Origin: Anaerovibrio sp. JC8
Lineage (GTDB): Bacteria > Bacillota > Negativicutes > Selenomonadales > Selenomonadaceae
DNA length: 64,000 bases
Assembly (NCBI RefSeq): GCF_002100115.1
Contig: NZ_ANBM01000012.1
Location: 1-64,000 of the forward strand
Direction: 5' to 3'
Part shown: positions 1 through 64,000 of the stretch, in pieces
Layout of the letters: each line of letters opens with the position of its first letter
Numbering within the stretch: the first letter of the stretch is position 1
The notes under the pieces: generated by a model
Told to the model about the DNA's origin: nothing
Databases searched by the model: none
The model's input: the letters and a program-made list of their open reading frames with translations, nothing else
Program-made: the position numbers and the translations under genes

Positions 1-153
1 ATGCTGCTTATATGTTCCATCTTCCTTCTTTTCACTGTCCAGAGCGGGAACACGATACCAATTAATGCCGATGGTAAAGCCTTGAGCCTGCAGGCATTTC
101 AATAACCCAATTTTTCCATAATCCCCTACATCACCAGCATATCTATCCTGCAT
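1..153 (-). CDS. Conserved hypothetical protein, C-terminus cut by window edge
   Basis: The 51 visible codons begin MQDRYAGDVGDYGKIGLLK and include GINWYRVP. I recognise this as the start of a widespread uncharacterised family, often found on prophages and genomic islands, whose members open with a similar MQDRY-GD-GD-GK-GLL pattern. Its function is unknown. The ATG at 153 follows an AGGTGA ribosome binding site at about 7 nt spacing. The gene continues beyond base 1, so most of the protein is missing. It lies 36 bp downstream of another small minus-strand gene and is probably co-transcribed with it. Confidence 0.7.
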   Translation of the reverse strand, partial: MQDRYAGDVGDYGKIGLLKCLQAQGFTIGINWYRVPALDSEKKEDGTYKQH

Positions 154-189
154 ATAATCACCTACATATTAGTGTAAATGGATAAAATT

Positions 190-438
190 TTAACGGGTGC
201 CTTCTTTTTTCTCTTTTGGATACGGAGCAAGGCGACCTTTTGGAATATAACTCACCTCCATTTTTTCATTTCCGTAAAATTCCCTCTCAGGCAACATTTT
301 AATAAAGTTTAATTGAATATCCATGCACATTTCAAAACCTTCGGGGCCAAGCTCATATAAGCGATCTACTCTTTTTATAGCAACATCCTCATCCATACCA
401 AGGTCAACAAATGCTTTAACCCCTTCTTCTTTGGTCAT
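190..438 (-). CDS. Small hypothetical protein (82 aa)
   Basis: An 82-residue acidic/basic soluble protein with no signal peptide or membrane segment. It opens MTKEEGVKAFVDLGMDEDVA, which could be a small helical UBA-like or regulatory fold; I do not recognise the family. The ATG follows a GGGGGTG ribosome binding site. The C-terminus is lysine-rich (YPKEKKEGTR). It is the first gene of a probable two-gene minus-strand unit with the truncated conserved gene at the window edge. Function unknown. The good start signal and adjacent gene make it more likely real than a chance ORF. Confidence 0.6.
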   Translation of the reverse strand: MTKEEGVKAFVDLGMDEDVAIKRVDRLYELGPEGFEMCMDIQLNFIKMLPEREFYGNEKMEVSYIPKGRLAPYPKEKKEGTR

Positions 439-589
439 GATTTACACCCCCATTTTAAATCATTTATCCACTTATTTCTCTACTTAAATTATATTTTTTC
501 GGATATAAAAAACAATTCTTCACTGGCAATAAAAAAGCCCATTCAAATTGCTCATGTATACAAAATTATTAAAAAAGGGGATAAAAGGA

Positions 590-1535
590 AGCCACCCACA
601 AACAGATCTCCGGCACAGCCGGAGCTTTACTTTGCACTACTGGGTGCCACCGATGGAAGTGAGCCGTGAAAGCGGGGCGGCTTACCATACGTCCAGCCAC
701 CCCACTTTCCCGTCTGCACTGCTCGAAGTGTTACGGCCGGATGAAAGCGTATGGCCTCGTTCCGCATTAAATGAGTCCATACCCTTTCACCGTATAGGGG
801 CTATCGTCTACTACAGGGCCAGTAAGCGGCCGCTGCAAGCAGCCGCCGCCCCTTCTCCAAGGTTAGGCCCCGGAGGGTATCACTACACCCAGGGGCGCAG
901 TCATACCCCCGGAAAAAGGTTCCATCCAGCTCCAAGAGAGTAGCAGTAGATAGAGCCGTTGGCTCCATCCCCTGCAGATGGTGGCCTTCCGCCGGAGTCG
1001 GAAGCCATTTAAAAGGCAGGGCTGACTTTAGCCGATGATCCCCGCCCTGAATAAACCGCCCCGGACTACTTGCACCTTCCTTGGGAGCCCTCCAGCGGCT
1101 CCCCGAAGGTGGGGACGAATAAAAGCCCTGTCCCATTACATGACCTAATTGTATAGAGAATTTTACCCCTATTTTTGGTATAAAATCTGCTATACATTTT
1201 GGTCGTATATTTTCAGCAGCTCCAAGTTTAGGCCCAGGAGTATGGGTTTGAGCCACCTTCTCTGTGTTTTTATCTTGGCCGTTGGGGGAAGGTGTCTCCA
1301 TCCTCATAAGGCAGGCCATTTTACTTCCGATAAACGCCGGAGAGCTTATCGAAACGCCTGGCTCTGTGCTGGGGGCCAATGGTTCCGATAAGCACATTTA
1401 TCGAAAGTAAGATGTCCATTCCTACCTTCTCTCCCTCGCGGGACCCCGCCCGAGAGCCGGGGACGCGCCAGCACACAGCCACTGAAATAACCAACCAGTT
1501 TCGCGCCGCCGCACCCCCGCCGTAAGCCCGCCCCA
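590..1535 (-). ncRNA. Large ornate structured RNA candidate (~0.95 kb)
   Basis: This GC-rich block shows no convincing protein gene but contains many helices. Examples are 608-614/618-624; 879-885 region with 905-915; 953-957/961-965; 965-969/977-981; 1017-1023/1124-1130; 1072-1078/1105-1111 capped by 1083-1089/1097-1103; and a long-range 13-position helix 1360-1372/1468-1480 with one mismatch. Several stems need G-U pairs that exist only in the minus-strand transcript (around 882-900, 1326-1353, 1383-1407), which argues for minus transcription. One stem (659-666/678-685) fits plus better. Size and complexity recall the GOLLD and ROOL giant RNA classes; I cannot assign it to either. Ends are approximate. 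A GC-rich hairpin near 608-624 followed by a T-tract near 575-580 may mark the 3' end. Confidence 0.55.
1326..1407 (-). repeat. Twin hairpins with identical stems
   Basis: On the minus strand two stem-loops share the same arms, TTTCGATAA and TTATCGGAA, at 1407-1383 and 1353-1326, with different loops (6 and about 12 nt). Each forms nine pairs including one U-G. On the plus strand the same position is a C-A mismatch, so the pairing favours a minus-strand RNA. Because the arms are identical the two hairpins could swap partners. They lie inside the large structured RNA candidate, flanked by the 1360-1372/1468-1480 long-range helix. Confidence 0.6.
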
Positions 1536-1585
1536 ATATCATTATCGTATATTTTGGATATTTTTTTATATTTTTTATCCATATA

Positions 1586-1615
1586 TTGACACATTAACTA
1601 CAACTATTATATAAT
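1586..1615 (+). promoter_or_regulatory. Sigma-70 type promoter for the DUF1659 operon
   Basis: TTGACA at 1586-1591 and TATAAT at 1610-1615, both perfect consensus, with an 18-nt spacer. Transcription should start near 1622 and run through a structured leader into the three small genes. Confidence 0.8.
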
Positions 1616-1621
1616 GGACTC

Positions 1622-1736
1622 GACAAAAATATATCGTTCATGGAATGACGATAAAACCCCGATATTCTTCCCGGCCGGGATGGAATATATATTGTCATTC
1701 CGCAAAAAGTCCGCGGTCTGGCACCGCGGGCTTTTT
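1622..1736 (+). promoter_or_regulatory. Structured 5' leader with intrinsic terminator, candidate cis-regulatory RNA
   Basis: The leader contains a nested hairpin: GGAATGAC (1642-1649) pairs with GTCATTCC (1694-1701), ATATTC (1662-1667) with GAATAT (1683-1688), and the centre is a 12-nt palindrome at 1669-1680. It is followed by a classic terminator, AAAAAGTCCGCGG/CCGCGGGCTTTTT at 1704-1736, some 57 nt before the DUF1659 start codon. One terminator pair is G-U only in the plus-strand RNA. The arrangement suggests regulated read-through. It matches no riboswitch class I know. Confidence 0.55.
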
Positions 1737-1792
1737 GTTTGGGCCCGCGTTTATCTTATCTTATTTTATCTTATTCAAAGGAGGATTATTTT

Positions 1793-2014
1793 ATGGCTGT
1801 TTTGAAATCCAATGAAACCACTTCCATGAAACTTCAGTACATTACTGACAATACCGATGGCAAGGAAACTTACAGCACTGTTACTGTCTCCGGCATCAGC
1901 AAGGCCGTTTCCGATGCGGATTTTGCGGAACTGGCAGAGGGCATGGCATCTCTGCAGAAGTTCACCTTACGCAATATGACCCGCCTGGACAGTGCAAAAA
2001 TTGTCGAGGAATAA
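1793..2014 (+). CDS. DUF1659 family small protein (73 aa)
   Basis: A 73-residue protein beginning MAVLKSNETTSMKLQYI that resembles the DUF1659 family of Firmicutes; no function is established. There is no signal peptide, membrane segment or cysteine. It reads as a small beta-rich domain with the VSDADFAELAEGMASL helix typical of the family. The ATG at 1793 follows AAAGGAGG with good spacing; an in-frame upstream start at 1739 lies inside the terminator hairpin and is rejected. It is the first gene of an operon with DUF2922 and YvrJ proteins, a recurrent trio, so the three probably act together. Confidence 0.85.
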   Translation: MAVLKSNETTSMKLQYITDNTDGKETYSTVTVSGISKAVSDADFAELAEGMASLQKFTLRNMTRLDSAKIVEE

Positions 2015-2037
2015 TCTGGTAAAGGAGGAAAATTACT

Positions 2038-2244
2038 ATGGCACAGAAACTGTATCTTGAATATGAGCTTAATCATAACCCAAAGAAGTCCAAGACCGTT
2101 GTCGTGGCAAATCCGATGCCGGGTCTGACCAAGGCCGATGCTCTTGCAGTTATGCAGAAGTTTGTCGATAAGAAGGCCTATGAGAATGTTACCGGCGTCA
2201 AGGACGCTTATCTCAAGGAAACCGTTACCACCAACCTGGCTTAA
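2038..2244 (+). CDS. DUF2922 family small protein (68 aa)
   Basis: A 68-residue protein opening MAQKLYLEYELNHNPKKSK that resembles the DUF2922 family, usually encoded beside DUF1659. Function unknown. It contains the family's typical sequence of a strand, a turn, PMPGLTKADALAVMQKFVD and a C-terminal strand. It starts 24 bp after the DUF1659 stop with an AAAGGAGGAAAATTACT ribosome binding region, so it is translated from the same mRNA. It is followed by a hairpin with a short T-run, which may lower expression of the next gene. Confidence 0.85.
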   Translation: MAQKLYLEYELNHNPKKSKTVVVANPMPGLTKADALAVMQKFVDKKAYENVTGVKDAYLKETVTTNLA

Positions 2245-2259
2245 CCGGTTCTGATGATT

Positions 2260-2297
2260 GCCCCTTCGCTGCCCCAGATGGCGGTGGAGGGGTTTTC
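2260..2297 (+). terminator. Hairpin between DUF2922 and YvrJ genes
   Basis: CCCCT (2261-2265) pairs with AGGGG (2288-2292), with partial inner pairing, followed by TTTT. It is a weak intrinsic terminator or attenuator inside the operon. Confidence 0.45.
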
Positions 2298-2318
2298 TGA
2301 TACGAAAGGAGCATACCT

Positions 2319-2471
2319 ATGGATGAAGCAATTTTATCAGCTGTCAGCACCGTGGGCTTTCCAATAGTCATTACCTTTTACCTCTTGGTAAGGTTCCAGA
2401 CTACCATGGACAAGTTCTGCGACAAGATCGACGAGCTGCTTTTGGAAATCCGAAAGGAACAGCTCAGATAA
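2319..2471 (+). CDS. YvrJ family small membrane protein (50 aa)
   Basis: A 50-residue protein beginning MDEAILSAVSTVGFPIVITF, with one hydrophobic segment (about residues 5-24) followed by a charged helix rich in Lys, Asp and Glu. This matches YvrJ-type proteins, which accompany DUF1659/DUF2922 genes; function unknown. The layout resembles a phage holin-like or membrane-tether peptide. The ATG follows GAAAGGAG. It is too short for most gene callers, but the start signal, family likeness and downstream terminator support it. Confidence 0.8.
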   Translation: MDEAILSAVSTVGFPIVITFYLLVRFQTTMDKFCDKIDELLLEIRKEQLR

Positions 2472-2475
2472 GAAA

Positions 2476-2517
2476 ATCCCGTACTCCATTTTTATTCCGG
2501 AGTACGGGATATATTTT
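2476..2517 (+). terminator. Terminator of the DUF1659 operon
   Basis: A perfect 12-bp stem, ATCCCGTACTCC (2476-2487) with GGAGTACGGGAT (2499-2510), 11-nt loop, followed by ATATTTTTG. A second hairpin (arms near 2531-2541 and 2555-2565) follows about 20 bp later. Confidence 0.75.
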
Positions 2518-2624
2518 TGCCTAAAATTCCCAAAAAGTGGGAAAATCCTTCATTCCCCACTTTGGCCCTTATATGGGGCAAAAAATGGGATTAGCTCATT
2601 ATCTTGTGCAGCAAAAAATTCGTG

Positions 2625-2644
2625 TGGCTGTCATCTGGCTGTCA
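2625..2644. repeat. Short direct repeat beside tRNA-Leu
   Basis: TGGCTGTCA occurs twice with an 11-bp period (2625-2633, 2636-2644). It lies between the DUF1659 operon and the tRNA-Leu terminator. Such helical-phase repeats resemble integrase arm-binding sites, but no integrase gene is visible. Confidence 0.4.
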
Positions 2645-2659
2645 ATTGCTTTTTATCGA

Positions 2660-2694
2660 ACAAAAAAGAACAGGCCCCCGATTTCTCGGAGGCC
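2660..2694 (-). terminator. Terminator of tRNA-Leu
   Basis: On the minus strand GGCCTCCGA-GAAA-TCGGGGGCC forms a hairpin followed by TGTTCTTTTTTG, 13 bp after the CCA end of the tRNA. Confidence 0.75.
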
Positions 2695-2706
2695 AGTAAT
2701 TTCAAG

Positions 2707-2793
2707 TGGTGCCGAAGGCCGGACTCGAACCGGCACGTATTTGCATACGGCAGATTTTGAGTCTGCTGCGTCTGCCAATTCCGCCACTTCGGC
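2707..2793 (-). tRNA. tRNA-Leu (anticodon CAA)
   Basis: A class II tRNA of 84 nt plus encoded CCA (2707-2709). The acceptor stem is GCCGAAG/CTTCGGC with discriminator A, the anticodon loop is CTCAAAA giving CAA (reads UUG), there is a variable arm, and the T-loop is GGTTCGAGTCC. It lies downstream of the glycogen operon but has its own promoter. Confidence 0.95.
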
Positions 2794-2830
2794 ACTTTTA
2801 TGTTATGCAACTGCGTTACACAACAGTGCT

Positions 2831-2859
2831 ATGTTAACATGATACAGCAATATTGTCAA
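2831..2859 (-). promoter_or_regulatory. Promoter of tRNA-Leu
   Basis: On the minus strand TTGACA (2859-2854), 17-nt spacer, TAACAT (2836-2831). It lies between the end of the amylase/MalQ gene and the tRNA. Confidence 0.65.
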
Positions 2860-2875
2860 CTATTTTCAGTGCATA

Positions 2876-5800
2876 CTAGCGATTATATTTCTCTACCAGC
2901 TCCGCCAGCCAACGGGCTTTGTCATCTTCCAGGGCTCCTGGCAGCATTCTCCAGCTCCAGTTGCCGCCGGCTGTTCCCGGCAGATTCATACGGTTGCTGC
3001 CATCGAGGGCCAGAACATCCCACAACGGTACAATAGCCGTCCTTGCCCTGGAGGCATAGGCATGCTCTACCATGGCCCGGCACAAGGTCTCACTGTCGGC
3101 CCCTTCCTTGCCCAGGAGCTTTGCCACAGCATCCTTGGTTTCGATGTCTGCATCCTCTTCCAACCAGCCCACTACAGTGTTGTTGTCATGAGTGCCGGTA
3201 TATACCAGACAGTTCTCCGGCTCCACATAATTAATTCTGTGGAAGGCATTAAAGTGCAGCTCAAACTGCAGCACCTTCATGCCCGGATAGCCGCATTTTT
3301 CACGCAGGGCCTCCACCTCATCAGTAATGATGCCCAAGTCCTCTGCAACAATCGGCACACCGCCCAGGGAATCCTTGACTCTCTTAAAGAAGTCCCAGCC
3401 CGGTCCCTTGACCCACTCGCCGTCAATGGCAGTTTCCGCATCACCGTCAACCTCCCAGTAGGCCTCGAAGCCACGGAAGTGATCTATGCGGACCATATTG
3501 AACTGCTCAAACATTCGGGCCATACGGTTCATCCACCAGCGGTAGTCGTCCTTGGCCATTTCATCCCAGTCATATTGCGGATTGCCCCACAGCTGACCGG
3601 TCTTGCTGAAGTAATCAGGCGGTACGCCCGCCACCTTCAATGGCCTGCCATCCTTGCCCAGCTTGAAGAGCTTCTGATTGGCCCAGACATCGGCACTGTT
3701 CTGGGATACAAAAATCGGCATATCACCCAGAATTTTTATGCCCTTGGTATTGGCATAAATCTTCAGCTCCTGCCACTGCTTTGAAAACAGATACTGATAG
3801 AAGCATTCCCTGCCGATATCCTCAGCCAGCTCATGTCTGGCCTTTTTCAACGCCTCAGTATCACGCAGCTTCAGCTCATCCGGCCACTCTATCCAACCGG
3901 CCTGATTCTGCTGCTTGGATATGGCCTTGAAAAGGGCATACTCCTCCAGCCAGTCGGATTCCTGGCTGCAAAATTCCTCAAATACCAGCATATCGTTGGC
4001 ATCGGATCTGGCGAAGAAATTGTCCGCCGCCTTGGCAAGAATCCTGCCCTTGAACTTACGGGCAAATTCATAATCTGTCTTGTTGGTGGCTACAGTTTCA
4101 GGAACCTTGATATCCTCCTCAGTGAGAAGTCCCATATCCACCAGCTTTTCCAGGCTGATAAGCATGGAATTGCCGGCAAAGGCGGATGGAGAGGCATAAG
4201 GCGAATTGCAGTCATCCACCGGTGTCAGCGGCAGTATCTGCCAGATTTTCTGATTGGCCTTGGCCAGGAAGTCCACGAACTCATAGGCCTGGGAGCCAAA
4301 ATCACCTACACCATATTTTGATGGGAAGCTGGTAGGATGCATCAGCACACCGCATTCCCTGGTATACTGGGCTTCCTTCTTCACACATCTATATATCTTC
4401 ACGCTGTAAGGGCACAGGAATACATGGAGCACATCACGTACGGTCTCCAGCTCCCTGCCATCACCAAATACATTGACAAAGCTGCCTGCCCAGAGGTCAC
4501 GAACATCCACATAGGCAGTGCACATTTCCTTGCCCCGGTTCATCAAAATCAGGAAAACATCGTTTTCCGCCGGCTGACCGAAAACATCCTTGCCATCATC
4601 AATTACCCGTGCATAGCCCAGTATATCCCCTTCGGAATAAACCGGCAGGAATTTACCGGTACGCAGGGCCGTATTTTCATTTCTGAGATGAATGAGCTTT
4701 GTGTACCACTCACGCAAAGCCTCATCACCGTTTTCCCAATCATAAGGCAGACGGCAGAACGGGTCCTTGTAACCCTCCATGCCGATTTCATCACCATAAT
4801 AAATACAAGGAACTCCCGGGAAGGTCATCTGCCAGGCAGCCGCCAGCTTCAGACGGTTCTTGCCCAGCTTCAGATGCTCCTCATCCAGCTTAAACCTTGC
4901 CTGAAGTCTCTCCGGCACCCCTTCGCATGAAGGAGCCTCACCCAACAGGGTCAGTATACGCTCACGGTCATGGCTGCCCAAAAGATTCATCATGGCATAG
5001 AAGTTCTGGGCCGGATAATTCTCCTTAAGGCTCATAATCCTGCGGCAGGTCTGATGGCCGTCCACATAACCCAAAAGGAAATCCATCACAATTTTGCGGA
5101 AAGGATAATTCATGGCAGAATCAATCTCATAGCCGCAGAGATAGTGGCGGTTCACCCCATAGGCCACCTTGTTGGAGGCATCCTCCCAAACCTCGCCGAT
5201 AAGCACCGAATCCGGATCTGTCTTTTTCAGCTCCGCATAAAAGGCCTGGCTGAATTTCTCCGGCAGCTCGTCAATAACATCCAGACGCCAGCCGCTGATG
5301 CCCTGCTTGTTCCAATAATGGAGCACACTATCTTCCTTGTTGATAATGTAATCCATATAGGCAGGAGTCTCCTCCCGCACATTTGGAAGGTTCGTAAAGC
5401 CCCACCAGCTCTCATACTTGTCCGGATAATCCACAAAGCTGTACCAGCTGTAATACGGGGAATCCTTGCTCTGACAGGCACCTACAGAATCGTATGTACC
5501 GTATTTATTAAAGTAAATGCTGTCCTCGCCCGTATGGCTGAAAACACCATCCAATATAAATCTTATGCCATATTTTCTGGCTTCTGCACACAGCTCCGCA
5601 AATTCCTCATTGGTACCCAATATTGGGTCCGTCTTCATGTAATTGCCAGTATCATAATGATGATTGCTGGCAGATTCAAATATAGGATTGAGGTATACCA
5701 CCGATATGCCCAGATCCTTCAGATAGGGCAGCTTTTCCCTGATACCGGCAAAATTCCCTCCGAAAAAGTCATAGGCAATAATCTCACCGTTGTCCGGGTC

Positions 5801-6325
5801 CTTGTAATAGCGCGGCTTGTCCTTCCATGAGGCATGGTAAAGGGCATTTGGCTTCTCTACCATGGTATTCCCCTTGCGATAGAACCGGTCCGGGAAAATC
5901 TGGTACATAACCGAGTGCTTAAACCAGTCAGGAGTCTTGGACTCCTTGTTGTATACCGTAATCTGGTAGGCAGAATGAGGACAGTCGGCCAAAAGACCAA
6001 CTCCCCCCAGCTGCTCATCATTATTGCTGTAGAAACAAACACGTCCATTGACGCTGATTATGAAATAGTACCAGAGCAGGGTACCCTTTTTAGGCATATT
6101 AATATAGCCCTCGTAGTGCTCGCCATCTTCCATGCGGGCCATAGTGTAAAGGGTTTCGCCTACACGGTCCTCCCAAATGCGGATTTTTACGCCGGTAACC
6201 TTGGTTTCCTTGTCTGTTTCCACCCTTAATCTCAGCCGCACCTTGCTCTCAGTTGCAGCCGCCCCTACGGGGAAACGATAAAATTCATTTTGCGAATCGT
6301 GAATTATATTAAGCAGTGCAGCCAC
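2876..6325 (-). CDS. Fusion: GH13 neopullulanase/cyclomaltodextrinase-like amylase + GH77 4-alpha-glucanotransferase (MalQ)
   Basis: An 1149-residue two-enzyme polypeptide for cytoplasmic glycogen/maltodextrin recycling; no signal peptide. Residues 1-125 resemble the N-terminal beta domain (CBM34-like) of neopullulanases. Residues about 135-650 are a GH13 barrel with nucleophile D349 (GWRLD), acid/base E378 (LIGEVW) and D453 (GSHD). From about residue 655 a complete MalQ follows: SPYASPSAFAGN, nucleophile D948 (VRIDHFRG), acid/base E995 (VAEDLG) and the THDNNT motif. The GTG start follows AAGGAGG. It is last in the glg operon, 26 bp after glgA. The amylase half should cut alpha-1,4 (perhaps alpha-1,6) links while MalQ redistributes glucans. 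Both catalytic sets look intact, so the fusion is probably functional. Confidence 0.92.
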   Translation of the reverse strand: MAALLNIIHDSQNEFYRFPVGAAATESKVRLRLRVETDKETKVTGVKIRIWEDRVGETLYTMARMEDGEHYEGYINMPKKGTLLWYYFIISVNGRVCFYSNNDEQLGGVGLLADCPHSAYQITVYNKESKTPDWFKHSVMYQIFPDRFYRKGNTMVEKPNALYHASWKDKPRYYKDPDNGEIIAYDFFGGNFAGIREKLPYLKDLGISVVYLNPIFESASNHHYDTGNYMKTDPILGTNEEFAELCAEARKYGIRFILDGVFSHTGEDSIYFNKYGTYDSVGACQSKDSPYYSWYSFVDYPDKYESWWGFTNLPNVREETPAYMDYIINKEDSVLHYWNKQGISGWRLDVIDELPEKFSQAFYAELKKTDPDSVLIGEVWEDASNKVAYGVNRHYLCGYEIDSAMNYPFRKIVMDFLLGYVDGHQTCRRIMSLKENYPAQNFYAMMNLLGSHDRERILTLLGEAPSCEGVPERLQARFKLDEEHLKLGKNRLKLAAAWQMTFPGVPCIYYGDEIGMEGYKDPFCRLPYDWENGDEALREWYTKLIHLRNENTALRTGKFLPVYSEGDILGYARVIDDGKDVFGQPAENDVFLILMNRGKEMCTAYVDVRDLWAGSFVNVFGDGRELETVRDVLHVFLCPYSVKIYRCVKKEAQYTRECGVLMHPTSFPSKYGVGDFGSQAYEFVDFLAKANQKIWQILPLTPVDDCNSPYASPSAFAGNSMLISLEKLVDMGLLTEEDIKVPETVATNKTDYEFARKFKGRILAKAADNFFARSDANDMLVFEEFCSQESDWLEEYALFKAISKQQNQAGWIEWPDELKLRDTEALKKARHELAEDIGRECFYQYLFSKQWQELKIYANTKGIKILGDMPIFVSQNSADVWANQKLFKLGKDGRPLKVAGVPPDYFSKTGQLWGNPQYDWDEMAKDDYRWWMNRMARMFEQFNMVRIDHFRGFEAYWEVDGDAETAIDGEWVKGPGWDFFKRVKDSLGGVPIVAEDLGIITDEVEALREKCGYPGMKVLQFELHFNAFHRINYVEPENCLVYTGTHDNNTVVGWLEEDADIETKDAVAKLLGKEGADSETLCRAMVEHAYASRARTAIVPLWDVLALDGSNRMNLPGTAGGNWSWRMLPGALEDDKARWLAELVEKYNR

Positions 6326-6351
6326 AAAATGACCTCCTTACAGCGTAAGCA

Positions 6352-7785
6352 CTAGGCTAAAAGCTGCTTGTACATATCAATATATTCACTTGCCGACTTT
6401 TTCCAGTCAAAATTGGATCTGATAGCATTGTTCTGGAGCATATTCCAGATCTGCAGATTATGATACTCAGTGAGAGCACGCTTGATGCAGTACATCAGGT
6501 CATGAGCATTGATATTGCTGAAGGTATAGCCATTTCCGGTATTATCGTACTTGTTGAATGGCTTTATAGTATCCTTCAGGCCGCCAGTCTCACGGACAAT
6601 TGGCACAGTACCATAACGGAGAGCTATCATCTGGCCGATACCACATGGCTCGAAAATCGATGGCATCAGGAAGAAATCTGCACTGCCGTAGATTCTCTGG
6701 GCCAGCTCATTGGAGAAGAAAATGTTGACGGACACCTTGGTAGGGAACCGCCACTGAAGCTCACGGAACCAGTCCTCATAAGCCTTGTCACCAGTACCCA
6801 GTACCACCAGCTGACAGTCCTCATGGGTCAGCAGCTCATCCATTATTCTTATAATAAGCTCAACGCCCTTATTCTCCACCAGACGGGATACAATACCCAG
6901 CATAGGAGTATTGCGGCTTACAGGGAGACCCAGCTGTGCCTGGAGCTTCTCCTTGTTGGTAAGCTTCTTTTCCAGTGAATTGGCATCAAAATTCTCAAAG
7001 AGATACTTGTCTGTTGCCGGATCATAAATGCTGTTGTCAATACCATTGATGATACCGCGAATATCCTCACAGCGGGATCTCAGGAGACCATCAAGGTGCT
7101 CCCCAAAGAACTCGTACTGGATTTCATCAGCGTAGGTACGGCTTACAGTACTGATTTTATCAGCATAAACAATGCCGCCCTTCATGAAATTGACGCAGTC
7201 GTTAAATTCCAGATCACCGTTGTTGAAATATTCCCAGCCCAGACCAAGCACATCTCCCATGATGTTCTTGTCGAAAATGCCCTGATATTTCAGATTGTGA
7301 ATGGAAAATACGGTCTTAATGTTTTCATAACGGCTGTCACCCTGATGCTCCAGCTTCAGGAATACATTTACCAATGCAGCATGCCAGTCATTGGAATTGA
7401 TGACATCCGGCCAAAAATCCATGGTTGGCAGCAGATTCAGCACTGCACGGGAGAAGAAGGAAAATCTTTCAGCATCATCAAAATAGCCATAAAGACCATC
7501 ACGATAGAAATATTCCTGGTTATCCACGAAATAGTAGGTAACTCCTTCATGCTCCAGCTTATCCACCCCGGCATATTTTTCACGCCAGGATACAGGAACG
7601 GTAATATCTCCGACATGCTCCATTCTGTTTCGGTATTCATCGGAAATGGAGCTGTACTTTGGCAGGATAACTCTGGCATCCACACCTTCAGCCTTCAGAT
7701 ATTTAGGCAGGGAACCGGCTACATCCGCCAATCCTCCAGTCTTGATAAAAGGAACTGCTTCTGAAACTACATACAAAACTTTCAT
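6352..7785 (-). CDS. glgA: Glycogen synthase (GT5)
   Basis: About 477 residues, normal length for bacterial GlgA, which transfers glucose from ADP-glucose to the non-reducing end of glycogen. The N-terminal KTGGLADVAGSLP motif binds ADP-glucose; the C-terminal half carries the E-x7-E region (FEPCGIGQMIALRYG) and the second GT-B domain with TGGLKDT. An upstream in-frame GTG (7794) exists, but the ATG at 7785 has AGAGAGG at 8-nt spacing and gives the canonical MKVLYVVSEAVPF start. It lies between glgB and the amylase-malQ fusion. The corrected glgB reading frame would stop at 7801, just before this ribosome binding site. Confidence 0.95.
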   Translation of the reverse strand: MKVLYVVSEAVPFIKTGGLADVAGSLPKYLKAEGVDARVILPKYSSISDEYRNRMEHVGDITVPVSWREKYAGVDKLEHEGVTYYFVDNQEYFYRDGLYGYFDDAERFSFFSRAVLNLLPTMDFWPDVINSNDWHAALVNVFLKLEHQGDSRYENIKTVFSIHNLKYQGIFDKNIMGDVLGLGWEYFNNGDLEFNDCVNFMKGGIVYADKISTVSRTYADEIQYEFFGEHLDGLLRSRCEDIRGIINGIDNSIYDPATDKYLFENFDANSLEKKLTNKEKLQAQLGLPVSRNTPMLGIVSRLVENKGVELIIRIMDELLTHEDCQLVVLGTGDKAYEDWFRELQWRFPTKVSVNIFFSNELAQRIYGSADFFLMPSIFEPCGIGQMIALRYGTVPIVRETGGLKDTIKPFNKYDNTGNGYTFSNINAHDLMYCIKRALTEYHNLQIWNMLQNNAIRSNFDWKKSASEYIDMYKQLLA

Positions 7786-7805
7786 AACTTGCACCTCTCT
7801 CTATT

Positions 7806-8170
7806 GCTCGGCCTTCTTCCGACCCCTGGTTGTCTTAGGCTTTTCTTCCTCTTTTTTTGCTGCTGCGGTTTTCCTCGCTCTGGTTGTCTTTGGCTTGGCT
7901 TCCTTTTCTTCCTCGGTCTTGGTCACCGCAGTTTTTCTTGTTCTTGTTGTCTTCGGCTTAGCCTCTTTTTCTGCTTCTGTTTTGGCCGCTGCTGTTTTTC
8001 TGGTCCGGGTAGTCTTTGGTTTGGTTTCCTTTCCTTTTCCCCTTCCTCCTTGGCCTTTACAGCAGTTTTCCTCGTTCTGGTTGTCTTCGGCTTGGTTTCT
8101 TTTTCCTCATCAGCCTTGGCCACCACAGTTTTCCGTGTCCTTGTCTTCGGTTTTACTTCCTTTTCCTCTT
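7806..8170 (-). repeat. Degenerate ~60-bp tandem repeats encoding the GlgB tail
   Basis: About six copies of a 57-63 bp unit encoding E-E-K-E-x-K-P-K-T-T-R-T-R-K-T-A-x-x-K. Units upstream of about 8045 are in the GlgB frame. Units between about 8036 and 7801 encode the same peptide only in another frame, which reveals a 1-base deletion (or a 2-base insertion). Purine-rich on the coding strand, and so prone to slippage and to base-calling error. Confidence 0.85.
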
Positions 8171-10256
8171 CAGCCTTGGCAGCAGCAGTTTTGGCTGTTG
8201 CTGTTTTTTTGGTTGCCGTGGATTTTTTGGTTGCAGTTTTCTTGGTGGCTGTTGCCTTGGCCGTTGTTTTTTTGGCGGTTGTTGCCTTGGCTGCTGTAGT
8301 CTTCTTGGCCGTTGCAGTGCTCTTAGTCTTAGCGGCGGTCTTCTTCACCCCATCGTCACTGGGGGACTGCAATTCCAGATAAATCGTCGCCAAAGGTGGC
8401 ACAGTTACCAGAATGGAATTTGCCTTTCCCTGCCACTCCATTTCCTCGGAGATAATATCATAATCATTCAGTACGTTGGAGCCACCAAACTCCTCGGCAT
8501 CACTGTTGAATATCTCCCTGTAAACACCAGCCTTAGGAACACCAAAGCGGTAGCCATGGCGCACCTCAGGGGTAAAGTTGGAAATGGCGATAATGAAGGA
8601 GCCATCCTCGGCCTTACGAATAAAGGATACCAGACTGTCCTCTGCATTGTCGCAATCCATCCATTCAAAGCCGCTCCAGTCGAAATCCACCTCCCACATG
8701 GCTTTGTGGTCAACATAGAATTTATTAAGAGCCCTGGAATACTCCAGCATCTGGGTATGCTTTTCATACTGCTCCACCAGATGCCAGTCCAGACTGTCAT
8801 CAAAGTTCCACTCAATAAACTGGCCGAACTCGCCGCCCATAAAAAGCAGCTTCTTGCCAGGATGGGCCATCCAATAGCCATAGAAGGCACGGAGACCGGC
8901 AAATTTCTGCCAGTAATCCCCCGGCATCTTGCTGATAAGGGAGCACTTGCCATGTACCACTTCATCATGGGACAAAGGCAGTACAAAATTCTCGCTGAAG
9001 GCATACATCAGTGAGAAGGTCACCTTATCATGGTGCCACTTACGGTAAATTGGGTCCAGGCTGATATAACGCAGAATGTCATTCATCCAGCCCATGTTCC
9101 ATTTGTAGTTAAAGCCCATGCCGCCCATGTAGACAGGCTTGGAAATATTCGGCCAGGAGGTGGATTCCTCAGCAATCATCAGAGCCTGCGGATAGTTCTT
9201 GAACACAGCCTCATTGAGCTTGTGGAGGAAATCAATAGCCTCCAGATTGCCGTCACCACCGAATTTATTTGGTACCCAGTCGCCGTCCTGACGGCCATAA
9301 TTCAAGTACAGCATATTGGCCACCGCATCAATGCGCAGACCATCAATATGGTACTGGTCCATCCAGAACAGGGCATTGGAAATCAGGAAGCTCTGGACCT
9401 CAGTACGGCCGTAGTCAAAGTTTACAGTACCCCAGCCGGCATTGTCTGCCCGCTGGATATTGTCGGATTCATAAAGGTTCTGACCATCAAAATCCCTAAG
9501 GCCCTGATTATCCTTGCAGAAATGGCCAGGAACCCAGTCCATGATAATGCCGATACCGGCCTGATGGGCCTTGTCCACCAGATAGCGGAACTCATCAGGA
9601 TTGCCATAACGGCTGGTAACAGCATAATAGCCTGTTGCCTGATAGCCCCAGGACCCGTCAAATGGATGCTCGCAAAGAGGCATAAACTCAATATGAGTGT
9701 AATTCATGCTCTTTACGTAATCCACCAGCTGGTCCGCCATATCCATGTAGGAAAGGTACTCCCCGTCCGGAGTGCGGCGCCAGGAGCCCAGATGAACCTC
9801 ATAGGTCAGCATCGGACGACTGTAGGAAGGATGATCCTCCTTGAACTTGGCCCACTTGCTGTCACGCCACTTGTAATTATTAAGGTCATATACTATGGAA
9901 GCAGTCTCCGGCTTCTTTTCAGCAAAGAAGCCATAAGGGTCAGCCTTCATGATATGAGGTCCCTCATGCTGTGGCAAAATAGCATACTTGTACACGGTAC
10001 CAGGCCCAATATCAGGAATAAAGAGATTCCATATCTCCCCATCTCCCAGCTTGGACATCTTGTTCACCCTGGTATCCCAGTTGTTGAAATCACCTACCAC
10101 GGATACTTCCTTGGCATGAGGTGCCCAGACGGTAAATCTTACACCCTTTTTACCGTCCTGCTCTATTACATGTGCCCCCAGCATTTCATAGGCACGAAAA
10201 TTGGTTCCCTGATGGAACAGAAACAGGTCAAACTCGCTTAACTCAGATGTATTCAT
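7923..10256 (-). CDS. glgB: 1,4-alpha-glucan branching enzyme with Lys/Ala-rich repeat tail, frameshifted at the 3' end
   Basis: A GH13 branching enzyme that makes the alpha-1,6 branches of glycogen. The N-terminal CBM48-like domain (VRFTVWAPHAKEVSVVGDFNNWD) is followed by the catalytic barrel with GLRIDAVANML (nucleophile Asp), IAEESTSWP (acid/base Glu) and LSHDEVVHGK. After the usual end (near residue 640) comes a histone-H1-like tail of TAKKTTA and KPKTTRTRKTA repeats. As read, the frame ends at 7923 with a Gln/Arg-rich aberrant end. If one base is restored between about 8026 and 8046 the repeats continue to a TAG at 7801-7803, about 818 residues, abutting glgA. The ATG at 10256 follows GAGGGG; it is preferred over an upstream in-frame GTG (10271). 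Confidence 0.93.
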   Translation of the reverse strand: MNTSELSEFDLFLFHQGTNFRAYEMLGAHVIEQDGKKGVRFTVWAPHAKEVSVVGDFNNWDTRVNKMSKLGDGEIWNLFIPDIGPGTVYKYAILPQHEGPHIMKADPYGFFAEKKPETASIVYDLNNYKWRDSKWAKFKEDHPSYSRPMLTYEVHLGSWRRTPDGEYLSYMDMADQLVDYVKSMNYTHIEFMPLCEHPFDGSWGYQATGYYAVTSRYGNPDEFRYLVDKAHQAGIGIIMDWVPGHFCKDNQGLRDFDGQNLYESDNIQRADNAGWGTVNFDYGRTEVQSFLISNALFWMDQYHIDGLRIDAVANMLYLNYGRQDGDWVPNKFGGDGNLEAIDFLHKLNEAVFKNYPQALMIAEESTSWPNISKPVYMGGMGFNYKWNMGWMNDILRYISLDPIYRKWHHDKVTFSLMYAFSENFVLPLSHDEVVHGKCSLISKMPGDYWQKFAGLRAFYGYWMAHPGKKLLFMGGEFGQFIEWNFDDSLDWHLVEQYEKHTQMLEYSRALNKFYVDHKAMWEVDFDWSGFEWMDCDNAEDSLVSFIRKAEDGSFIIAISNFTPEVRHGYRFGVPKAGVYREIFNSDAEEFGGSNVLNDYDIISEEMEWQGKANSILVTVPPLATIYLELQSPSDDGVKKTAAKTKSTATAKKTTAAKATTAKKTTAKATATKKTATKKSTATKKTATAKTAAAKAEEEKEVKPKTRTRKTVVAKADEEKETKPKTTRTRKTAVKAKEEGEKERKPNQRLPGPEKQQRPKQKQKKRLSRRQQEQEKLR

Positions 10257-10267
10257 GTATACCCCTC

Positions 10268-12715
10268 TCACTTGATCTCAATAGGTTCGATATTCCAAAT
10301 ATCCTCAGCGTACTCAGTAATAGTTCGGTCAGAGGAGAATATACCGGAATTTGCAATATTGATGGCAGAGGATCTCAGCCATGCATCATGGTCCTGATAA
10401 CGGCGGACAATTTCCTCATGGGCCTCAATATAAGCGTCAAAATCCTTCAGGATAAAGAACTCATCATTACTGTTAATCAGATAATCAAAAATGGTCTGGA
10501 AGTTGCCATAAGTACCATCAGTGAGCTGATTCATTACTGTGCGTACCCGCTCATTGGTATTGTACTCATCCCAGGCATTGTAGTTACCGTTTTCATAGTA
10601 AGCGATAACCTCCTCAGCCTTGAGGCCGAAGATTACGCAGTTGTCGTCGCCAACCTGCTCATGAATCTCCACATTGGCGCCGTCCAGGGTACCCAGAGTA
10701 ATGGCACCGTTCATCATGAACTTCATATTACCGGTACCGGAGGCCTCCTTGGAAGCAGTGGAAATCTGCTCGCTGACATCTGCAGCCGGATATACCATTT
10801 CACCCAGGGATACGCCAAAGTTTTCCAGGAACACTACCTTGATCTTGCCATTGATGCTCTCATCGTTGTTAACCTTGTCAGCCACAGCGTTGATGAGGCG
10901 GATGGTCTCCTTGGCGGTGTAGTAGCCAGGAGCAGCCTTGCCGCCGAAGAAGTATACCACTGGAACCGGCATATCATAATCAGGGTCATTCTTCAGTCTG
11001 TTGTACTGATACATAATGTGCATGATATTCATGAGCTGGCGCTTATAGGAATGAATACGCTTAACCTGAATATCAAAGATGGAATCAATCTTTACGCGAA
11101 CCTTGTTATGTGACCATACATACTGGGCCAAAGCACGTTTTCTGGCTCTCTTGACCTTGTTGATGGCCTTCAGGAAATCAGGATCGTCCACATAATCATT
11201 AATCTTCTTCAACAGCTTAATATTATGACGCCACTCACGAGTCAGCTTGTCATCAATGATATGGGCCAAATCGTTGTTGGCACTGATGAGCCAGCGGCGG
11301 TGAGTGATACCATTGGTCTTGTTGTTGAACTTTCTAGGGAATACCTTATAGAAGAACTTCAGGGTATTGGTCTTTAAGATATCGGAATGAATCCGAGCCA
11401 CACCGTTTACGCTGTAGGAGCCCACGACTGCCAGACGGGCCATGTGAACCTGGCCATTTTCAATAATGGACAGCTCACGAACCAAAGCCTCATCCCCAGG
11501 ATACTTCTTGCGAATGCCCTCCAGGAAGCGGCGGTTAATCTCCTCCACAATCATGTAGATGCGAGGCAGCAGCTCCTTAAAGAGGCCCACATCCCATTTC
11601 TCCAGAGCCTCCGGCAGGATGGTGTGGTTGGTGTAGGCACAAACCTGAGTGGTAATATCCCAGGCATCCTCCCAGTCCAGACCCTCTTCATCCACCAGAA
11701 TACGCATAATCTCCGGAACTGCAGTAGCCGGATGGGTATCGTTGATATGAATGCCGATCTTTTCGGAAAGGTCGAAAATATTGTCATGGGTCAGCTTATA
11801 GTGACGGATGATACTCTGAACACCGGCAGACACAAAGAAATACTCCTGCAGCAGACGCAGCTTCTTGCCGTCGGAAAGACGGTCATCAGGATAGAGATAC
11901 TCGGTAATACGGTTAACCCAACGACGATACTCCTGACGCTGGTTGATTTCCTCCTGAGTCAGGGTTCCGTAGTCGGAAAAGTCCATATTAACCTCTGCAT
12001 TCCACAGGCGCAGGGTATTTACAGTGGTATTCTTGTAGCCGATAACCGGTACATCATAAGGAACAGCCATGATATCGGTGTAGCCCTCATAAACCAGCTG
12101 CAACTCATCCTCACCCTCTACAGCCTTCATGTAGGCATGACCACCGATGCGGACATTAACGGCCTTGTTAGGCTTTCTGAACTCCCATGCATAGCCGTCA
12201 CGGAGCCAGTTATCCGGAATCTCAATCTGGGTGCCGTTGATAATCTTCTGCTCAAACAGACCATACTGATAGCGGAGACCGCAGCCATGAGCCGGCAGGG
12301 ACAGGGATGCCATGGAATCAATGAAGCAGGCTGCCAGACGGCCCAGACCACCATTGCCAAGACCTGCATCCGGCTCCTCATTGTAAATGTCATCCAGCTT
12401 GTACTCCAGTTCCTTCAATACAACCTTAAGAGCATTTTTCAAATCAAGATTAATAAGGTTGGTATTCAGAAGACGGCCCAGCAGGAACTCAATGGAGAAA
12501 TAATAAATCTGCTTGTCGTCGTTAATAGCATACTGCTTGTTGGTCTTGATCCAGTTTTCAGTAGTGTACTGCTTTACTACCGCCGCAATAGCATTATAGA
12601 CCTCGTGCTGAGAAAGGTCTGCCAGCTCCCGGCCATACAAAATCTTGGCAGTAAGGATAAACCGTTCCTTCAATTCATTCTTGATTTCATCAATATCTCT
12701 GTCAATAAATGCCAT
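10268..12715 (-). CDS. glgP: Glycogen/maltodextrin phosphorylase (GT35)
   Basis: 815 residues, the usual length. It releases glucose-1-phosphate from glycogen chain ends using pyridoxal phosphate. Visible motifs are GLGNGGLGRLAACFIDS in the N-terminal half and the PLP-site EASGTGNMKFMMNGA near residue 670. The ATG follows AGGAGTG. Its TGA ends 12 bp before the glgB start, so the two are probably translated from one message. A hairpin between glgD and glgP may set its level relative to glgCD. It is the catabolic arm of an otherwise synthetic operon. Confidence 0.96.
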   Translation of the reverse strand: MAFIDRDIDEIKNELKERFILTAKILYGRELADLSQHEVYNAIAAVVKQYTTENWIKTNKQYAINDDKQIYYFSIEFLLGRLLNTNLINLDLKNALKVVLKELEYKLDDIYNEEPDAGLGNGGLGRLAACFIDSMASLSLPAHGCGLRYQYGLFEQKIINGTQIEIPDNWLRDGYAWEFRKPNKAVNVRIGGHAYMKAVEGEDELQLVYEGYTDIMAVPYDVPVIGYKNTTVNTLRLWNAEVNMDFSDYGTLTQEEINQRQEYRRWVNRITEYLYPDDRLSDGKKLRLLQEYFFVSAGVQSIIRHYKLTHDNIFDLSEKIGIHINDTHPATAVPEIMRILVDEEGLDWEDAWDITTQVCAYTNHTILPEALEKWDVGLFKELLPRIYMIVEEINRRFLEGIRKKYPGDEALVRELSIIENGQVHMARLAVVGSYSVNGVARIHSDILKTNTLKFFYKVFPRKFNNKTNGITHRRWLISANNDLAHIIDDKLTREWRHNIKLLKKINDYVDDPDFLKAINKVKRARKRALAQYVWSHNKVRVKIDSIFDIQVKRIHSYKRQLMNIMHIMYQYNRLKNDPDYDMPVPVVYFFGGKAAPGYYTAKETIRLINAVADKVNNDESINGKIKVVFLENFGVSLGEMVYPAADVSEQISTASKEASGTGNMKFMMNGAITLGTLDGANVEIHEQVGDDNCVIFGLKAEEVIAYYENGNYNAWDEYNTNERVRTVMNQLTDGTYGNFQTIFDYLINSNDEFFILKDFDAYIEAHEEIVRRYQDHDAWLRSSAINIANSGIFSSDRTITEYAEDIWNIEPIEIK

Positions 12716-12737
12716 ATAATCACTCCTAATTATATTT

Positions 12738-12792
12738 ACAAAAAGCCAAACAGGCCCCTGACGACAAGAAAAATCTTATCACCAGCGGCCTG
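12738..12792 (-). terminator. Attenuator-like hairpin between glgD and glgP
   Basis: On the minus strand CAGGCC-G-CTG pairs with CAG-G-GGCCTG (arms 12783-12792 and 12751-12760) with additional inner GATAAGA/TCTTGTC pairing, followed by TTTGGCTTTTTG. It probably causes partial termination within the glg operon. Confidence 0.6.
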
Positions 12793-12802
12793 AAATCAAT
12801 TA

Positions 12803-13918
12803 TTAAATAACGGTGCTCTTAGCAATAATCAAAGGATAATTCTCAGCACCCTTTAACCACTGATCCTCAGAAACGACAACATTCTTGTCACAGATTACAT
12901 CCCTCAGCATAGCATATTGCTCTATCTGGCACTGCTCCATGATGATGCAATCCTTAATCTTTACACCCTCAGCGACCTTTACGCCCCTAAAGAGGATACT
13001 GTCCTCAACCTCACCATAAATCTCACAGCCGTTGCCGATAAGAGAATTGGTAACCTTGGCTGTATTCTTGTACTGAACCGGAGCAGCGTCCTTGGTCTTG
13101 GTATGAATAGGAAGCTCGCTCATGAACAGCTCATGCCATACATCAGGATTCAGTATGGCCTTGTTGGCGTTGAAATATGCCATGGTGGAATTTATTCTGG
13201 CATAGAAGCCCTTATGCTCATAGCCATAGATGCTGTAATCATCCATGTGACGGATAATGCCATCCACCAGCATGCTGTTGCCACCACGCTCAAAGGTGGA
13301 GGTGGCCAGCTTCACCAGGGTATCCTTGCGCATGAGGTATATGCCCATAAAATCATTGGACCCCTTGGTGGAGGTCATTCTCTTGGCTATGTCGGTAACC
13401 TTGCCGTTTTCTGCAATCTGCATGGAGGCTGCTTCTCCAGGCAGGTCCTCCCTGGCCTTGCAATAAACCATGGTTATGTCGGCCCCGGTATTCTGATGGA
13501 ACAGAAGCACCGGTCTCAAATCGATATTATATACAGTATCAGCCTGTGCCAGGAACACGTACTCAGCTGAGCTGCGCATCACGAAATCGATATTCTGGTA
13601 AAGGCCGGCCAGAGCCGTACCCTGACCACGCTCACCGTCATTAGGAAGATATGCCAGACCATCACGATGGCGGGCCAAATCCCAATCCTTACCGGAGCGG
13701 AGATGGTCAAAAACCGGTCTTGCCTTCTTGGATACCAGTACACCTACATGACCAATCCCAGAATTTACCAGACTGGATACAGCAAAATCCAGTATACGAT
13801 AGCGCCCGGCAATAGGAAGCGCCGCCACCGGGCGATGCTCACAAAGCTCCTTAAGCATATTATTGGCACCATCGAGTCTTATAATCCCCATTACATTACC
13901 CAATATGATCAGCTCCAT
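12803..13918 (-). CDS. glgD: GlgD, regulatory subunit of ADP-glucose pyrophosphorylase
   Basis: 371 residues, homologous to GlgC but of the GlgD type that pairs with GlgC in Firmicutes and is generally regarded as non-catalytic. It has the nucleotidyltransferase fold (VAALPIAGRYRILDFAVSSLVNSGI) but lacks the GGxGxRL pyrophosphorylase loop of GlgC. The C-terminal left-handed beta-helix repeats are visible (NSLIGNGCEIYGEVEDSILF). The start is uncertain, because the ribosome binding site before the ATG at 13918 is weak and the gene begins 16 bp after glgC, suggesting translational coupling. Confidence 0.93.
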   Translation of the reverse strand: MELIILGNVMGIIRLDGANNMLKELCEHRPVAALPIAGRYRILDFAVSSLVNSGIGHVGVLVSKKARPVFDHLRSGKDWDLARHRDGLAYLPNDGERGQGTALAGLYQNIDFVMRSSAEYVFLAQADTVYNIDLRPVLLFHQNTGADITMVYCKAREDLPGEAASMQIAENGKVTDIAKRMTSTKGSNDFMGIYLMRKDTLVKLATSTFERGGNSMLVDGIIRHMDDYSIYGYEHKGFYARINSTMAYFNANKAILNPDVWHELFMSELPIHTKTKDAAPVQYKNTAKVTNSLIGNGCEIYGEVEDSILFRGVKVAEGVKIKDCIIMEQCQIEQYAMLRDVICDKNVVVSEDQWLKGAENYPLIIAKSTVI

Positions 13919-13933
13919 TTCTCGTTGTCATAA

Positions 13934-15097
13934 TCAGCTCACCTGCTGTCCCAAATTTGCCTGTTCAGCCTTAATGGTTTCCCCCTCCGGAACCACGGCT
14001 ATAGCGCCATCTGAACCAGCAACATGTGCCCCGGCAGTAATTACGCAGTTTTGTGCCACAATGGCATGGTCAATAACTGCATTCTCTTCAACAACGGTAA
14101 ATGGCATAATTACAGAATTTGTAACCTTGGCACCCTTACCAATCTTAACACCGGAGAATAACACAGAATGATCTACCTCGCCCATAATCATAGAGCCTTC
14201 ATTCAGCATTGAGCAAGTAATCTTGGCATCCTGTCCCACATAATGCGGAGGCAGTGATGGATTATTGGAATAAATCTTCCAGGCACTGTTAAAGGAAAAT
14301 GGAGGCTCATCCTGCAGCAGATCCATGTTGGCCTGCCAAAGGCTCTCAATAGTTCCTACATCCTTCCAGTAGCCCTCGAAGGCATAGGAGAACAGTCTTG
14401 CCTTGTTCTCCAGCATGGCAGGAATAATATTCTTGCCGAAATCGTGAGAAGAATTTTCATCAGTTGCATCCTCCTTGAGATACTTGTCAAGGAAGTCACG
14501 GTTGAAGATATAAATACCCATGGAAGCCAGATTGCTCTTCGGCTTGGCTGGTTTTTCCTCAAACTCTACAATATGACCGTCTTTTTCGTCGGTATTCATT
14601 ATGCCGAAGCGTGGAGCCTCCTCCCAAGGCACCTCAAAAACACCGATGGTTGCATCGGCTTTGTTGGCCCTATGGGCTGCCAGCATCTTGGCATAATCCA
14701 TGGTATAAATATGGTCGCCGGAAAGCACCAGCACATAGTCAGGATCCACCATATCAATAAAATTAAGGTTCTGATAAATGGCATCCGCTGTGCCCTTATA
14801 CCAGTCTGCACCCTTGTCCCTTGCATAAGGTGGCAGAATAAAAACGCCACCATCAGACTTATCCAGGTCCCAGGCATCGCCGGTGCCAAGATAATTGTGA
14901 AGCTCCAAAGGACGGTACTGAGTCAGCACGCCAACCTTGTCTATACCGGAATTGGCACAATTGGAAAGTGGGAAATCAATTATTCGATACTTGCCACCAA
15001 ACGGTACAGCCGGTTTGGCAATATTCTTAGTCAATGCCCCCAGGCGGCTTCCCTGACCGCCTGCCAAAATCATGGCTACACACGTTGTCTTACTCAT
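13934..15097 (-). CDS. glgC: Glucose-1-phosphate adenylyltransferase
   Basis: 387 residues. It makes ADP-glucose from ATP and glucose-1-phosphate, the committed step of glycogen synthesis. The catalytic loop [16 protein letters not shown], the [19 protein letters not shown] region and [13 protein letters not shown] are intact, and the C-terminal beta-helix is present ([23 protein letters not shown] region). The ATG at 15097 has AGGGGTGAG just upstream; an in-frame GTG at 15106 is less likely. It is the first gene of the glg operon. The 190 bp upstream are very AT-rich; I see no clear-cut promoter there. Confidence 0.95.
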
Positions 15098-15284
15098 AAA
15101 ACTCACCCCTGCGCTTAAGTCAGAATACTACTATAATGAAAAATAAAACATAATTTTTGTACTATACTTATTTCTTCACTCAAAAAAAAAATCCTGCATA
15201 AAAGTAGTTTTCTTGAAAAAATAAACTTTTTTTCCTATCTTTTTTGCAGAATTCGTATTTTTTAATTTTGTCAGAAGTTTTTCC

Positions 15285-15914
15285 TCAGGCTGGAACCTCC
15301 AAATATTCCGGATCAGCCACTGTAATGGAGCATTTTCCGGCTGTTAAATCCACCAGTTCTCCCTGTATTTTTTCCACATCCTGGGGCTCTATCAGGAGCT
15401 TGACCGTAACCTTGTCAGTATACTCCGTTTCCTCGGAGCGGATGCTATTGTTGCGAACCCAGTTTTCCACAGTCCCCAGCAAGGTATAATCCATGGTGGC
15501 TGCCACCCTACAAAAAGGCTTTACTTCCACCTGGGGCGTGGCCTCCAGCCCCAGGGACGCAGAATGATTATAGGCCCGAATAAGTCCCCCGGCCCCCAGC
15601 TTTATACCCCCAAAGTAGCGGGTCACCACAACTACCACGTTGGTGAGGCCATGCTGCTTGATTGACTCCAGTATAGGATTTCCGGCAGTGCCCCCCGGTT
15701 CTCCGTCGTCATTGGATTTCTGCTGACTGCTGTCAGTCCCCAAAATCCAGGCGGAACAGTTATGGCGGGCATCAAAATGCTTTTTCTTGATGCTCTGCAC
15801 AAATTCCCGGGCCGCCGCCTCATCCTCCACATGGGCCGTGTAGGTATAAAATTTTGATTTTTGTATTTCATAATAGGCCGTGCCAAAATCGGCAGTGGTC
15901 TTATATGGCTGCAT
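15285..15914 (-). CDS. YigZ/IMPACT family protein
   Basis: 209 residues of the UPF0029/IMPACT family. Family members are linked to translation control or ribosome-associated functions, but the bacterial role is not settled. Diagnostic motifs include the N-terminal KSKFYTY, HFDARHNCSAWILG, SNDDGEPGGTAGNPILE and VVVTRYFGGIKLGAGGLIRAY. The C-terminal EF-G-like domain is present (residues about 140-205). The ATG follows GGAGG and lies immediately after the stop of the upstream membrane protein gene (TGAT-ATG), so the two are co-transcribed. Confidence 0.9.
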   Translation of the reverse strand: MQPYKTTADFGTAYYEIQKSKFYTYTAHVEDEAAAREFVQSIKKKHFDARHNCSAWILGTDSSQQKSNDDGEPGGTAGNPILESIKQHGLTNVVVVVTRYFGGIKLGAGGLIRAYNHSASLGLEATPQVEVKPFCRVAATMDYTLLGTVENWVRNNSIRSEETEYTDKVTVKLLIEPQDVEKIQGELVDLTAGKCSITVADPEYLEVPA

Positions 15915-15915
15915 A

Positions 15916-16575
15916 TCAATTTACCTCCGGAATGGTGAGATTGTGCCTGAGAGAATTTATTTCGGCAGCAGTAAAAAGCATATCCGGGGAATTCATCAGC
16001 ATGGCATCATTGAGATAGCCCACCTGAACCTCATGATTATCCGTGTGCATTTTTTCCGGGTCCGCCATCAGCTTGGTGGCCCTCACTGTCCGCAGCTGGG
16101 CATCGGCATAGGCCTTGGTCTTTTTCAGAATGGCGGAGGTCAGATCATAGTTGGCATCATCCAGACTTATTGGCGGGTCCAGCTGATAAATCTCATTGTG
16201 AAGATTCACCACGTTGGACTCCAGCTGGGCAAGGCGTGTGTATGCCTCCGGCAGGGAAATATCATCATTCTTAAAATCCTTCATGATGCGGTAATAGGAC
16301 ACCCAGCAATAATCAATGGCATCCAGCTTTTTCTTGTAATTGGTATACCATTCCCCGAAGGCCAGCTGCTGGGCCGTAATATGGCGGATGGCGGATTCAT
16401 CCAGCTCCTCGTATGAGTTTGAGGCGCTGGTATAATAGCCATAGCCCACAATGGACAAAGCCAGCAGCATGGAACCGCAAAAGGCATAGAAGGCCAGGCG
16501 GCTCTTAATATTCCGTTCCAGCACCAGTATTGTCAGGACCAATACTATAGCTGCAATTATAATTGGTAATATCAT
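15916..16575 (-). CDS. Hypothetical membrane protein (two N-terminal TM segments)
   Basis: About 219 residues, family not recognised. Two hydrophobic segments near the N-terminus (ILPIIIAAIVLVLTILVLE and, after a short basic link, FYAFCGSMLLALSIVGYGYY) are followed by a long, charged, mainly helical domain of about 165 residues with leucine-heptad character (LPEAYTRLAQLESNVVNLH). It looks like a sensor-type extracytoplasmic or membrane-anchored helical bundle without a signalling domain. The ATG at 16575 has GAAGGGA upstream and is preferred over an in-frame TTG at 16590. It shares a transcript with the IMPACT-family gene. Confidence 0.75.
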   Translation of the reverse strand: MILPIIIAAIVLVLTILVLERNIKSRLAFYAFCGSMLLALSIVGYGYYTSASNSYEELDESAIRHITAQQLAFGEWYTNYKKKLDAIDYCWVSYYRIMKDFKNDDISLPEAYTRLAQLESNVVNLHNEIYQLDPPISLDDANYDLTSAILKKTKAYADAQLRTVRATKLMADPEKMHTDNHEVQVGYLNDAMLMNSPDMLFTAAEINSLRHNLTIPEVN

Positions 16576-16681
16576 AAGGAATCCCTTCAATATAATTTAT
16601 ACTAAATGCGTACACTATATTATACACCAAACCGCCCATAGGGCAAAATAACCCTAGTTTTAAGGTGGTTTTTTGCGTTAT

Positions 16682-16771
16682 AACGAGGCAAAAAGATAAT
16701 GCCTCGTTGAAACGCTATATCGAATATTTTTCTTCCTTTTGGAAGAAAAATTTGAACAATTGCGTTATAAT
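16682..16771. promoter_or_regulatory. Control region upstream of the SbmA-like transporter
   Basis: Two inverted repeats lie here: AACGAGGCA/TGCCTCGTT (16683-16709, 9 bp, 9-nt loop) and TTTTTCTTCC/GGAAGAAAAA (about 16728-16751, 10 bp, 4-nt loop). TTGCGTTATAA occurs twice, near 16672 and 16760; the second copy contains a TATAAT-like element (16766-16771) about 36 bp before the ATG. No good -35 is spaced to it. Regulator unknown. Confidence 0.45.
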
Positions 16772-16806
16772 TAACTGGATTTATGTTATGAAAAAGGAGA
16801 CCCTTT

Positions 16807-18519
16807 ATGAAGAAAAAGGATATTGCAAAAAGCATCTTGAGCATGATGCGCTCTTATTGGAAATCTGAGGAACGATGGTGGGCCCGTGGCATGCTGGCAG
16901 TCATCGTCGTCCTGAATCTGGCCCAGGTTTATCTCCTGGTTATGCTGAATCAGTGGAACAATGACTTTTATAACGCCCTGCAAAATTATGATTTTGAAAA
17001 TTTCTGGCCCCTGGTGGGGCAATTTACCCTTATAGCCTTCATCTACATCATAGCTGCAGTTTATGCCGTTTATCTCCAGCAAATGTTGCAGATAAAATGG
17101 CGTACATGGATGACCAACAATTATTTAAGCAGCTGGATGGCCAAACAGGTCTATTACAAGCTGCAGGTCCTGAAGTCCGACATGGATAACCCGGACCAGC
17201 GTATTTCCGAGGACATCAATTCCTTTATCACCCTTACCCTGACCCTTTTTCTGGGTTTTCTGAAGCAGTTCACCATTCTGGCAGCCTTTATCTTCGTGTT
17301 GTGGAGCCTTTCCGGTTCCCTGGACCTGTCCCTTGGTGAAACAGCCATTTCCATTCCGGGATATATGGTATGGCTCTCCCTGCTGTACTCCATTGTGGGC
17401 ACCTGGCTGGCCCATATAGTCGGCCGCAAGCTGATAAAACTGAACTATGACCAGCAGCGCTACGAGGCGGACTTCCGTTTCAATATGATAAGGGTCCGTG
17501 AAAACAGTGAAAGCATCGCCTTTTATGGTGGTGAATCCCCGGAGCTCAACGGCTTTGGGGACCGCTTTAAAATGGTGGTTCAAAACTTCTGGGGCCTCAT
17601 GAAGCGGACCAAGCTGCTGAACTTCTACATTAACGGCTACGCCCAGCTGGCCATCATTTATCCCCTTATTATGGCAGCGCCAAAATATTTTTCCGGGGAA
17701 ATGCAGCTGGGTGGTCTCATGCAGACCATCAGCGCCTTTGGCCGGGTGCAGGATGCCCTCAGCTACTTTGTTACCGCCTACGATTCCATCGCCCAGTACG
17801 CAGCGGTTATCCGCCGTCTTGGTGACTTCACCGCCCACATGGATGAGGTGGACGAGCTGAAATCCGACTTCAATACTGTCAATAATACAGACAACAAGCT
17901 GTCCCTTGAGAATATGAACATTCTCCTGCCGGAGGGCAGCAAGCTCATTGAACAGCTCAGCCTTGATATCACCCCTGGGGAATATACCCTTATCAGCGGC
18001 CCATCCGGCTCCGGCAAGAGTACCCTGCTGCGGGCCCTGGCCAATCTTTGGCCTTACGGCAACGGCACCATTGCCCGTCCGGATAACTGGCGGATTATGT
18101 TCCTGCCTCAGCGGCCATATTTGCCACTGGGCACCCTGCGGCAGGCCATCTACTATCCTCAGAATGTTCCAGAGCAGGAAACAGAATCACTGGAAAGCTA
18201 TCTCCGTGAATTCAATCTGTCTGCCCTGGCTGACAGGCTGGACCAGGTGGATGACTGGAGCCGTATATTGTCCCTGGGCGAACAGCAGCGCATTGCCTTT
18301 ATCCGCATTTTACTATTTAAGCCAGAAATGGTATTTCTGGATGAATCCACCTCCGCCATGGACGAGGAGCTGGAGGCCCGTTCCTACGATATGCTGAAGG
18401 AGAAGCTGCCGGAAATGTCCGTGGTAAGCGTGGGACACCGCTCCACCATAAAATCCCGTCACAGCACCATCTTCCATCTGCTGGGTGGCGGTGCCTGGAT
18501 GATTGAAAGGACCTGTTAA
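16807..18519 (+). CDS. SbmA/BacA/YddA-type ABC transporter, fused permease and ATPase
   Basis: 570 residues. The N-terminal membrane domain (about residues 25-320, roughly six TM segments) has the family signature [11 protein letters not shown] and the conserved [14 protein letters not shown] region. The C-terminal ATPase carries Walker [10 protein letters not shown], the signature SLGEQQR and Walker [10 protein letters not shown]. Relatives import peptides, bleomycin-type compounds or cobalamin, or handle very-long-chain fatty acids; the substrate here cannot be told. The ATG follows AAAAAGGAGACC. A small membrane protein gene follows directly and may be an accessory subunit. Confidence 0.88.
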
Positions 18520-18520
18520 A

Positions 18521-18808
18521 ATGCCAGGAATGAGATATAAACCACCTATAAATGAAACAAATGATAAGAAGGACACCACCTTCAGCAACGGCGAAAAGGC
18601 GGGCATGGCCCTGTCTCTGGTCCTGTTCCTCTATGGTCTGTCGGACTGGGATTTGCCCCTATGCTTTTTCACCGGCTCTTTCCTGATCTATGAGGCCCAT
18701 GTGCTTTTGCGAAAAGCCCGGGGTGACCAGGACTGGTTTATGTCCAACCTTCTGAAGGGCATGAGCATTGCCATGTTCGTTGGTTCCATCATGATGGTTC
18801 TGCTTTAA
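18521..18808 (+). CDS. Small membrane protein next to the ABC transporter
   Basis: About 95 residues starting MPGMRYKPPINETN. A charged N-terminal tail is followed by hydrophobic segments near residues 29-55 and 76-95, giving two or three membrane passes. Family not recognised. The ATG lies 1 bp after the transporter stop, with GAAAGGA inside the end of the transporter gene, so translation is likely coupled. A TTG at 18503 in the same frame is a weaker start. Position suggests an accessory role for the SbmA-like transporter; this is inference from context only. Confidence 0.7.
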   Translation: MPGMRYKPPINETNDKKDTTFSNGEKAGMALSLVLFLYGLSDWDLPLCFFTGSFLIYEAHVLLRKARGDQDWFMSNLLKGMSIAMFVGSIMMVLL

Positions 18809-18820
18809 AACGGAAAAATT

Positions 18821-18854
18821 AAAATGCTGACCTGATTACAGGCCAGCATTTTTT
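18821..18854 (+). terminator. Terminator after the transporter pair
   Basis: AAAATGCTG-A-CCTG pairs with AGG-C-CAGCATTTT and is followed by TTTTTTG. It also suits the convergent SGNH hydrolase gene on the minus strand. Confidence 0.7.
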
Positions 18855-18859
18855 GTTGC

Positions 18860-20140
18860 TTATTGCTTGGATGTTAAGTTATAGGTTGGGAAGGTAGTCA
18901 GCAGATAGTTGCTGATGGTCTCCCCAATTATTTTTTTGCCTATATGGTCCGGATGGAGTCCGTCGGTGGTGAGCTCTGCTTTCAGCTGTCCGTTGGCATC
19001 CGTCAGGGCCGGAGTAACATCAATGTGATATGGCTGATTCTTTATCCACTGGTTCAGGAGCTGCTGCTGTTCCTTCCAGTTCCAGGCCGGAGTCTCAATG
19101 GTTGGCACCTTGGCCATTAAATCAGCGTTGATAGGAGTAGCAGTCACAAATACCGGGATAACATTATGATACTGACATTCCGCCAATATCTGCTCCATGG
19201 CGGCAATGGTATCCCAGCCGTCTTCGCCGGCCCGGAAATTGTTTACGCCTCCCATGATTATCAGCATACCCGGGGTAAAGGGCATGACATCCTGATCAAA
19301 GCGCTTGGCCATATCCTGAACACTGTCGCCACTGCGTCCCAGATTTTTAATGGGCACCTTACAATAATATTCCCAGCTGTACATGGCATAGCTTGGCGGA
19401 ACATTGCACACGCCACCTCCGTGGGTAATGCTGTCCCCCAGGGCTGCCACCCGAACATGGCTCTCCACGTCAAAATACCGTGGCTCCGACCATTCCGTAT
19501 TGGGCTGTCCCACCTTGTTCCGTGAGCGGACCTGCCACATATAATGGCCCGGCCAGGTGTAGCCACCAGTTTCATAATATATATTGCTCTGGGTGGTCAT
19601 TTCCCGAACTACCTTGTACTTGCCCGGAGCGATTTTATTTTCCAGACTAACCCTTATTTCATAGGCACCGCTGCCATCCACCGGTACCCATGAAAATACA
19701 GGATACAGTGGGGAATAGGCCATTTCATCAAACTCCGTGGTAGGCCGTGGTGCCTCAGGATTCAGCTCCTGCTCCACAAGGGGCTTGGGAGCAGTGTAAC
19801 CATCCATGGCAATGCCATCGTAATTCAATGGGCATATCCGCCAGTAATATTCTCTGGCCTTCAGCATATCCGATGTGTTCAGCTCAAAGCCGTTAACAGG
19901 CACCAGATTGAAATGCTTCACCTCTGCCTCAGGACTGGTGCTGTTTGACTTGGTAATAACCAGCCGATAGCTGACCGCCCCCGGAACAGTGTCCCAATTT
20001 ATCCTCACCTTGTTTAAGGGCTCCTGCTGGACCACCTTCTCCATAAGAGGCTGGTCATTAATATCCTCTGCCACCACTACACCGGAAAAGGACATAATGC
20101 CCGCAATAACCGTTGCCATAACCATGTTGGAAAACTTCAA
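18860..20140 (-). CDS. Secreted SGNH/GDSL hydrolase with N-terminal Fn3-like region
   Basis: 426 residues. A signal peptide (about residues 1-25, ending VVVAED) is followed by a fibronectin-III-like or carbohydrate-binding beta region (about 40-225: WDTVPGAVSYRLVI, PVFSWVPVDGSGAYEIRVS) and an SGNH esterase domain: block I GDSITHGGG, block III GGVNNF, and the C-terminal DGLHPDHIG with catalytic Asp/His. The likely substrate is an esterified cell-surface or dietary polysaccharide; exact specificity is unknown. The TTG start follows GGGAG at good spacing. It sits downstream of the hexokinase gene. Confidence 0.85.
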   Translation of the reverse strand: MKFSNMVMATVIAGIMSFSGVVVAEDINDQPLMEKVVQQEPLNKVRINWDTVPGAVSYRLVITKSNSTSPEAEVKHFNLVPVNGFELNTSDMLKAREYYWRICPLNYDGIAMDGYTAPKPLVEQELNPEAPRPTTEFDEMAYSPLYPVFSWVPVDGSGAYEIRVSLENKIAPGKYKVVREMTTQSNIYYETGGYTWPGHYMWQVRSRNKVGQPNTEWSEPRYFDVESHVRVAALGDSITHGGGVCNVPPSYAMYSWEYYCKVPIKNLGRSGDSVQDMAKRFDQDVMPFTPGMLIIMGGVNNFRAGEDGWDTIAAMEQILAECQYHNVIPVFVTATPINADLMAKVPTIETPAWNWKEQQQLLNQWIKNQPYHIDVTPALTDANGQLKAELTTDGLHPDHIGKKIIGETISNYLLTTFPTYNLTSKQ

Positions 20141-20157
20141 ATTTATCTCTCCCAGAT

Positions 20158-20185
20158 GTCACGGATTAAAAATTTTATCCGTGAC
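20158..20185. terminator. Hairpin between hexokinase and SGNH hydrolase genes
   Basis: A 9-bp perfect inverted repeat, GTCACGGAT/ATCCGTGAC, with a 10-nt AT loop. It lies just upstream of the SGNH ribosome binding site on the minus strand. No T-tract follows on that strand; on the plus strand it is followed by TATTTTTC. It could be an mRNA-stabilising or regulatory stem. Confidence 0.4.
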
Positions 20186-20217
20186 TATTTTTCTATATAT
20201 ATAATAGATTATCACTA

Positions 20218-21495
20218 TTAGCCAAAGCTTGCAACGGCTGCCGCAATAGCCGCCCCGATACTGGAGCCGTCCTTTACCAATACTGGCTTCAGGCCGCCTG
20301 CTTCCTCGCCCATAATGTCATACAGTGCCCGTCTGACATTTTCCTGTACATGGGGCATGTGCTGATAAACGGAGCCATCAACGGCAATATGCTGGGGCTC
20401 CACCTTGTGGTTCCCCGCCAGATGCCACAGTGTCCCGGCCCAGCTTGCTGCCACAATTCTGGCAGAGCGGATGGTAATGGCCATGGCCAGTTCCCGGATT
20501 TTCTCAAGGGAATCATCCCCGAGGGCCTCCTTTTCCAATATCTGCCCCAAAATGGCCGCCCCCCTGGTCTTATCATTCATAATGGCTGACATATCCACCG
20601 CAGTCAGTGAAGGCTTTTCAGCCAGCTCAAACAGCTCCTTTAGCAGCATGCTGAAGAGCTCACCCAGATACCGGCCGGACACCATTTTTTCCAGCCGCTG
20701 ACGGCCCGGCTGCTCCGAGGCTTTGTCCAGGGCAAGATCCCATTTATTGGGCACCAGCTTGGAAAAGGCACCGGATTCCATATTGATAATGCAGGCTGGC
20801 CGCCCCACATCCGGCATGACTTCCATATAACAGGTGTTGTAGCCTGTGGCATAAATGGAGCCTATCCGGGTATCGGGATAGCTGTAGGCCGCCGCCAAAA
20901 GCGCCGCCACGGTGTCATTTAATATGGCCACGGGCTTAATATTGCCAAAGCCCTTGCGGATAAGGGCCTTTTCCAGCATATCATTTATGTCCTGGCCCTC
21001 TACCCCTGGTACGGCAATTTCCTTGGCCCACTTTATGAGCCTGGCCCGATTGATATCCTGCTGCTCCGTGCCAAAGGAAAAGGTATGGCCCAGCAGAAAC
21101 TCCCTGTCATGGTCATTTTCCACCGCCTCACCGGCTATTTCCGCCAGAAAATCAAAGAGATTATCCGGGTCTGTCTCACTGCTTATGAGATTATATTCCG
21201 CCGTCACCAGAGGCCTTTCCACCCAATTAAGCACCTCATACCGGCTGTTTCCCAGCAGACGTACCACGGAGGCCCGCACATTGCTGCCCCCGAAATCCAG
21301 GGCCACATACTCCCCCTTTTCCCCGCCATCAGGCAGACCAATGAAGGAAGGCAGCATCGGCAGAGAAGAAAATTCGCTGTGCTTCAGGCCCTGCTCCAAA
21401 TCCCAGCGGAAAGCCCCCGCCGCCTCGGTAATAAATTCCTGGCTGACCGTCAGCTCCTCCATTATTTCTTTGTATAACGCTTCGTTAAATGCCAC
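20218..21495 (-). CDS. Hexokinase, eukaryotic hexokinase family
   Basis: 425 residues. Unlike the ROK or Glk kinases usual in bacteria, this has the two-domain eukaryote-type hexokinase layout. Visible are phosphate-1 LDFGGSNVRASVV, the sugar-binding SFGTEQQDINRARLIKW loop, NDTVAALLAAAY (catalytic Asp), GSIYATGYNTCY and the C-terminal adenosine/phosphate motif VAVDGSVYQHMP with KDGSSIGAAI. It phosphorylates glucose or other hexoses with ATP. The GTG start follows AAGGGGG. It could feed free glucose released by the amylase/MalQ fusion into glycolysis, but it is not in that operon. Confidence 0.88.
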   Translation of the reverse strand: MAFNEALYKEIMEELTVSQEFITEAAGAFRWDLEQGLKHSEFSSLPMLPSFIGLPDGGEKGEYVALDFGGSNVRASVVRLLGNSRYEVLNWVERPLVTAEYNLISSETDPDNLFDFLAEIAGEAVENDHDREFLLGHTFSFGTEQQDINRARLIKWAKEIAVPGVEGQDINDMLEKALIRKGFGNIKPVAILNDTVAALLAAAYSYPDTRIGSIYATGYNTCYMEVMPDVGRPACIINMESGAFSKLVPNKWDLALDKASEQPGRQRLEKMVSGRYLGELFSMLLKELFELAEKPSLTAVDMSAIMNDKTRGAAILGQILEKEALGDDSLEKIRELAMAITIRSARIVAASWAGTLWHLAGNHKVEPQHIAVDGSVYQHMPHVQENVRRALYDIMGEEAGGLKPVLVKDGSSIGAAIAAAVASFG

Positions 21496-21531
21496 CCTGT
21501 GTGCCCCCTTTATCTTGCATGTCGTTATTGA

Positions 21532-21897
21532 TTATGCCTTTGGCATTATTTCCGTTACATAGCCGTCCGGGTCCTGAATAAAGTGAATCCCCGCCGGCTC
21601 CACTACTCTTAACACACAGCCCATTTCCTGATGCAAGGCCAGGGCACCCTTGTAGTCATCTACCCAGAAGGCCAGATGAACCGGATTTTCGCCCAAGTTG
21701 TAGTCACCCTCATGGTCCTTTTTCAGAGTAATCTCCAGCTCATAGCCGGACTCCTCCGCATCCACCATGTAGGTGAGGTTAATGTGAGGCAAATCCTTGT
21801 TGCTCTTCACCTTGAGGCCGACAGCCTTTTTGTAAAATTCCACAGAACGCTCCACATCCTTTACTGCAATACTGCTATGTGCCATAGTAAACTTCAT
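21532..21897 (-). CDS. Glyoxalase I-like VOC protein
   Basis: About 121 residues, starting MKFTMAHSSIAVKDVERSVEFY, with the two beta-alpha-beta-beta-beta modules of the VOC superfamily. Likely metal ligands are H7, E55 (YELEITL), H74 (NPVHLAFWVDD) and E117 (DGYVTEI), the lactoylglutathione lyase pattern. Detoxification of methylglyoxal is the usual role. The ATG at 21897 follows GGAGA; a longer reading from 21942 lacks a ribosome binding site. It is downstream of the ABC-F gene. Confidence 0.85.
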   Translation of the reverse strand: MKFTMAHSSIAVKDVERSVEFYKKAVGLKVKSNKDLPHINLTYMVDAEESGYELEITLKKDHEGDYNLGENPVHLAFWVDDYKGALALHQEMGCVLRVVEPAGIHFIQDPDGYVTEIMPKA

Positions 21898-21938
21898 ATT
21901 ATATAAATCTCCTTTATTACACTTCGTATTTATCAAAA

Positions 21939-23852
21939 TCAATCCTGGTCATTGGCCTTTTCTTCCAGATATGCCCAGCGGTCCATAAGCTTGTCCAGCT
22001 CGGCGCACAGCCTTTCCTGCTCCGCCGTAAGCTCCCGCAGCATATCATAATCGGAGCCGTTGATAGTCATCTGCATTTCCACCACTTTAAGCTCGCTTTC
22101 CTTGCTGGCAATTACTGCCTCAATTTCTGCGTACTCCCTGGCTTCATTGTAACTAAGTCCCCGGCTTTTGCTCTTTGGCTTCGCCTTTTCAGCAGGGGCC
22201 GCAGCCGCTGCCCGGGCCTTGTCCGCCTGACGCTGTTGCTGCAGCTTTTCCGCCGCTTCGGCGTCAGCCTTTTCCTTGTAGTCAGAGTAGCCGCCCATGA
22301 TTATCTGAACCCGGGCATCCTCATCAAAGACAAAGACCTTCTTTGCCATGCGGTCCGTGAAGAACCGGTCATGGGACACAAATATTATGGCCCCATTAAA
22401 GTCCTCAATAAAGTTCTCCAACACCGCCATGGTGTCCAAATCCAAATCGTTTGTTGGCTCATCCAGCAGCAGTACGTTTGGCTCCTCCATCAAGATGCGG
22501 AGAAGATACAGCCGCCGCTTTTCACCGCCGGAGAGACGGGATATTTCCGTCCACTGCAGATCCGGTGGAAACAGGAACCGCTCCATAAGCTGCCCCGCAG
22601 ACAGCTTGGTGCCATCCGCCATGGTGATATAGTGGGCCGCCTCCTGTATGTATTCCTTGGCCCGCAGACGGCCGTCCATTTCCACATTGGTCTGGGCAAA
22701 ATACCCCAGCTTCACTGTCTGGCCTATATCCACGGTTCCCGCCGTAGGCTGGAGCCTGCCGGCAATAATATTAAGGAGAGTGGACTTGCCGGTACCGTTG
22801 CCCCCCAATATGCCAATGCGGTCATTCCGCAAAACTGTATAAGTAAAGTCCTTGAGATATGTCTTGCCCTGCCATCGGTAGGAAACATTGTCCAGCTCAA
22901 TGATTTTCCGCCCCAGGCGGCTGCCGGCCAAGCCGATTTCCACCTGATTGCGGGCCAGATCCACCTTTTGGTCCCGCACCTGCTCAAACCGCTGAATACG
23001 GGCCTTTTGCTTGGTGGACCGGGCCTGGGCCCCACGCCGTATCCAGGCCAATTCGTTTCGCAGAAAGTTCTGACGCTTGCGTTCCCCGGCTTCCTCCCGC
23101 TCAATGCGGGCTGCCTTCTGCTCCAGATACTCGGAATAATTCCCATCATAGCTGTAGGTCCGGCCCTTATCAAACTCCAGGATGCCATTGGTTACCCTGT
23201 CCAAAAAGTAGCGGTCATGGGTAACTGTCAGCAATGAGCCCTTCCAATGGGCCAGATATTCCTCCAGCCAGCCAATGGTTTCACTGTCCAGATGGTTGGT
23301 GGGCTCGTCAAGTATCAGCAAGTCGCAGGGCTGAATCAAAGCCGTAGCCAAAGCCATACGTTTTTGCTGACCGGAGGACAGGCTGCCCACCTTGGCCTCA
23401 AAATCGTGTATTCCCAAGTGATTAAGGATGGTCTTGGCTTCACTTTCCATGCTCCAGCCGTTGACACTGTCTATCTTGGCAGAAGCATTTACCAAGGCCT
23501 GCTGTACCTCCGGTGACTGGTCACCGGCCTCTGTTTTGGCCAGAGCCGCCTCATAATCCCGAAGGGCCCTCATAAGAGGACTGTCATCCTTAAATACCTC
23601 CATGAGCACCGTATTGTCCATATCAAATTCCTTGGACTGCTCCAAAAAGCTGATGCGAAGGTTCCGCATGGTCACCATATTGCCGGTATCCGCCGTGAGC
23701 TTTCCTGCCACCGTCCTTAAAAAGGTGGACTTGCCGGTGCCGTTTACACCCACTATACCTATTTTGTCATTTTCATTTACATTAAGATTTACATGACTGA
23801 ACAAGACTTTCTCGCCATAGCTCTTGCCCAGGTCTTCCACTGTCAAAACCAA
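21939..23852 (-). CDS. ABC-F family ATPase, Uup-like
   Basis: 637 residues: two ABC ATPase domains without membrane segments. The first has Walker A GVNGTGKST and signature LSSGQQKRM, the second GGNGTGKST and LSGGEKRRL, joined by the basic interdomain linker. A C-terminal coiled coil (about residues 540-637) marks the Uup subgroup, associated with ribosome or DNA-structure functions. The start is TTG, with GGAGGAAG upstream inside the end of the CNNM gene; that gene's TAA falls 1 bp before the TTG, indicating translational coupling. Confidence 0.9.
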   Translation of the reverse strand: MVLTVEDLGKSYGEKVLFSHVNLNVNENDKIGIVGVNGTGKSTFLRTVAGKLTADTGNMVTMRNLRISFLEQSKEFDMDNTVLMEVFKDDSPLMRALRDYEAALAKTEAGDQSPEVQQALVNASAKIDSVNGWSMESEAKTILNHLGIHDFEAKVGSLSSGQQKRMALATALIQPCDLLILDEPTNHLDSETIGWLEEYLAHWKGSLLTVTHDRYFLDRVTNGILEFDKGRTYSYDGNYSEYLEQKAARIEREEAGERKRQNFLRNELAWIRRGAQARSTKQKARIQRFEQVRDQKVDLARNQVEIGLAGSRLGRKIIELDNVSYRWQGKTYLKDFTYTVLRNDRIGILGGNGTGKSTLLNIIAGRLQPTAGTVDIGQTVKLGYFAQTNVEMDGRLRAKEYIQEAAHYITMADGTKLSAGQLMERFLFPPDLQWTEISRLSGGEKRRLYLLRILMEEPNVLLLDEPTNDLDLDTMAVLENFIEDFNGAIIFVSHDRFFTDRMAKKVFVFDEDARVQIIMGGYSDYKEKADAEAAEKLQQQRQADKARAAAAAPAEKAKPKSKSRGLSYNEAREYAEIEAVIASKESELKVVEMQMTINGSDYDMLRELTAEQERLCAELDKLMDRWAYLEEKANDQD

Positions 23853-23853
23853 G

Positions 23854-25200
23854 TTAAACTTCCTCCTCGGCGGTTATCTCCGGATGCTCCTCCGTCAATG
23901 GACGGGACAGCTGGAGCAGTATTCTGGTAATGCGGAGATTGTCGATTTCCTCCACGAAGAAATCCACGCAGTCGCAGGATGCCTTCATGCCTATCATTGG
24001 TGGGGACTGAACATTGTTATAGAGCCAGCCGCCAATGGTATCAATATTGTCCGCCTCTACTTCCATCTCAAAGATATCGCTGACTTCCTCTAAAAGCAGC
24101 ATGGCATCAATGGAATAAATCAAGTCACTCCGCTTCTCAATGGACGGACGCTCCTGGTCAAACTCGTCCTGAATTTCACCTACGATTTCCTCAATAACGT
24201 CCTCAATGGTAACCATGCCGGCGGTGCCGCCGTACTCGTCCACCACAATGGCCAGCTGGGAACGCTGCTTCTGCATCATTTTCAGCAGCATGCTTATCTT
24301 CATGGTTTCAGGCACCACCAGACTGCGGCGTACCAGCTTCCGCAGAATTGGCCGACGGCGGTTATAAAGGGACTGCATCAAATCCTTGATGTGCAAAAAG
24401 CCCACAATATCGTCCTTGTCCTCACCGCACACCGGGTAACGGGTAAGGTGCTCCTCCATAGCCACCTTGATGTTTTCCTCAAAACTGTCCTCCAGATAGA
24501 GGCACACCATATCGGTGCGGGGTATCATTATTTCACGGACATTACGATCCGCAAAATCGAATACATTGTCCACAAAGTCCAGCTCTGTCTTGTCGATGTA
24601 GCCCTGCTTGTGGCTTTCTTCCATGAGACGGCGGATTTCATCCTCTGTATGGGCCACCTCGTCACTGTTGTTGGAAATATCAATGCCGAAGATTTTGGCT
24701 ACAAATACAGCCACCTTGTTAAGAACCCAAACTGAGGGATACATTATTTTCTGGAAAAAGGTCAGGGGTATGGCCACCGCCAGCATTACCCGCTCCACCT
24801 GCTGTATGGCCACATTCTTTGGTATAAGCTCACCGATAATAATAGTGGCCGCTGTCACCAGTGAAAAGGCAATAATAAAGGATATGGTGGTGGAGAGGGT
24901 GCCCCCCAGCCCCAGCATTTCAAAGACCGGCGCCAAAACCTTACTGATGGTAGGCTCACCCAAAAGACCAAGGCCCAGGGAAGCCATGGTTATGCCCAGC
25001 TGGGTTACAGACAGGGAAACATCCACATGCTCCACCAGCGGCTTGGCATAAATGGCCCGACGAATCCCCGCCTCAATCATGGAATCCAGACGGGATACAC
25101 GCATCTTAACAATGGCAAATTCCGCCGCCACAAAGAAGCCGTTAAGGGCTACCAAAACCACTATGATTATAAGCTTTATTATAATCTCTGTTATGTCCAA
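23854..25200 (-). CDS. CNNM/CorC-HlyC family membrane protein
   Basis: 448 residues of the 'hemolysin-related' family, thought to export Mg2+ or other divalent ions. The N-terminal DUF21/CNNM membrane domain has about four hydrophobic segments (residues 5-160, [15 protein letters not shown]); two CBS domains follow ([11 protein letters not shown] about residue 215 on, and [27 protein letters not shown]), then a CorC_HlyC domain (about 360-440). The TTG start follows AGGAGG at 8-nt spacing. It is coupled to the downstream ABC-F gene and lies directly after topB. Confidence 0.9.
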
Positions 25201-25217
25201 GAAAATTTCCTCCTAAA

Positions 25218-27716
25218 TTACTGAAAAACCGGCATATTCTTTTCATCATCAAAGGTGGCGGTGCAGCGTGGATAATTGCTGCAGCCCCAGAAATTGCCGT
25301 TGCGGCCCTTGATGCGTCTTAAGCTGCCTTCCCTGCACTTCGGACAAAGATATTTTGAATCCTGATTATTCTTCTGAATATGTTCCATAGGGGCCGCGGA
25401 GACCTTTGGCTCCTTATTATCCCTATTAACACCATTATAGCTGCTTCTTCCCCCAAAGGAAGGCACTGTCTCCTGATAGCCGCTGCCAGCTGTGGCGGTA
25501 AAGGAATCCATCAGCTGGAACTCCTGATTGAAGGCCTGCATTTCTTCCTCGCTGATATACGGGTTGCCGAAAGGCATTTCCTCAACAGGGGCTGCAGCAG
25601 AAGCCACATTGGACTGACTGCCATAATTTCTGTTATTGCCACCGAAGCTGCCACGGTTTTGAATCCGGGCCTTTGCCCCCTCCAAATCCGGCTTGCCATC
25701 CTTGTCATCACAGGTCATACGGCATTTCGGAAAGGCGGAGCAGCCCCAGAAATCACCATTCTTGCCGTGACGCTTCAGCAGCACACCGCTTTTGCACCGC
25801 GGGCATACATTGGCAGCCTCGCCCCCCTCAGTGGTGGCGGCCACCTGCAGCTTGGCTCCATAGGCCTTCTGGCAAAGGTCCGTGGTAAACTGGACCTGAT
25901 TCTTGATAAAGTCCTCCAGAGTACCATCACCGTCCGCCATGGAATGGAGCTTGTCCTCCCAAATAGCGGTAAAGTCCGGATAAGACAGCTCCTCCGGCAT
26001 GGCATCAATGAGCATGTAGGCCGACTGGGTTGGCTGGAGATACTTCTTCTTGCCTGTCTGGGTCATAAACTTCCGACGAATAAGGTCATCAATAATGGTG
26101 GCCCTGGTGGCCTCCGTACCAATACCATATACGTCCTTCAGCTTCTTCTTGGCCTCCGGGTCCTTGACGAATTTATGAATATCCTTCATGGCCGCCAGCA
26201 GGGTGGAGGTGGTGAAGCGTACCGGTGGCTTGGTGGCCTTCTGGCTCATTTCACCTTCCAGATAGGTTACTCCATCCTTTTTCTTCATCATCGGCAGTGA
26301 GGCGGAATCCTCCTCCTCACCATTTTCCCCGTTGTCGGCATTATCCTCGTTTTTATCCCTGGTCTGGGAGGTATACAGGGCCTTCCAGCCCAGATCAAGC
26401 TCCACCCGGCCGCTGGCCGTAAAGAGCTCATCCTTGTAATCTATTTCAATCTTTGTCTGATTATAGGTATGCACCGGATAGAACTGGGCAATGTAGGCCT
26501 GGGCCACAAGAAAATAAATATTCCGCTCCATGGCACTCAGCTTGTCACTGGCCGCCGGCACCCGTGTAGGGATAATGGCGTGATGGGCCGAGATTTTCTT
26601 ATCGTTCCAGGCCCGGCTCTTAATGGAGCTGTCAGCCTCAGCCGCCCACTTGGCCAGCTGCTCATCCCCAAAATTCTGGAGGTGCTGCAAAATTGCCCCA
26701 TTGTCCTTGAACTGATTTGTCGGCAAATACTCGCAGTCTGAACGGGGATAGGTGGTCAGCTTCCGCTCATAGAGCTTCTGGGCCGTATCCAGCACCTGCT
26801 GTGGATCATAGCCAAACCGTCTGCCCGCCAACACCTGCAGTGAGGACAGGGAAAATGGCAGACGCTGCTGCTCCTGCTTCTTGCTCTTGGTGTAGGCGGC
26901 AATAATTCCATCAGTTGGGGCAGCCAAAAACTCCGCCATCTTGGCCTCTGCCACAGCCTTGTCCACCAGGCGACCTTCTGAATCCAGCCCCGCCTGAATA
27001 TCCTTTGGCTTCCAGGTGGCATAAAAATCACCATTTTCATGGTGGAATTTGCCCTTTATGGTGTAATAATCCACCGGCTTGAAGTTCTCAATTTCCCGCT
27101 CCCGCCGTACTACCAGGGCAAGGGTGGGGGTCTTGACACGGCCCACCGGCAATACCAGCCGTCTGTGGCCGGCCCGCTGGGCTGCCAAAGTATAGGCACG
27201 GGATAAATTCATGCCAATAAGCCAGTCTGCCCGGGCTCTGGCCAGTGCCGACTGCTTCAGATTGAAAAATTCGCTGTTTTCCCGAAGGGAAGCGTTGGCT
27301 TCCTTAATGCTCTTTTCATCAAGGGCATTGAGGAGAATCCTCTTTACAGGCTTCTGGTTGCCCACATAATCCAATACCTCATCAATGAGCAGCTGACCTT
27401 CACGGTCCGGGTCCCCGGCATGAACTATTTCATCCGCCTGGTCAATAAGGCCCTTTACTATATTAAACTGCTTGGCGCAGGAGGCATCCACCAGCAGCTT
27501 CCACTGCTGGGGCACTATTGGCAGATCCTCTGCCCGCCAGCTTTTATATTTTTCGTCATACTCCTGAGGCTCAGCCTGCCGCAGGATATGCCCAAAGCCC
27601 CAGGTCACCGTTCCCCCGGCGGTTTCAATAAAACCATCACCCCGGCGGGATGGTCCTGGCAGACACTTGGCAATTTCGGCACCCATGCTGGGCTTCTCTG
27701 CTATATATAAACGCAC
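25218..27716 (-). CDS. topB: DNA topoisomerase III
   Basis: 832 residues, a type IA topoisomerase that decatenates DNA. The N-terminal TOPRIM domain has LYIAEKPSM and AGDPDREGQLLIDE; the catalytic Tyr lies in LTTYPRSDCEYLP. Two C-terminal zinc-finger modules carry CPRCKSG...GCSAFPKC and CPKCREG...GCSNYPRC, separated by a low-complexity Asn/Gly/Ser stretch of about 100 residues. Such a tail is longer than in E. coli TopB and resembles Firmicute forms. The GTG start follows GAGAGG. TopB can be plasmid- or element-borne, but here the neighbours look chromosomal. Confidence 0.93.
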   Translation of the reverse strand: MRLYIAEKPSMGAEIAKCLPGPSRRGDGFIETAGGTVTWGFGHILRQAEPQEYDEKYKSWRAEDLPIVPQQWKLLVDASCAKQFNIVKGLIDQADEIVHAGDPDREGQLLIDEVLDYVGNQKPVKRILLNALDEKSIKEANASLRENSEFFNLKQSALARARADWLIGMNLSRAYTLAAQRAGHRRLVLPVGRVKTPTLALVVRREREIENFKPVDYYTIKGKFHHENGDFYATWKPKDIQAGLDSEGRLVDKAVAEAKMAEFLAAPTDGIIAAYTKSKKQEQQRLPFSLSSLQVLAGRRFGYDPQQVLDTAQKLYERKLTTYPRSDCEYLPTNQFKDNGAILQHLQNFGDEQLAKWAAEADSSIKSRAWNDKKISAHHAIIPTRVPAASDKLSAMERNIYFLVAQAYIAQFYPVHTYNQTKIEIDYKDELFTASGRVELDLGWKALYTSQTRDKNEDNADNGENGEEEDSASLPMMKKKDGVTYLEGEMSQKATKPPVRFTTSTLLAAMKDIHKFVKDPEAKKKLKDVYGIGTEATRATIIDDLIRRKFMTQTGKKKYLQPTQSAYMLIDAMPEELSYPDFTAIWEDKLHSMADGDGTLEDFIKNQVQFTTDLCQKAYGAKLQVAATTEGGEAANVCPRCKSGVLLKRHGKNGDFWGCSAFPKCRMTCDDKDGKPDLEGAKARIQNRGSFGGNNRNYGSQSNVASAAAPVEEMPFGNPYISEEEMQAFNQEFQLMDSFTATAGSGYQETVPSFGGRSSYNGVNRDNKEPKVSAAPMEHIQKNNQDSKYLCPKCREGSLRRIKGRNGNFWGCSNYPRCTATFDDEKNMPVFQ

Positions 27717-27750
27717 TGTAACAACCTCTCGAATTTGTATCTTAATAATA

Positions 27751-28122
27751 TTAGGTAAAGATTAATTTATAAACTCCATATATCACTATTCCCGTCCACA
27801 GCAGCAGCAAAATAGTGGCTATAACCACCACTATGGGCAGAAAGCGGCCATAATGACCGGCACTATGCTGACAGTCCTCCAGCACATCAGGCGGCAGTAG
27901 CTGACGGAGTCCCGCCAGAATGGCCGGAACAATTATTGCATCATCCACCAGGCCCGCTGCGGGAATGGCATCCGGCACTATATCTATAGGGCTGATGAAA
28001 TATATAAGAGCGGCCAGTATGGCAAGGCGAAAGGCCTTGGGCGTCCTGCGGTTTATCAATGCGAACAGCATAACCACAATATCCTTGCGTATCAAATTAA
28101 ATATCATAATAAGCCGGTTCAT
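27751..28122 (-). CDS. YkvA-like DUF1232 membrane protein
   Basis: About 123 residues. The DUF1232 signature FRLAILAALIYFISPIDIVPDAIP is followed by GLVDDAIIVPAIL, and a C-terminal TM segment lies at LPIVVVIATILLLLWTGIVIYG. Function of the family is unknown. Two ATG codons are in frame; the second (28122) is 9 nt after GGGGAG and is preferred, since the first lies directly on the ribosome binding site. Single gene between topB and the divergent lysA. Confidence 0.85.
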   Translation of the reverse strand: MNRLIMIFNLIRKDIVVMLFALINRRTPKAFRLAILAALIYFISPIDIVPDAIPAAGLVDDAIIVPAILAGLRQLLPPDVLEDCQHSAGHYGRFLPIVVVIATILLLLWTGIVIYGVYKLIFT

Positions 28123-28242
28123 TATTTTCATCTCCCCTTGGATTAACTGGTTTCATTTAGCTGCCTATCATATTATTTTACCATATTTAAGCTATACCAC
28201 AAAATTAAGGTTGATTTTTGTAATATAACAAAAAATATATAA

Positions 28243-28271
28243 TTGACATATTTTCTATGACATTTTATACT
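28243..28271 (+). promoter_or_regulatory. Promoter of lysA
   Basis: TTGACA (28243-28248), 17-nt spacer, TATACT (28266-28271). The transcript would have a 70-75 nt AT-rich 5' leader; no lysine riboswitch of the usual length can fit. Confidence 0.75.
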
Positions 28272-28352
28272 ATCTATGTAATTAATAGTGCTTATCAATT
28301 AGTTTTTGATTAATTAGCTATTTTTCAAATTTAAATATGGAGGGCTTTATTT

Positions 28353-29615
28353 ATGAAAGAAAAGATTTTTCCAATTTCCCAGGAACGCCTGGAGGAGATT
28401 ATTGCAAAATTCCCTACGCCATTTCACATTTATGATGAAAAGGCAATTCGGGCCAATATACGCCGTCTTTTCAAAGCATTCAGCTGGGCTCCTGAATTCA
28501 GGGAGCATTTTGCTGTAAAGGCCACTCCAAATCCTAAGCTCATGCAGATTCTGGCAGAGGAGGGTGCCGGCACTGACTGCAGCTCCCTGGCGGAGCTGTG
28601 TCTCTCCGAGGCCGCCGGTATCACCGGTGAGAAAATCATGCTCACCTCCAATGATACCCCGGCAGATGAATTCCAGAAGGCCATTGAGCTGGGAGCAGTC
28701 ATCAATCTTGATGATATAACCCACATTGAGTATCTGGAAAAGCATGCCGGCATGCCGCAGATTATGTCCTTCCGCTATAATCCGGGCAATCTTATCGCCG
28801 GCAACGATATTATCGGCAAGCCTATGGAAGCCAAGTACGGCCTGACCCACGACCAAATTCTGGAGGCCTACAAAATGGCCCAGGACCGTGGTGTAAAGCG
28901 CTTTGGCCTTCACTGCATGGTCATTTCCAATGAGCTGAGAACCGAAGGCTTTGCTCTTACCGCTTCCATCATGTTCAATCTGGCCAAGGAAATCAAGGAA
29001 AAGCTGGGCATTACCCTGGAGTTTGTCAACCTTGGCGGCGGTATCGGTATCCCTTATGAGCCTGACCATGACGAAGTAAATCTGGAAGAGGTTGGCGAAG
29101 CTATCCATAAGTTGTATAATGACATAATGGTGACGGCCGGTCTGGGAAAATGTGCTATCTGCTTTGAGTCCGGCCGTGCCATCACTGGTCCTTATGGTTA
29201 TCTGGTTTCCACCGCTATCCATGAGAAGCACACCTACAAGAATTACATTGGTCTTGATTCCTGCATGGCCAATCTCATGCGTCCTGCCCTCTATGGCGCT
29301 TATCATCACATTACTGTGGTGGGCAAGGAAAAGGCCCCTAGGGACCATGTTTACGATGTTACCGGTTCTCTCTGTGAGAACAATGATAAATTTGCCATCG
29401 ACCGTCAGCTGCCAAAGATTGATATGGGAGACCGTATTGTCATTCATGACACCGGTGCCCACGGCCATTCCATGGGCTTTAACTACAACGGCAAGCTGAG
29501 AAGTGCCGAGCTGCTTCTCCGTGAGGACGGCAGCGTGGAAATGATCCGCCGGGCCGAGACCCTGGAGGATTACTTTGCAACTTTGACCGGTTTTGATGGT
29601 GCTATTATGAAGTAA
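28353..29615 (+). CDS. lysA: Diaminopimelate decarboxylase (PLP fold III)
   Basis: 420 residues. It catalyses the last step of lysine biosynthesis, decarboxylating meso-diaminopimelate. The PLP lysine lies in HFAVKATPN; the phosphate-binding glycine loop is NLGGGIGIPYEP; FESGRAITGPYGYL and the C-terminal DTGAHGHSMGFNYNGKLR complete the two-site active centre. Sequence motifs differ from the Selenomonas lysine/ornithine decarboxylase, so LysA is favoured, though related amino-acid decarboxylases cannot be fully excluded. The ATG follows GGAGGG. An AEC transporter gene follows 14 bp later, possibly exporting a product or importing a precursor. Confidence 0.88.
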   Translation: MKEKIFPISQERLEEIIAKFPTPFHIYDEKAIRANIRRLFKAFSWAPEFREHFAVKATPNPKLMQILAEEGAGTDCSSLAELCLSEAAGITGEKIMLTSNDTPADEFQKAIELGAVINLDDITHIEYLEKHAGMPQIMSFRYNPGNLIAGNDIIGKPMEAKYGLTHDQILEAYKMAQDRGVKRFGLHCMVISNELRTEGFALTASIMFNLAKEIKEKLGITLEFVNLGGGIGIPYEPDHDEVNLEEVGEAIHKLYNDIMVTAGLGKCAICFESGRAITGPYGYLVSTAIHEKHTYKNYIGLDSCMANLMRPALYGAYHHITVVGKEKAPRDHVYDVTGSLCENNDKFAIDRQLPKIDMGDRIVIHDTGAHGHSMGFNYNGKLRSAELLLREDGSVEMIRRAETLEDYFATLTGFDGAIMK

Positions 29616-29628
29616 AGCTGGTTTTAAT

Positions 29629-30570
29629 ATGTACAGTAATTTTATAGTTGCCCTGGAGGCAGTGCTTCCAATAGCCATCCTTATAGGAATCGGCCTGTTG
29701 GTCAAGAAAATGCATTTTCTCACCAAGGATGAAATAAACCATGTGAACAAGCTGGTATTTAAAATCCTGTTCTTCTGCCTCCTGTTTCAAAATATGTATC
29801 AGGCCGATTTTGGCTTAGCCTTTCAGCCCCGGCTGCTGCTTTTTGCCTTTGTGGCCATCCTGGCCACGGTGGCAGTGGCTGCTGTTGTTGTGTGCTATTT
29901 TGAAACCGACAACAAACGGCGGGGCGCCATGATACATTCCATATACCGCAGTAATTTTATTATTATCGGTATTCCCGTGGCAGCCAATATTTATGGCCAT
30001 GATAAAATCGCCATTACGGCCATGCTTATTACGGTGGTCATCCCTATGTACAATGTACTGGCGGTTGCCATCTTTGAAACCTTCCGGGGCAACAGCATCC
30101 GCTTAAAGCCGGTGCTGCTGGGTATCGCCCAGAATCCCATGATACTGGGCTGTGTTACCGGTATTATCTTTAGTCTGTGTCATATTGTGGTTCCCGACTG
30201 TATCCTGAAGCCGATTTTTCAGGTTGGCAGCGCCACCACTCCATTGGCCCTGATTTTGCTGGGGGCCTCATTTACCATTTCCAGTGTAATGCGCAACAAG
30301 CTGTCTATTGCCCTTTGCACCATCGCCCGCCTTATAATCGCCCCGGCCATTATTCTGCCGGTGGCTGTATGGATGGGCTATCGCGACATTGAGCTGGTGT
30401 CCCTCATGACAGTGTTTGCTGCCCCATGTGCCGTGGTGGGCTTCACCATGGCCCAGCAGATGGACAGCGACTACGAGCTGGCCGCCAACTGCATAATCGC
30501 AACCTCCGGCTTCTCTTGCCTCACCATCTTTGGCTGGATATTCCTGGGAAAAACTTTAGGGCTTATCTAA
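29629..30570 (+). CDS. AEC family transporter (auxin efflux carrier-like)
   Basis: 313 residues with about ten hydrophobic segments in two repeats (for example LEAVLPIAILIGIGLLV at the start and CIIATSGFSCLTIFGWIFL at the end). AEC proteins move organic acids such as malate or amino-acid derivatives; the substrate is unknown. The conserved GIPVAANIYG and APCAVVGFTMAQQM regions are visible. It begins just after lysA with a weak ribosome binding site, so translation may be coupled. The stop codon lies in the loop of a terminator hairpin. Confidence 0.87.
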   Translation: MYSNFIVALEAVLPIAILIGIGLLVKKMHFLTKDEINHVNKLVFKILFFCLLFQNMYQADFGLAFQPRLLLFAFVAILATVAVAAVVVCYFETDNKRRGAMIHSIYRSNFIIIGIPVAANIYGHDKIAITAMLITVVIPMYNVLAVAIFETFRGNSIRLKPVLLGIAQNPMILGCVTGIIFSLCHIVVPDCILKPIFQVGSATTPLALILLGASFTISSVMRNKLSIALCTIARLIIAPAIILPVAVWMGYRDIELVSLMTVFAAPCAVVGFTMAQQMDSDYELAANCIIATSGFSCLTIFGWIFLGKTLGLI

Positions 30571-30580
30571 GCCCTTTTTC
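30558..30580 (+). terminator. Terminator of the lysA operon
   Basis: AGGGCTT (30558-30564) with AAGCCCT (30569-30575) and a TTTTTC tail. The transporter's TAA is within the hairpin. Confidence 0.75.
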
Positions 30581-30654
30581 TTTATTTTAGACTTATTTTA
30601 GTGTATAATATCTCTGTTATGCAGATGGTATCCATCTATATAATTTAATGCTAT

Positions 30655-30743
30655 GGAGAGGTGTCCGAGTGGTCGAAGGTGCTTGACTCGAAATCAAGTG
30701 AGGTTAATAGCCTCCGTGGGTTCGAATCCCACCCTCTCTGCCA
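30655..30743 (+). tRNA. tRNA-Ser (anticodon CGA)
   Basis: A class II tRNA with encoded CCA. The acceptor stem GGAGAGG pairs with CCTCTCT (terminal G-U), discriminator G, D-arm TCCGAGTGGTCGAAGG, anticodon loop CTCGAAA giving CGA (reads UCG), long variable arm GAGGTTAATAGCCTC and T-loop GGTTCGAATCC. Confidence 0.95.
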
Positions 30744-30808
30744 TCAGCGCTTGGTGAAAGCAAACGCAGTACTGCTTGAGCCTGGTGATGATCACTTAGT
30801 GTATTTAC

Positions 30809-30837
30809 AGATTGCTCTCCGGCAATCTCTTTTTTTA
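30809..30837 (+). terminator. Terminator between tRNA-Ser and gltX
   Basis: AGATTGC (30809-30815) with GCAATCT (30822-30828), 6-nt loop, then CTTTTTTT. It lies 65 bp after the tRNA and 13 bp before the gltX start, so it may end the tRNA transcript or attenuate gltX. The 65 nt before it show no T-box consensus. Confidence 0.7.
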
Positions 30838-30849
30838 GGAGGAATTATT

Positions 30850-32319
30850 TTGTCAAATCGCGTTCGTACCCGTTTTGCACCAAGCCCTACCGGCTATATG
30901 CATATCGGTAATCTTCGTACCGCACTCTATGGTTATCTTTTTTCCAAGTCCCAGAATGGTGATTTTCTACTCCGTATCGAGGATACTGACCAGAAGCGCT
31001 ATGTGGCTGATGCGGTAGAGTTTATTCAGAATACCTTAAAGGCAGCCAATATTATCCCTAACGAGGGACCGGATATTGGCGGTGACTGCGGCCCATACAT
31101 CCAGAGCCAGCGACTTGACATCTATAAGAAGTACGCTGAGGAGCTTATTGAAAAGGGTCATGCCTACCGTTGCTTCTGCAATGATTGCAGTGAGGAGCAG
31201 CATGCTGCCCAGGAGGCCGGCGATGCCAAGAGCTTTGGCGGTTATAACCGTGCCTGCCGCGATTTGGAGCAGTCTGTTATTGACCAGTATCTGGCTGAGG
31301 GCAGACCTTATGTTATCCGCCAGAAGATGCCTCTCACCGGTGAGGTTACCTTCCATGATGTGGTACATGGCAACATTACCATTGCCTGCGATACCCTTGA
31401 GGACCAGGTTATCCTGAAGCGTGACGGCATGCCTACCTACAATTTTGCCAACGTTATCGATGACCATCTTATGGACATCAGCCATATTTTCCGTGGTACC
31501 GAGTTCATCACTTCTACTCCGAAGCATGTTCTCCTGTACCAGTTCCTGGGCTGGGAGCCACCGGTATTCATTCATCTGCCACCTGTAATGGGCAAGAATG
31601 AGGACGGCTCCATATCCAAGCTCTCCAAGCGTCATGGTGCCACCGGCTTTAGCCAGCTGGTAGACATGGGTTATCTCCCGGAGGCTATCACCAACTATGT
31701 AGCTCTCCTGGGCTGGTCCCCAAAATCCGAGCAGGAAATCTTCACCATGAACGAGCTTATTGAGCGCTTCTCCCTTGAGGGCCTCAGCAAGTCCCCGGCT
31801 GTTTTTGACTACAACAAGCTGGACTGGGTAAACGGTGAATACTTCAAGGCCATGAGCGACGAGGATTTTGCCAAGCTTTCCAGTGCTTTTGGCGGCATTA
31901 TTGCTGAATCCATGGGTGAAAAGTGGACCTATCTGGCTTCTCTCCTTAAGACCCGGGTAAGCCGCTTCAATGAAATCCCGGATCAGATTGGCTTCTTCAA
32001 GGACCTGCCTGATTATTCCACTGATCTGTTCAACAATAAGCGCAACAAGGTAAATCCTGAAAAAGCAGCAGAGATTCTCCCAGTGGTTATTCAGGTTCTG
32101 GAAAAAGTACAAACCTGGACCCCTGAGGGCATTGATGAAATCCTCCAGCCAGGCGTAGCAGAAAGCGGCATCAAGATGGGCACCTTTATGTGGCCTGCCC
32201 GCATTGCCCTGTCCGGTCAGACAGTAACCCCGGGCGGTGTTACCGAGCTGCTTTATCTCCTGGGCAGAGAAGAATCCATGAAACGTTTAAATATTGGTCT
32301 TGAAAAGGTGCAGGGCTAA
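30850..32319 (+). CDS. gltX: Glutamyl-tRNA synthetase
   Basis: 489 residues, class I synthetase that charges tRNA-Glu (and in many Firmicutes tRNA-Gln). HIGH-type motif PSPTGYMHIGNLRTALY near the N-terminus; KMSKS-type motif SKLSKRHGATG; a C-terminal helical anticodon-binding domain. The start is TTG at 30850, 7 nt after AGGAGG; the longer open frame upstream runs through tRNA-Ser and is not coding. Its cognate tRNA-Glu lies 75 bp downstream. Confidence 0.94.
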   Translation: MSNRVRTRFAPSPTGYMHIGNLRTALYGYLFSKSQNGDFLLRIEDTDQKRYVADAVEFIQNTLKAANIIPNEGPDIGGDCGPYIQSQRLDIYKKYAEELIEKGHAYRCFCNDCSEEQHAAQEAGDAKSFGGYNRACRDLEQSVIDQYLAEGRPYVIRQKMPLTGEVTFHDVVHGNITIACDTLEDQVILKRDGMPTYNFANVIDDHLMDISHIFRGTEFITSTPKHVLLYQFLGWEPPVFIHLPPVMGKNEDGSISKLSKRHGATGFSQLVDMGYLPEAITNYVALLGWSPKSEQEIFTMNELIERFSLEGLSKSPAVFDYNKLDWVNGEYFKAMSDEDFAKLSSAFGGIIAESMGEKWTYLASLLKTRVSRFNEIPDQIGFFKDLPDYSTDLFNNKRNKVNPEKAAEILPVVIQVLEKVQTWTPEGIDEILQPGVAESGIKMGTFMWPARIALSGQTVTPGGVTELLYLLGREESMKRLNIGLEKVQG

Positions 32320-32351
32320 TATAGAGCTTCAAAAAACTTTTAAAAAACTAT

Positions 32352-32381
32352 TTGACAAGTAACCTCAATTTGAGGTATTAT
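32352..32381 (+). promoter_or_regulatory. tRNA-Glu promoter with palindrome in the spacer
   Basis: TTGACA (32352-32357), 18-nt spacer, TATTAT (32376-32381). The spacer holds a perfect inverted repeat, ACCTCAA-T-TTGAGGT (32362-32376), that touches the -10 box. This is an operator-like placement. Confidence 0.7.
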
Positions 32382-32394
32382 ATTCATTGTCAAC

Positions 32395-32469
32395 GGCGCG
32401 TTGGTCAAGTGGTTAAGACTCCGCCCTCTCACGGCGGCTTCAGGGGTTCGAATCCCCTACGCGTCACCA
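32395..32469 (+). tRNA. tRNA-Glu (anticodon CTC)
   Basis: A 72-nt body plus discriminator and encoded CCA. Acceptor GGCGCGT/ACGCGTC (one G-U), anticodon stem CCGCC/GGCGG with loop CTCTCAC giving CTC (reads GAG), T-arm AGGGGTTCGAATCCCCT. It sits right after gltX with its own promoter. Confidence 0.95.
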
Positions 32470-32471
32470 TA

Positions 32472-32509
32472 AAAAAATCAGCTCAGGACATTTCGTCCTG
32501 AGCTTTTTT
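32472..32509 (+). terminator. Terminator of tRNA-Glu, also facing the MCP gene
   Basis: GCTCAGGAC-ATTTC-GTCCTGAGC (32481-32503) flanked by AAAAAAAT and TTTTTTG, so it can act in both directions. Confidence 0.8.
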
Positions 32510-32531
32510 GATGTTTATTTTTGCTGCTGTA

Positions 32532-34553
32532 TTACTTGAAGAAGCCCATATCCTGGGAAAGCTTGTCAGCAACCTGCTTTAATCCGCTGGCGGATTCTGC
32601 CAGGGTTATAACTGTTGCCGAGAGCTCCTCCATGGAAGCACTGGTCTCTTCTGCACTGGCTGCATTTTCCTCTGAAATGGCACTGAGTGAGGTTATAACA
32701 TTGGATACCTTATCCTTGGAGGTCTCGCACTGCTTTGCACCATCAGAAATTTCATATACGCCATTTACGGTTTCGTTGATATCACCAATCATGCCGTTTA
32801 TGGACTCAATGGTTTCACCAAGGGAAGTCTGCTGATCGGAATTGGCCGCCTTGACTTCATCAGCTGCTGCAACTGCACCCCCAGCCTTGCTGATCAGTAT
32901 ATCCATCTCCTGTTTGATTTCATCAGCCAGGTTCTTGGACTCACCGGCCAGCTTGCCAATTTCTTCGGCAACAACCGAGAAGCCCCGTCCGGCTTCACCA
33001 GCCCGTGCGGCCTCTATGCTGGCGTTAAGTGATAACAGTGTGGTCTGACTTGCAATGCTATTGATGCCCTCAACCTTGTCATTAATATTTCTTACGGCAT
33101 TTTGGGTTTCCTGAATAGCCTCTGCTATATCAGTAATCTTGCTGGTCATTCCTTCTGCAGATTTCTGGAGATTTTCCAGGGACCTGGTTGAGGCTGTGGA
33201 TGCCTCCTTCATTGTATTGGACAATGACTCAAGCCGTTCTGCACTGGACTGAACATCTATAACAGCCTCGCTGATGGTCATAACGTTCTCTGAGGCTGTC
33301 TGAATTTCATTGGCCTGCTGGGTTGCACCGGTGGCAACCTCCTGAATGGCATTGGTTATGTCATCAGTAGTCCGGGAAATCTGATCCAGGGTCTCTGACA
33401 GATTTTCGGAGGAATCCGCAACACTTCGTGCCCCACGCTTTATGTTCCCCACAATTGCTGTCAGCTTTTGGGCCAAAGAATTTGCCGAATTCACCATTAC
33501 GCCAAATTCATCTTTTCTGTCACGGTCATCCGCAATTTCCACGAACTTTCCTTCTGACATTTCCTTAAGGGCATTGGTTATATTGCTGACCGGCTTATAG
33601 AAGGCCCGGGCGGTGAGAATTGCAAAAAAGGCTGCTATGCACACCATTACAATGGCAATGGCCACAACTATATATGCCGTCTTTTTTGCTGCACCCAAAA
33701 TCTTTACGGAGTTTGTTGCAACAACAACCTTGAAATCAGAGTACGGCTCCCTCTCATAGGCAATATGGGCTGAATAGCCCTTACCTGTATCTGTGATATA
33801 AAAGCCCTTATCCTTCCCGCTTGTCATAGGCACAGATTTGGATCTGTCCTCTTCATCGTGATCCTTGCCGATTACATACTGGGAATGAGCGGCAACAAAG
33901 CCTGTTCTGTCCAATATGAAGGCATCTTCAAAGGCCCCGGCCAACAGGTCGTGGAAATCTTCCATATCGTAGTTTCTCTGAACACTGCCGATTACCTTTC
34001 CGTTTTCATCAAAAACCGGCACTATCATACATATCTGACGTATTCCTGTGGCCTTGGATACCATTACATCTGATATGTAAATCGGTGTACCCTTCATGGC
34101 CTGCTTGTAATACTCTCTGTCAGAAATATTTACACATTTGCCCACGGTTCTTAAAAGCTGATTGCCATCGGTACCGGTGAGAGTTGTACCATTGCCGTCA
34201 TCCATGTAGGCATCTACGGCCTTCATGGCTGCAAACACATCACCACTGAGGGCAGCTGCGCCGGTGGGATCCTTCAGGTAGGCTATGGTAGCAGGTGTAG
34301 TGGCCAATACCTTCAATGAGGATACATTTTTTTCAATGATCTTTGCAAAAAGATCCTCCATATAGCTTGCCTGCCACTCCAATTTCTCCTTGGCATCCTC
34401 CACGGCCTTGTCAGTAGAGGTTATATAGCTAACAACAGTGGATAATACCATAGGGACGAAAACCAGCAGCAGCATTATGGCAATCAGCCTGGTTTTAAAT
34501 GAATCCTTGGTGGGTACAAGCTTGGAAAAATTATCATCATTGTCATTGTACAT
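32532..34553 (-). CDS. Methyl-accepting chemotaxis protein
   Basis: About 673 residues. N-terminal TM segment ([22 protein letters not shown]), a large extracellular dCache-type sensor (about residues 45-280), a second TM ([22 protein letters not shown]), HAMP, then a cytoplasmic signalling domain with the hairpin tip [19 protein letters not shown] and [20 protein letters not shown]. The ligand is unknown. The ATG at 34553 follows AGAGGTG; an upstream in-frame ATG at 34571 lies on that ribosome binding site. No che genes are in this window. Confidence 0.92.
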
Positions 34554-34673
34554 ACAACATTCACCTCTCATCCTTATTTAATGATTTTGTGTGAATTATT
34601 CTCCATTAACTTTTATTTTCCTGCTTTTGTAATTAAAATTAACAAAACATACCTTTATTGTAATCAATGCATC

Positions 34674-34717
34674 AAAAAACGGGCTGCAGGACGAATTATC
34701 GCCATACAGCCCGTTTT
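34674..34717 (-). terminator. Terminator after the GGGtGRT gene
   Basis: On the minus strand AAAACGGGCTG and CAGCCCGTTTTTTG pair around a loop of about 20 nt, ending the glycolysis/Fe-S gene series. Confidence 0.75.
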
Positions 34718-34736
34718 ACGGAACTAATTTAATTTA

Positions 34737-35738
34737 TTACTTGTTCATTGCCTCTGCAACAGCAACTGCAACAGCAACAGACATACCAACCATTGGGTTG
34801 TTACCAGCACCAATGAGGCCCATCATGTCAACGTGAGCAGGTACGGAAGAAGAACCAGCGAACTGTGCATCGGAATGCATACGGCCGAGAGTATCGGTCA
34901 TACCATAGGAAGCAGGACCTGCAGCCATGTTATCTGGATGCAGGGTACGGCCAGTACCACCACCGGAAGCAACGGAGAAGTACTTCTTACCCTGCTCGGT
35001 GCACTCCTTCTTGTAGGTACCAGCTACTGGATGCTGGAAGCGGGTAGGGTTGGTGGAGTTACCAGTAATGGAGATATCAACCTTCTCCAGATGCATGATA
35101 GCCACACCCTCTGGAACGGAGTCAGCACCGTAGCACTTAACTGCAGCACGAGGACCATCAGAGTACTTAACTTCCTTAACAACGTTAACCTTGCCAGTCT
35201 TGTAGTCATACTGAGTCTGAACATAGGTAAAGCCGTTGATACGGGAGATAATCTGAGCAGCGTCCTTACCGAGACCATTGAGGATTACACGGAGAGGGTT
35301 CTTACGAACCTTGTTAGCAGTCTGAGCGATACCGATAGCACCCTCAGCAGCTGCGAAGGACTCGTGACCAGCCAGGAATGCGAAGCACTCAGCATCCTCA
35401 GTCAGGAGCATAGCAGCCAGGTTACCATGGCCAAGACCTACCTTACGATGGTCAGCAACGGAACCAGGTACGCAGAATGCCTGAATACCCTCGCCAATAG
35501 CTCTTGCAGCGTCAGCAGCAGTCTTTACACCCTTCTTGATAGCAATAGCAGCACCAAGAGTGTAAGCCCACTTAGCGTTCTCGAAGCAGATTGGCTGCAG
35601 GTCGGTAACGATAGCAGCTGGGTCAAAGCCCTTTTCCTTACAAATATCAGCAGCAGCTTCAATAGAAGCAATACCATATTTCTTGCAAACTTCATTAATA
35701 CCGTCAATACGGCGCTCATAGCCTTCAAATAATGCCAT
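34737..35738 (-). CDS. GGGtGRT protein
   Basis: 333 residues. It carries the defining motif SGGGTGRTLHPDNMAAGPAS near residue 265, plus GHESFAAAEGAIGIAQTA and a Gly/Ala/Val-rich C-terminus. Family members are encoded beside a NifU-like scaffold in many anaerobes; the biochemical role is not established. No membrane segment, and few cysteines. The ATG follows AAGGA. It starts 35 bp after the scaffold gene, so the pair is almost certainly co-expressed, downstream of the glycolytic genes. Codon choice resembles that of the neighbouring highly expressed genes. Confidence 0.88.
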   Translation of the reverse strand: MALFEGYERRIDGINEVCKKYGIASIEAAADICKEKGFDPAAIVTDLQPICFENAKWAYTLGAAIAIKKGVKTAADAARAIGEGIQAFCVPGSVADHRKVGLGHGNLAAMLLTEDAECFAFLAGHESFAAAEGAIGIAQTANKVRKNPLRVILNGLGKDAAQIISRINGFTYVQTQYDYKTGKVNVVKEVKYSDGPRAAVKCYGADSVPEGVAIMHLEKVDISITGNSTNPTRFQHPVAGTYKKECTEQGKKYFSVASGGGTGRTLHPDNMAAGPASYGMTDTLGRMHSDAQFAGSSSVPAHVDMMGLIGAGNNPMVGMSVAVAVAVAEAMNK

Positions 35739-35772
35739 TTCTTGTTCAGTCCTTCCTGTTCGTTATCTCAAA

Positions 35773-36468
35773 TTATTCCTTACGAGGATCGATGTAACGG
35801 GCAGCATCTGCGTAACGGCCCTTAGTGGAGGTGTTCTTCTTGATTGCTTCGTTAGCATCAGTACCGTTGGCAATAGCTTCCATAGCCTTGCCAAGGTGAA
35901 CAACTTCATAACCGATTACGCGGTCTTCCTTGTCAACTGCCATCTTGGTAACATAACCTTCAGCTAATTCGAGGTAACGAGCACCCTTCAGCTTGGTGGA
36001 GTACAGAGTACCTACCTGGCTGCGGAGACCCTTACCAAGGTCATCCAGACCTGCGCCTACTGGCAGACCATTGTCGGAGAATGCAGTCTGAGTACGGCCA
36101 TAAACGATCTGCAGGAACAGCTCGCGCATAGCAGTGTTGATAGCGTCGCAAACCAGGTCAGTGTTCAGAGCTTCCAGGATAGTCTTGCCTGGGAGAATCT
36201 CTGCTGCCATAGCTGCGGAATGAGTCATACCGGAGCAACCGATGGTCTCGATGAGAGCCTCTTCGATGATACCATCCTTAACGTTAAGAGTCAGCTTGCA
36301 GCCGCCCTGCTGAGGAGCACACCAGCCGATACCATGAGTCAGACCGCTGATATCCTTAATCTCCTTAGACTGTACCCACTTACCCTCTTCAGGAATTGGA
36401 GCTGGACCATGGTTTACTTCTTTTGCAATGCAAGTCATGTCTTCAACATGCTTATCATAATAAATCAT
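35773..36468 (-). CDS. Iron-sulfur cluster assembly scaffold protein, NifU-like
   Basis: 231 residues. The N-terminal part resembles the IscU/NifU scaffold fold, with conserved cysteines in GIGWCAPQQGGCKL and IGCSGMTHS likely to hold a nascent Fe-S cluster; the C-terminal part (from about residue 140) is specific to the subfamily paired with GGGtGRT proteins. It is not the standard isc/suf scaffold. The ATG follows GAGAGG. Location 105 bp downstream of gpmI suggests either read-through from glycolysis genes or its own promoter. Confidence 0.87.
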   Translation of the reverse strand: MIYYDKHVEDMTCIAKEVNHGPAPIPEEGKWVQSKEIKDISGLTHGIGWCAPQQGGCKLTLNVKDGIIEEALIETIGCSGMTHSAAMAAEILPGKTILEALNTDLVCDAINTAMRELFLQIVYGRTQTAFSDNGLPVGAGLDDLGKGLRSQVGTLYSTKLKGARYLELAEGYVTKMAVDKEDRVIGYEVVHLGKAMEAIANGTDANEAIKKNTSTKGRYADAARYIDPRKE

Positions 36469-36573
36469 TTCGTATTCCTCTCTTCACTATAATATAATAC
36501 TCAGTGCCAGGCGACCCTAAAGCCAGGTCCGGGCCGCCATGCACCTTCAAACACATTCACGGATTAAGTTCAA

Positions 36574-38106
36574 TTACTTGAGCTTAACCATTGGAGTACC
36601 AGTCATCTCTGCCGGAATCTCCATGCCTGCCAAGGTCAGCAGGGTTGGAGCAATGTCGCAGAGGGCACCATCGCTGGCAATCCAACCTACACGGTCAGAT
36701 ACAACGATGAATGGTACAGGGTTGGTTGTATGAGCAGTAAATGGAGCCCCGGTCTCAGGATCAACCATCTGGTCTGCATTGCCGTGGTCAGCAGTAATAC
36801 ATACATCGCCACCAACCTCACGGATAGCATCAACGAAGCGACCAACACAGGTGTCAACTGTCTCAACAGCCTTGACAGCTGCCTCGATAACACCGGTATG
36901 ACCAACCATGTCGCCGTTGGCATAGTTCAGAATAATGAAATCGTACTTGCCGGACTTGATAGCCTCAACAACCTTATCAGTAACCTCAATCGCACTCATT
37001 TCAGGCTGCAGATCGTAGGTAGCAACCTTTGGAGAAGGAACCAGGATACGGTCCTCACCCTTATAAGGCTCCTCAACGCCACCGTTGAAGAAGAAGGTTA
37101 CATGAGCATATTTTTCGGTCTCTGCAATACGCAGCTGGGTCATGCCGTTCTTGGCAATAACCTCACCAAGGGTGTTGGTGATGGACTCAGGTGGATATGC
37201 AACCTTTACATTAAGACCTTCCTCGTACTGAGTCATAGTAGCGAAGGAAAGCTTCAGAGCCTTGCGATCAAAACCACTAAACTCAACATCAGTAAATGCA
37301 TGAGTCAGCTCACGGGCACGGTCAGGACGGAAGTTGAAGAATACAACGCCGTCGCCATCCTTCATACCCTGGTAGCCGCCTACAACAGCAGGAACTACGA
37401 ACTCATCAGTTACCTCATTTGCGTAAGATGCCTTAACTGCGCCCACTGCATCATCTGCAGCCACGCCCTTGCCCAATGCAATGGCCTCATAAGCCTTCTG
37501 TACACGATCCCAGCGGTTATCGCGGTCCATTGCATAATAACGGCCGGACAGGGAAGCAATCTTACCACAACCGATTTCAGCAATCTTAGACTCCAGCTCT
37601 GCAACATACTCAGCAGCAGAAGAAGGATCAACATCACGGCCATCCAGGAATGCATGAACATATACATCCTTGAAGCCCTGATCCTTGGCGAACTGCAACA
37701 GACCATAGAGATGCTCACTGTGGCTGTGTACGCCGCCCGGGGAAACGAGACCCATGAGATGCAGTGCGCCGCCATTTGCCTTGGCATCGGAAGCTACACT
37801 TACAAGAGCCTCATTCTTGAAGAAATCACCATCTTTGATAGCCTTGGAGATACGGGTCAGTGCCTGGTAAATAATACGGCCGGCACCGATGTTGGTATGA
37901 CCAACCTCAGAATTACCCATCTGGCCATCAGGAAGACCAACGAATTCGCCGGAAGCCTGAATGTGAGTAGTTGGGAAATTCTGTCTAAGACCATCAATAA
38001 CAGGAGTCTTAGCTATCTGGATAGCATTGTTTGGGTCATTAGTTTTGCCATTGCCATAGCCATCCATGATAATTAATGCAACAGGTGCATTTTTTAATTT
38101 TGCCAT
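36574..38106 (-). CDS. gpmI: Phosphoglycerate mutase, 2,3-bisphosphoglycerate-independent
   Basis: 510 residues, Mn-dependent iPGM that interconverts 3- and 2-phosphoglycerate. Alkaline-phosphatase-fold motifs are complete: IIMDGYGNG, the catalytic Ser loop QMGNSEVGHTNIGAGR, HSHSEHLYGLL, FLDGRDVDPSS, NYANGDMVGHTG and TADHGNADQM. The ATG follows GAGGTTGA. It is last of the contiguous glycolytic enzymes, 17 bp after tpiA. No enolase gene follows in the window. Confidence 0.96.
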   Translation of the reverse strand: MAKLKNAPVALIIMDGYGNGKTNDPNNAIQIAKTPVIDGLRQNFPTTHIQASGEFVGLPDGQMGNSEVGHTNIGAGRIIYQALTRISKAIKDGDFFKNEALVSVASDAKANGGALHLMGLVSPGGVHSHSEHLYGLLQFAKDQGFKDVYVHAFLDGRDVDPSSAAEYVAELESKIAEIGCGKIASLSGRYYAMDRDNRWDRVQKAYEAIALGKGVAADDAVGAVKASYANEVTDEFVVPAVVGGYQGMKDGDGVVFFNFRPDRARELTHAFTDVEFSGFDRKALKLSFATMTQYEEGLNVKVAYPPESITNTLGEVIAKNGMTQLRIAETEKYAHVTFFFNGGVEEPYKGEDRILVPSPKVATYDLQPEMSAIEVTDKVVEAIKSGKYDFIILNYANGDMVGHTGVIEAAVKAVETVDTCVGRFVDAIREVGGDVCITADHGNADQMVDPETGAPFTAHTTNPVPFIVVSDRVGWIASDGALCDIAPTLLTLAGMEIPAEMTGTPMVKLK

Positions 38107-38123
38107 TATTTTATCAACCTCAA

Positions 38124-38876
38124 TTAGAACTTTACAATAGCGGAGAAGTCAGCAGCCTTCAGGGATGCGCCACCAACTAAAGCACCATCAACGTTAGGCT
38201 GAGCCATGAGATCCTTAATAGTAGCAGGCTTTACAGAACCGCCATACTGGATGCGGATAGCATCAGCAGCGCTCTGACCAAATACCTCAGCTACAGCCTC
38301 ACGGATAGCCTTGCAAACTTCCTCAGCCTGCTCGAAGGTAGCAGTCTTGCCGGTGCCGATAGCCCAGATTGGCTCATAAGCAATAACCAGCTTAGCAACC
38401 TCGTCAGCAGAGAAACCATCAAGAGCAGCCTTGATCTGCTTTACAACGTGAGCGATATAAGTACCAGCCTCACGGATCTCAAGGGACTCACCGCAGCAGA
38501 TGATAGGAGTGATACCAGCAGCGAAAGCAGCACGAGCGCGCTTGTTTACGCCCTCATCAGTCTCACCGAAGTAGTCACGACGCTCGGAATGGCCGAGAAC
38601 AACGTACTCTACGCCGATTTCCTTCAGCATGCCAGTGGAGATTTCACCAGTGAAAGCACCTTTTGGCTCCCAGTGAACATTCTGTGCACCAACATGAATC
38701 TTGGTACCCTTGCAGGCATCAGCTACAGCAGCCAAAGCAGTTGCAGTTGGGCAAGCTACTACGTCAACAGCCTCAACGTCAGCTACCAATGGAGCCAACT
38801 CCTTAACGAGCTGAACGCCCTCAGCGATAGTATTGTTCATCTTCCAGTTACCAGCAATAATAGGTCTACGTGCCAT
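38124..38876 (-). CDS. tpiA: Triosephosphate isomerase
   Basis: 250 residues. Active-site residues are all visible: GNWKMN (Asn, Lys), GHSERR (His) and the [14 protein letters not shown] loop (Glu), plus the phosphate-binding YGGSVKP and GALVGGASL. The ATG follows GAGGAGGATATT. It lies between pgk and gpmI in the usual order and interconverts glyceraldehyde-3-phosphate and dihydroxyacetone phosphate. Confidence 0.97.
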
Positions 38877-38962
38877 GATAAAAATATCCTCCTCAAATAA
38901 TACAAATAATATATTTTTTAACTGTATTTAACGGTCAATATGCATAGGATTTTCGCCGCATA

Positions 38963-40162
38963 TTATGCATCTGCGATTGCAGCGATACCTGGCAGTTCCT
39001 TACCCTCCAGGAACTCAAGAGTTGCACCGCCACCGGTGGAAATGTGGGAAATCTTGTCGGAAAGGCCAGTCTTCTTCAGAGCAGCAATGGAGTCACCGCC
39101 ACCAACGATGGAGGTTGCACCATTCTCAGTAGCCTTTGCAACAGCCTCAGCAACAGCCAGGGTACCCTTTGCAAATGCATCAAACTCGAATACACCCATT
39201 GGACCATTCCAGATAACAGTCTTTGCACCCTCAAGAGCCTTTACATAGAGGTCGCAGGTCTTAGGACCGGAATCGAGAGCTTCCCAACCCTCTGGAACCT
39301 TGTCAACATCTACAATCTGAGTGTTGGCAGTAGCAGAGAAATCATCAGCAATGGTGAGGTCAGCAGGGAGAACAACCTTTACGCCCTTCTCCTTGGCCTT
39401 TTTAAGCTGACCGAGAGCCTCCTCGAACTTGTCCTTCTCGCAGATGGAGTTGCCGATTGGCAGACCCTGTGCAGCATCGAAGGTATGGGCCATACCGCCA
39501 CCGATGATGATGGTATCTACCTTGTCGATCATGTTGGAGATAACACCGATCTTATCGGAAACCTTTGCACCGCCGATGATAGCAACGAATGGACGCTTTG
39601 GAGCCTCCAAGGTCTGGCCAATGAACTTAATCTCTTTCTCCATAAGGAAGCCTGCAACGGACTCCAGATACTGAGCCACACCTACATTAGCAGCATGAGC
39701 ACGGTGGGAAACACCGAAAGCATCATTTACAGCAATGTCAGCAAGGGATGCCAGCTGCTTTGCAAATGCAGGGTCATTCTTCTTCTCTTCCTTGTGATAA
39801 CGGAGGTTCTCTAAGAGGAGAATCTCGCCTGGCTTCAAGTCAGCTGCAGCCTTCTCAGCCTCAGGACCAACGCAGTCAGGAGCCCACTTAACATCTACGC
39901 CCATAACCTCAGATACGCGCTTAACGATGTGCTTGGTGGAGAACTTGTCCTCACGAGCCTCAGTAGGACGACCAATGTGGCAAGCAAGAATAACTGCTGC
40001 ACCCTGATCAAGCATGTACTTAACAGTTTCCTTGGTAGCCTGAATACGAGTATCATTGGTGATATTCATATTCTCATCAAATGGCACGTTATAATCTACG
40101 CGGCAAAATACCTTCTTACCCTTAAGATCTACATCTTTAATGGTTTTCTTGTTCATACCCAT
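38963..40162 (-). CDS. pgk: Phosphoglycerate kinase
   Basis: About 399 residues. VFCRVDYNVPFDEN and HIGRPT form the N-domain substrate site; AIIGGAKVSDKIGV and the C-terminal IVGGGDSIAALK bind nucleotide. The ATG at 40162 (MGMNKKT) is 11 nt after GGAGGG; longer in-frame starts upstream would put the ribosome binding site inside the gene. A strong hairpin between gap and pgk probably tunes their ratio. Confidence 0.96.
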   Translation of the reverse strand: MGMNKKTIKDVDLKGKKVFCRVDYNVPFDENMNITNDTRIQATKETVKYMLDQGAAVILACHIGRPTEAREDKFSTKHIVKRVSEVMGVDVKWAPDCVGPEAEKAAADLKPGEILLLENLRYHKEEKKNDPAFAKQLASLADIAVNDAFGVSHRAHAANVGVAQYLESVAGFLMEKEIKFIGQTLEAPKRPFVAIIGGAKVSDKIGVISNMIDKVDTIIIGGGMAHTFDAAQGLPIGNSICEKDKFEEALGQLKKAKEKGVKVVLPADLTIADDFSATANTQIVDVDKVPEGWEALDSGPKTCDLYVKALEGAKTVIWNGPMGVFEFDAFAKGTLAVAEAVAKATENGATSIVGGGDSIAALKKTGLSDKISHISTGGGATLEFLEGKELPGIAAIADA

Positions 40163-40182
40163 GTTAATAAAACCCTCCGTCA

Positions 40183-40218
40183 ATAAAATAGGTCCGGCCC
40201 AAACAAAAGGCCGGACCT
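40183..40218 (-). terminator. Attenuator-like hairpin between gap and pgk
   Basis: AGGTCCGGCC pairs perfectly with GGCCGGACCT (arms 40209-40218 and 40190-40199), followed on the minus strand by ATTTTATTG. It is likely a partial terminator or mRNA processing/stability element giving more gap than pgk mRNA. Confidence 0.65.
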
Positions 40219-40258
40219 CAATGGATCTTTTAAACTATTGTTTTGTGATGACGAGCTA

Positions 40259-41272
40259 TTAGCCTAACTCAGCGAAGTACTTAATGGTACGAACCATCTG
40301 GCTGGTGTAGGAGTTCTCGTTATCATACCAGGAAACAACCTGAACCTGAGTCAGGCCATCACCTACAGGGCTAACCATGGTCTGGGTAGCATCGAAGAGG
40401 GAACCGTAACGCATGCCAACGATATCGCTGGATACGATCTCATCCTCATTGTAACCGAAGGACTCAGTAGCCTGTGCCTTCATAGCAGCGTTAACCTGAT
40501 CTACAGTTACGTTACCCTTAACTACAGCGTAGAGGAGAGTAGTGGAACCGGTAGGGGTAGGAACGCGCTGTGCAGCACCGATGAGCTTGCCGTCCAGCTC
40601 AGGAATAACGAGGCCGATAGCCTTTGCAGCACCAGTGGAGTTAGGAACGATGTTAACAGCTGCAGCACGGGAACGACGGAGGTCACCCTTACGCTGTGGG
40701 CCATCAAGAGTCATCTGGTCACCAGTGTAAGCATGGATAGTAGCCATGATACCGGACTGGATTGGAGCCAGATCGTTCAGAGCCTTAGCCATAGGAGCTA
40801 AGCAGTTAGTGGTGCAGGAAGCTGCGGAAATAACCTTGTCTTCCTTGGTGAGTACCTTGTGGTTAACATTGTAAACAACAGTAGGGAGGTCCTTACCTGC
40901 TGGAGCAGAAATAACAACCTTCTTAGCACCTGCCTTAAGATGAGCAGAAGCCTTCTCCTTGGAAGTGTAGAAACCGGTGCACTCGAGTACAACGTCTACA
41001 TCATGCTGAGCCCAAGGAATCTCTGCAGCGTTAGCGCATGCATAGATCTTGATCTCTTTGCCGTTAACAGTGATGGAATCCTCGCCAGCAGTTACCTTGT
41101 CTGCGTACTTGTAACGACCCTGGGAAGAATCGTACTTCAGAAGATGAGCCAGCATCTTAGGGCTGGTCAAGTCGTTGATTGCAACAACCTCATAACCCTC
41201 TGCGTCGAACATCTGACGGAAAGCCAGACGACCAATACGGCCAAAACCATTAATAGCTACTTTTACTGCCAT
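40259..41272 (-). CDS. gap: Glyceraldehyde-3-phosphate dehydrogenase
   Basis: 337 residues. NAD-binding [13 protein letters not shown] at the N-terminus, catalytic Cys in [19 protein letters not shown], the anion site [19 protein letters not shown] and the C-terminal [13 protein letters not shown]. Codon use is strongly biased, as expected for a highly expressed enzyme. The ATG follows GGGGG. First gene of the gap-pgk-tpiA-gpmI series. No CggR-type regulator is adjacent. Confidence 0.97.
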
Positions 41273-41401
41273 TTGTAAAATACCCCCTAAAAATATATAG
41301 ATAAATAATTTGAGAACACGTCAGAAAAAGACATCCATCACCCAAATGGGAGACAGATGACAAACCATATCTTTAGTGTCCTTTATCTTTCAAGTAAGAT
41401 A

Positions 41402-41431
41402 ATATTACACCAATTAAAGACACGTTGTCAA
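41402..41431 (-). promoter_or_regulatory. Promoter of the glycolytic operon
   Basis: On the minus strand TTGACA (41431-41426), 18-nt spacer, TAATAT (41407-41402). The leader of about 120 nt includes a potential hairpin around 41329-41361. Confidence 0.7.
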
Positions 41432-41514
41432 CGCAAATTCATAAGCTTCAATAACTATAGCATAAATAATATGTATCATACTAAAGTAAGCTTAAAATCA
41501 CTAAAAAGTAATAC

Positions 41515-42927
41515 TCAGCAATTTACAGAAGCAGGATTATAATCCTTTTTTTCTATCTTCTCCATGGATAGGATAGCCTGTACTGCAATGGCACATTCCA
41601 GGCGCTTCTTCTGAATCTCACAGCCCACCTCATAAGGCTTGCGGATATCATCATGGAACAAATCAGCATTGGCATGACAGCCGCCGGAGCAGAAATACTT
41701 GGCCCAGCAGCCCTTGCAGAGCTCCTTGTTCATCACGTGGGACTCACGGAAATACTGGGTTATTTCCTCTGCCCCCTCATGGAGGTCATCAAAGACATTA
41801 CCCAGGTTGTACTTGTTGCGGCCCACAAACTGGTGGCAAGGATACAAGTCACCATTGGCAGCCACTGCATAATACTCATGGCCGGCACCGCAGCCCGCCA
41901 GACGCTTGGCCACGCACGGACCATTGGACAGATCCATATTAAAGTGGAAGAAGAAGAAGCCCTTGCCTTCACGATGACGCTTCAGATAGAAGTCAGTCAA
42001 ACGATCATACTCGGCGAATATCTCCGGCAGCAGCTCCTCGGTCAGTCCATAAGGAGAATCCTTCAATACTACCGGCTCCATGGAAAGAATGTCAAAGCCT
42101 GCATCTGCCATGGCCTCCACATCCTTGGTGAAATCAAGGTTCTCTGCAGTGTAAGTACCACGCATGTAATAGTTGTCGCCATTACGGGAGTCCACGCACT
42201 TCTTGAAGTTCTTCATAACCTTGTCGTAGGTTGGCTGGCCACCGCAGTCAGGACGCATGTTGTCATGGGTTTCCTTGCGGCCGTCAGTGGAGAGAACCAG
42301 GCTGATGTTGTTGTCGTTCAGCCATTTGATGGTATCATCGTTAAGGGCCAGGCCATTGGTGGTCAGGGTCAGCTTGAAAATCTTGCCGGTTTCCTTTTCC
42401 CGCTTTCTTACATACTCAGTTACATCCTTCACCAGCGGCATATTGATAAGCGGCTCACCGCCAAAGAAGTCGATTTCGCAATGCTTTCTGAGGCCGCTGT
42501 GATTAATGATATAATCCACCGCAGCCCGGCCCACTTCCTTGCTCATAAGCTGACGCTCACCGCCGTACTCGCCGGTATCACCAAAGCAGTACTTGCAACG
42601 CATATTGCAGTCATGGGCTGTCATAAGGCACAGGGATTTCACCAGGCCCTTGGCCTTGAAGGTAGGCGGAACATCAATATCAGGGGCAAAGAGCTGGTTC
42701 TTGTCCATAAGGATGTGCAGCTCCTCCAGTGCCTCCTTTAAATCGGTCTCGGAATAGGCCTCCTTCAGCTTGTCCAAAACCTCGTTGTCATTTTCTCCAT
42801 TAAAATAATCCATGACATCATAAATCATTTTATCGATTACATGGACCGCACCACTATTTACATCCAGCAGGATATACATGCCATTCTGGACAAATTTATG
42901 GATTTTTGTACTCATTTCATTATTCAT
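41515..42927 (-). CDS. scfB: SCIFF peptide maturase, radical SAM/SPASM protein
   Basis: 470 residues. The radical SAM cluster motif is CNMRCKYCFG near residue 110; the SPASM domain near the C-terminus has CKGCWAKYFCSGGC and the terminal VGCEIQKKRLEC cysteines for two auxiliary Fe-S clusters. The N-terminal about 90 residues form a RiPP recognition-like region that should bind the SCIFF leader. Known relatives install thioether cross-links in the six-cysteine SCIFF peptide. It lies about 70 bp downstream of the peptide gene, separated by a hairpin. The AGGAG before the ATG is unusually distant (about 14 nt). Confidence 0.93.
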   Translation of the reverse strand: MNNEMSTKIHKFVQNGMYILLDVNSGAVHVIDKMIYDVMDYFNGENDNEVLDKLKEAYSETDLKEALEELHILMDKNQLFAPDIDVPPTFKAKGLVKSLCLMTAHDCNMRCKYCFGDTGEYGGERQLMSKEVGRAAVDYIINHSGLRKHCEIDFFGGEPLINMPLVKDVTEYVRKREKETGKIFKLTLTTNGLALNDDTIKWLNDNNISLVLSTDGRKETHDNMRPDCGGQPTYDKVMKNFKKCVDSRNGDNYYMRGTYTAENLDFTKDVEAMADAGFDILSMEPVVLKDSPYGLTEELLPEIFAEYDRLTDFYLKRHREGKGFFFFHFNMDLSNGPCVAKRLAGCGAGHEYYAVAANGDLYPCHQFVGRNKYNLGNVFDDLHEGAEEITQYFRESHVMNKELCKGCWAKYFCSGGCHANADLFHDDIRKPYEVGCEIQKKRLECAIAVQAILSMEKIEKKDYNPASVNC

Positions 42928-42956
42928 AATAAATTAGTAGTCTCCTAAAAACACAA

Positions 42957-42982
42957 GAAAAAAGCTCCCTCCTGGGGAGCCC
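42957..42982 (-). terminator. Partial terminator between SCIFF peptide and maturase genes
   Basis: On the minus strand GCTCCC-CAGGA-GGGAGC (arms 42980-42975 and 42969-42964) followed by TTTTTTTC. Its position suggests that most transcripts end after the peptide, giving excess peptide over enzyme. Confidence 0.7.
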
Positions 42983-42995
42983 TTTTCCTTTAAAA

Positions 42996-43139
42996 TTATT
43001 TCTTGCTTTCACAAACCTGATTGCCGACAGTGCAAGAAGTCTTGCATGCGGACTGGCAGGATGCCTGGCACTCGCCGCAGCCGCCAGAAGTCTTGGTAGC
43101 CTGCAAAGTAGGCTCATTTACAGTCTGAATGTGCTTCAT
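42996..43139 (-). CDS. scfA: SCIFF peptide precursor, six cysteines (47 aa)
   Basis: A 47-residue ribosomal peptide starting MKHIQTVNEPTLQATKTSGG; the rest of the chain holds six cysteines (GGCGECQASC, SACKTSC, VGNQVC). This fits the SCIFF family (six cysteines in forty-five residues), a precursor that its radical SAM partner cross-links. The ATG is 9 nt after GGAGG and has a good promoter. It is easily missed by gene callers because of its length. The biological role of the mature product is unknown. Confidence 0.93.
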   Translation of the reverse strand: MKHIQTVNEPTLQATKTSGGCGECQASCQSACKTSCTVGNQVCESKK

Positions 43140-43177
43140 ATTAGGTAACCTCCTCACCTTAAACAAAGTCCTAAGCT

Positions 43178-43206
43178 ATTTTACCCTTTTTTGCCTGTAT
43201 ATGCAA
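43178..43206 (-). promoter_or_regulatory. Promoter of scfA
   Basis: On the minus strand TTGCAT (43206-43201), 17-nt spacer, TAAAAT (43183-43178), about 40 bp before the peptide start codon. Confidence 0.65.
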
Positions 43207-43235
43207 GGTCTGGGTCCAAGTTGGCCCCGCACCCT

Positions 43236-44039
43236 CTAGGATTTATGCTGATATATGCCCAGCTGTGTAAAGATACGCCCCTTGATGAGACGCCATTTAA
43301 ATTCCGTCAGACCAAACATTGGATGGGGAATGTTTATGCGCTGCAATAAATAAGGATTGGTTTCAAAGGTATTGAGGCCCGGGTCGCCGGTTACCGCCGC
43401 CAGATATTCCTCTTCCTTTAATATTTCCAATAAATCCTTGGTATATTTGCCATTGGGATAGGAAAGGGTATAGATGGTATTCACGCCGTTCCATTCCATC
43501 AACAGCTTGGACAGCTTTACTTCATCCCGGGCCGTATTGAGATCCATTTCCGTCAGTGGCAGATGGTTGGCCGTATGGCTGCCGATTTCCACCCCACGGT
43601 GCTGAATATCCTTCAGCTGATCCCATGACATATAATTTTCCTTACCGATGTCGTTGCCTACCATAAATATAGTAGCCTTCAGACCACGACGCTCCAAAAT
43701 AGGCAGCAGCTCCGTATAGTTGCTTTCGTAGCCATCATCAAAGGTGAGAATAACCGGCTTTTCAGGAAGCTCCTGCAGGCCCTTCTTGGCCCTTAAATAA
43801 TCCCGGATGGAAATGGTGGTATAGCCCTCCTGCTGAAGATAGTCCAGCTGGGCCTCAAAATCAGCCGGTGGCACATTGTACTCATATGCCTTATCCGGGT
43901 TCTGCTCCTGCACCATGTGATATTCCAAAATGGGAAATCCCTCCGGTGCCGGCTGGGACAGGAGATACTGAACCCCCGCAAATATTGCCAACGCGGCTAT
44001 AACAATAATCGACAATGCTATCTTAATAAACTTCTTCAA
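43236..44039 (-). CDS. Membrane-anchored polysaccharide deacetylase
   Basis: 267 residues. An N-terminal TM anchor (IALSIIVIAALAIFAGVQYLL) precedes a NodB-type domain: YHMV near residue 41, the TFDDGYESN motif (catalytic and metal Asp) and GSHTANHLPL (metal His). It probably deacetylates a cell-wall or surface polysaccharide outside the membrane. The start overlaps the whiA stop by 4 bp, so translation is coupled. It is the last gene of the rapZ-glmR-whiA run. Confidence 0.88.
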   Translation of the reverse strand: MKKFIKIALSIIVIAALAIFAGVQYLLSQPAPEGFPILEYHMVQEQNPDKAYEYNVPPADFEAQLDYLQQEGYTTISIRDYLRAKKGLQELPEKPVILTFDDGYESNYTELLPILERRGLKATIFMVGNDIGKENYMSWDQLKDIQHRGVEIGSHTANHLPLTEMDLNTARDEVKLSKLLMEWNGVNTIYTLSYPNGKYTKDLLEILKEEEYLAAVTGDPGLNTFETNPYLLQRINIPHPMFGLTEFKWRLIKGRIFTQLGIYQHKS

Positions 44040-44992
44040 TCATTTTCACCTTTTTCCTTATTTTTATCCTGAAGCTCCTCCGCCAGAGTCACCAGCTTCC
44101 GCAGGCGATGATTGACGCAGGACTTGGTCACCAGCAGCATTTCCGCCATCTCGGCCAATGTAGCATCAGGATTGTCCTGACGGCACTGGGCTGTCTTTCT
44201 GAGAGCCTTGGTCAAGCCCTCCAGCTGCCCTGTTTCCTTCAAATAATTTATGCATTCATTTTGATAAATGGCGGCATCCACAGTTTTCTGCAGATTGGCT
44301 GTTTCGCAGTTAACCAGACGGTTAACCTGATTGCGGACCTCCTTGAGGTTGCGGCCGCCTTCAAACTCATCCAGGGATTTTGCGGCTCCGATAATGGACA
44401 GAAAATCCATAATGGCTTCCCCATCCTTCATATAAATGAGGTAATGATTTTTTCTGTCCGTAAATCCCGCCGGAAACCCCATACGCCTCAGTACGCCGGC
44501 AATGGTGTCCGCAAAGCCGTAATTGGAGGTGACCATTTCCAGATGGCACTCCGCCTCCGGCCTGTTGATACTGCCGCCCCCCATGAAGGCCCCCCGCAAA
44601 TAGGCGTGACGGCAGCACACCTTTTTCAGCAGGGCATGGTCCCGGCCCAGGGAGCCCTCGGAATCTCCCAGCATCCCCAGTCTTTCCATCAGGGGTCTTA
44701 CCATGGGAGAGGGTACCACACGTATCATGTATTTATTGTTCTTTTTCAGCCGTTTGCTGCGGGTCACGGTGACCTCAGTCTGAACATCACTGGTGGCTTT
44801 CAACAGGCTCAAGGTCTTTCTGGCTACCGCCGCATTTTCTGTGGCATAGTTGAGCCCCAGTGTCATGGCCGGACCCAATGTAATGGAAGCACCCATACGC
44901 AAAAGTGCTGCCAGCTCTGCGGTCTGGCAGCATAATTTTTTATCCAGTTTATGGGCCAGCTCATTTTTCACATCAGTGGCAAAAGATGGCAT
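44036..44992 (-). CDS. whiA: DNA-binding protein WhiA
   Basis: 318 residues. The N-terminal two-thirds form the degenerate LAGLIDADG homing-endonuclease-like domain (RGAFMGGGSINRPEAECHLEMV), and the C-terminal helix-turn-helix (ATLAEMAEMLLVTKSCVNHRLRKL) binds DNA. WhiA is a Gram-positive regulator linked to division and chromosome segregation. It sits in the conserved rapZ-glmR-whiA order. Confidence 0.93.
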   Translation of the reverse strand: MPSFATDVKNELAHKLDKKLCCQTAELAALLRMGASITLGPAMTLGLNYATENAAVARKTLSLLKATSDVQTEVTVTRSKRLKKNNKYMIRVVPSPMVRPLMERLGMLGDSEGSLGRDHALLKKVCCRHAYLRGAFMGGGSINRPEAECHLEMVTSNYGFADTIAGVLRRMGFPAGFTDRKNHYLIYMKDGEAIMDFLSIIGAAKSLDEFEGGRNLKEVRNQVNRLVNCETANLQKTVDAAIYQNECINYLKETGQLEGLTKALRKTAQCRQDNPDATLAEMAEMLLVTKSCVNHRLRKLVTLAEELQDKNKEKGEND

Positions 44993-45030
44993 ATAAATCT
45001 CACCAAACTTCTAAATATATATAAATAATA

Positions 45031-46344
45031 TTAATACCTCTTGATTTCGTCAAGGCCGGCCTTTATGCCGTAAACCGCCCGCATAACACTGCTGGCCAGC
45101 TTGCGGGAATCATGCTGAATGGCATCCTTGGCACTGATAAGGTCAGCCTTTATGAGGCCAACTCCCAGTGCATTCAGTGCATCTTCATCCACCTCAACAG
45201 GATATGCCCCCTTTTCGGCATACTTGCGGGCCAAATCCTCCGGAACCGGAGTGGAATTTACAATAACGTAATCTATGGCCTGTCTGCCGGCGTGGTCCAA
45301 AATGGCCTTAACGTGCATGGAAGCAGTATAGCCATCGGTTTCCCCCGGCTGGGTCATTACATTGCAGATGTAAATCTTGATGGCCCGGCTGCGGCAAATG
45401 GCATCACCTATGCCCTCTACCAGCAGATTTGGCATGATGCTGGTATAAAGGCTTCCTGGCCCCAGAATAATAGCATTGGCATCACGGATAGCATCAAGGG
45501 AGGACTGTACTGCCTCCACGTGCTCCGGATACAGCTTTACCCTGTGAATCCGCTTATGAACCTCCGGAATATGGGACTCACCACGAACGACGGTGCCATC
45601 CTCCATAATGGCATCCAGCCGTACGTGCTCCTTGCTGGCAGGAAGAACCCGGCCCTTTACCGCCAGAACCTTGGAGGATTCCGTAAGGGCAGTTTCCACA
45701 TCCCCTGTCACCTCCGCCATGGCCGCAATAAACAGATTACCGAAGCTATGACCAGTCAGGGTGCTGTTGCCGCCAAAACGGTGCTGGAACAGCTTTTCCA
45801 TCAAAGGCTCCGTATCCGCCAGGGCCACCAGACAATTTCGCAGATCCCCCGGTGGAATAATTCCCAGCTCTTCACGCAAGCGGCCGGAGGAACCGCCATC
45901 ATCGGCCACAGTAACCACCGCCGTAACATTGGTGGTTACCTCCTTCATGCCGCGGAGCAGCACACTGAGGCCATGACCGCCGCCCACCACTGTGACCGCC
46001 GGTCCCTTGCCCAGCATCCGCTTCTCGTATATAAGGTCCACCAGCTTCTCGGAGCTGGACGGGTACACCACATCAATTACGGACTGAATAATAAACCGGG
46101 CCGCCAAAGCCATGATTACAAAACCGATGACAACCATCAGTGAACCAATAACCGCCGTGGCCGTGTAGGTGTATTCCCCGGAGAAGGTGTAAACAGCCCA
46201 GAAGATGGATTCCTCAATACTATCTATGTATTTGTAGTTGAACATAATTGCTATGCCCAGACTGGCCAGCATAACACCGGCAGCAAACAGCAGCAGCCAG
46301 CGCTTGAACCTCATGCCTGGATACAACCATTTCAAAAAATTCAT
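45031..46344 (-). CDS. GlmR/YvcK family protein with two TM segments
   Basis: 437 residues. It has a CofD-like UDP-sugar-binding fold (VVGGGHGLSVLLRGMK, VADDGGSSGRLREELG, LGPGSLYTSIMPNLLV). YvcK/GlmR controls carbon flow to peptidoglycan precursors. Unlike B. subtilis YvcK it carries an extra N-terminal membrane part of about 100 residues with two hydrophobic segments (LLLFAAGVMLASLGIAIMF and VIGSLMVVIGFVIMALAA), so this form should be membrane tethered. The ATG follows AAGGAG. Confidence 0.92.
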   Translation of the reverse strand: MNFLKWLYPGMRFKRWLLLFAAGVMLASLGIAIMFNYKYIDSIEESIFWAVYTFSGEYTYTATAVIGSLMVVIGFVIMALAARFIIQSVIDVVYPSSSEKLVDLIYEKRMLGKGPAVTVVGGGHGLSVLLRGMKEVTTNVTAVVTVADDGGSSGRLREELGIIPPGDLRNCLVALADTEPLMEKLFQHRFGGNSTLTGHSFGNLFIAAMAEVTGDVETALTESSKVLAVKGRVLPASKEHVRLDAIMEDGTVVRGESHIPEVHKRIHRVKLYPEHVEAVQSSLDAIRDANAIILGPGSLYTSIMPNLLVEGIGDAICRSRAIKIYICNVMTQPGETDGYTASMHVKAILDHAGRQAIDYVIVNSTPVPEDLARKYAEKGAYPVEVDEDALNALGVGLIKADLISAKDAIQHDSRKLASSVMRAVYGIKAGLDEIKRY

Positions 46345-46357
46345 TTCTTGTTACTCC

Positions 46358-47260
46358 TTAGCATTCCTCGCGAACATGCTCCCATACATCGTTTTTCATC
46401 AGGTCACGATGCTCCAGGTTTACCAGATATCCCTTTTCCTTAAGCCGCTCATATATGTGCTTGGCAATAAAGACAGACCGATGCATTCCGCCGGTGCAGC
46501 CCACGGCTATAACCAGCTGATTTTTCCCCTCTTTTTCATACTGGGGCATGAGAAAATCTATCATGTTATCAAGATGCTTCTCAAATTCCTTGGTAACGGG
46601 ATACTGCTCGATGTACTGTCCCACCTCTGGCACCGCACCGCTCTTGTGGCGCATGGACTCCACATAAAACGGATTTGGCAAAAAGCGCACATCAAATACC
46701 AGATCAGCATCCAACGGCATGCCAAACTTGAAGCCGAAGGACATGACATTGGTGCTGAGCTTATCCCCTGGCTTGGTGGCAAAGATATTCAGGATTTTCT
46801 CCTTCAGCTCAATTTTCTTGAGATCTGATGTATCAATAATATAGGTAGCCTTGTTTCTTATAGGAGCCAGTCTCTCACGTTCCTTGGCCACGCCCTCCGG
46901 AATTCTGGAGCTGGGAGCCATGGGATGACGGCGTCTGGTTTCCTTATAGCGGCGAATAATGGCAGCATCAGATGCATCCATAAACAGCATTACATAAGGC
47001 TGATTATCCCGGTCCATAGTCTCCAGCACATGGATAAAGGTATCAAAAAACTCCCGGCTTCTGGTGTCAACTACCAGTACCACCTTGTTTACATGGCCAT
47101 CGGAATGACGGCACAGCTCCGCAAATTTTGGAATAAACACCGGTGGCAGATTGTCGATAACAAAATACCCCACATCCTCCATATAGCGGCATGCCTGGGT
47201 TTTGCCCGCCCCGGACATTCCGGTTACGATAATAAAATCCATTCTTTCATCTCTATCCAT
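46358..47260 (-). CDS. rapZ: RapZ-type nucleotide-binding RNase adapter
   Basis: 300 residues. Walker A GMSGAGKT near the N-terminus, a P-loop ATPase domain, and the C-terminal CTGGMHRSV motif of the RapZ/YvcJ family. In Proteobacteria RapZ guides GlmZ decay; in Firmicutes the role is less clear but linked to the GlmR neighbour and amino-sugar supply. The ATG follows AAGGAGG. It is followed by glmR after 13 bp. Confidence 0.93.
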   Translation of the reverse strand: MDRDERMDFIIVTGMSGAGKTQACRYMEDVGYFVIDNLPPVFIPKFAELCRHSDGHVNKVVLVVDTRSREFFDTFIHVLETMDRDNQPYVMLFMDASDAAIIRRYKETRRRHPMAPSSRIPEGVAKERERLAPIRNKATYIIDTSDLKKIELKEKILNIFATKPGDKLSTNVMSFGFKFGMPLDADLVFDVRFLPNPFYVESMRHKSGAVPEVGQYIEQYPVTKEFEKHLDNMIDFLMPQYEKEGKNQLVIAVGCTGGMHRSVFIAKHIYERLKEKGYLVNLEHRDLMKNDVWEHVREEC

Positions 47261-47286
47261 AACAGCCTCCTTGTTTAATCAGCCTG

Positions 47287-48084
47287 TTAGTCAAGACAGA
47301 ATCTTTCAATGGCCTCTGCAACACCATCATGGTCACAGTCTGCCACCTCATATCCTGCTATTTTCTTCACATTTTCGTTGGCATTGCCCATGGCCACCCC
47401 AAAGCCTGCCGCCTCAATCATGGTGAGGTCGTTGTTGGAATCACCGATGGCCAGCACGGACTCCATTGGAATGTTATACTTCTCTGCCAGCCGGGCAATG
47501 GCCGAGGCCTTGTTTACCCCCGGCTTAATGAGCTCTATGTAAATATGGGTAGACTTTACTGCCACGATTCTGTCCCCAAACTTATTGGAAACCTCTTCCA
47601 CTATCTGGTCGCCCTTCTCCGAATTATCTGCAATAATCAGCAGCTTGGGCACCTTGTTCATATATTTCGGAAGGTCATCTCCCACTGCATGGCCCTCAAC
47701 CCCTGCCGAACCACGGTAAAGGGTGGATTTGTCATTTTCCTCCCGATAGTAGAGCTTATCATCGCTGTACACCTGGATATAAAGCCCCTTTGACTCCGCA
47801 AAGGCCACCAATTCCTCCACAAGGCCCCGGTCCAGATAGGAGGCAAACAGCTCCTCCCCCTCCAGAGTCTTGATCAGGGCTCCATTATAGGTAATAACCG
47901 GCACATTAACTCCCAAATCCTTCACATAGGGCAGGGCAGAAATATGCATGCGGCCAGTGGCAATGGTGAAGATAACTCCCGCCTCCACGGCCTTCTTAAT
48001 GGCCTTTTTGACTCCCTCATTAATCTGGCGCTGACTATTCAGCAGGGTACCATCCATATCTGTAACAAAGAGCTTTGCTTTCAT
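47287..48084 (-). CDS. Cof-type HAD hydrolase
   Basis: 265 residues. HAD motif I FVTDMDGTLLNS, motif II TIATGR, a C2B cap, and motif III/IV GDSNNDLTMIEAAG. A cytoplasmic phosphatase of the Cof/YbjI type, probably acting on sugar phosphates or flavin nucleotides; the substrate cannot be predicted. The ATG follows GAAAGG. It lies 28 bp after the PBP gene and 26 bp before rapZ. Confidence 0.92.
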   Translation of the reverse strand: MKAKLFVTDMDGTLLNSQRQINEGVKKAIKKAVEAGVIFTIATGRMHISALPYVKDLGVNVPVITYNGALIKTLEGEELFASYLDRGLVEELVAFAESKGLYIQVYSDDKLYYREENDKSTLYRGSAGVEGHAVGDDLPKYMNKVPKLLIIADNSEKGDQIVEEVSNKFGDRIVAVKSTHIYIELIKPGVNKASAIARLAEKYNIPMESVLAIGDSNNDLTMIEAAGFGVAMGNANENVKKIAGYEVADCDHDGVAEAIERFCLD

Positions 48085-48112
48085 AAATATTATCCTTTCA
48101 TAGTCACACCAT

Positions 48113-50089
48113 TTACGGCGTGAAGTAAACCGTCACACTGCTTCCCGGCTCCACCACTGTATTGGCGGGGATACTCTGGCCCGAGGAAAGCCCCGTGCCC
48201 TGAATGTTCATGCCCAGGCCCATTTCGCCCAGCTTCTGGGAAACCTCCCTTATGCTCATGCCCCTAAGGTCAGGCATTATCTGTTTGCCCGGCGGAGCAG
48301 TTTTCACTGCCGGCTGCGGAGCCTTTTGGCCGTGTTCCTTGTCCATATCCGCAAACGGGTCCGAGGATGGCTCAATATGCTTGTAGCGAAGGAGCTGGGA
48401 AAAGATTTCCCCTGCTACCGGTGCCGCAATCTGGCCGCCGTAGAAAGCACCCGCACTAGGATCATCAATAATAACCAGAACCACCAGCTGTGGGTCCTCC
48501 ACCGGTGCAAAGCCACAGAAGGAGGCTATGTAGCGGCCATCCATATAACCGGCAGTATCCTTGTTAATCTTTTGGGCTGTACCGGTCTTGCCTGCAACCC
48601 GATAACCCTTGACCTGGGCCTTCTGGCCGCCACCGGTGGCAACTACCTGCTCCAGCAGCCCCATAAGGGTCTTGTCAGTGGCCGAGCTTAATACCCGGCG
48701 CACCTCCTCACGGCCATTTTCCTTATACATGGAGCCATCGGCATTGGTAATATTCTTCACAATATGAGGCTTCAGCAGCACACCGTCATTGGCAATGGCG
48801 GACATGGCCGTTACCAGCTGCAGCGGTGTTACCGCAATACTCTGGCCGATGGACATGGTGGCTATATCAGAGTCCAGCATTTTATCTGTTTCAAACAGCA
48901 TGCCGGAGGCCTCTCCCGGCAGCTCCACTCCCGTCGGCTCACCAAAGCCAAACTTGCGGGCATATTCATTGAGCTTTTCACCTGTCAAAATCTGGCCAAT
49001 CATGGCAAAACAGGTGTTGATGGAATTCTTAACAATATCAGTGAAGGTTACAGTACCAAAGCTCTCACCGTTCCAGTTCTGAATGTGCTTTTCCGACACA
49101 GTAATCCGGCCCGGGTCATAGAAGCTCTGGTCAGGAGTTACAACCCCCTCCTCCAGGGCCGCCCCGGCCACAATGGACTTAAAGGTGGAGCCCGGCTCGT
49201 AAATATCCGACACGGCACGGTTTTTAATGGCATCCATGCTGAAGTCCCCAAATTTATTTGGGTTGTAGCTTGGACGGGACGCCATGGCCAGTATTTCACC
49301 GTTTTTAGGATCCATGACAATGGCCGTAACATTCTGAGGCTGATTCTCCACCATGGCCTTGTCAAGAACCTGTTCCACAATAAACTGCATGGTGGCATCA
49401 ATAGTCAGGGTAACGGTCTTGCAGTTGTCACCCCTGTATCGCTGCTGTGACAGGGAGAAAATGGAATCAAAGATGGTCCGCCCACGCATATCTGTCAGGA
49501 CATCATCCTCCTGAACATCCCCCTTTACTATGCTGTCCATGGAATACTCCAGCCCCTCCAGGCCCTTGTCCTCCATGCCGATAAAGCCAATGATGTTGGC
49601 CGCCAGCATATCATTTGGATAGTAGCGCTTTACCTCGTCATCCATCCACATGCACTCATAGCCCTTGTCCTTCTTCAGCTGGTTGATAGCCGCCTCCTCA
49701 TTACTTTCCAGGCCATGCTTTACAGCATAATAGGCACCGCCCTCACGAATACGGCTGGCAATGGTTTCCGCCGGAATATTGATGATAGGACTCAGCTCAG
49801 CGGCCAGGACCTGAATATTCTCCTCGCCGCCCACCTTGTCGGGCCTTATAACCAGCAGCTTTGCTATGCGGCTGATGGCCAGCTCCCGGCCGTTGCGGTC
49901 CAGAATCTTCCCCCGGGGGGACTGGCGCACAACATTGTCCTTGGCAATATTCATTATCTTCTGTTCCATCTCACTGTGCTGAATTACCTGCAAAATAAAA
50001 TATCTGCCAATGGTAATAACAAACAGAAGCATGATACCAGCAGTAAGCCAATTTATATTTCTAAGAATTTTTGCCTGTTTATTTTTCAT
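48113..50089 (-). CDS. Class B penicillin-binding protein, SpoVD/FtsI-like
   Basis: 658 residues. One N-terminal TM anchor (LTAGIMLLFVITIGRYFILQV), a dimerisation domain and a transpeptidase domain with STFK (active Ser), SIN and KTG motifs, then one PASTA domain at the C-terminus (MPDLRGMSIREVSQKLGEMG to the end). It cross-links peptidoglycan, probably at the division septum or, in a sporulating relative, in the spore cortex. No other dcw genes are adjacent. Confidence 0.92.
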   Translation of the reverse strand: MKNKQAKILRNINWLTAGIMLLFVITIGRYFILQVIQHSEMEQKIMNIAKDNVVRQSPRGKILDRNGRELAISRIAKLLVIRPDKVGGEENIQVLAAELSPIINIPAETIASRIREGGAYYAVKHGLESNEEAAINQLKKDKGYECMWMDDEVKRYYPNDMLAANIIGFIGMEDKGLEGLEYSMDSIVKGDVQEDDVLTDMRGRTIFDSIFSLSQQRYRGDNCKTVTLTIDATMQFIVEQVLDKAMVENQPQNVTAIVMDPKNGEILAMASRPSYNPNKFGDFSMDAIKNRAVSDIYEPGSTFKSIVAGAALEEGVVTPDQSFYDPGRITVSEKHIQNWNGESFGTVTFTDIVKNSINTCFAMIGQILTGEKLNEYARKFGFGEPTGVELPGEASGMLFETDKMLDSDIATMSIGQSIAVTPLQLVTAMSAIANDGVLLKPHIVKNITNADGSMYKENGREEVRRVLSSATDKTLMGLLEQVVATGGGQKAQVKGYRVAGKTGTAQKINKDTAGYMDGRYIASFCGFAPVEDPQLVVLVIIDDPSAGAFYGGQIAAPVAGEIFSQLLRYKHIEPSSDPFADMDKEHGQKAPQPAVKTAPPGKQIMPDLRGMSIREVSQKLGEMGLGMNIQGTGLSSGQSIPANTVVEPGSSVTVYFTP

Positions 50090-50228
50090 TATACTTCTCC
50101 AAATTTATACTATTCTAACTTATTATTTTACACCAATATAGAACAAATGCCAAAACTTAACGTAAACAAAATAAAATGTCAGAATTAATTGTTTTTAAAG
50201 AATTTTTTTACGATTTTGAAGATAAAAG

Positions 50229-50258
50229 TTTACTTTTATATCTTTTCGCTGGTATAAT
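50229..50258 (+). promoter_or_regulatory. Promoter of the Lrp-family gene
   Basis: TTTACT (50229-50234), 18-nt spacer, TATAAT (50253-50258), about 25 bp before the start codon. Confidence 0.65.
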
Positions 50259-50282
50259 GTAGCTAGAATGGTGGTGTGAAAA

Positions 50283-50729
50283 ATGGATGATATTGATAAG
50301 AAGATTCTTAAACGCCTGCAAGAAAATGCCCGTGTCACAATTTCAGTTTTGAGTTCGGAGATTTCCCTCTCCATGCCAGCTATCAGTGAACGTTTGAAAA
50401 AGCTGGAAGCTTCCGGTGTCATTAAGCAGTATACCGCTATTTTAAATCCTGAGCTTGTTGACAAGCAGCTTATGGCTCTGGTTTTCCTCAGCTTTGATAA
50501 CCCTAGCCATGGTGACAGCTTCAAAGATTTTGTAGTTGGTGAGACCGATATCAAGGAATGCTTCTACATCACTGGTGACTTTGATTATTCATTGAAGATT
50601 ATCACTCAAAACACAACTACCCTGGAAGGCCTGCTGACGCGCATTAAGGAACAGGCCGGTGTCATTAAGACACAGACTATCGTGGTGCTGTCATCTATTA
50701 TTGACAGACCGTCCGTAACCGTAGAGTAA
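50283..50729 (+). CDS. Lrp/AsnC family transcriptional regulator
   Basis: 148 residues. An N-terminal winged helix-turn-helix (DDIDKKILKRLQENARVTIS, SEISLSMPAISERLKKLEASGVI) is followed by an RAM ligand-binding domain with the FYITGDFDYSLKI strand. It probably senses an amino acid. The short upstream gap and its position divergent from the PBP gene give no target. The ATG follows GGTGGTG. Confidence 0.92.
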   Translation: MDDIDKKILKRLQENARVTISVLSSEISLSMPAISERLKKLEASGVIKQYTAILNPELVDKQLMALVFLSFDNPSHGDSFKDFVVGETDIKECFYITGDFDYSLKIITQNTTTLEGLLTRIKEQAGVIKTQTIVVLSSIIDRPSVTVE

Positions 50730-50742
50730 ATCCAATATGTTA

Positions 50743-50775
50743 AAAATGGGACTGCCTTGGGCAGCCCCATTTTTT
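50743..50775. terminator. Bidirectional terminator between lrp-like gene and rlmH
   Basis: AAAATGGG-A-CTGCC / GGCAG-CCCCATTTT with a TTG loop; T-run on the plus side and complementary A-run for the minus-strand rlmH transcript. Confidence 0.75.
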
Positions 50776-50785
50776 ATTTCTTAAT

Positions 50786-51265
50786 TTACCAGTGATACTT
50801 CTCTCCACGGTTAATCTTGAAGGCCCGATAGATCTGCTCTACCAAAAGCAAGCGTACCATCTGGTGGGTAAAGGTCATCCTTGAAAAGCTGAGGAGCATA
50901 TCCGCCGCCCCCCGGACCTCCGATGAAAGTCCAAAGGCACCTCCTATGAGGAAGGTGATGTTGCTCTTGCCCTCCAGCCCCAGCTTGTCTATCTTGGCTG
51001 CCAGCTCCTCGGAGGACAGTTCCTTGCCGTATACATCCAATACAATAAGGTAGCTTCCCTCCGGCACCTGCTTCAGCAGCCGCTGGCCCTCCTGGGTCAG
51101 GGTCTGCTGCTTTTCTGCCTCGGAAGGATTATCCTTCATCTTTTCCTCATTGATTTCAATAATCTTCACATTGGCGAAGGGACCCAGCCGCTTCATAAAC
51201 TCGTTGATGCCTTCAGTGAGATACTTCTCCTTGATTTTGCCCGCGGTGACAATGTTGATTTTCAT
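50786..51265 (-). CDS. rlmH: 23S rRNA pseudouridine-1915 N3-methyltransferase
   Basis: 159 residues, the standard RlmH length. SPOUT-fold motifs: FLIGGAFGLS (SAM-binding knot) and the C-terminal MTFTHQMVRLLLVEQIYRAF with terminal GEKYHW. It methylates a pseudouridine in helix 69 of the large subunit rRNA. It follows htrA by 6 bp in the conserved walJ-htrA-rlmH order. Confidence 0.96.
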   Translation of the reverse strand: MKINIVTAGKIKEKYLTEGINEFMKRLGPFANVKIIEINEEKMKDNPSEAEKQQTLTQEGQRLLKQVPEGSYLIVLDVYGKELSSEELAAKIDKLGLEGKSNITFLIGGAFGLSSEVRGAADMLLSFSRMTFTHQMVRLLLVEQIYRAFKINRGEKYHW

Positions 51266-51271
51266 TCTGCA

Positions 51272-52363
51272 TCAACCCTCAGTCGGCTGGGCATCCAGGG
51301 TAACATTGACGGTCTTGGTGCTGCCGTTGGATTCATACTTAATCTCCACGGTTTCTCCTACCTTGTGGGCAGTAATGGCTGCTCTCAGCTCACCTACGGT
51401 ATTGACCTCAGTGCCACCTACGGCCAGAATGATGTCACCACGGTGGAAGCCAGCCCGGCCGGCAGGACCCTCCAGGGTTACACTATAGATATACACACCC
51501 TTGTCGACGTTCAGGATATAACCCTGACGGGCAGCGGATTCCTTGTCGAATACACTTACCCCGAGATATGGACGGGTTACCCGGCCATTGGTCATGAGCT
51601 CTTCCACTACTTCCCGTACAGTGTTGATAGGAATGGCAAAGCCCATGCCCTCTACTGCATTGGTAACGATTTTCTGGGAATTGATGCCGATAACCTTGCC
51701 ATCTGCATTTACCAGGGCACCGCCGGAGTTGCCCGGATTAATGGCTGCATCGGTCTGAATGAGCTTCATGTTGCTTTCGCCCTTGTTAAGTACGCGGTTT
51801 ACGGCGCTGATTACACCGGTGGTAACACTGCCCTGGAATTCCAGACCCATTGGGTTGCCGATGGCAATGGCAGGCTCACCCACCATAATATCATCGGAAT
51901 CACCAAACTCTGCTGCCGGCAGATCATTGGCATCCACCTTTACCACGGCCAAATCAGTGATTTCATCGGCACCTACCAGCTTGCCGTTCAGTGTACGGCC
52001 GTCGGAAAGGGAAACGATAATCTCCTTGGCACCGTCAATTACGTGATTATTGGTAACGATATAACCATCCTTGCGGAAAATTACGCCGGAGCCATAGCCC
52101 TCCACATCACGAAGGTTGAAGAAGAAATCTCTGGTCACTGCTTTATTGGTAATGCCTACCACAGCCGGGCCCACGGTCTTGGCCGCCCGGACAACCGGTG
52201 TATTTCTGGCATCGGATACGTTGCTGCTGTAGCTTGGGCTGGAGGCCGGAATACCTTCGGCAGCATTGGAATTACCACATCCACTCAGCATTACGGAGCC
52301 TGCCACCAGCAATCCCATAACTGCAGGCAGACATGCTTTCAAAATTTTACCCTTTGTAATCAT
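51272..52363 (-). CDS. HtrA/DegP-like serine protease with lipobox
   Basis: 363 residues. The chymotrypsin-like triad is visible: His in VTNNHVIDGA, Asp in ITDLAVVKVD and Ser in NPGNSGGALV. One PDZ domain occupies the C-terminal third (VYIYSVTLEGPAGRAGFHRGDIIL). The N-terminus has a signal ending VMLSGC, a lipobox with Cys at residue 29, so it may be a lipoprotein rather than TM-anchored as in B. subtilis. Extracytoplasmic protein quality control is the expected role. The ATG follows GGAGGGAG. Confidence 0.92.
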   Translation of the reverse strand: MITKGKILKACLPAVMGLLVAGSVMLSGCGNSNAAEGIPASSPSYSSNVSDARNTPVVRAAKTVGPAVVGITNKAVTRDFFFNLRDVEGYGSGVIFRKDGYIVTNNHVIDGAKEIIVSLSDGRTLNGKLVGADEITDLAVVKVDANDLPAAEFGDSDDIMVGEPAIAIGNPMGLEFQGSVTTGVISAVNRVLNKGESNMKLIQTDAAINPGNSGGALVNADGKVIGINSQKIVTNAVEGMGFAIPINTVREVVEELMTNGRVTRPYLGVSVFDKESAARQGYILNVDKGVYIYSVTLEGPAGRAGFHRGDIILAVGGTEVNTVGELRAAITAHKVGETVEIKYESNGSTKTVNVTLDAQPTEG

Positions 52364-52390
52364 TTTTCTCCCTCCAAAATATAAATTATG

Positions 52391-53152
52391 TTAAAATTCC
52401 ACACTGACACATCTGTCCTGGGCAGTGAGTATAAGCTCCATATTTTTTACCCCCTGCTGGTCAAGAATCTGCTTTACAGTATTCATTGCCAAATCAGGCA
52501 GATTATTGGACTCACTGAGATGGGCCAGCAAAACCTTTTGTGGTCTTTGTTTTAGATGTACCAGAGTCCAGGCCGTATCCATATTGGACAGATGGCCCCG
52601 GTTGCTTAGTATGCGCTGCTTTAACGGCCAAGGATATTCGCCGTTTTTCAGCATATCCACATCGTGATTGGCTTCCAGAATCATTACCCTGGCGGATTCC
52701 AGCTCCTGCCGCAGGGTGCTGTCCACAAACCCCATGTCAGTGGCCACCACGCATTTTACGCTGCCCATAATAGAATAGCCCACCGGGTCTGCCGCATCAT
52801 GGGGGATTCCAAAAGCCTTAACGGTCAGCTTGTTTATCCTGACCCTGTCCATAATCGGATTAATGCACTCCTGAGGAAGCTCCCCGTAGCAGTTCATGGC
52901 CCGAAAGGTTTCCGGACGGCTGTAAACCGGTACACCGTATTTTTTTGTCAAGGTAGCAAGTCCCTTAATATGGTCACTGTGCTCATGGGTGATAAACACC
53001 CCATCCAAATCTTCTATAGAATAGCCTATATTGCCAAGCTCCTGCTTTATTCGCCTGGCACTGATACCAGCGTCTACCAGAATGTGGCTGCCCTCCATTT
53101 CAATGAAGGTGCAATTGCCCTTGCTGCCGCTGGCCAAAACCGAAACCTGCAT
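52391..53152 (-). CDS. MBL-fold hydrolase, WalJ/YycJ-like
   Basis: 253 residues of the metallo-beta-lactamase fold. Metal motif FITHEHSDHIKGL, plus the start VSVLASGSKGNCTFIE typical of YycJ/WalJ. Relatives are tied to the WalRK cell-wall regulon or DNA repair; the exact reaction is not settled. No walRK genes are seen upstream, since a Fur-type gene lies there instead. The ATG follows AGGAGG. Confidence 0.9.
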   Translation of the reverse strand: MQVSVLASGSKGNCTFIEMEGSHILVDAGISARRIKQELGNIGYSIEDLDGVFITHEHSDHIKGLATLTKKYGVPVYSRPETFRAMNCYGELPQECINPIMDRVRINKLTVKAFGIPHDAADPVGYSIMGSVKCVVATDMGFVDSTLRQELESARVMILEANHDVDMLKNGEYPWPLKQRILSNRGHLSNMDTAWTLVHLKQRPQKVLLAHLSESNNLPDLAMNTVKQILDQQGVKNMELILTAQDRCVSVEF

Positions 53153-53251
53153 CTTTCCTCCTATAAGGCAAGTATAAGAATCCCTGCTGAAAATATTCTG
53201 TAAATATTATTAGTTTTTCCTTAGAACCTCATATACCATAACAAAAAAGCG

Positions 53252-53295
53252 AAAAAAGGTCAAAGAAAAGGACAGGGCTGTATGTAGCCCTGTCC
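53252..53295 (-). terminator. Terminator of the Fur/PerR-type gene
   Basis: GGACAGGGCT (53295-53286) with AGCCCTGTCC (53279-53270), 6-nt loop, then TTTTCTTTGACCTTTTTT on the minus strand. Confidence 0.75.
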
Positions 53296-53305
53296 CCATA
53301 GCTTA

Positions 53306-53746
53306 TTAGTTTAATTTCTTCTTTTTACCCTGACACTTAGGACATTCGCCGTAGAAATACAGCTGACGACCAGTCAGCTTATAATCGGACAGCTTGGCCA
53401 CAGCCTCCATAATGGCCTCGTCCTCAAATTCCATAATATCATCCACCCGGCCGCAGGTATTGCAGCGGATATGAGGGTGATTTTCCATTCTGGCATCATA
53501 GCGGTAGCTGTCCTCCCCAATATTCAGCACCTGGGCCAGACCTATCTTGTCAAAAATCTCCATGGTCTTATATACAGTTGCCAGGCTCATGGCCGGATAG
53601 GTCGGCAACAGCATATTGTAAAGCATCTCTGCATTTGGATGCTCAGTGGTGTGCTGCAAGGCATCGTATACAGCAAGACGCTGAGGGGTCACCTTAAATC
53701 CGTGGCTGCGCAGTATCTCCGCTACCCCTTGCATATCCATCATCAT
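53306..53746 (-). CDS. Fur family regulator, PerR-like
   Basis: 146 residues. A winged helix domain (FKVTPQRLAVYDALQ, MSLATVYKTMEIF) and a metal-binding dimerisation domain with two zinc CxxC pairs (CNTC and CPKC) and the HPHIRC regulatory ligands. The pattern suits a PerR-type peroxide sensor at least as well as Fur. An AT-rich inverted repeat, AATTAT-6-ATAATT, lies about 45 bp upstream and could be its own operator. The ATG follows GGAGG. Confidence 0.88.
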   Translation of the reverse strand: MMMDMQGVAEILRSHGFKVTPQRLAVYDALQHTTEHPNAEMLYNMLLPTYPAMSLATVYKTMEIFDKIGLAQVLNIGEDSYRYDARMENHPHIRCNTCGRVDDIMEFEDEAIMEAVAKLSDYKLTGRQLYFYGECPKCQGKKKKLN

Positions 53747-53941
53747 TTCTTTTCCTCCAAACTTAGTTGTATGATGTAACTATCTTTCACAATTATTAAC
53801 GGATAATTACTATCCATTGAGTATTTTACATACATTTAACAACTATGTCAATAATAGGATTATAGTTTCATTTCTATACAAACATAATATTATGGTATAA
53901 TTATTTGGCTATCGCTTACTTGATGAAGGAGTTAATTCAAT

Positions 53942-56134
53942 ATGAAAACAGAAAATATCAGCAAAACCATTGCCGACGAATTAAAAATAAAAGTTTTTCA
54001 GACCGATGCCGTTATAGAGCTTTTGGATGAGGGAAATACTATTCCCTTTATTTCCCGCTACCGCAAGGAAAAGACCGGGGAGCTGGACGAGGAAAAGGTA
54101 CGTATCATTTCCGAGCGTCTCACCTATCTCCGGAATTTCGTAAAGCGTCAGGAGGAAATCCTCAATAAGATAGAGGAGCAGGGCAAGCTCACCGACGAGC
54201 TGCGCACTGCCATCGAAAAGACCACCAAGCTGCAGGAGCTGGAGGACATTTATCTTCCATACAAGCAGAAGAAGCGCACCCGTGCCCAGAAGGCCAAGGA
54301 GAAGGGACTTGAGCCTCTGGCAAATACCATTATGCTCCAGCAGCTCACCCAGGGTACCCCGGCAGAGGTGGCCGCTGACTTCATTAATCATGAATTGGAG
54401 GTTGAAACCGCCGAGGATGCCCTGGCAGGTGCCATGGATATCATTGCGGAAATGATTTCCGAGGAAGCACCTCTCCGTCAGGAGCTCCGCAAGTTCCTGT
54501 GGAACAATGCTTTTATTACCACAGCTCTGGATGAGGAAAAGGAAGCCACTGATGAGGGCAAGGTGTTCCTCATGTACAAGGAATACAGAGAATTGGTCCG
54601 CACCCTGCCTTCCCACCGCATTCTGGCCATTAACCGTGGCGAAAAGCTGGAGTGCCTGAAGGTGAAGCTGGAAATTGAGGAAGAAAAAATACTGGCCATT
54701 ATTGGCAAGAGGTTCATTACCAATAAATCCATTTTCCAGTCCATTCTGGAGGACACTATTGCCGACAGCTGGAAGCGTCTTATCCAGCCGTCACTGGAGC
54801 GGGAAATCCGCAACCAGCTCACTGAAACCGCTGAAAAGCAGGCCATTGATATTTTTGGCACAAATCTGCGCCAGCTCCTGCTGCAGGCCCCATTGGCAGG
54901 CTTTACTGTAATGGGCCTGGACCCGGGCTATCGCACCGGCTGCAAAATGGCCATTGTGGACCCTACAGGCAATGTACTGGATCACGGTGTACTCTACATT
55001 ACCCACGGTGAAAAGGGTGCCGTCGAGTCTGCCAAAAAAGCATTGGCCCTTATCAAGAAATACAAGGTAAATCTTATTTCCATTGGTAACGGTACCGCCT
55101 CCTTTGAAACCGAGGAATTTGCCGCCAAGCTCATTAAGGACAATAATCTGGATACCCACTACATTGTCACCAGCGAGGCAGGAGCTTCCGTTTATTCTGC
55201 CTCCCCACTGGCCAAGGAGGAGCTGCCGGAGTACGATGTCACCATCCGTGGTGCCGTATCCATTGCCCGCCGGGTGCAGGACCCGTTGGCGGAGCTGGTA
55301 AAAATCGACCCGAAGGCCATTGGCGTGGGACAATATCAGCATGATGTAAACCAGAAGGAGCTGGCCAATACCCTGGACCAGACCATTGAATCCGCCGTAA
55401 ACCATGTGGGCGTGGAGCTTAATACGGCCTCCCCGGCCCTCTTAAAGCATGTGGCCGGCATTAACGCCACCATTGCCAAGAATATCGTGACCTACCGAAA
55501 TGAAAACGGACCATTCAAGTCCCGCAGGGAATTGCTGAAGGTGGCCCGTCTGGGCAATGCCGCCTACACCCAGTGCGCCGGTTTCCTCCGCATTGGCGGC
55601 GGCAAAATGCCGTTGGACAACACTCCGGTTCACCCTGAATCCTATGAGCTGGCAGAAAATATTCTGGCCAAGCTGGGTGCCGATATTGATATTTTAACTG
55701 ACAAAAAGCAGCTGGAAATGCTCCAGGCCAAAATAAAGCTGGCGGACCCAAGCAAGCTGGCCAAGGATCTGGACGCAGGTGTACCGACAGTAAAGGATAT
55801 TTTGGACGCCTTGGCCAAGCCTGGCCGTGATCCCCGTGAGGACCTGCCTGTACCATTGACCCGCAAGGCCATTGTGAAGCTGTCCGATATCAAGGTGGGC
55901 ACCGTAATGCGGGGTACTGTCCGCAACATCACCGACTTTGGTGCCTTCGTGGATATTGGCATCAAGACCGCCGGCCTTATCCATATTTCCGAATTAAGCA
56001 CCAAGCACGTAAAGCATCCACTGGATGTAGTTGCTGTAGGTGATATTGTCACTGTTCTTGTTATCAGCGTGGATGAAGCCCGTGGCCGCATAGGCCTCAG
56101 TCTGAAGCAGGTTCCCCAGGAGGCAGCTATATGA
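53942..56134 (+). CDS. tex: Tex/YhgF family RNA-binding protein
   Basis: 730 residues. An N-terminal HTH-like region (FISRYRKEKTGELDEEKV), a YqgF-like RNase H fold (GLDPGYRTGCKMAIVD), helix-hairpin-helix motifs (HVAGINATIAKNIVTYRNENGPF) and a C-terminal S1 domain (GTVMRGTVRNITDFGAFVDIG). Tex proteins act on transcription complexes. The ATG follows GAAGGAG. Its stop overlaps the start of the next gene by 4 bp (ATGA). Confidence 0.95.
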   Translation: MKTENISKTIADELKIKVFQTDAVIELLDEGNTIPFISRYRKEKTGELDEEKVRIISERLTYLRNFVKRQEEILNKIEEQGKLTDELRTAIEKTTKLQELEDIYLPYKQKKRTRAQKAKEKGLEPLANTIMLQQLTQGTPAEVAADFINHELEVETAEDALAGAMDIIAEMISEEAPLRQELRKFLWNNAFITTALDEEKEATDEGKVFLMYKEYRELVRTLPSHRILAINRGEKLECLKVKLEIEEEKILAIIGKRFITNKSIFQSILEDTIADSWKRLIQPSLEREIRNQLTETAEKQAIDIFGTNLRQLLLQAPLAGFTVMGLDPGYRTGCKMAIVDPTGNVLDHGVLYITHGEKGAVESAKKALALIKKYKVNLISIGNGTASFETEEFAAKLIKDNNLDTHYIVTSEAGASVYSASPLAKEELPEYDVTIRGAVSIARRVQDPLAELVKIDPKAIGVGQYQHDVNQKELANTLDQTIESAVNHVGVELNTASPALLKHVAGINATIAKNIVTYRNENGPFKSRRELLKVARLGNAAYTQCAGFLRIGGGKMPLDNTPVHPESYELAENILAKLGADIDILTDKKQLEMLQAKIKLADPSKLAKDLDAGVPTVKDILDALAKPGRDPREDLPVPLTRKAIVKLSDIKVGTVMRGTVRNITDFGAFVDIGIKTAGLIHISELSTKHVKHPLDVVAVGDIVTVLVISVDEARGRIGLSLKQVPQEAAI

Positions 56135-58071
56135 CCAACTTACCCGGTATAACTGAAGAAGAGCTGCGGGACCTTATTGCCCAGATTCCACCACGGGATA
56201 TGGACAGCGTTCAGCAGGTGGAACAGGTGCTGGCCAAATCCACCATCTCCAAGGAAGCTTTCGGTGCCATCAGATTTTTGCTGAAAAAATACGCAGGGGC
56301 AACAGGACAGGCTTCCTTTGAGGAAATGCCAATAAAGGCTGTAGCCCTTTGCTGTGCTGACCATGGTGTGGCAAAAGAAAGCGTCAGCGCCTATCCGCCG
56401 GAAACCACCCTGCACATGGTGGGAAACTATCTGATTTCCCACGGCTCCGCCGCCAATGTCTTTGCAGATTATACGGGAGCCCATCTTTGCGTAGCGGATT
56501 TAGGCATAAACAGTGACAAGGCCAAGGAGATTCCCGGCCTCATAGATTTTCACATTGCCTCCGGCACCAATAATTCTGCCCAGGGCCCGGCCATGACCAG
56601 AGAGCAGGCTGTTAAATCCCTGTACTATGGCTATTCCCTGGCCAGACAGCTGCATGAGCAGCAGGGCATTACCCTCTTTTTGCCGGGGGAAATGGGCATA
56701 TCCAATACTACCGCCAGTGCCGCCATTACTGCAGCATTGCTTAAGGAATCCCCTGCCAATACCACAGGACGGGGAACCAATATTTCCGACCAGCGGTATA
56801 AACACAAGCTGGCCACTGTGGAAAAAATACTGGCCGTAAACCAGCCGGACCCGACCGACCCTATTGACGTGCTGGCCAAGGTTGGTGGCTTTGAGCTGGG
56901 AGCCATAGCCGGTCTGATGCTGGGTGCCGCCGCCTCCCGTTCCCTTACCATTTTGGACGGGTTCAACTCCAGTGCCGCCGCCCTTATTGCCCTTAGGCTG
57001 GCCCCCGGTGTAAAGGATTATCTTATCCCATCCCACAGGGCCGGTGAGCAGGGACAGCCTTTGATTCTTAAAGAGATGGATTTCACCCCATTGATGGATT
57101 TAAATATTAAGCTGGGAGAAGCCATTGGCTCATCCCTGGTGGCAGATATTTTGGATGCTTCCATAAGGGCATACAGAAATATTCAAAAGGATACAGCTGC
57201 CAGGGAGCTGATGGGGGATACCATTGAAAAGGATATCATTCCCGACGTTGCTGTAACCCTTACAGATAAAACCTTTGACTACTACACCCGCACCATGCCA
57301 AGCCTTGATAAGGAAGCCATGGAGCGGTGTCAGATGCGTCTTGATAACTTGTCCAAGCCTATATACAGTTTGGGAGTTATCGAGCAGATTGCCTCCCAGC
57401 TTAGCGGTATCACCTCCAACGAGCTGCCGGGGGATATATCCAAAACCCTTTTGCTGGTAGGCATGAAAAGGGAAGCCGCCCCGGACCTGGAGCAGGCTGC
57501 TTTCATTCACAGCTTTGCTTCCCAGACTGGAGCCGACTCAATTGCCGCTTATCTGACCAGCGAAAGAACCCAGATGGATGCCTTTGAATTCGGCCGACTT
57601 CAGGGGGAAAACATTTCCCTTGCCAGCCAGATAATGGGGCTTTCCCTTATCGATAATGATATTGCTATAATCGATGAAATGGCGGATATGCTCTGTGATG
57701 CCCAAGGAAACCTTAGGCTGCAGGCTTCCTCTTTTATGGCACAGCTGCCGGCAGAAATGCAGCTGATAGCCTCAGCAGTGCTGGGAGCAATAATTGCTGC
57801 CACCCACAACCGCACCATGATAATTCTCGGTGACCGGGCAGTAACCGCCCTTGCCAGCTATGCTGCCCAGCTGGTACCTGAAATAAGACCATTCCTGCTG
57901 CCGGTGGAGCCACCTCTTTATCACATGGGAGTAAATATCCCCGGCGTAACAGCCTGCATGGGAATGCGTCTCGTGGATGCCGCCATCCACACCGTAAATG
58001 ATATGAAGACCTTCAGCGAAGCCCAGGTGGCCGTGGCCAATGACGGTCCCGGCGCCGGACGGCAGATATAA
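56131..58071 (+). CDS. Tandem CobT-type phosphoribosyltransferase, possible ArsA-ArsB fusion
   Basis: 646 residues, nearly twice the usual CobT length of about 350. Residues 1-350 are a complete CobT domain: CCADHGVAKESVSAYP, the LPGEMGISNTTASAAI substrate loop, ILDGFNSSAAALIALRLAP and the SHRAGEQGQP segment with a likely catalytic Glu306. From about residue 397 a second, shorter and degenerate CobT-like domain begins with the family N-terminal pattern (RLDNLSKPIYSLGVIEQIASQLSGI) and ends MRLVDAAIHTVNDMKTFSEAQV. In Sporomusa, ArsA and ArsB are CobT homologues forming a heterodimer in which only ArsA is active, so this looks like a fused version. No other cobamide genes are nearby. Confidence 0.85.
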   Translation: MTNLPGITEEELRDLIAQIPPRDMDSVQQVEQVLAKSTISKEAFGAIRFLLKKYAGATGQASFEEMPIKAVALCCADHGVAKESVSAYPPETTLHMVGNYLISHGSAANVFADYTGAHLCVADLGINSDKAKEIPGLIDFHIASGTNNSAQGPAMTREQAVKSLYYGYSLARQLHEQQGITLFLPGEMGISNTTASAAITAALLKESPANTTGRGTNISDQRYKHKLATVEKILAVNQPDPTDPIDVLAKVGGFELGAIAGLMLGAAASRSLTILDGFNSSAAALIALRLAPGVKDYLIPSHRAGEQGQPLILKEMDFTPLMDLNIKLGEAIGSSLVADILDASIRAYRNIQKDTAARELMGDTIEKDIIPDVAVTLTDKTFDYYTRTMPSLDKEAMERCQMRLDNLSKPIYSLGVIEQIASQLSGITSNELPGDISKTLLLVGMKREAAPDLEQAAFIHSFASQTGADSIAAYLTSERTQMDAFEFGRLQGENISLASQIMGLSLIDNDIAIIDEMADMLCDAQGNLRLQASSFMAQLPAEMQLIASAVLGAIIAATHNRTMIILGDRAVTALASYAAQLVPEIRPFLLPVEPPLYHMGVNIPGVTACMGMRLVDAAIHTVNDMKTFSEAQVAVANDGPGAGRQI

Positions 58072-58085
58072 TTCCTGCAAGAATC

Positions 58086-58132
58086 AAACAGGGTATGTGA
58101 AAGGCAAAAGCCTTTCCCATACCCTGTTTTTT
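58086..58132. terminator. Bidirectional terminator between the CobT-like and kinase genes
   Basis: AAACAGGGTATG-TG-AAAGGC with GCCTTT-C-CCATACCCTGTTTTTT, AAAA loop; long stem with T-tract on the plus side and A-tract complement for the minus side. Confidence 0.75.
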
Positions 58133-58138
58133 AATCTC

Positions 58139-60688
58139 TTATGCTTCTTCCATCATGCTCTTGGCCATATCCGCCACCTTACGATACACGGTCATTATCT
58201 CCTCATGATGAGCTTTCAGATATTTCACAGCCTCATTACGCTGTTCATCAGGTGCATCATCTGCAAGGAAATCCTTGGCAGCCTGCTCCTGGGCCTTGGC
58301 CATTTCATTGAGCAATTTGCAGCCAATATTCAAGGCCCCTGATTTCAAGGCATGTACCTTAATCCTGTAGGAATGCCAGTCTTCCTCTCCAAAGGCGTCC
58401 TCCATTTCCTTTATGTTGGCCTCACACAGCTTGCTGAACATATCCAGAATGCGGTTATACAGCATATCGCTGTTATTGCAGTACTTTAAGCCAATTGATC
58501 TGTCAATCTCAGGAGCGTCCCCCGTCCCGGCCTTTTCCTCCACTTTGGCTGGTGCTACAGTTATCTCCTCCGCGGATAACTCACTCGCCTCCACCGGATG
58601 CAGCAGACTTTCCGGCAGATTGCGTTTTACCACGGTATCCAGCTGCTTGCCGGTCATAGGCTTGCTCAGATAATCATCAAAGCCTTCAGCAAGGAATTTC
58701 TCCCGCACACCGGCCAGGGCCGTTGCTGTGAGAATAATAAACTTGGTATTCTTTGTTCCCTCCAGCTTTTTGGCCTCATGCAGGGTGGCTATACCATCCA
58801 TTCCCGGCATCATATAATCCATCATCACCACGTGGAAAAATTCCTGCTTAAGTAATTCCAAAGCCTCAGTACCGCTATGGGCCACCGTCAGCTTGGCCTT
58901 GGTATCCGAAAGCATACAGGTGGCCACAAAGCAGTTCATTTCATTGTCATCCACCACGAGAATAGATGCATCAGGAGCTGTAAAGCTGGTGGAATTTACC
59001 TCCAGCAATTCCTCCTCGATGTCCTGATCCGCATTGAAGTCGCCAACCAGCTCAGTGCCCATTATCTTCTGTGGCAGACCGATAATAAAGCTGCTGCCCT
59101 CTCCATAGGTGCTTTCTACCTGTACGGTGCCCCCCATCATGGTAAGGAGTCTGTGGGTTATGGCCAGACCAAGTCCTGTGCCCTCCACCTTGCAGTTTTT
59201 CTGCAAATCAAGACGCTCAAACACCTGGAACAGCTTGTCCATGTCCTCAGGCCGAATACCAATACCTGTATCGGTAACTGTTAGATTAAGCAACAGTGTA
59301 TCATCATTGACGTCACCACTGACATCAAAGGTTACCGATCCCTCATCGGTATATTTTATGGCGTTGTTAATTACATTTATAAGTATCTGGCGTATGCGTC
59401 CCACATCACCATATAACTCATTAGGCAGTTTTTCATCCACATTGATGATAAATTCCAGATGCTTTGCCTTGGCCCTGAAGCCCACCAAAGTGGTGACATC
59501 CTTGAGAAGGGAACGGAGGCTGTAGTTATCTGTTACCAGCTCCATCCGTCCGGATTCAATTTTGGAGAAATCAAGAATTTCATTTATGATTCCCAGCAGT
59601 GCTGTGGAGGCCGAATGGATATTGCTGGCATAGCGCTGTATTTCCTTATCCCTGGTACGCCTGAGAATCATTTCATCCATACCATTTATGGCATTTATCG
59701 GCGTTCTTATTTCATGGCTCATGTTGGCCAGGAACTGGCTCTTGGCCTGGTTGGCCTCATCAGCTGCCTCCCGTGCCTTCTTAAGGGCAGCATTTTCCGC
59801 CACCTTGGTCTGTGCCATGAAAAGATAGATGCTGACACAGGCAAACAATAACAGCAGCAATGTAAATACCCACTGTATCATTTGATACACACTGCTGATC
59901 TTGCCTGCCACTGCCGACCACGGAATATAGCCCATAAGGGAGAATTCAGTCTGGGGAAGGTCAGCACCGAAAACAAAGAATTTCCCCTCAGCGCCCTCGG
60001 TATAAACGGCCGCTGCCTTGCTGGTTTTCAGCCGGCGATGTACCTCCGCCATACCATTTTGTATGTCCTTATTGCCCCAAAACTCATGGTCCCTGGTGGA
60101 AAAATTCTCGTAGGGAACGGCCATGCTCCCGTCCTTATACTGTATCATGATTTTCGTATGAGGATTATAATCGGCCATTCCAAAGACTGCGGTCACATTG
60201 CGTCGGGAAAAGATCTGGTAAATAACATATCGGACGTTGTCGCCATAACAAACGGGAACCGCCACAATTATTCCGCCATCAGCATGATAATCCACTACGC
60301 TGTTGCCCTGGAATGCCCGGGAAAGCTTGGGATATTCATGCTTGCTGACCACTGCCCCCTGGGTGTGTCCCTCATAATCCATAATACCAGCCCGGCCATA
60401 AATATTTTCACGGTTAAGGGCCACAATAATATTGTCCTTCTGGTCTTCATGCTCCTCCAGATAACGTGCCGTTGCCTCCAAGGTGCTTATATAACGCATA
60501 AACCGTTCATTGGCCAGCTGGGCCATATCCGCCGTCATGTTGGATACGGATTCCTCAGCTGCATCATTGAGCTTGCGGCTTATCTGGGTCTGAAGGATGT
60601 TGCCTGTAATAAACAGGATAATTATCAGCAGGGTTATTTCAATAATGGCCTTTTGGGACAGTCCCAATTTACTCATGCTCTTACTCAA
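58139..60688 (-). CDS. Hybrid sensor histidine kinase with receiver and HPt domains
   Basis: 849 residues. TM1 (IIEITLLIIILFITGNIL), a Cache-like extracytoplasmic sensor (about 35-265), TM2 (VFTLLLLLFACVSIYLFMA), HisKA with MSHEIRTPINAING, HATPase with INNAIKYTDEG, DTGIGIRPEDM and GTGLGLAI, a receiver with MDYMMPGMDG, and a C-terminal HPt (VHALKSGALNIG). The TTG at 60688 overlaps the upstream stop by 8 bp; an ATG at 60676 is an alternative. It is the last gene of the operon with the binding protein and HD-GYP regulator, which is its likely output partner. Confidence 0.92.
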   Translation of the reverse strand: MSKSMSKLGLSQKAIIEITLLIIILFITGNILQTQISRKLNDAAEESVSNMTADMAQLANERFMRYISTLEATARYLEEHEDQKDNIIVALNRENIYGRAGIMDYEGHTQGAVVSKHEYPKLSRAFQGNSVVDYHADGGIIVAVPVCYGDNVRYVIYQIFSRRNVTAVFGMADYNPHTKIMIQYKDGSMAVPYENFSTRDHEFWGNKDIQNGMAEVHRRLKTSKAAAVYTEGAEGKFFVFGADLPQTEFSLMGYIPWSAVAGKISSVYQMIQWVFTLLLLLFACVSIYLFMAQTKVAENAALKKAREAADEANQAKSQFLANMSHEIRTPINAINGMDEMILRRTRDKEIQRYASNIHSASTALLGIINEILDFSKIESGRMELVTDNYSLRSLLKDVTTLVGFRAKAKHLEFIINVDEKLPNELYGDVGRIRQILINVINNAIKYTDEGSVTFDVSGDVNDDTLLLNLTVTDTGIGIRPEDMDKLFQVFERLDLQKNCKVEGTGLGLAITHRLLTMMGGTVQVESTYGEGSSFIIGLPQKIMGTELVGDFNADQDIEEELLEVNSTSFTAPDASILVVDDNEMNCFVATCMLSDTKAKLTVAHSGTEALELLKQEFFHVVMMDYMMPGMDGIATLHEAKKLEGTKNTKFIILTATALAGVREKFLAEGFDDYLSKPMTGKQLDTVVKRNLPESLLHPVEASELSAEEITVAPAKVEEKAGTGDAPEIDRSIGLKYCNNSDMLYNRILDMFSKLCEANIKEMEDAFGEEDWHSYRIKVHALKSGALNIGCKLLNEMAKAQEQAAKDFLADDAPDEQRNEAVKYLKAHHEEIMTVYRKVADMAKSMMEEA

Positions 60689-61787
60689 GGACTTCCACTC
60701 CCTTCACCAGCCAATCCATGTGCTGTAACAGGCGGTCGTCCCGTATTACTTCGTCCGAACGACATCTTAGCTTGCCCTGATTATCATAAATTTCACCGGC
60801 GAACACGAAGTTACCGGCCATCATTTCCTTTTTAAGCTGGTCCAATATTCCCCGCTGCTCATAATCTACGGCATCAGAAAATGGGCTGAGCTCCACGAGA
60901 CCAGCCTCCATACCAACCCAACGGTTATCTACAAAATTCATCTCGCCCTTGAGATAATACTTTACTATTTCCTCATAGTAACGGTCCCAATTGCAGACAA
61001 CTGACGTTAAATCATGCTCCGAGCGATTTTGCAAATCCTCATAATAGCCGATGTAATCTATTCCCAGCTCCTCCGCCACATTGGCTGCCGCCGGTTCATC
61101 CTGATGGTAGGTTATTACATCCGCATGCTCCTTGGTTATTAGTCTGTTGGCATTTGCAGCCTCTATCTCCTCATCTTGCCAGCTTCCTGTGTACATTACT
61201 ATAACCCTGGCCTGGGGATTGGTCCGCTTGACACCCAGGGTAAAGGCATTGATACCGCGATTAACCTCAGAATTTGGCATGGCGGCCACATAGCCGATAA
61301 TATTGCTCTTGGTACGGAGTCCCGCCAGGGCCCCTGTCAGATATCTCCCCTGATACATGCGGATAAAATATGAAGTCATATTCCGGCCCCGGCACTCTGC
61401 CGAGTTGGTACCAAAAGCGATCTGGGGAAATTCCCTTATGAGGGTCTTGGCATCCGTTGTATAGGAATAACTGGTAAGGAATACCATGCCAGCTCCATTT
61501 TTGACCATTTCCCGCACGGCATCAGCACAGGCGCCGTCCAGACCACTGTTATGGTCGCTCACCAAAAGCTTCACACCCATGGAATCACAGGCTTTTTTCA
61601 TGCCACGGTATTGAGGGGCATTCCAGCCCTCCTCATCCATTCCTCCCAACAAGACCATTCCCACCATAGGTGGCTCCTGATCCTTGTCATTGGAAAAATA
61701 CCACAGTGAAGACACAAAAAGAACAATAACCGTAATTAAACCTAAAAGCAGCCCCCATTCATACTTGGAGCGTTGTTTTGCATTCAC
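60681..61787 (-). CDS. Membrane-tethered BMP-type substrate-binding protein
   Basis: 368 residues. One N-terminal TM anchor (LLLGLITVIVLFVSSLWYF), then a periplasmic binding protein fold resembling the BMP/PnrA nucleoside-binding family (VGMVLLGGMDEEGWNAPQYRGM, FGTNSAECRGRNMTSYFI, YVAAMPNSEVNRGINAF). No lipobox and no permease or ATPase genes nearby, so a sensory role fits better than transport. The GTG start follows AGGAGG and overlaps the HD-GYP stop (GTGA). It probably presents a bound ligand to the co-encoded hybrid kinase. Confidence 0.87.
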   Translation of the reverse strand: MNAKQRSKYEWGLLLGLITVIVLFVSSLWYFSNDKDQEPPMVGMVLLGGMDEEGWNAPQYRGMKKACDSMGVKLLVSDHNSGLDGACADAVREMVKNGAGMVFLTSYSYTTDAKTLIREFPQIAFGTNSAECRGRNMTSYFIRMYQGRYLTGALAGLRTKSNIIGYVAAMPNSEVNRGINAFTLGVKRTNPQARVIVMYTGSWQDEEIEAANANRLITKEHADVITYHQDEPAAANVAEELGIDYIGYYEDLQNRSEHDLTSVVCNWDRYYEEIVKYYLKGEMNFVDNRWVGMEAGLVELSPFSDAVDYEQRGILDQLKKEMMAGNFVFAGEIYDNQGKLRCRSDEVIRDDRLLQHMDWLVKGVEVLE

Positions 61788-62860
61788 GGCACTACCTCCT
61801 GCTCTCGCATCCTATATTCCACATCCTCATCAATCATCTGGAGCATTATATCAGTAAAAACCGGGTCCAGCTGGGTCCCTTTGGCCTTTACCAATTCCTC
61901 CCTGACAACTGACTGGGGCAGAACATCACGATAGCTGCGCTTTGAGGTCATGGCATCATAAACATCTGCCACGGCAATTATTCTGGCCTTTTCCGGAATT
62001 GCCTTGCCCACAAGGCCGTCGGGATAGCCTGTACCGTCATAACGCTCATGGTGGCTCCGGGCCCCCTCCTGCAATTCCTCCATTTCGTGAACTGAGGACA
62101 ATATGGCACTGCCTATTATCGGATGCACCTTAATGGAGCTATATTCGCTTGGTGTCAGCTTGTCGGGCTTATTCAGCACTTGCCCGGACACGCCGATTTT
62201 ACCAATATCATGAAGAAGCGCCATATAAAAAATATTACGCTGATAATTCTTTGATTTGCCCGCCCGATAGGAAATTTCCCGGGAGTAATCCGCTACCCGC
62301 TGGGAATGTCCATTTGTATAAGGGTCCTTGGCATCGATGGTTTTCGCCAAAGCAAATACCATCTGCTTAAACAGCCTTTTGGTGGATGCCAACTGACTTA
62401 TGGTGGCTTTAATCTGATTGTCAATCCGCTCCTGCATCCGTTTTTGCAGGGCCATTAATTCCAAGGTACGCTGAACATGGATAAGGATAAGGGTTGGTAT
62501 AAAAGGCTTGTGAAGAAAATCAAAGGCTCCCAGCTGTATGCCCTTGACCTCCTTTTCCTGATCCACCTCTGCTGTCAGCATAATTACAGGAATATCCTTC
62601 CATTCCTTATCCTGCTTAATGTGCTCCAGCACCTGAAAACCGTTCATTACCGGCATATTTATATCCAGCAGCACCAGATCCGGCCTGCGTTCCTTTATTA
62701 ATTCAATGGCTTTTTCGCCATTTACGGCAGAAATCACTTCATAATCATGTCCCAAAATGGCATCAAGTATCATATTGTTTATCGGGTCATCATCGACCGT
62801 CAGTATAAGACTTTTTTTGTCAGTAGATTTATCCATAGATTTATCCGTAGATTCACCCAT
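61784..62860 (-). CDS. HD-GYP response regulator (c-di-GMP phosphodiesterase)
   Basis: About 358 residues. The N-terminal receiver has LTVDDDPINN and phosphoacceptor Asp in LVLLDINMPVMNG; the HD-GYP domain is complete, with HSQRVADYSREI, LLHDIGKIGV, HHERYDGTGYPDGL and ADVYDAMTSKRSYR. Such proteins degrade c-di-GMP when phosphorylated. A short acidic/basic repeat (STDKSMDKSTDK) precedes the receiver. The ATG at 62860 follows AGGGGGTG; the longer reading from 62938 has no such signal. First gene of the three-gene signalling operon. Confidence 0.92.
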   Translation of the reverse strand: MGESTDKSMDKSTDKKSLILTVDDDPINNMILDAILGHDYEVISAVNGEKAIELIKERRPDLVLLDINMPVMNGFQVLEHIKQDKEWKDIPVIMLTAEVDQEKEVKGIQLGAFDFLHKPFIPTLILIHVQRTLELMALQKRMQERIDNQIKATISQLASTKRLFKQMVFALAKTIDAKDPYTNGHSQRVADYSREISYRAGKSKNYQRNIFYMALLHDIGKIGVSGQVLNKPDKLTPSEYSSIKVHPIIGSAILSSVHEMEELQEGARSHHERYDGTGYPDGLVGKAIPEKARIIAVADVYDAMTSKRSYRDVLPQSVVREELVKAKGTQLDPVFTDIMLQMIDEDVEYRMREQEVVP

Positions 62861-62950
62861 AACATGGCACCCCCTGTTAAAGATAATTTTATATTTTATT
62901 AAAAATAAAATCAATGTTCTCACAATTCCATTAATCATTAAAATAATATA

Positions 62951-62998
62951 AATGCCCCTGCTATTACTCTAAATTGAATAATAACAGAGGCATTTTTG
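62951..62998 (-). terminator. Terminator after panD
   Basis: On the minus strand AATGCC-TCTG-TTATTA pairs with TAATA-GCAG-GGGCATT, followed by a T-rich tract. Confidence 0.6.
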
Positions 62999-63391
62999 TT
63001 ACTTATTTACGTATATTTCCCCGTGACACTCATAGTTACGGATTTCCTTTACCTTATTACCGTTGTCCAGCATTACCACTGTAGGTCTGTACTGAACTGC
63101 TTCCCTTTCCTCCATAAAGGCGTATGCCATTATAATGACCACATCCCCGGGCTGGGCCCAACGGGCTGCCGAGCCATTGAGGCAGATAACCCCGGAGCCG
63201 GGCTTTCCAGGTATCACGTAGGTTTCCAGGCGGGAGCCGTTATTGTTGTTTACCACCTGCACCCGCTCATTTTCATATATGCCGGCAGCCTTCATCAAAT
63301 CGCTGTCGATTGTTATACTGCCCATATACTGCAGGTTGGCCTCCGTAACGGTGGCACAATGAAGTTTGGATTTTAACATGTGAAGCATCAT
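62999..63391 (-). CDS. panD: Aspartate 1-decarboxylase
   Basis: 130 residues. It makes beta-alanine for pantothenate. The precursor self-cleaves at the Gly-Ser in [12 protein letters not shown] to form the pyruvoyl group. Other family motifs: [28 protein letters not shown] and VIIMAYAFM. The ATG at 63391 is 7 nt after GGAGGG, which overlaps the panC stop, so the two genes are translationally coupled; an internal ATG at 63379 gives the more usual start but lacks a ribosome binding site. Confidence 0.95.
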
Positions 63392-63394
63392 GAC

Positions 63395-64000
63395 TTAGCC
63401 CTCCAAAATTACATTATCAATCAGACGGGTCTTGCCTATCTTAACCGCAATGGCCATAATGGACTCCCCCTCTACCCTGTCTATTTCTTCCAGGGCCGGG
63501 AAGGAATATATCTCCACATAGTCAATTACAGCCAGTGGTTCCTTATTTATCTCATCCACAATAATTTTCTTCAACTCACTGACCTGTCTGCTGCCACCCT
63601 GGTAAGCAGCCCGGGCCATATTGAGGCTGCGGGACAGTACCAGGGCCGCCTTCTTTTCCTCCGCTGAGAGATAAACATTGCGGGAGCTTCTGGCCAAACC
63701 GCTGTCCTCTCTGACAATAGGCACCATATTTATCTCAACAGGAATAGCCAAATCCTCCACAAAACGCCTGATTACACATACCTGCTGGGCATCCTTCTGG
63801 CCAAAGAAGGCCTTGTCAGCCCTGGCCAGATTAATGAGCTTGGTCACTACAGTGGCAACTCCACGGAAATGGCCTGGACGCTGGCCACCACACAGCTTCT
63901 TTGTAAATTCGCCCTCCACATTTACATAAGTGCAAAATCCCTCAGGGTACATTTCAGCTGGCTCTGGATGAAACACAGCATCCACGCCAACCTCCTCCAG
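63395..64000 (-). CDS. panC: Pantothenate synthetase, N-terminus beyond the window
   Basis: About 201 C-terminal residues are visible, from LEEVGVDAVFHPEPAEMYPEGF on. The KLCGGQRPGHFRGVATVV, FFGQKDAQQ and DSGLARSSRNVYLS motifs bind pantoate, ATP and beta-alanine. The enzyme joins pantoate to the beta-alanine made by the downstream panD product. The usual N-terminal signature lies past base 64000. Confidence 0.95.
   Translation of the reverse strand: MEEVGVDAVFHPEPAEMYPEGFCTYVNVEGEFTKKLCGGQRPGHFRGVATVVTKLINLARADKAFFGQKDAQQVCVIRRFVEDLAIPVEINMVPIVREDSGLARSSRNVYLSAEEKKAALVLSRSLNMARAAYQGGSRQVSELKKIIVDEINKEPLAVIDYVEIYSFPALEEIDRVEGESIMAIAVKIGKTRLIDNVILEG

Follow-up and report, generated by a model that had tools for sequence, protein, structure and literature searches.

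To our knowledge, few bacterial RNA families of close to 1 kb show covariation along their length. GOLLD, ROOL and OLE have proved to form RNA assemblies, and ROOL is carried by phages and prophages, close to tRNA islands (PMC12286853). Among interspersed repeats, the BOX elements of Streptococcus pneumoniae favour convergent slots (PMC3049150). Here, we compare these systems with a unit in the window, by which we mean the whole analyzed stretch of 64,000 nucleotides of Anaerovibrio sp. JC8 (contig NZ_ANBM01000012.1, positions 1 to 64,000). An initial annotation had singled this unit out as a candidate for a non-coding giant structured RNA of no known family and likened it to GOLLD and ROOL. 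It lies near the beginning of C12, a contig of a genome that measures 2.68 Mb and is 99.99% complete; relatives of the same genus include Anaerovibrio lipolyticus strains LB2005 and DSM 3074, A. sp. RM50 and a rumen MAG.

Rfam 15 yielded nothing above threshold and nothing plausible at E up to 10 for the unit, and no family match at E up to 1 at four loci with other copies, which rules out the known Rfam families as the identity of the unit and agrees with the initial annotation. Identity with GOLLD, ROOL or OLE is rejected because their models match neither the window unit nor four loci with other copies: The ROOL model (RF03087) found no match in the window (E up to 10), at the four other loci (E up to 1) or, in a search that was run without a positive control, in 16 Anaerovibrio genomes. 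A group II intron is likewise rejected, as Rfam recognizes no intron core (domain V and others) and RVT_1 is absent from the source genome. A literature search with limited terms returned no paper on the family, which is weak evidence for novelty. The structured-RNA family is apparently new and the initial suspicion of something undescribed apparently justified, given that it has no Rfam match and is found only in Anaerovibrio.

Extent, fold and covarying helices

The unit was delimited by collinear copies with shared ends and by its fold:

557–1540, minus strand: whole structured-RNA unit (fold z −7.4)

This stretch is non-coding, rich in G+C (54.5% vs 35–36% in the flanks) and very stably folded, the minus strand reaching −436.8 kcal/mol compared with a shuffle mean of −372.6 kcal/mol. 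Its ends, as inferred from the copies (5′ at ~1540, 3′ at ~557), lie slightly outside the span of 590–1535 originally proposed; the observation itself holds. Over 580–1560, both strands are far more stable than shuffles (z −7.05 and −6.74); consequently, the strand is not given by folding alone and has to be taken from the relatives. Stops interrupt all six frames in the copies, and the window copy's open frame of 198 aa (801–1397, minus strand) is not retained elsewhere, which confirms that the unit is non-coding. This open frame is the one point in favour of a degenerate protein gene; in view of its loss from the other copies and of the covariation described below, we give that explanation practically no credence, and a protein gene is in practice ruled out.

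Four alignments of copies (A1, n = 14; A2, n = 18; A3, n = 12, 41 pairs; A4, n = 19) span six covarying helices between window positions 1521 and 673, all picked by eye from the same sequences that were scored:

1456–1521, minus strand: 5′ hairpin module, arms 1504–1521 and 1456–1473 (A2)
1314–1417, minus strand: long hairpin domain, outer helix 1397–1417 with 1314–1334 (A1)
986–1004, minus strand: hairpin 999–1004 with 986–991 (A3, helix 1)
943–975, minus strand: hairpin 960–975 with 943–959 (A3, helices 2 and 3)
871–911, minus strand: hairpin 894–911 with 871–889 (A3, helix 4)
673–704, minus strand: 3′ module hairpin 695–704 with 673–682 (A4)

Compensatory changes maintain at least six helices distributed along the unit, so that covariation among homologues, which the initial annotation had named as a check, turned out to be strong. 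The 5′ hairpin, whose module also occurs by itself at other places, exhibits three doubly changed pairs and recurrent changes from G–C to G–U in A2. In the outer helix of the long hairpin domain, which also includes an inner TTATCGGA/TCGATAA helix, 91% of the cells in A1 pair and seven pairs are doubly changed, one pair appears in three Watson–Crick types and one U–G is conserved; sliding the partner by 1–3 bases lowers pairing to 31–45%. Across A3, 94.8% of the cells pair, 16/41 pairs are doubly changed, and 0/500 shuffles reach the score. Individually, helix 1 pairs in 98.6% of the cells (4/6 pairs doubly changed) and helix 4 in 93.8% (7/16), while helices 2 and 3 contain five doubly changed pairs in a hairpin whose length differs between copies. 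The A4 hairpin has a covariation score of 0.365 vs 0.149 when shuffled, with seven of its ten pairs doubly changed.

The helices of A1, A2 and A3 together contain 95 G–U cells vs 11 A–C cells, which identifies the minus strand of the window as the folded strand; the same call, made earlier from G–U pairs in the single sequence, is thus borne out by the relatives. Helices that are kept via compensatory changes, on a fixed strand, argue for a bona fide structured-RNA family, and for the RNA part of the unit we hold this to be very probable from the alignments. Many of the double changes fall between two subfamilies and may reflect few or even single events. Moreover, G–U bias and covariation would also fit a folded single DNA strand, in which G–T pairs would be tolerated as well: One strand would then adopt its fold in single-stranded form while the DNA is transferred, replicated or recombined, and would act as a recombination or transfer site. 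Conjugation-type genes in the accessory regions near some copies, copies at assembly breaks and exchanged flanks are in line with such a DNA-level structure. Its size and multi-domain covariation, however, go beyond known single-strand recombination sites, and GNRA-like loops (for example, CCCGYGAGGG) are in keeping with RNA, which makes it very unlikely.

The initial annotation had also reported a 13-position long-range helix (1360–1372/1468–1480). This helix exists, with 12/13 pairs, but is not consistently kept in the copies: Pairing is possible at only 9–10 of the 13 positions in other copies, no clear partner was found in the second subfamily, and it overlaps the 3′ arm (1456–1473) of the covarying 5′ hairpin. 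Because it is only weakly kept, it would at best be an optional loop–loop contact of some copies.

Copies, modules and distribution

Similarity searches, from which all copy counts derive, place the family at ~20 full, partial or interrupted copies. Two covariance models, R1 for the 5′ module and R2 for the middle domain, each match 6/16 Anaerovibrio genomes and have no match among the other members of the class that were searched (364 genomes from 101 other genera); R1 recovered a copy outside its training set (G009:C80, 61 bits). DNA searches found three more copies in the source genome and others elsewhere in the genus, and with the partial copies added in this way up to nine of the 16 genomes carry something. 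Full copies are mostly 0.85–1.4 kb long and share 59–94% pairwise identity; searches from two other copies returned collinear units of ~1.1–1.4 kb with up to 87–92% identity over most of the length. The 5′ end reads TATGGGTGGGGCGTAYGCCG or similar, the 3′ end GGGTGGCYTCCTT. There are two main subfamilies, and the window copy represents a third, partly chimeric type.

The unit is modular. The 5′ module stands alone at L121, L122, L054 and L059, the 3′ module at L041 (4192–4345), L045 (2214–2290), L037 (10889–11058), L042 and L043, and L120 is a mini copy of ~270 bp with both ends present. Unrelated DNA interrupts some copies (L038, probably L034). Fragmentary, interrupted and mini copies are also compatible with a repeat element.

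Within RNA copies, several different hairpins carry an insertion of the short motif GGCGACGCGAA...GCTAGTNCC, which resembles a nested mini-repeat:

L044 2086–2196: motif site
L122 1003–1117: motif site
L123 1030–1112: motif site
L048 13870–13966: motif site

Genomic setting and apparent exchange between loci

Copies occupy intergenic slots in accessory regions, and their neighbours vary from copy to copy (among them GNAT, TPR, KAP NTPase, flavin reductase and T4SS coupling protein); a conserved protein partner was not found among these neighbours. Ten full or near-full copies have a neighbour that is unambiguous as judged from open frames, and at nine of these the downstream gene is convergent. 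This argues against a leader or riboswitch, and both are rejected for want of a co-directional downstream gene. Upstream lies either a co-directional terminator or, as in the window, a divergent promoter: At three or more copies the RNA starts right where the terminator (T-run) of the upstream gene ends, and divergent promoters with 9 to 12 of 12 matches stand behind the window copy and several others. That of the window belongs to the neighbouring operon and not to the RNA:

1586–1615, plus strand: promoter of the DUF1659-DUF2922-YvrJ operon, 12/12 consensus, directed away from the RNA

No consistent forward promoter for the RNA emerged from 19 upstream regions. Outside the unit, window positions 1614–1745 form the leader of this operon, with a terminator-like hairpin before the first gene, possibly an attenuator; its Rfam match to Thr_leader is weak (33.8 bits, cut-off 55), and the G013 genome contains stretches similar to this leader at several places.

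The initial annotation had further placed the unit near a tRNA-Leu, in the manner of a GOLLD- or ROOL-like RNA on tRNA-bearing mobile DNA. The tRNA-Leu is indeed present near the window unit; a tRNA is found at only 1/17 other loci (on the L048 contig, within ~4 kb of copies), so that the proximity holds here and not for the other copies. Phage and plasmid records contain nothing similar to the unit and four motifs of the family are absent from IMG/VR, for which reason a phage or plasmid origin is rejected. With no model match either, the proposed setting is not upheld. These data also bear on the possibility of an independent giant RNA gene comparable to GOLLD or ROOL, which would form an RNA-only multimer and be duplicated by ordinary recombination, not as an element. 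Size, ornateness, covariation over the whole length and the lack of a protein partner would suit such a gene; against it stand the missing homology to the GOLLD/ROOL families, the missing phage and tRNA association, the lack of an own promoter and the multiple copies including fragments, and we judge it unlikely.

The copies seem to be exchanged or replaced apart from their flanks. At the acetyltransferase locus, the upstream flanks of the source genome and G013 (RM50) are 95.8% identical to within nine bases of the RNA, whereas identity between the RNAs themselves drops to 72.6%; values of 87–93% are reached by RNAs at other loci. This difference between flank and RNA suggests, as far as sequence comparison goes, an independent exchange or replacement of the copies. 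L032, L037 and L121 have ~45 bases with a divergent promoter in common upstream of the RNA, and a second group (L041, L044, L034 and L120) has its own such ~45 bases; hence, the exchanged unit may exceed the folded RNA. Neither a reverse transcriptase (RVT_1) nor a Y1 transposase (Y1_Tnp) has a match in the source genome, and help from a group II intron or from IS200/IS605 is therefore rejected. No target duplication was seen in nine copies, and between the unit termini only a short GGG/CCC match was found.

Several further observations concern the surroundings. The flank 1–592 holds two small minus-strand frames, one at 190–438 (82 aa) and a second that continues past the contig end. It has counterparts with 92–97% identity on two other contigs of the source genome, C21 and C22, where the 557–592 stretch and the downstream 1–556 stand without the rest of the RNA and adjoin repeat-rich coding-like sequence that may belong to an adhesin:

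557–592, minus strand: 3′-most 36 bases of the unit, near-identical on C21 and C22

At 4166–4987, L044 encodes a pair of small proteins that begin like double-glycine leaders (ELEQVAGG, ELEQVVGG) and may be peptides of the bacteriocin type; they lie 2–3 kb away from an RNA copy, and the first of them has no Pfam match. At L047 (9848–14415), a Clp-type protease, a TraG-like T4SS coupling protein and an AAA protein stand in a row beside an RNA remnant, in what is possibly an integrative conjugative element; in G000 and G002, too, similar Clp-type proteins are found close to RNA copies.

Dispersed intergenic copies, a modular layout, single 5′ or 3′ modules, a mini copy with both ends, convergent slots like those of the pneumococcal repeats (PMC3049150) and exchange between loci would all be expected of a non-autonomous interspersed repeat, a scaled-up BOX- or MITE-like element. 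Its terminal modules would serve mobility in trans, and its folded transcript would only influence neighbouring mRNAs and have no function of its own. Yet ~1 kb of internal domains, and not just the ends, retains pairing through compensatory changes, no target duplication was seen, the ends match only by the short GGG/CCC, the source genome is devoid of a Y1 transposase and the unit is not AT-rich, which leaves this repeat a serious but minor possibility.

Favoured reading and comparison with known systems

Dispersed copies and apparently flank-independent exchange, with RVT_1 and Y1_Tnp absent and target duplications not seen, lead us to prefer a giant RNA that would act in trans and be borne by an interspersed element undergoing recombination. 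The RNA itself would be the product and would fold into a scaffold of several domains and act in trans, either by itself or bound to a host protein; the interspersed element would carry this RNA, fill intergenic slots of accessory regions and move between loci by recombination or some mobility function. Action in trans appears the most likely function, and for the statement as a whole, that is, an Anaerovibrio-only, trans-acting structured RNA of ~0.85–1.4 kb on an exchanging interspersed element, our confidence is a little better than even. A bolder version, which we find rather doubtful, equates the mobile element essentially with one giant folded RNA: Free of any protein gene, it would spread or be exchanged among intergenic sites, and the RNA would do the work as scaffold, ribozyme or multimer. 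A family that is restricted to one genus, multicopy, intergenic and without an evident promoter of its own is invisible from the window alone. As another giant RNA family, present in rumen bacteria that are in culture (A. lipolyticus, A. sp. RM50), it would make giant-RNA function testable in isolates.

Group IIC introns have the habit of sitting directly behind intrinsic terminators, and several Anaerovibrio copies resemble them as large structured RNAs in just this position; in contrast to these introns, the unit has no Rfam intron match and no GUGYG start, and the source genome is without reverse transcriptase. With ROOL (RF03087), the Anaerovibrio RNA shares its very large size, ornate and non-coding nature, occurrence in rumen bacteria and lack of a known protein partner, but it resides in multiple chromosomal intergenic copies and not in phages or tRNA islands. 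GOLLD and OLE are alike in size class and whole-length covariation; the unit differs from both in that Rfam searches up to E = 10 give no match, and from GOLLD also in having no phage link. As in BOX elements and MITEs, the copies are interspersed, modular, intergenic and folded, and the trait of a dispersed multicopy intergenic modular repeat is present in the Anaerovibrio family; its unit, however, is several times longer, G+C-rich, structurally constrained in its internal domains and without clear inverted repeats or target duplication. It is a structured RNA of large size whose dispersed, modular form is unusual, and dispersal like a repeat, instead of occurrence as single copies in phages, would connect large structured RNAs with interspersed and mobile elements.
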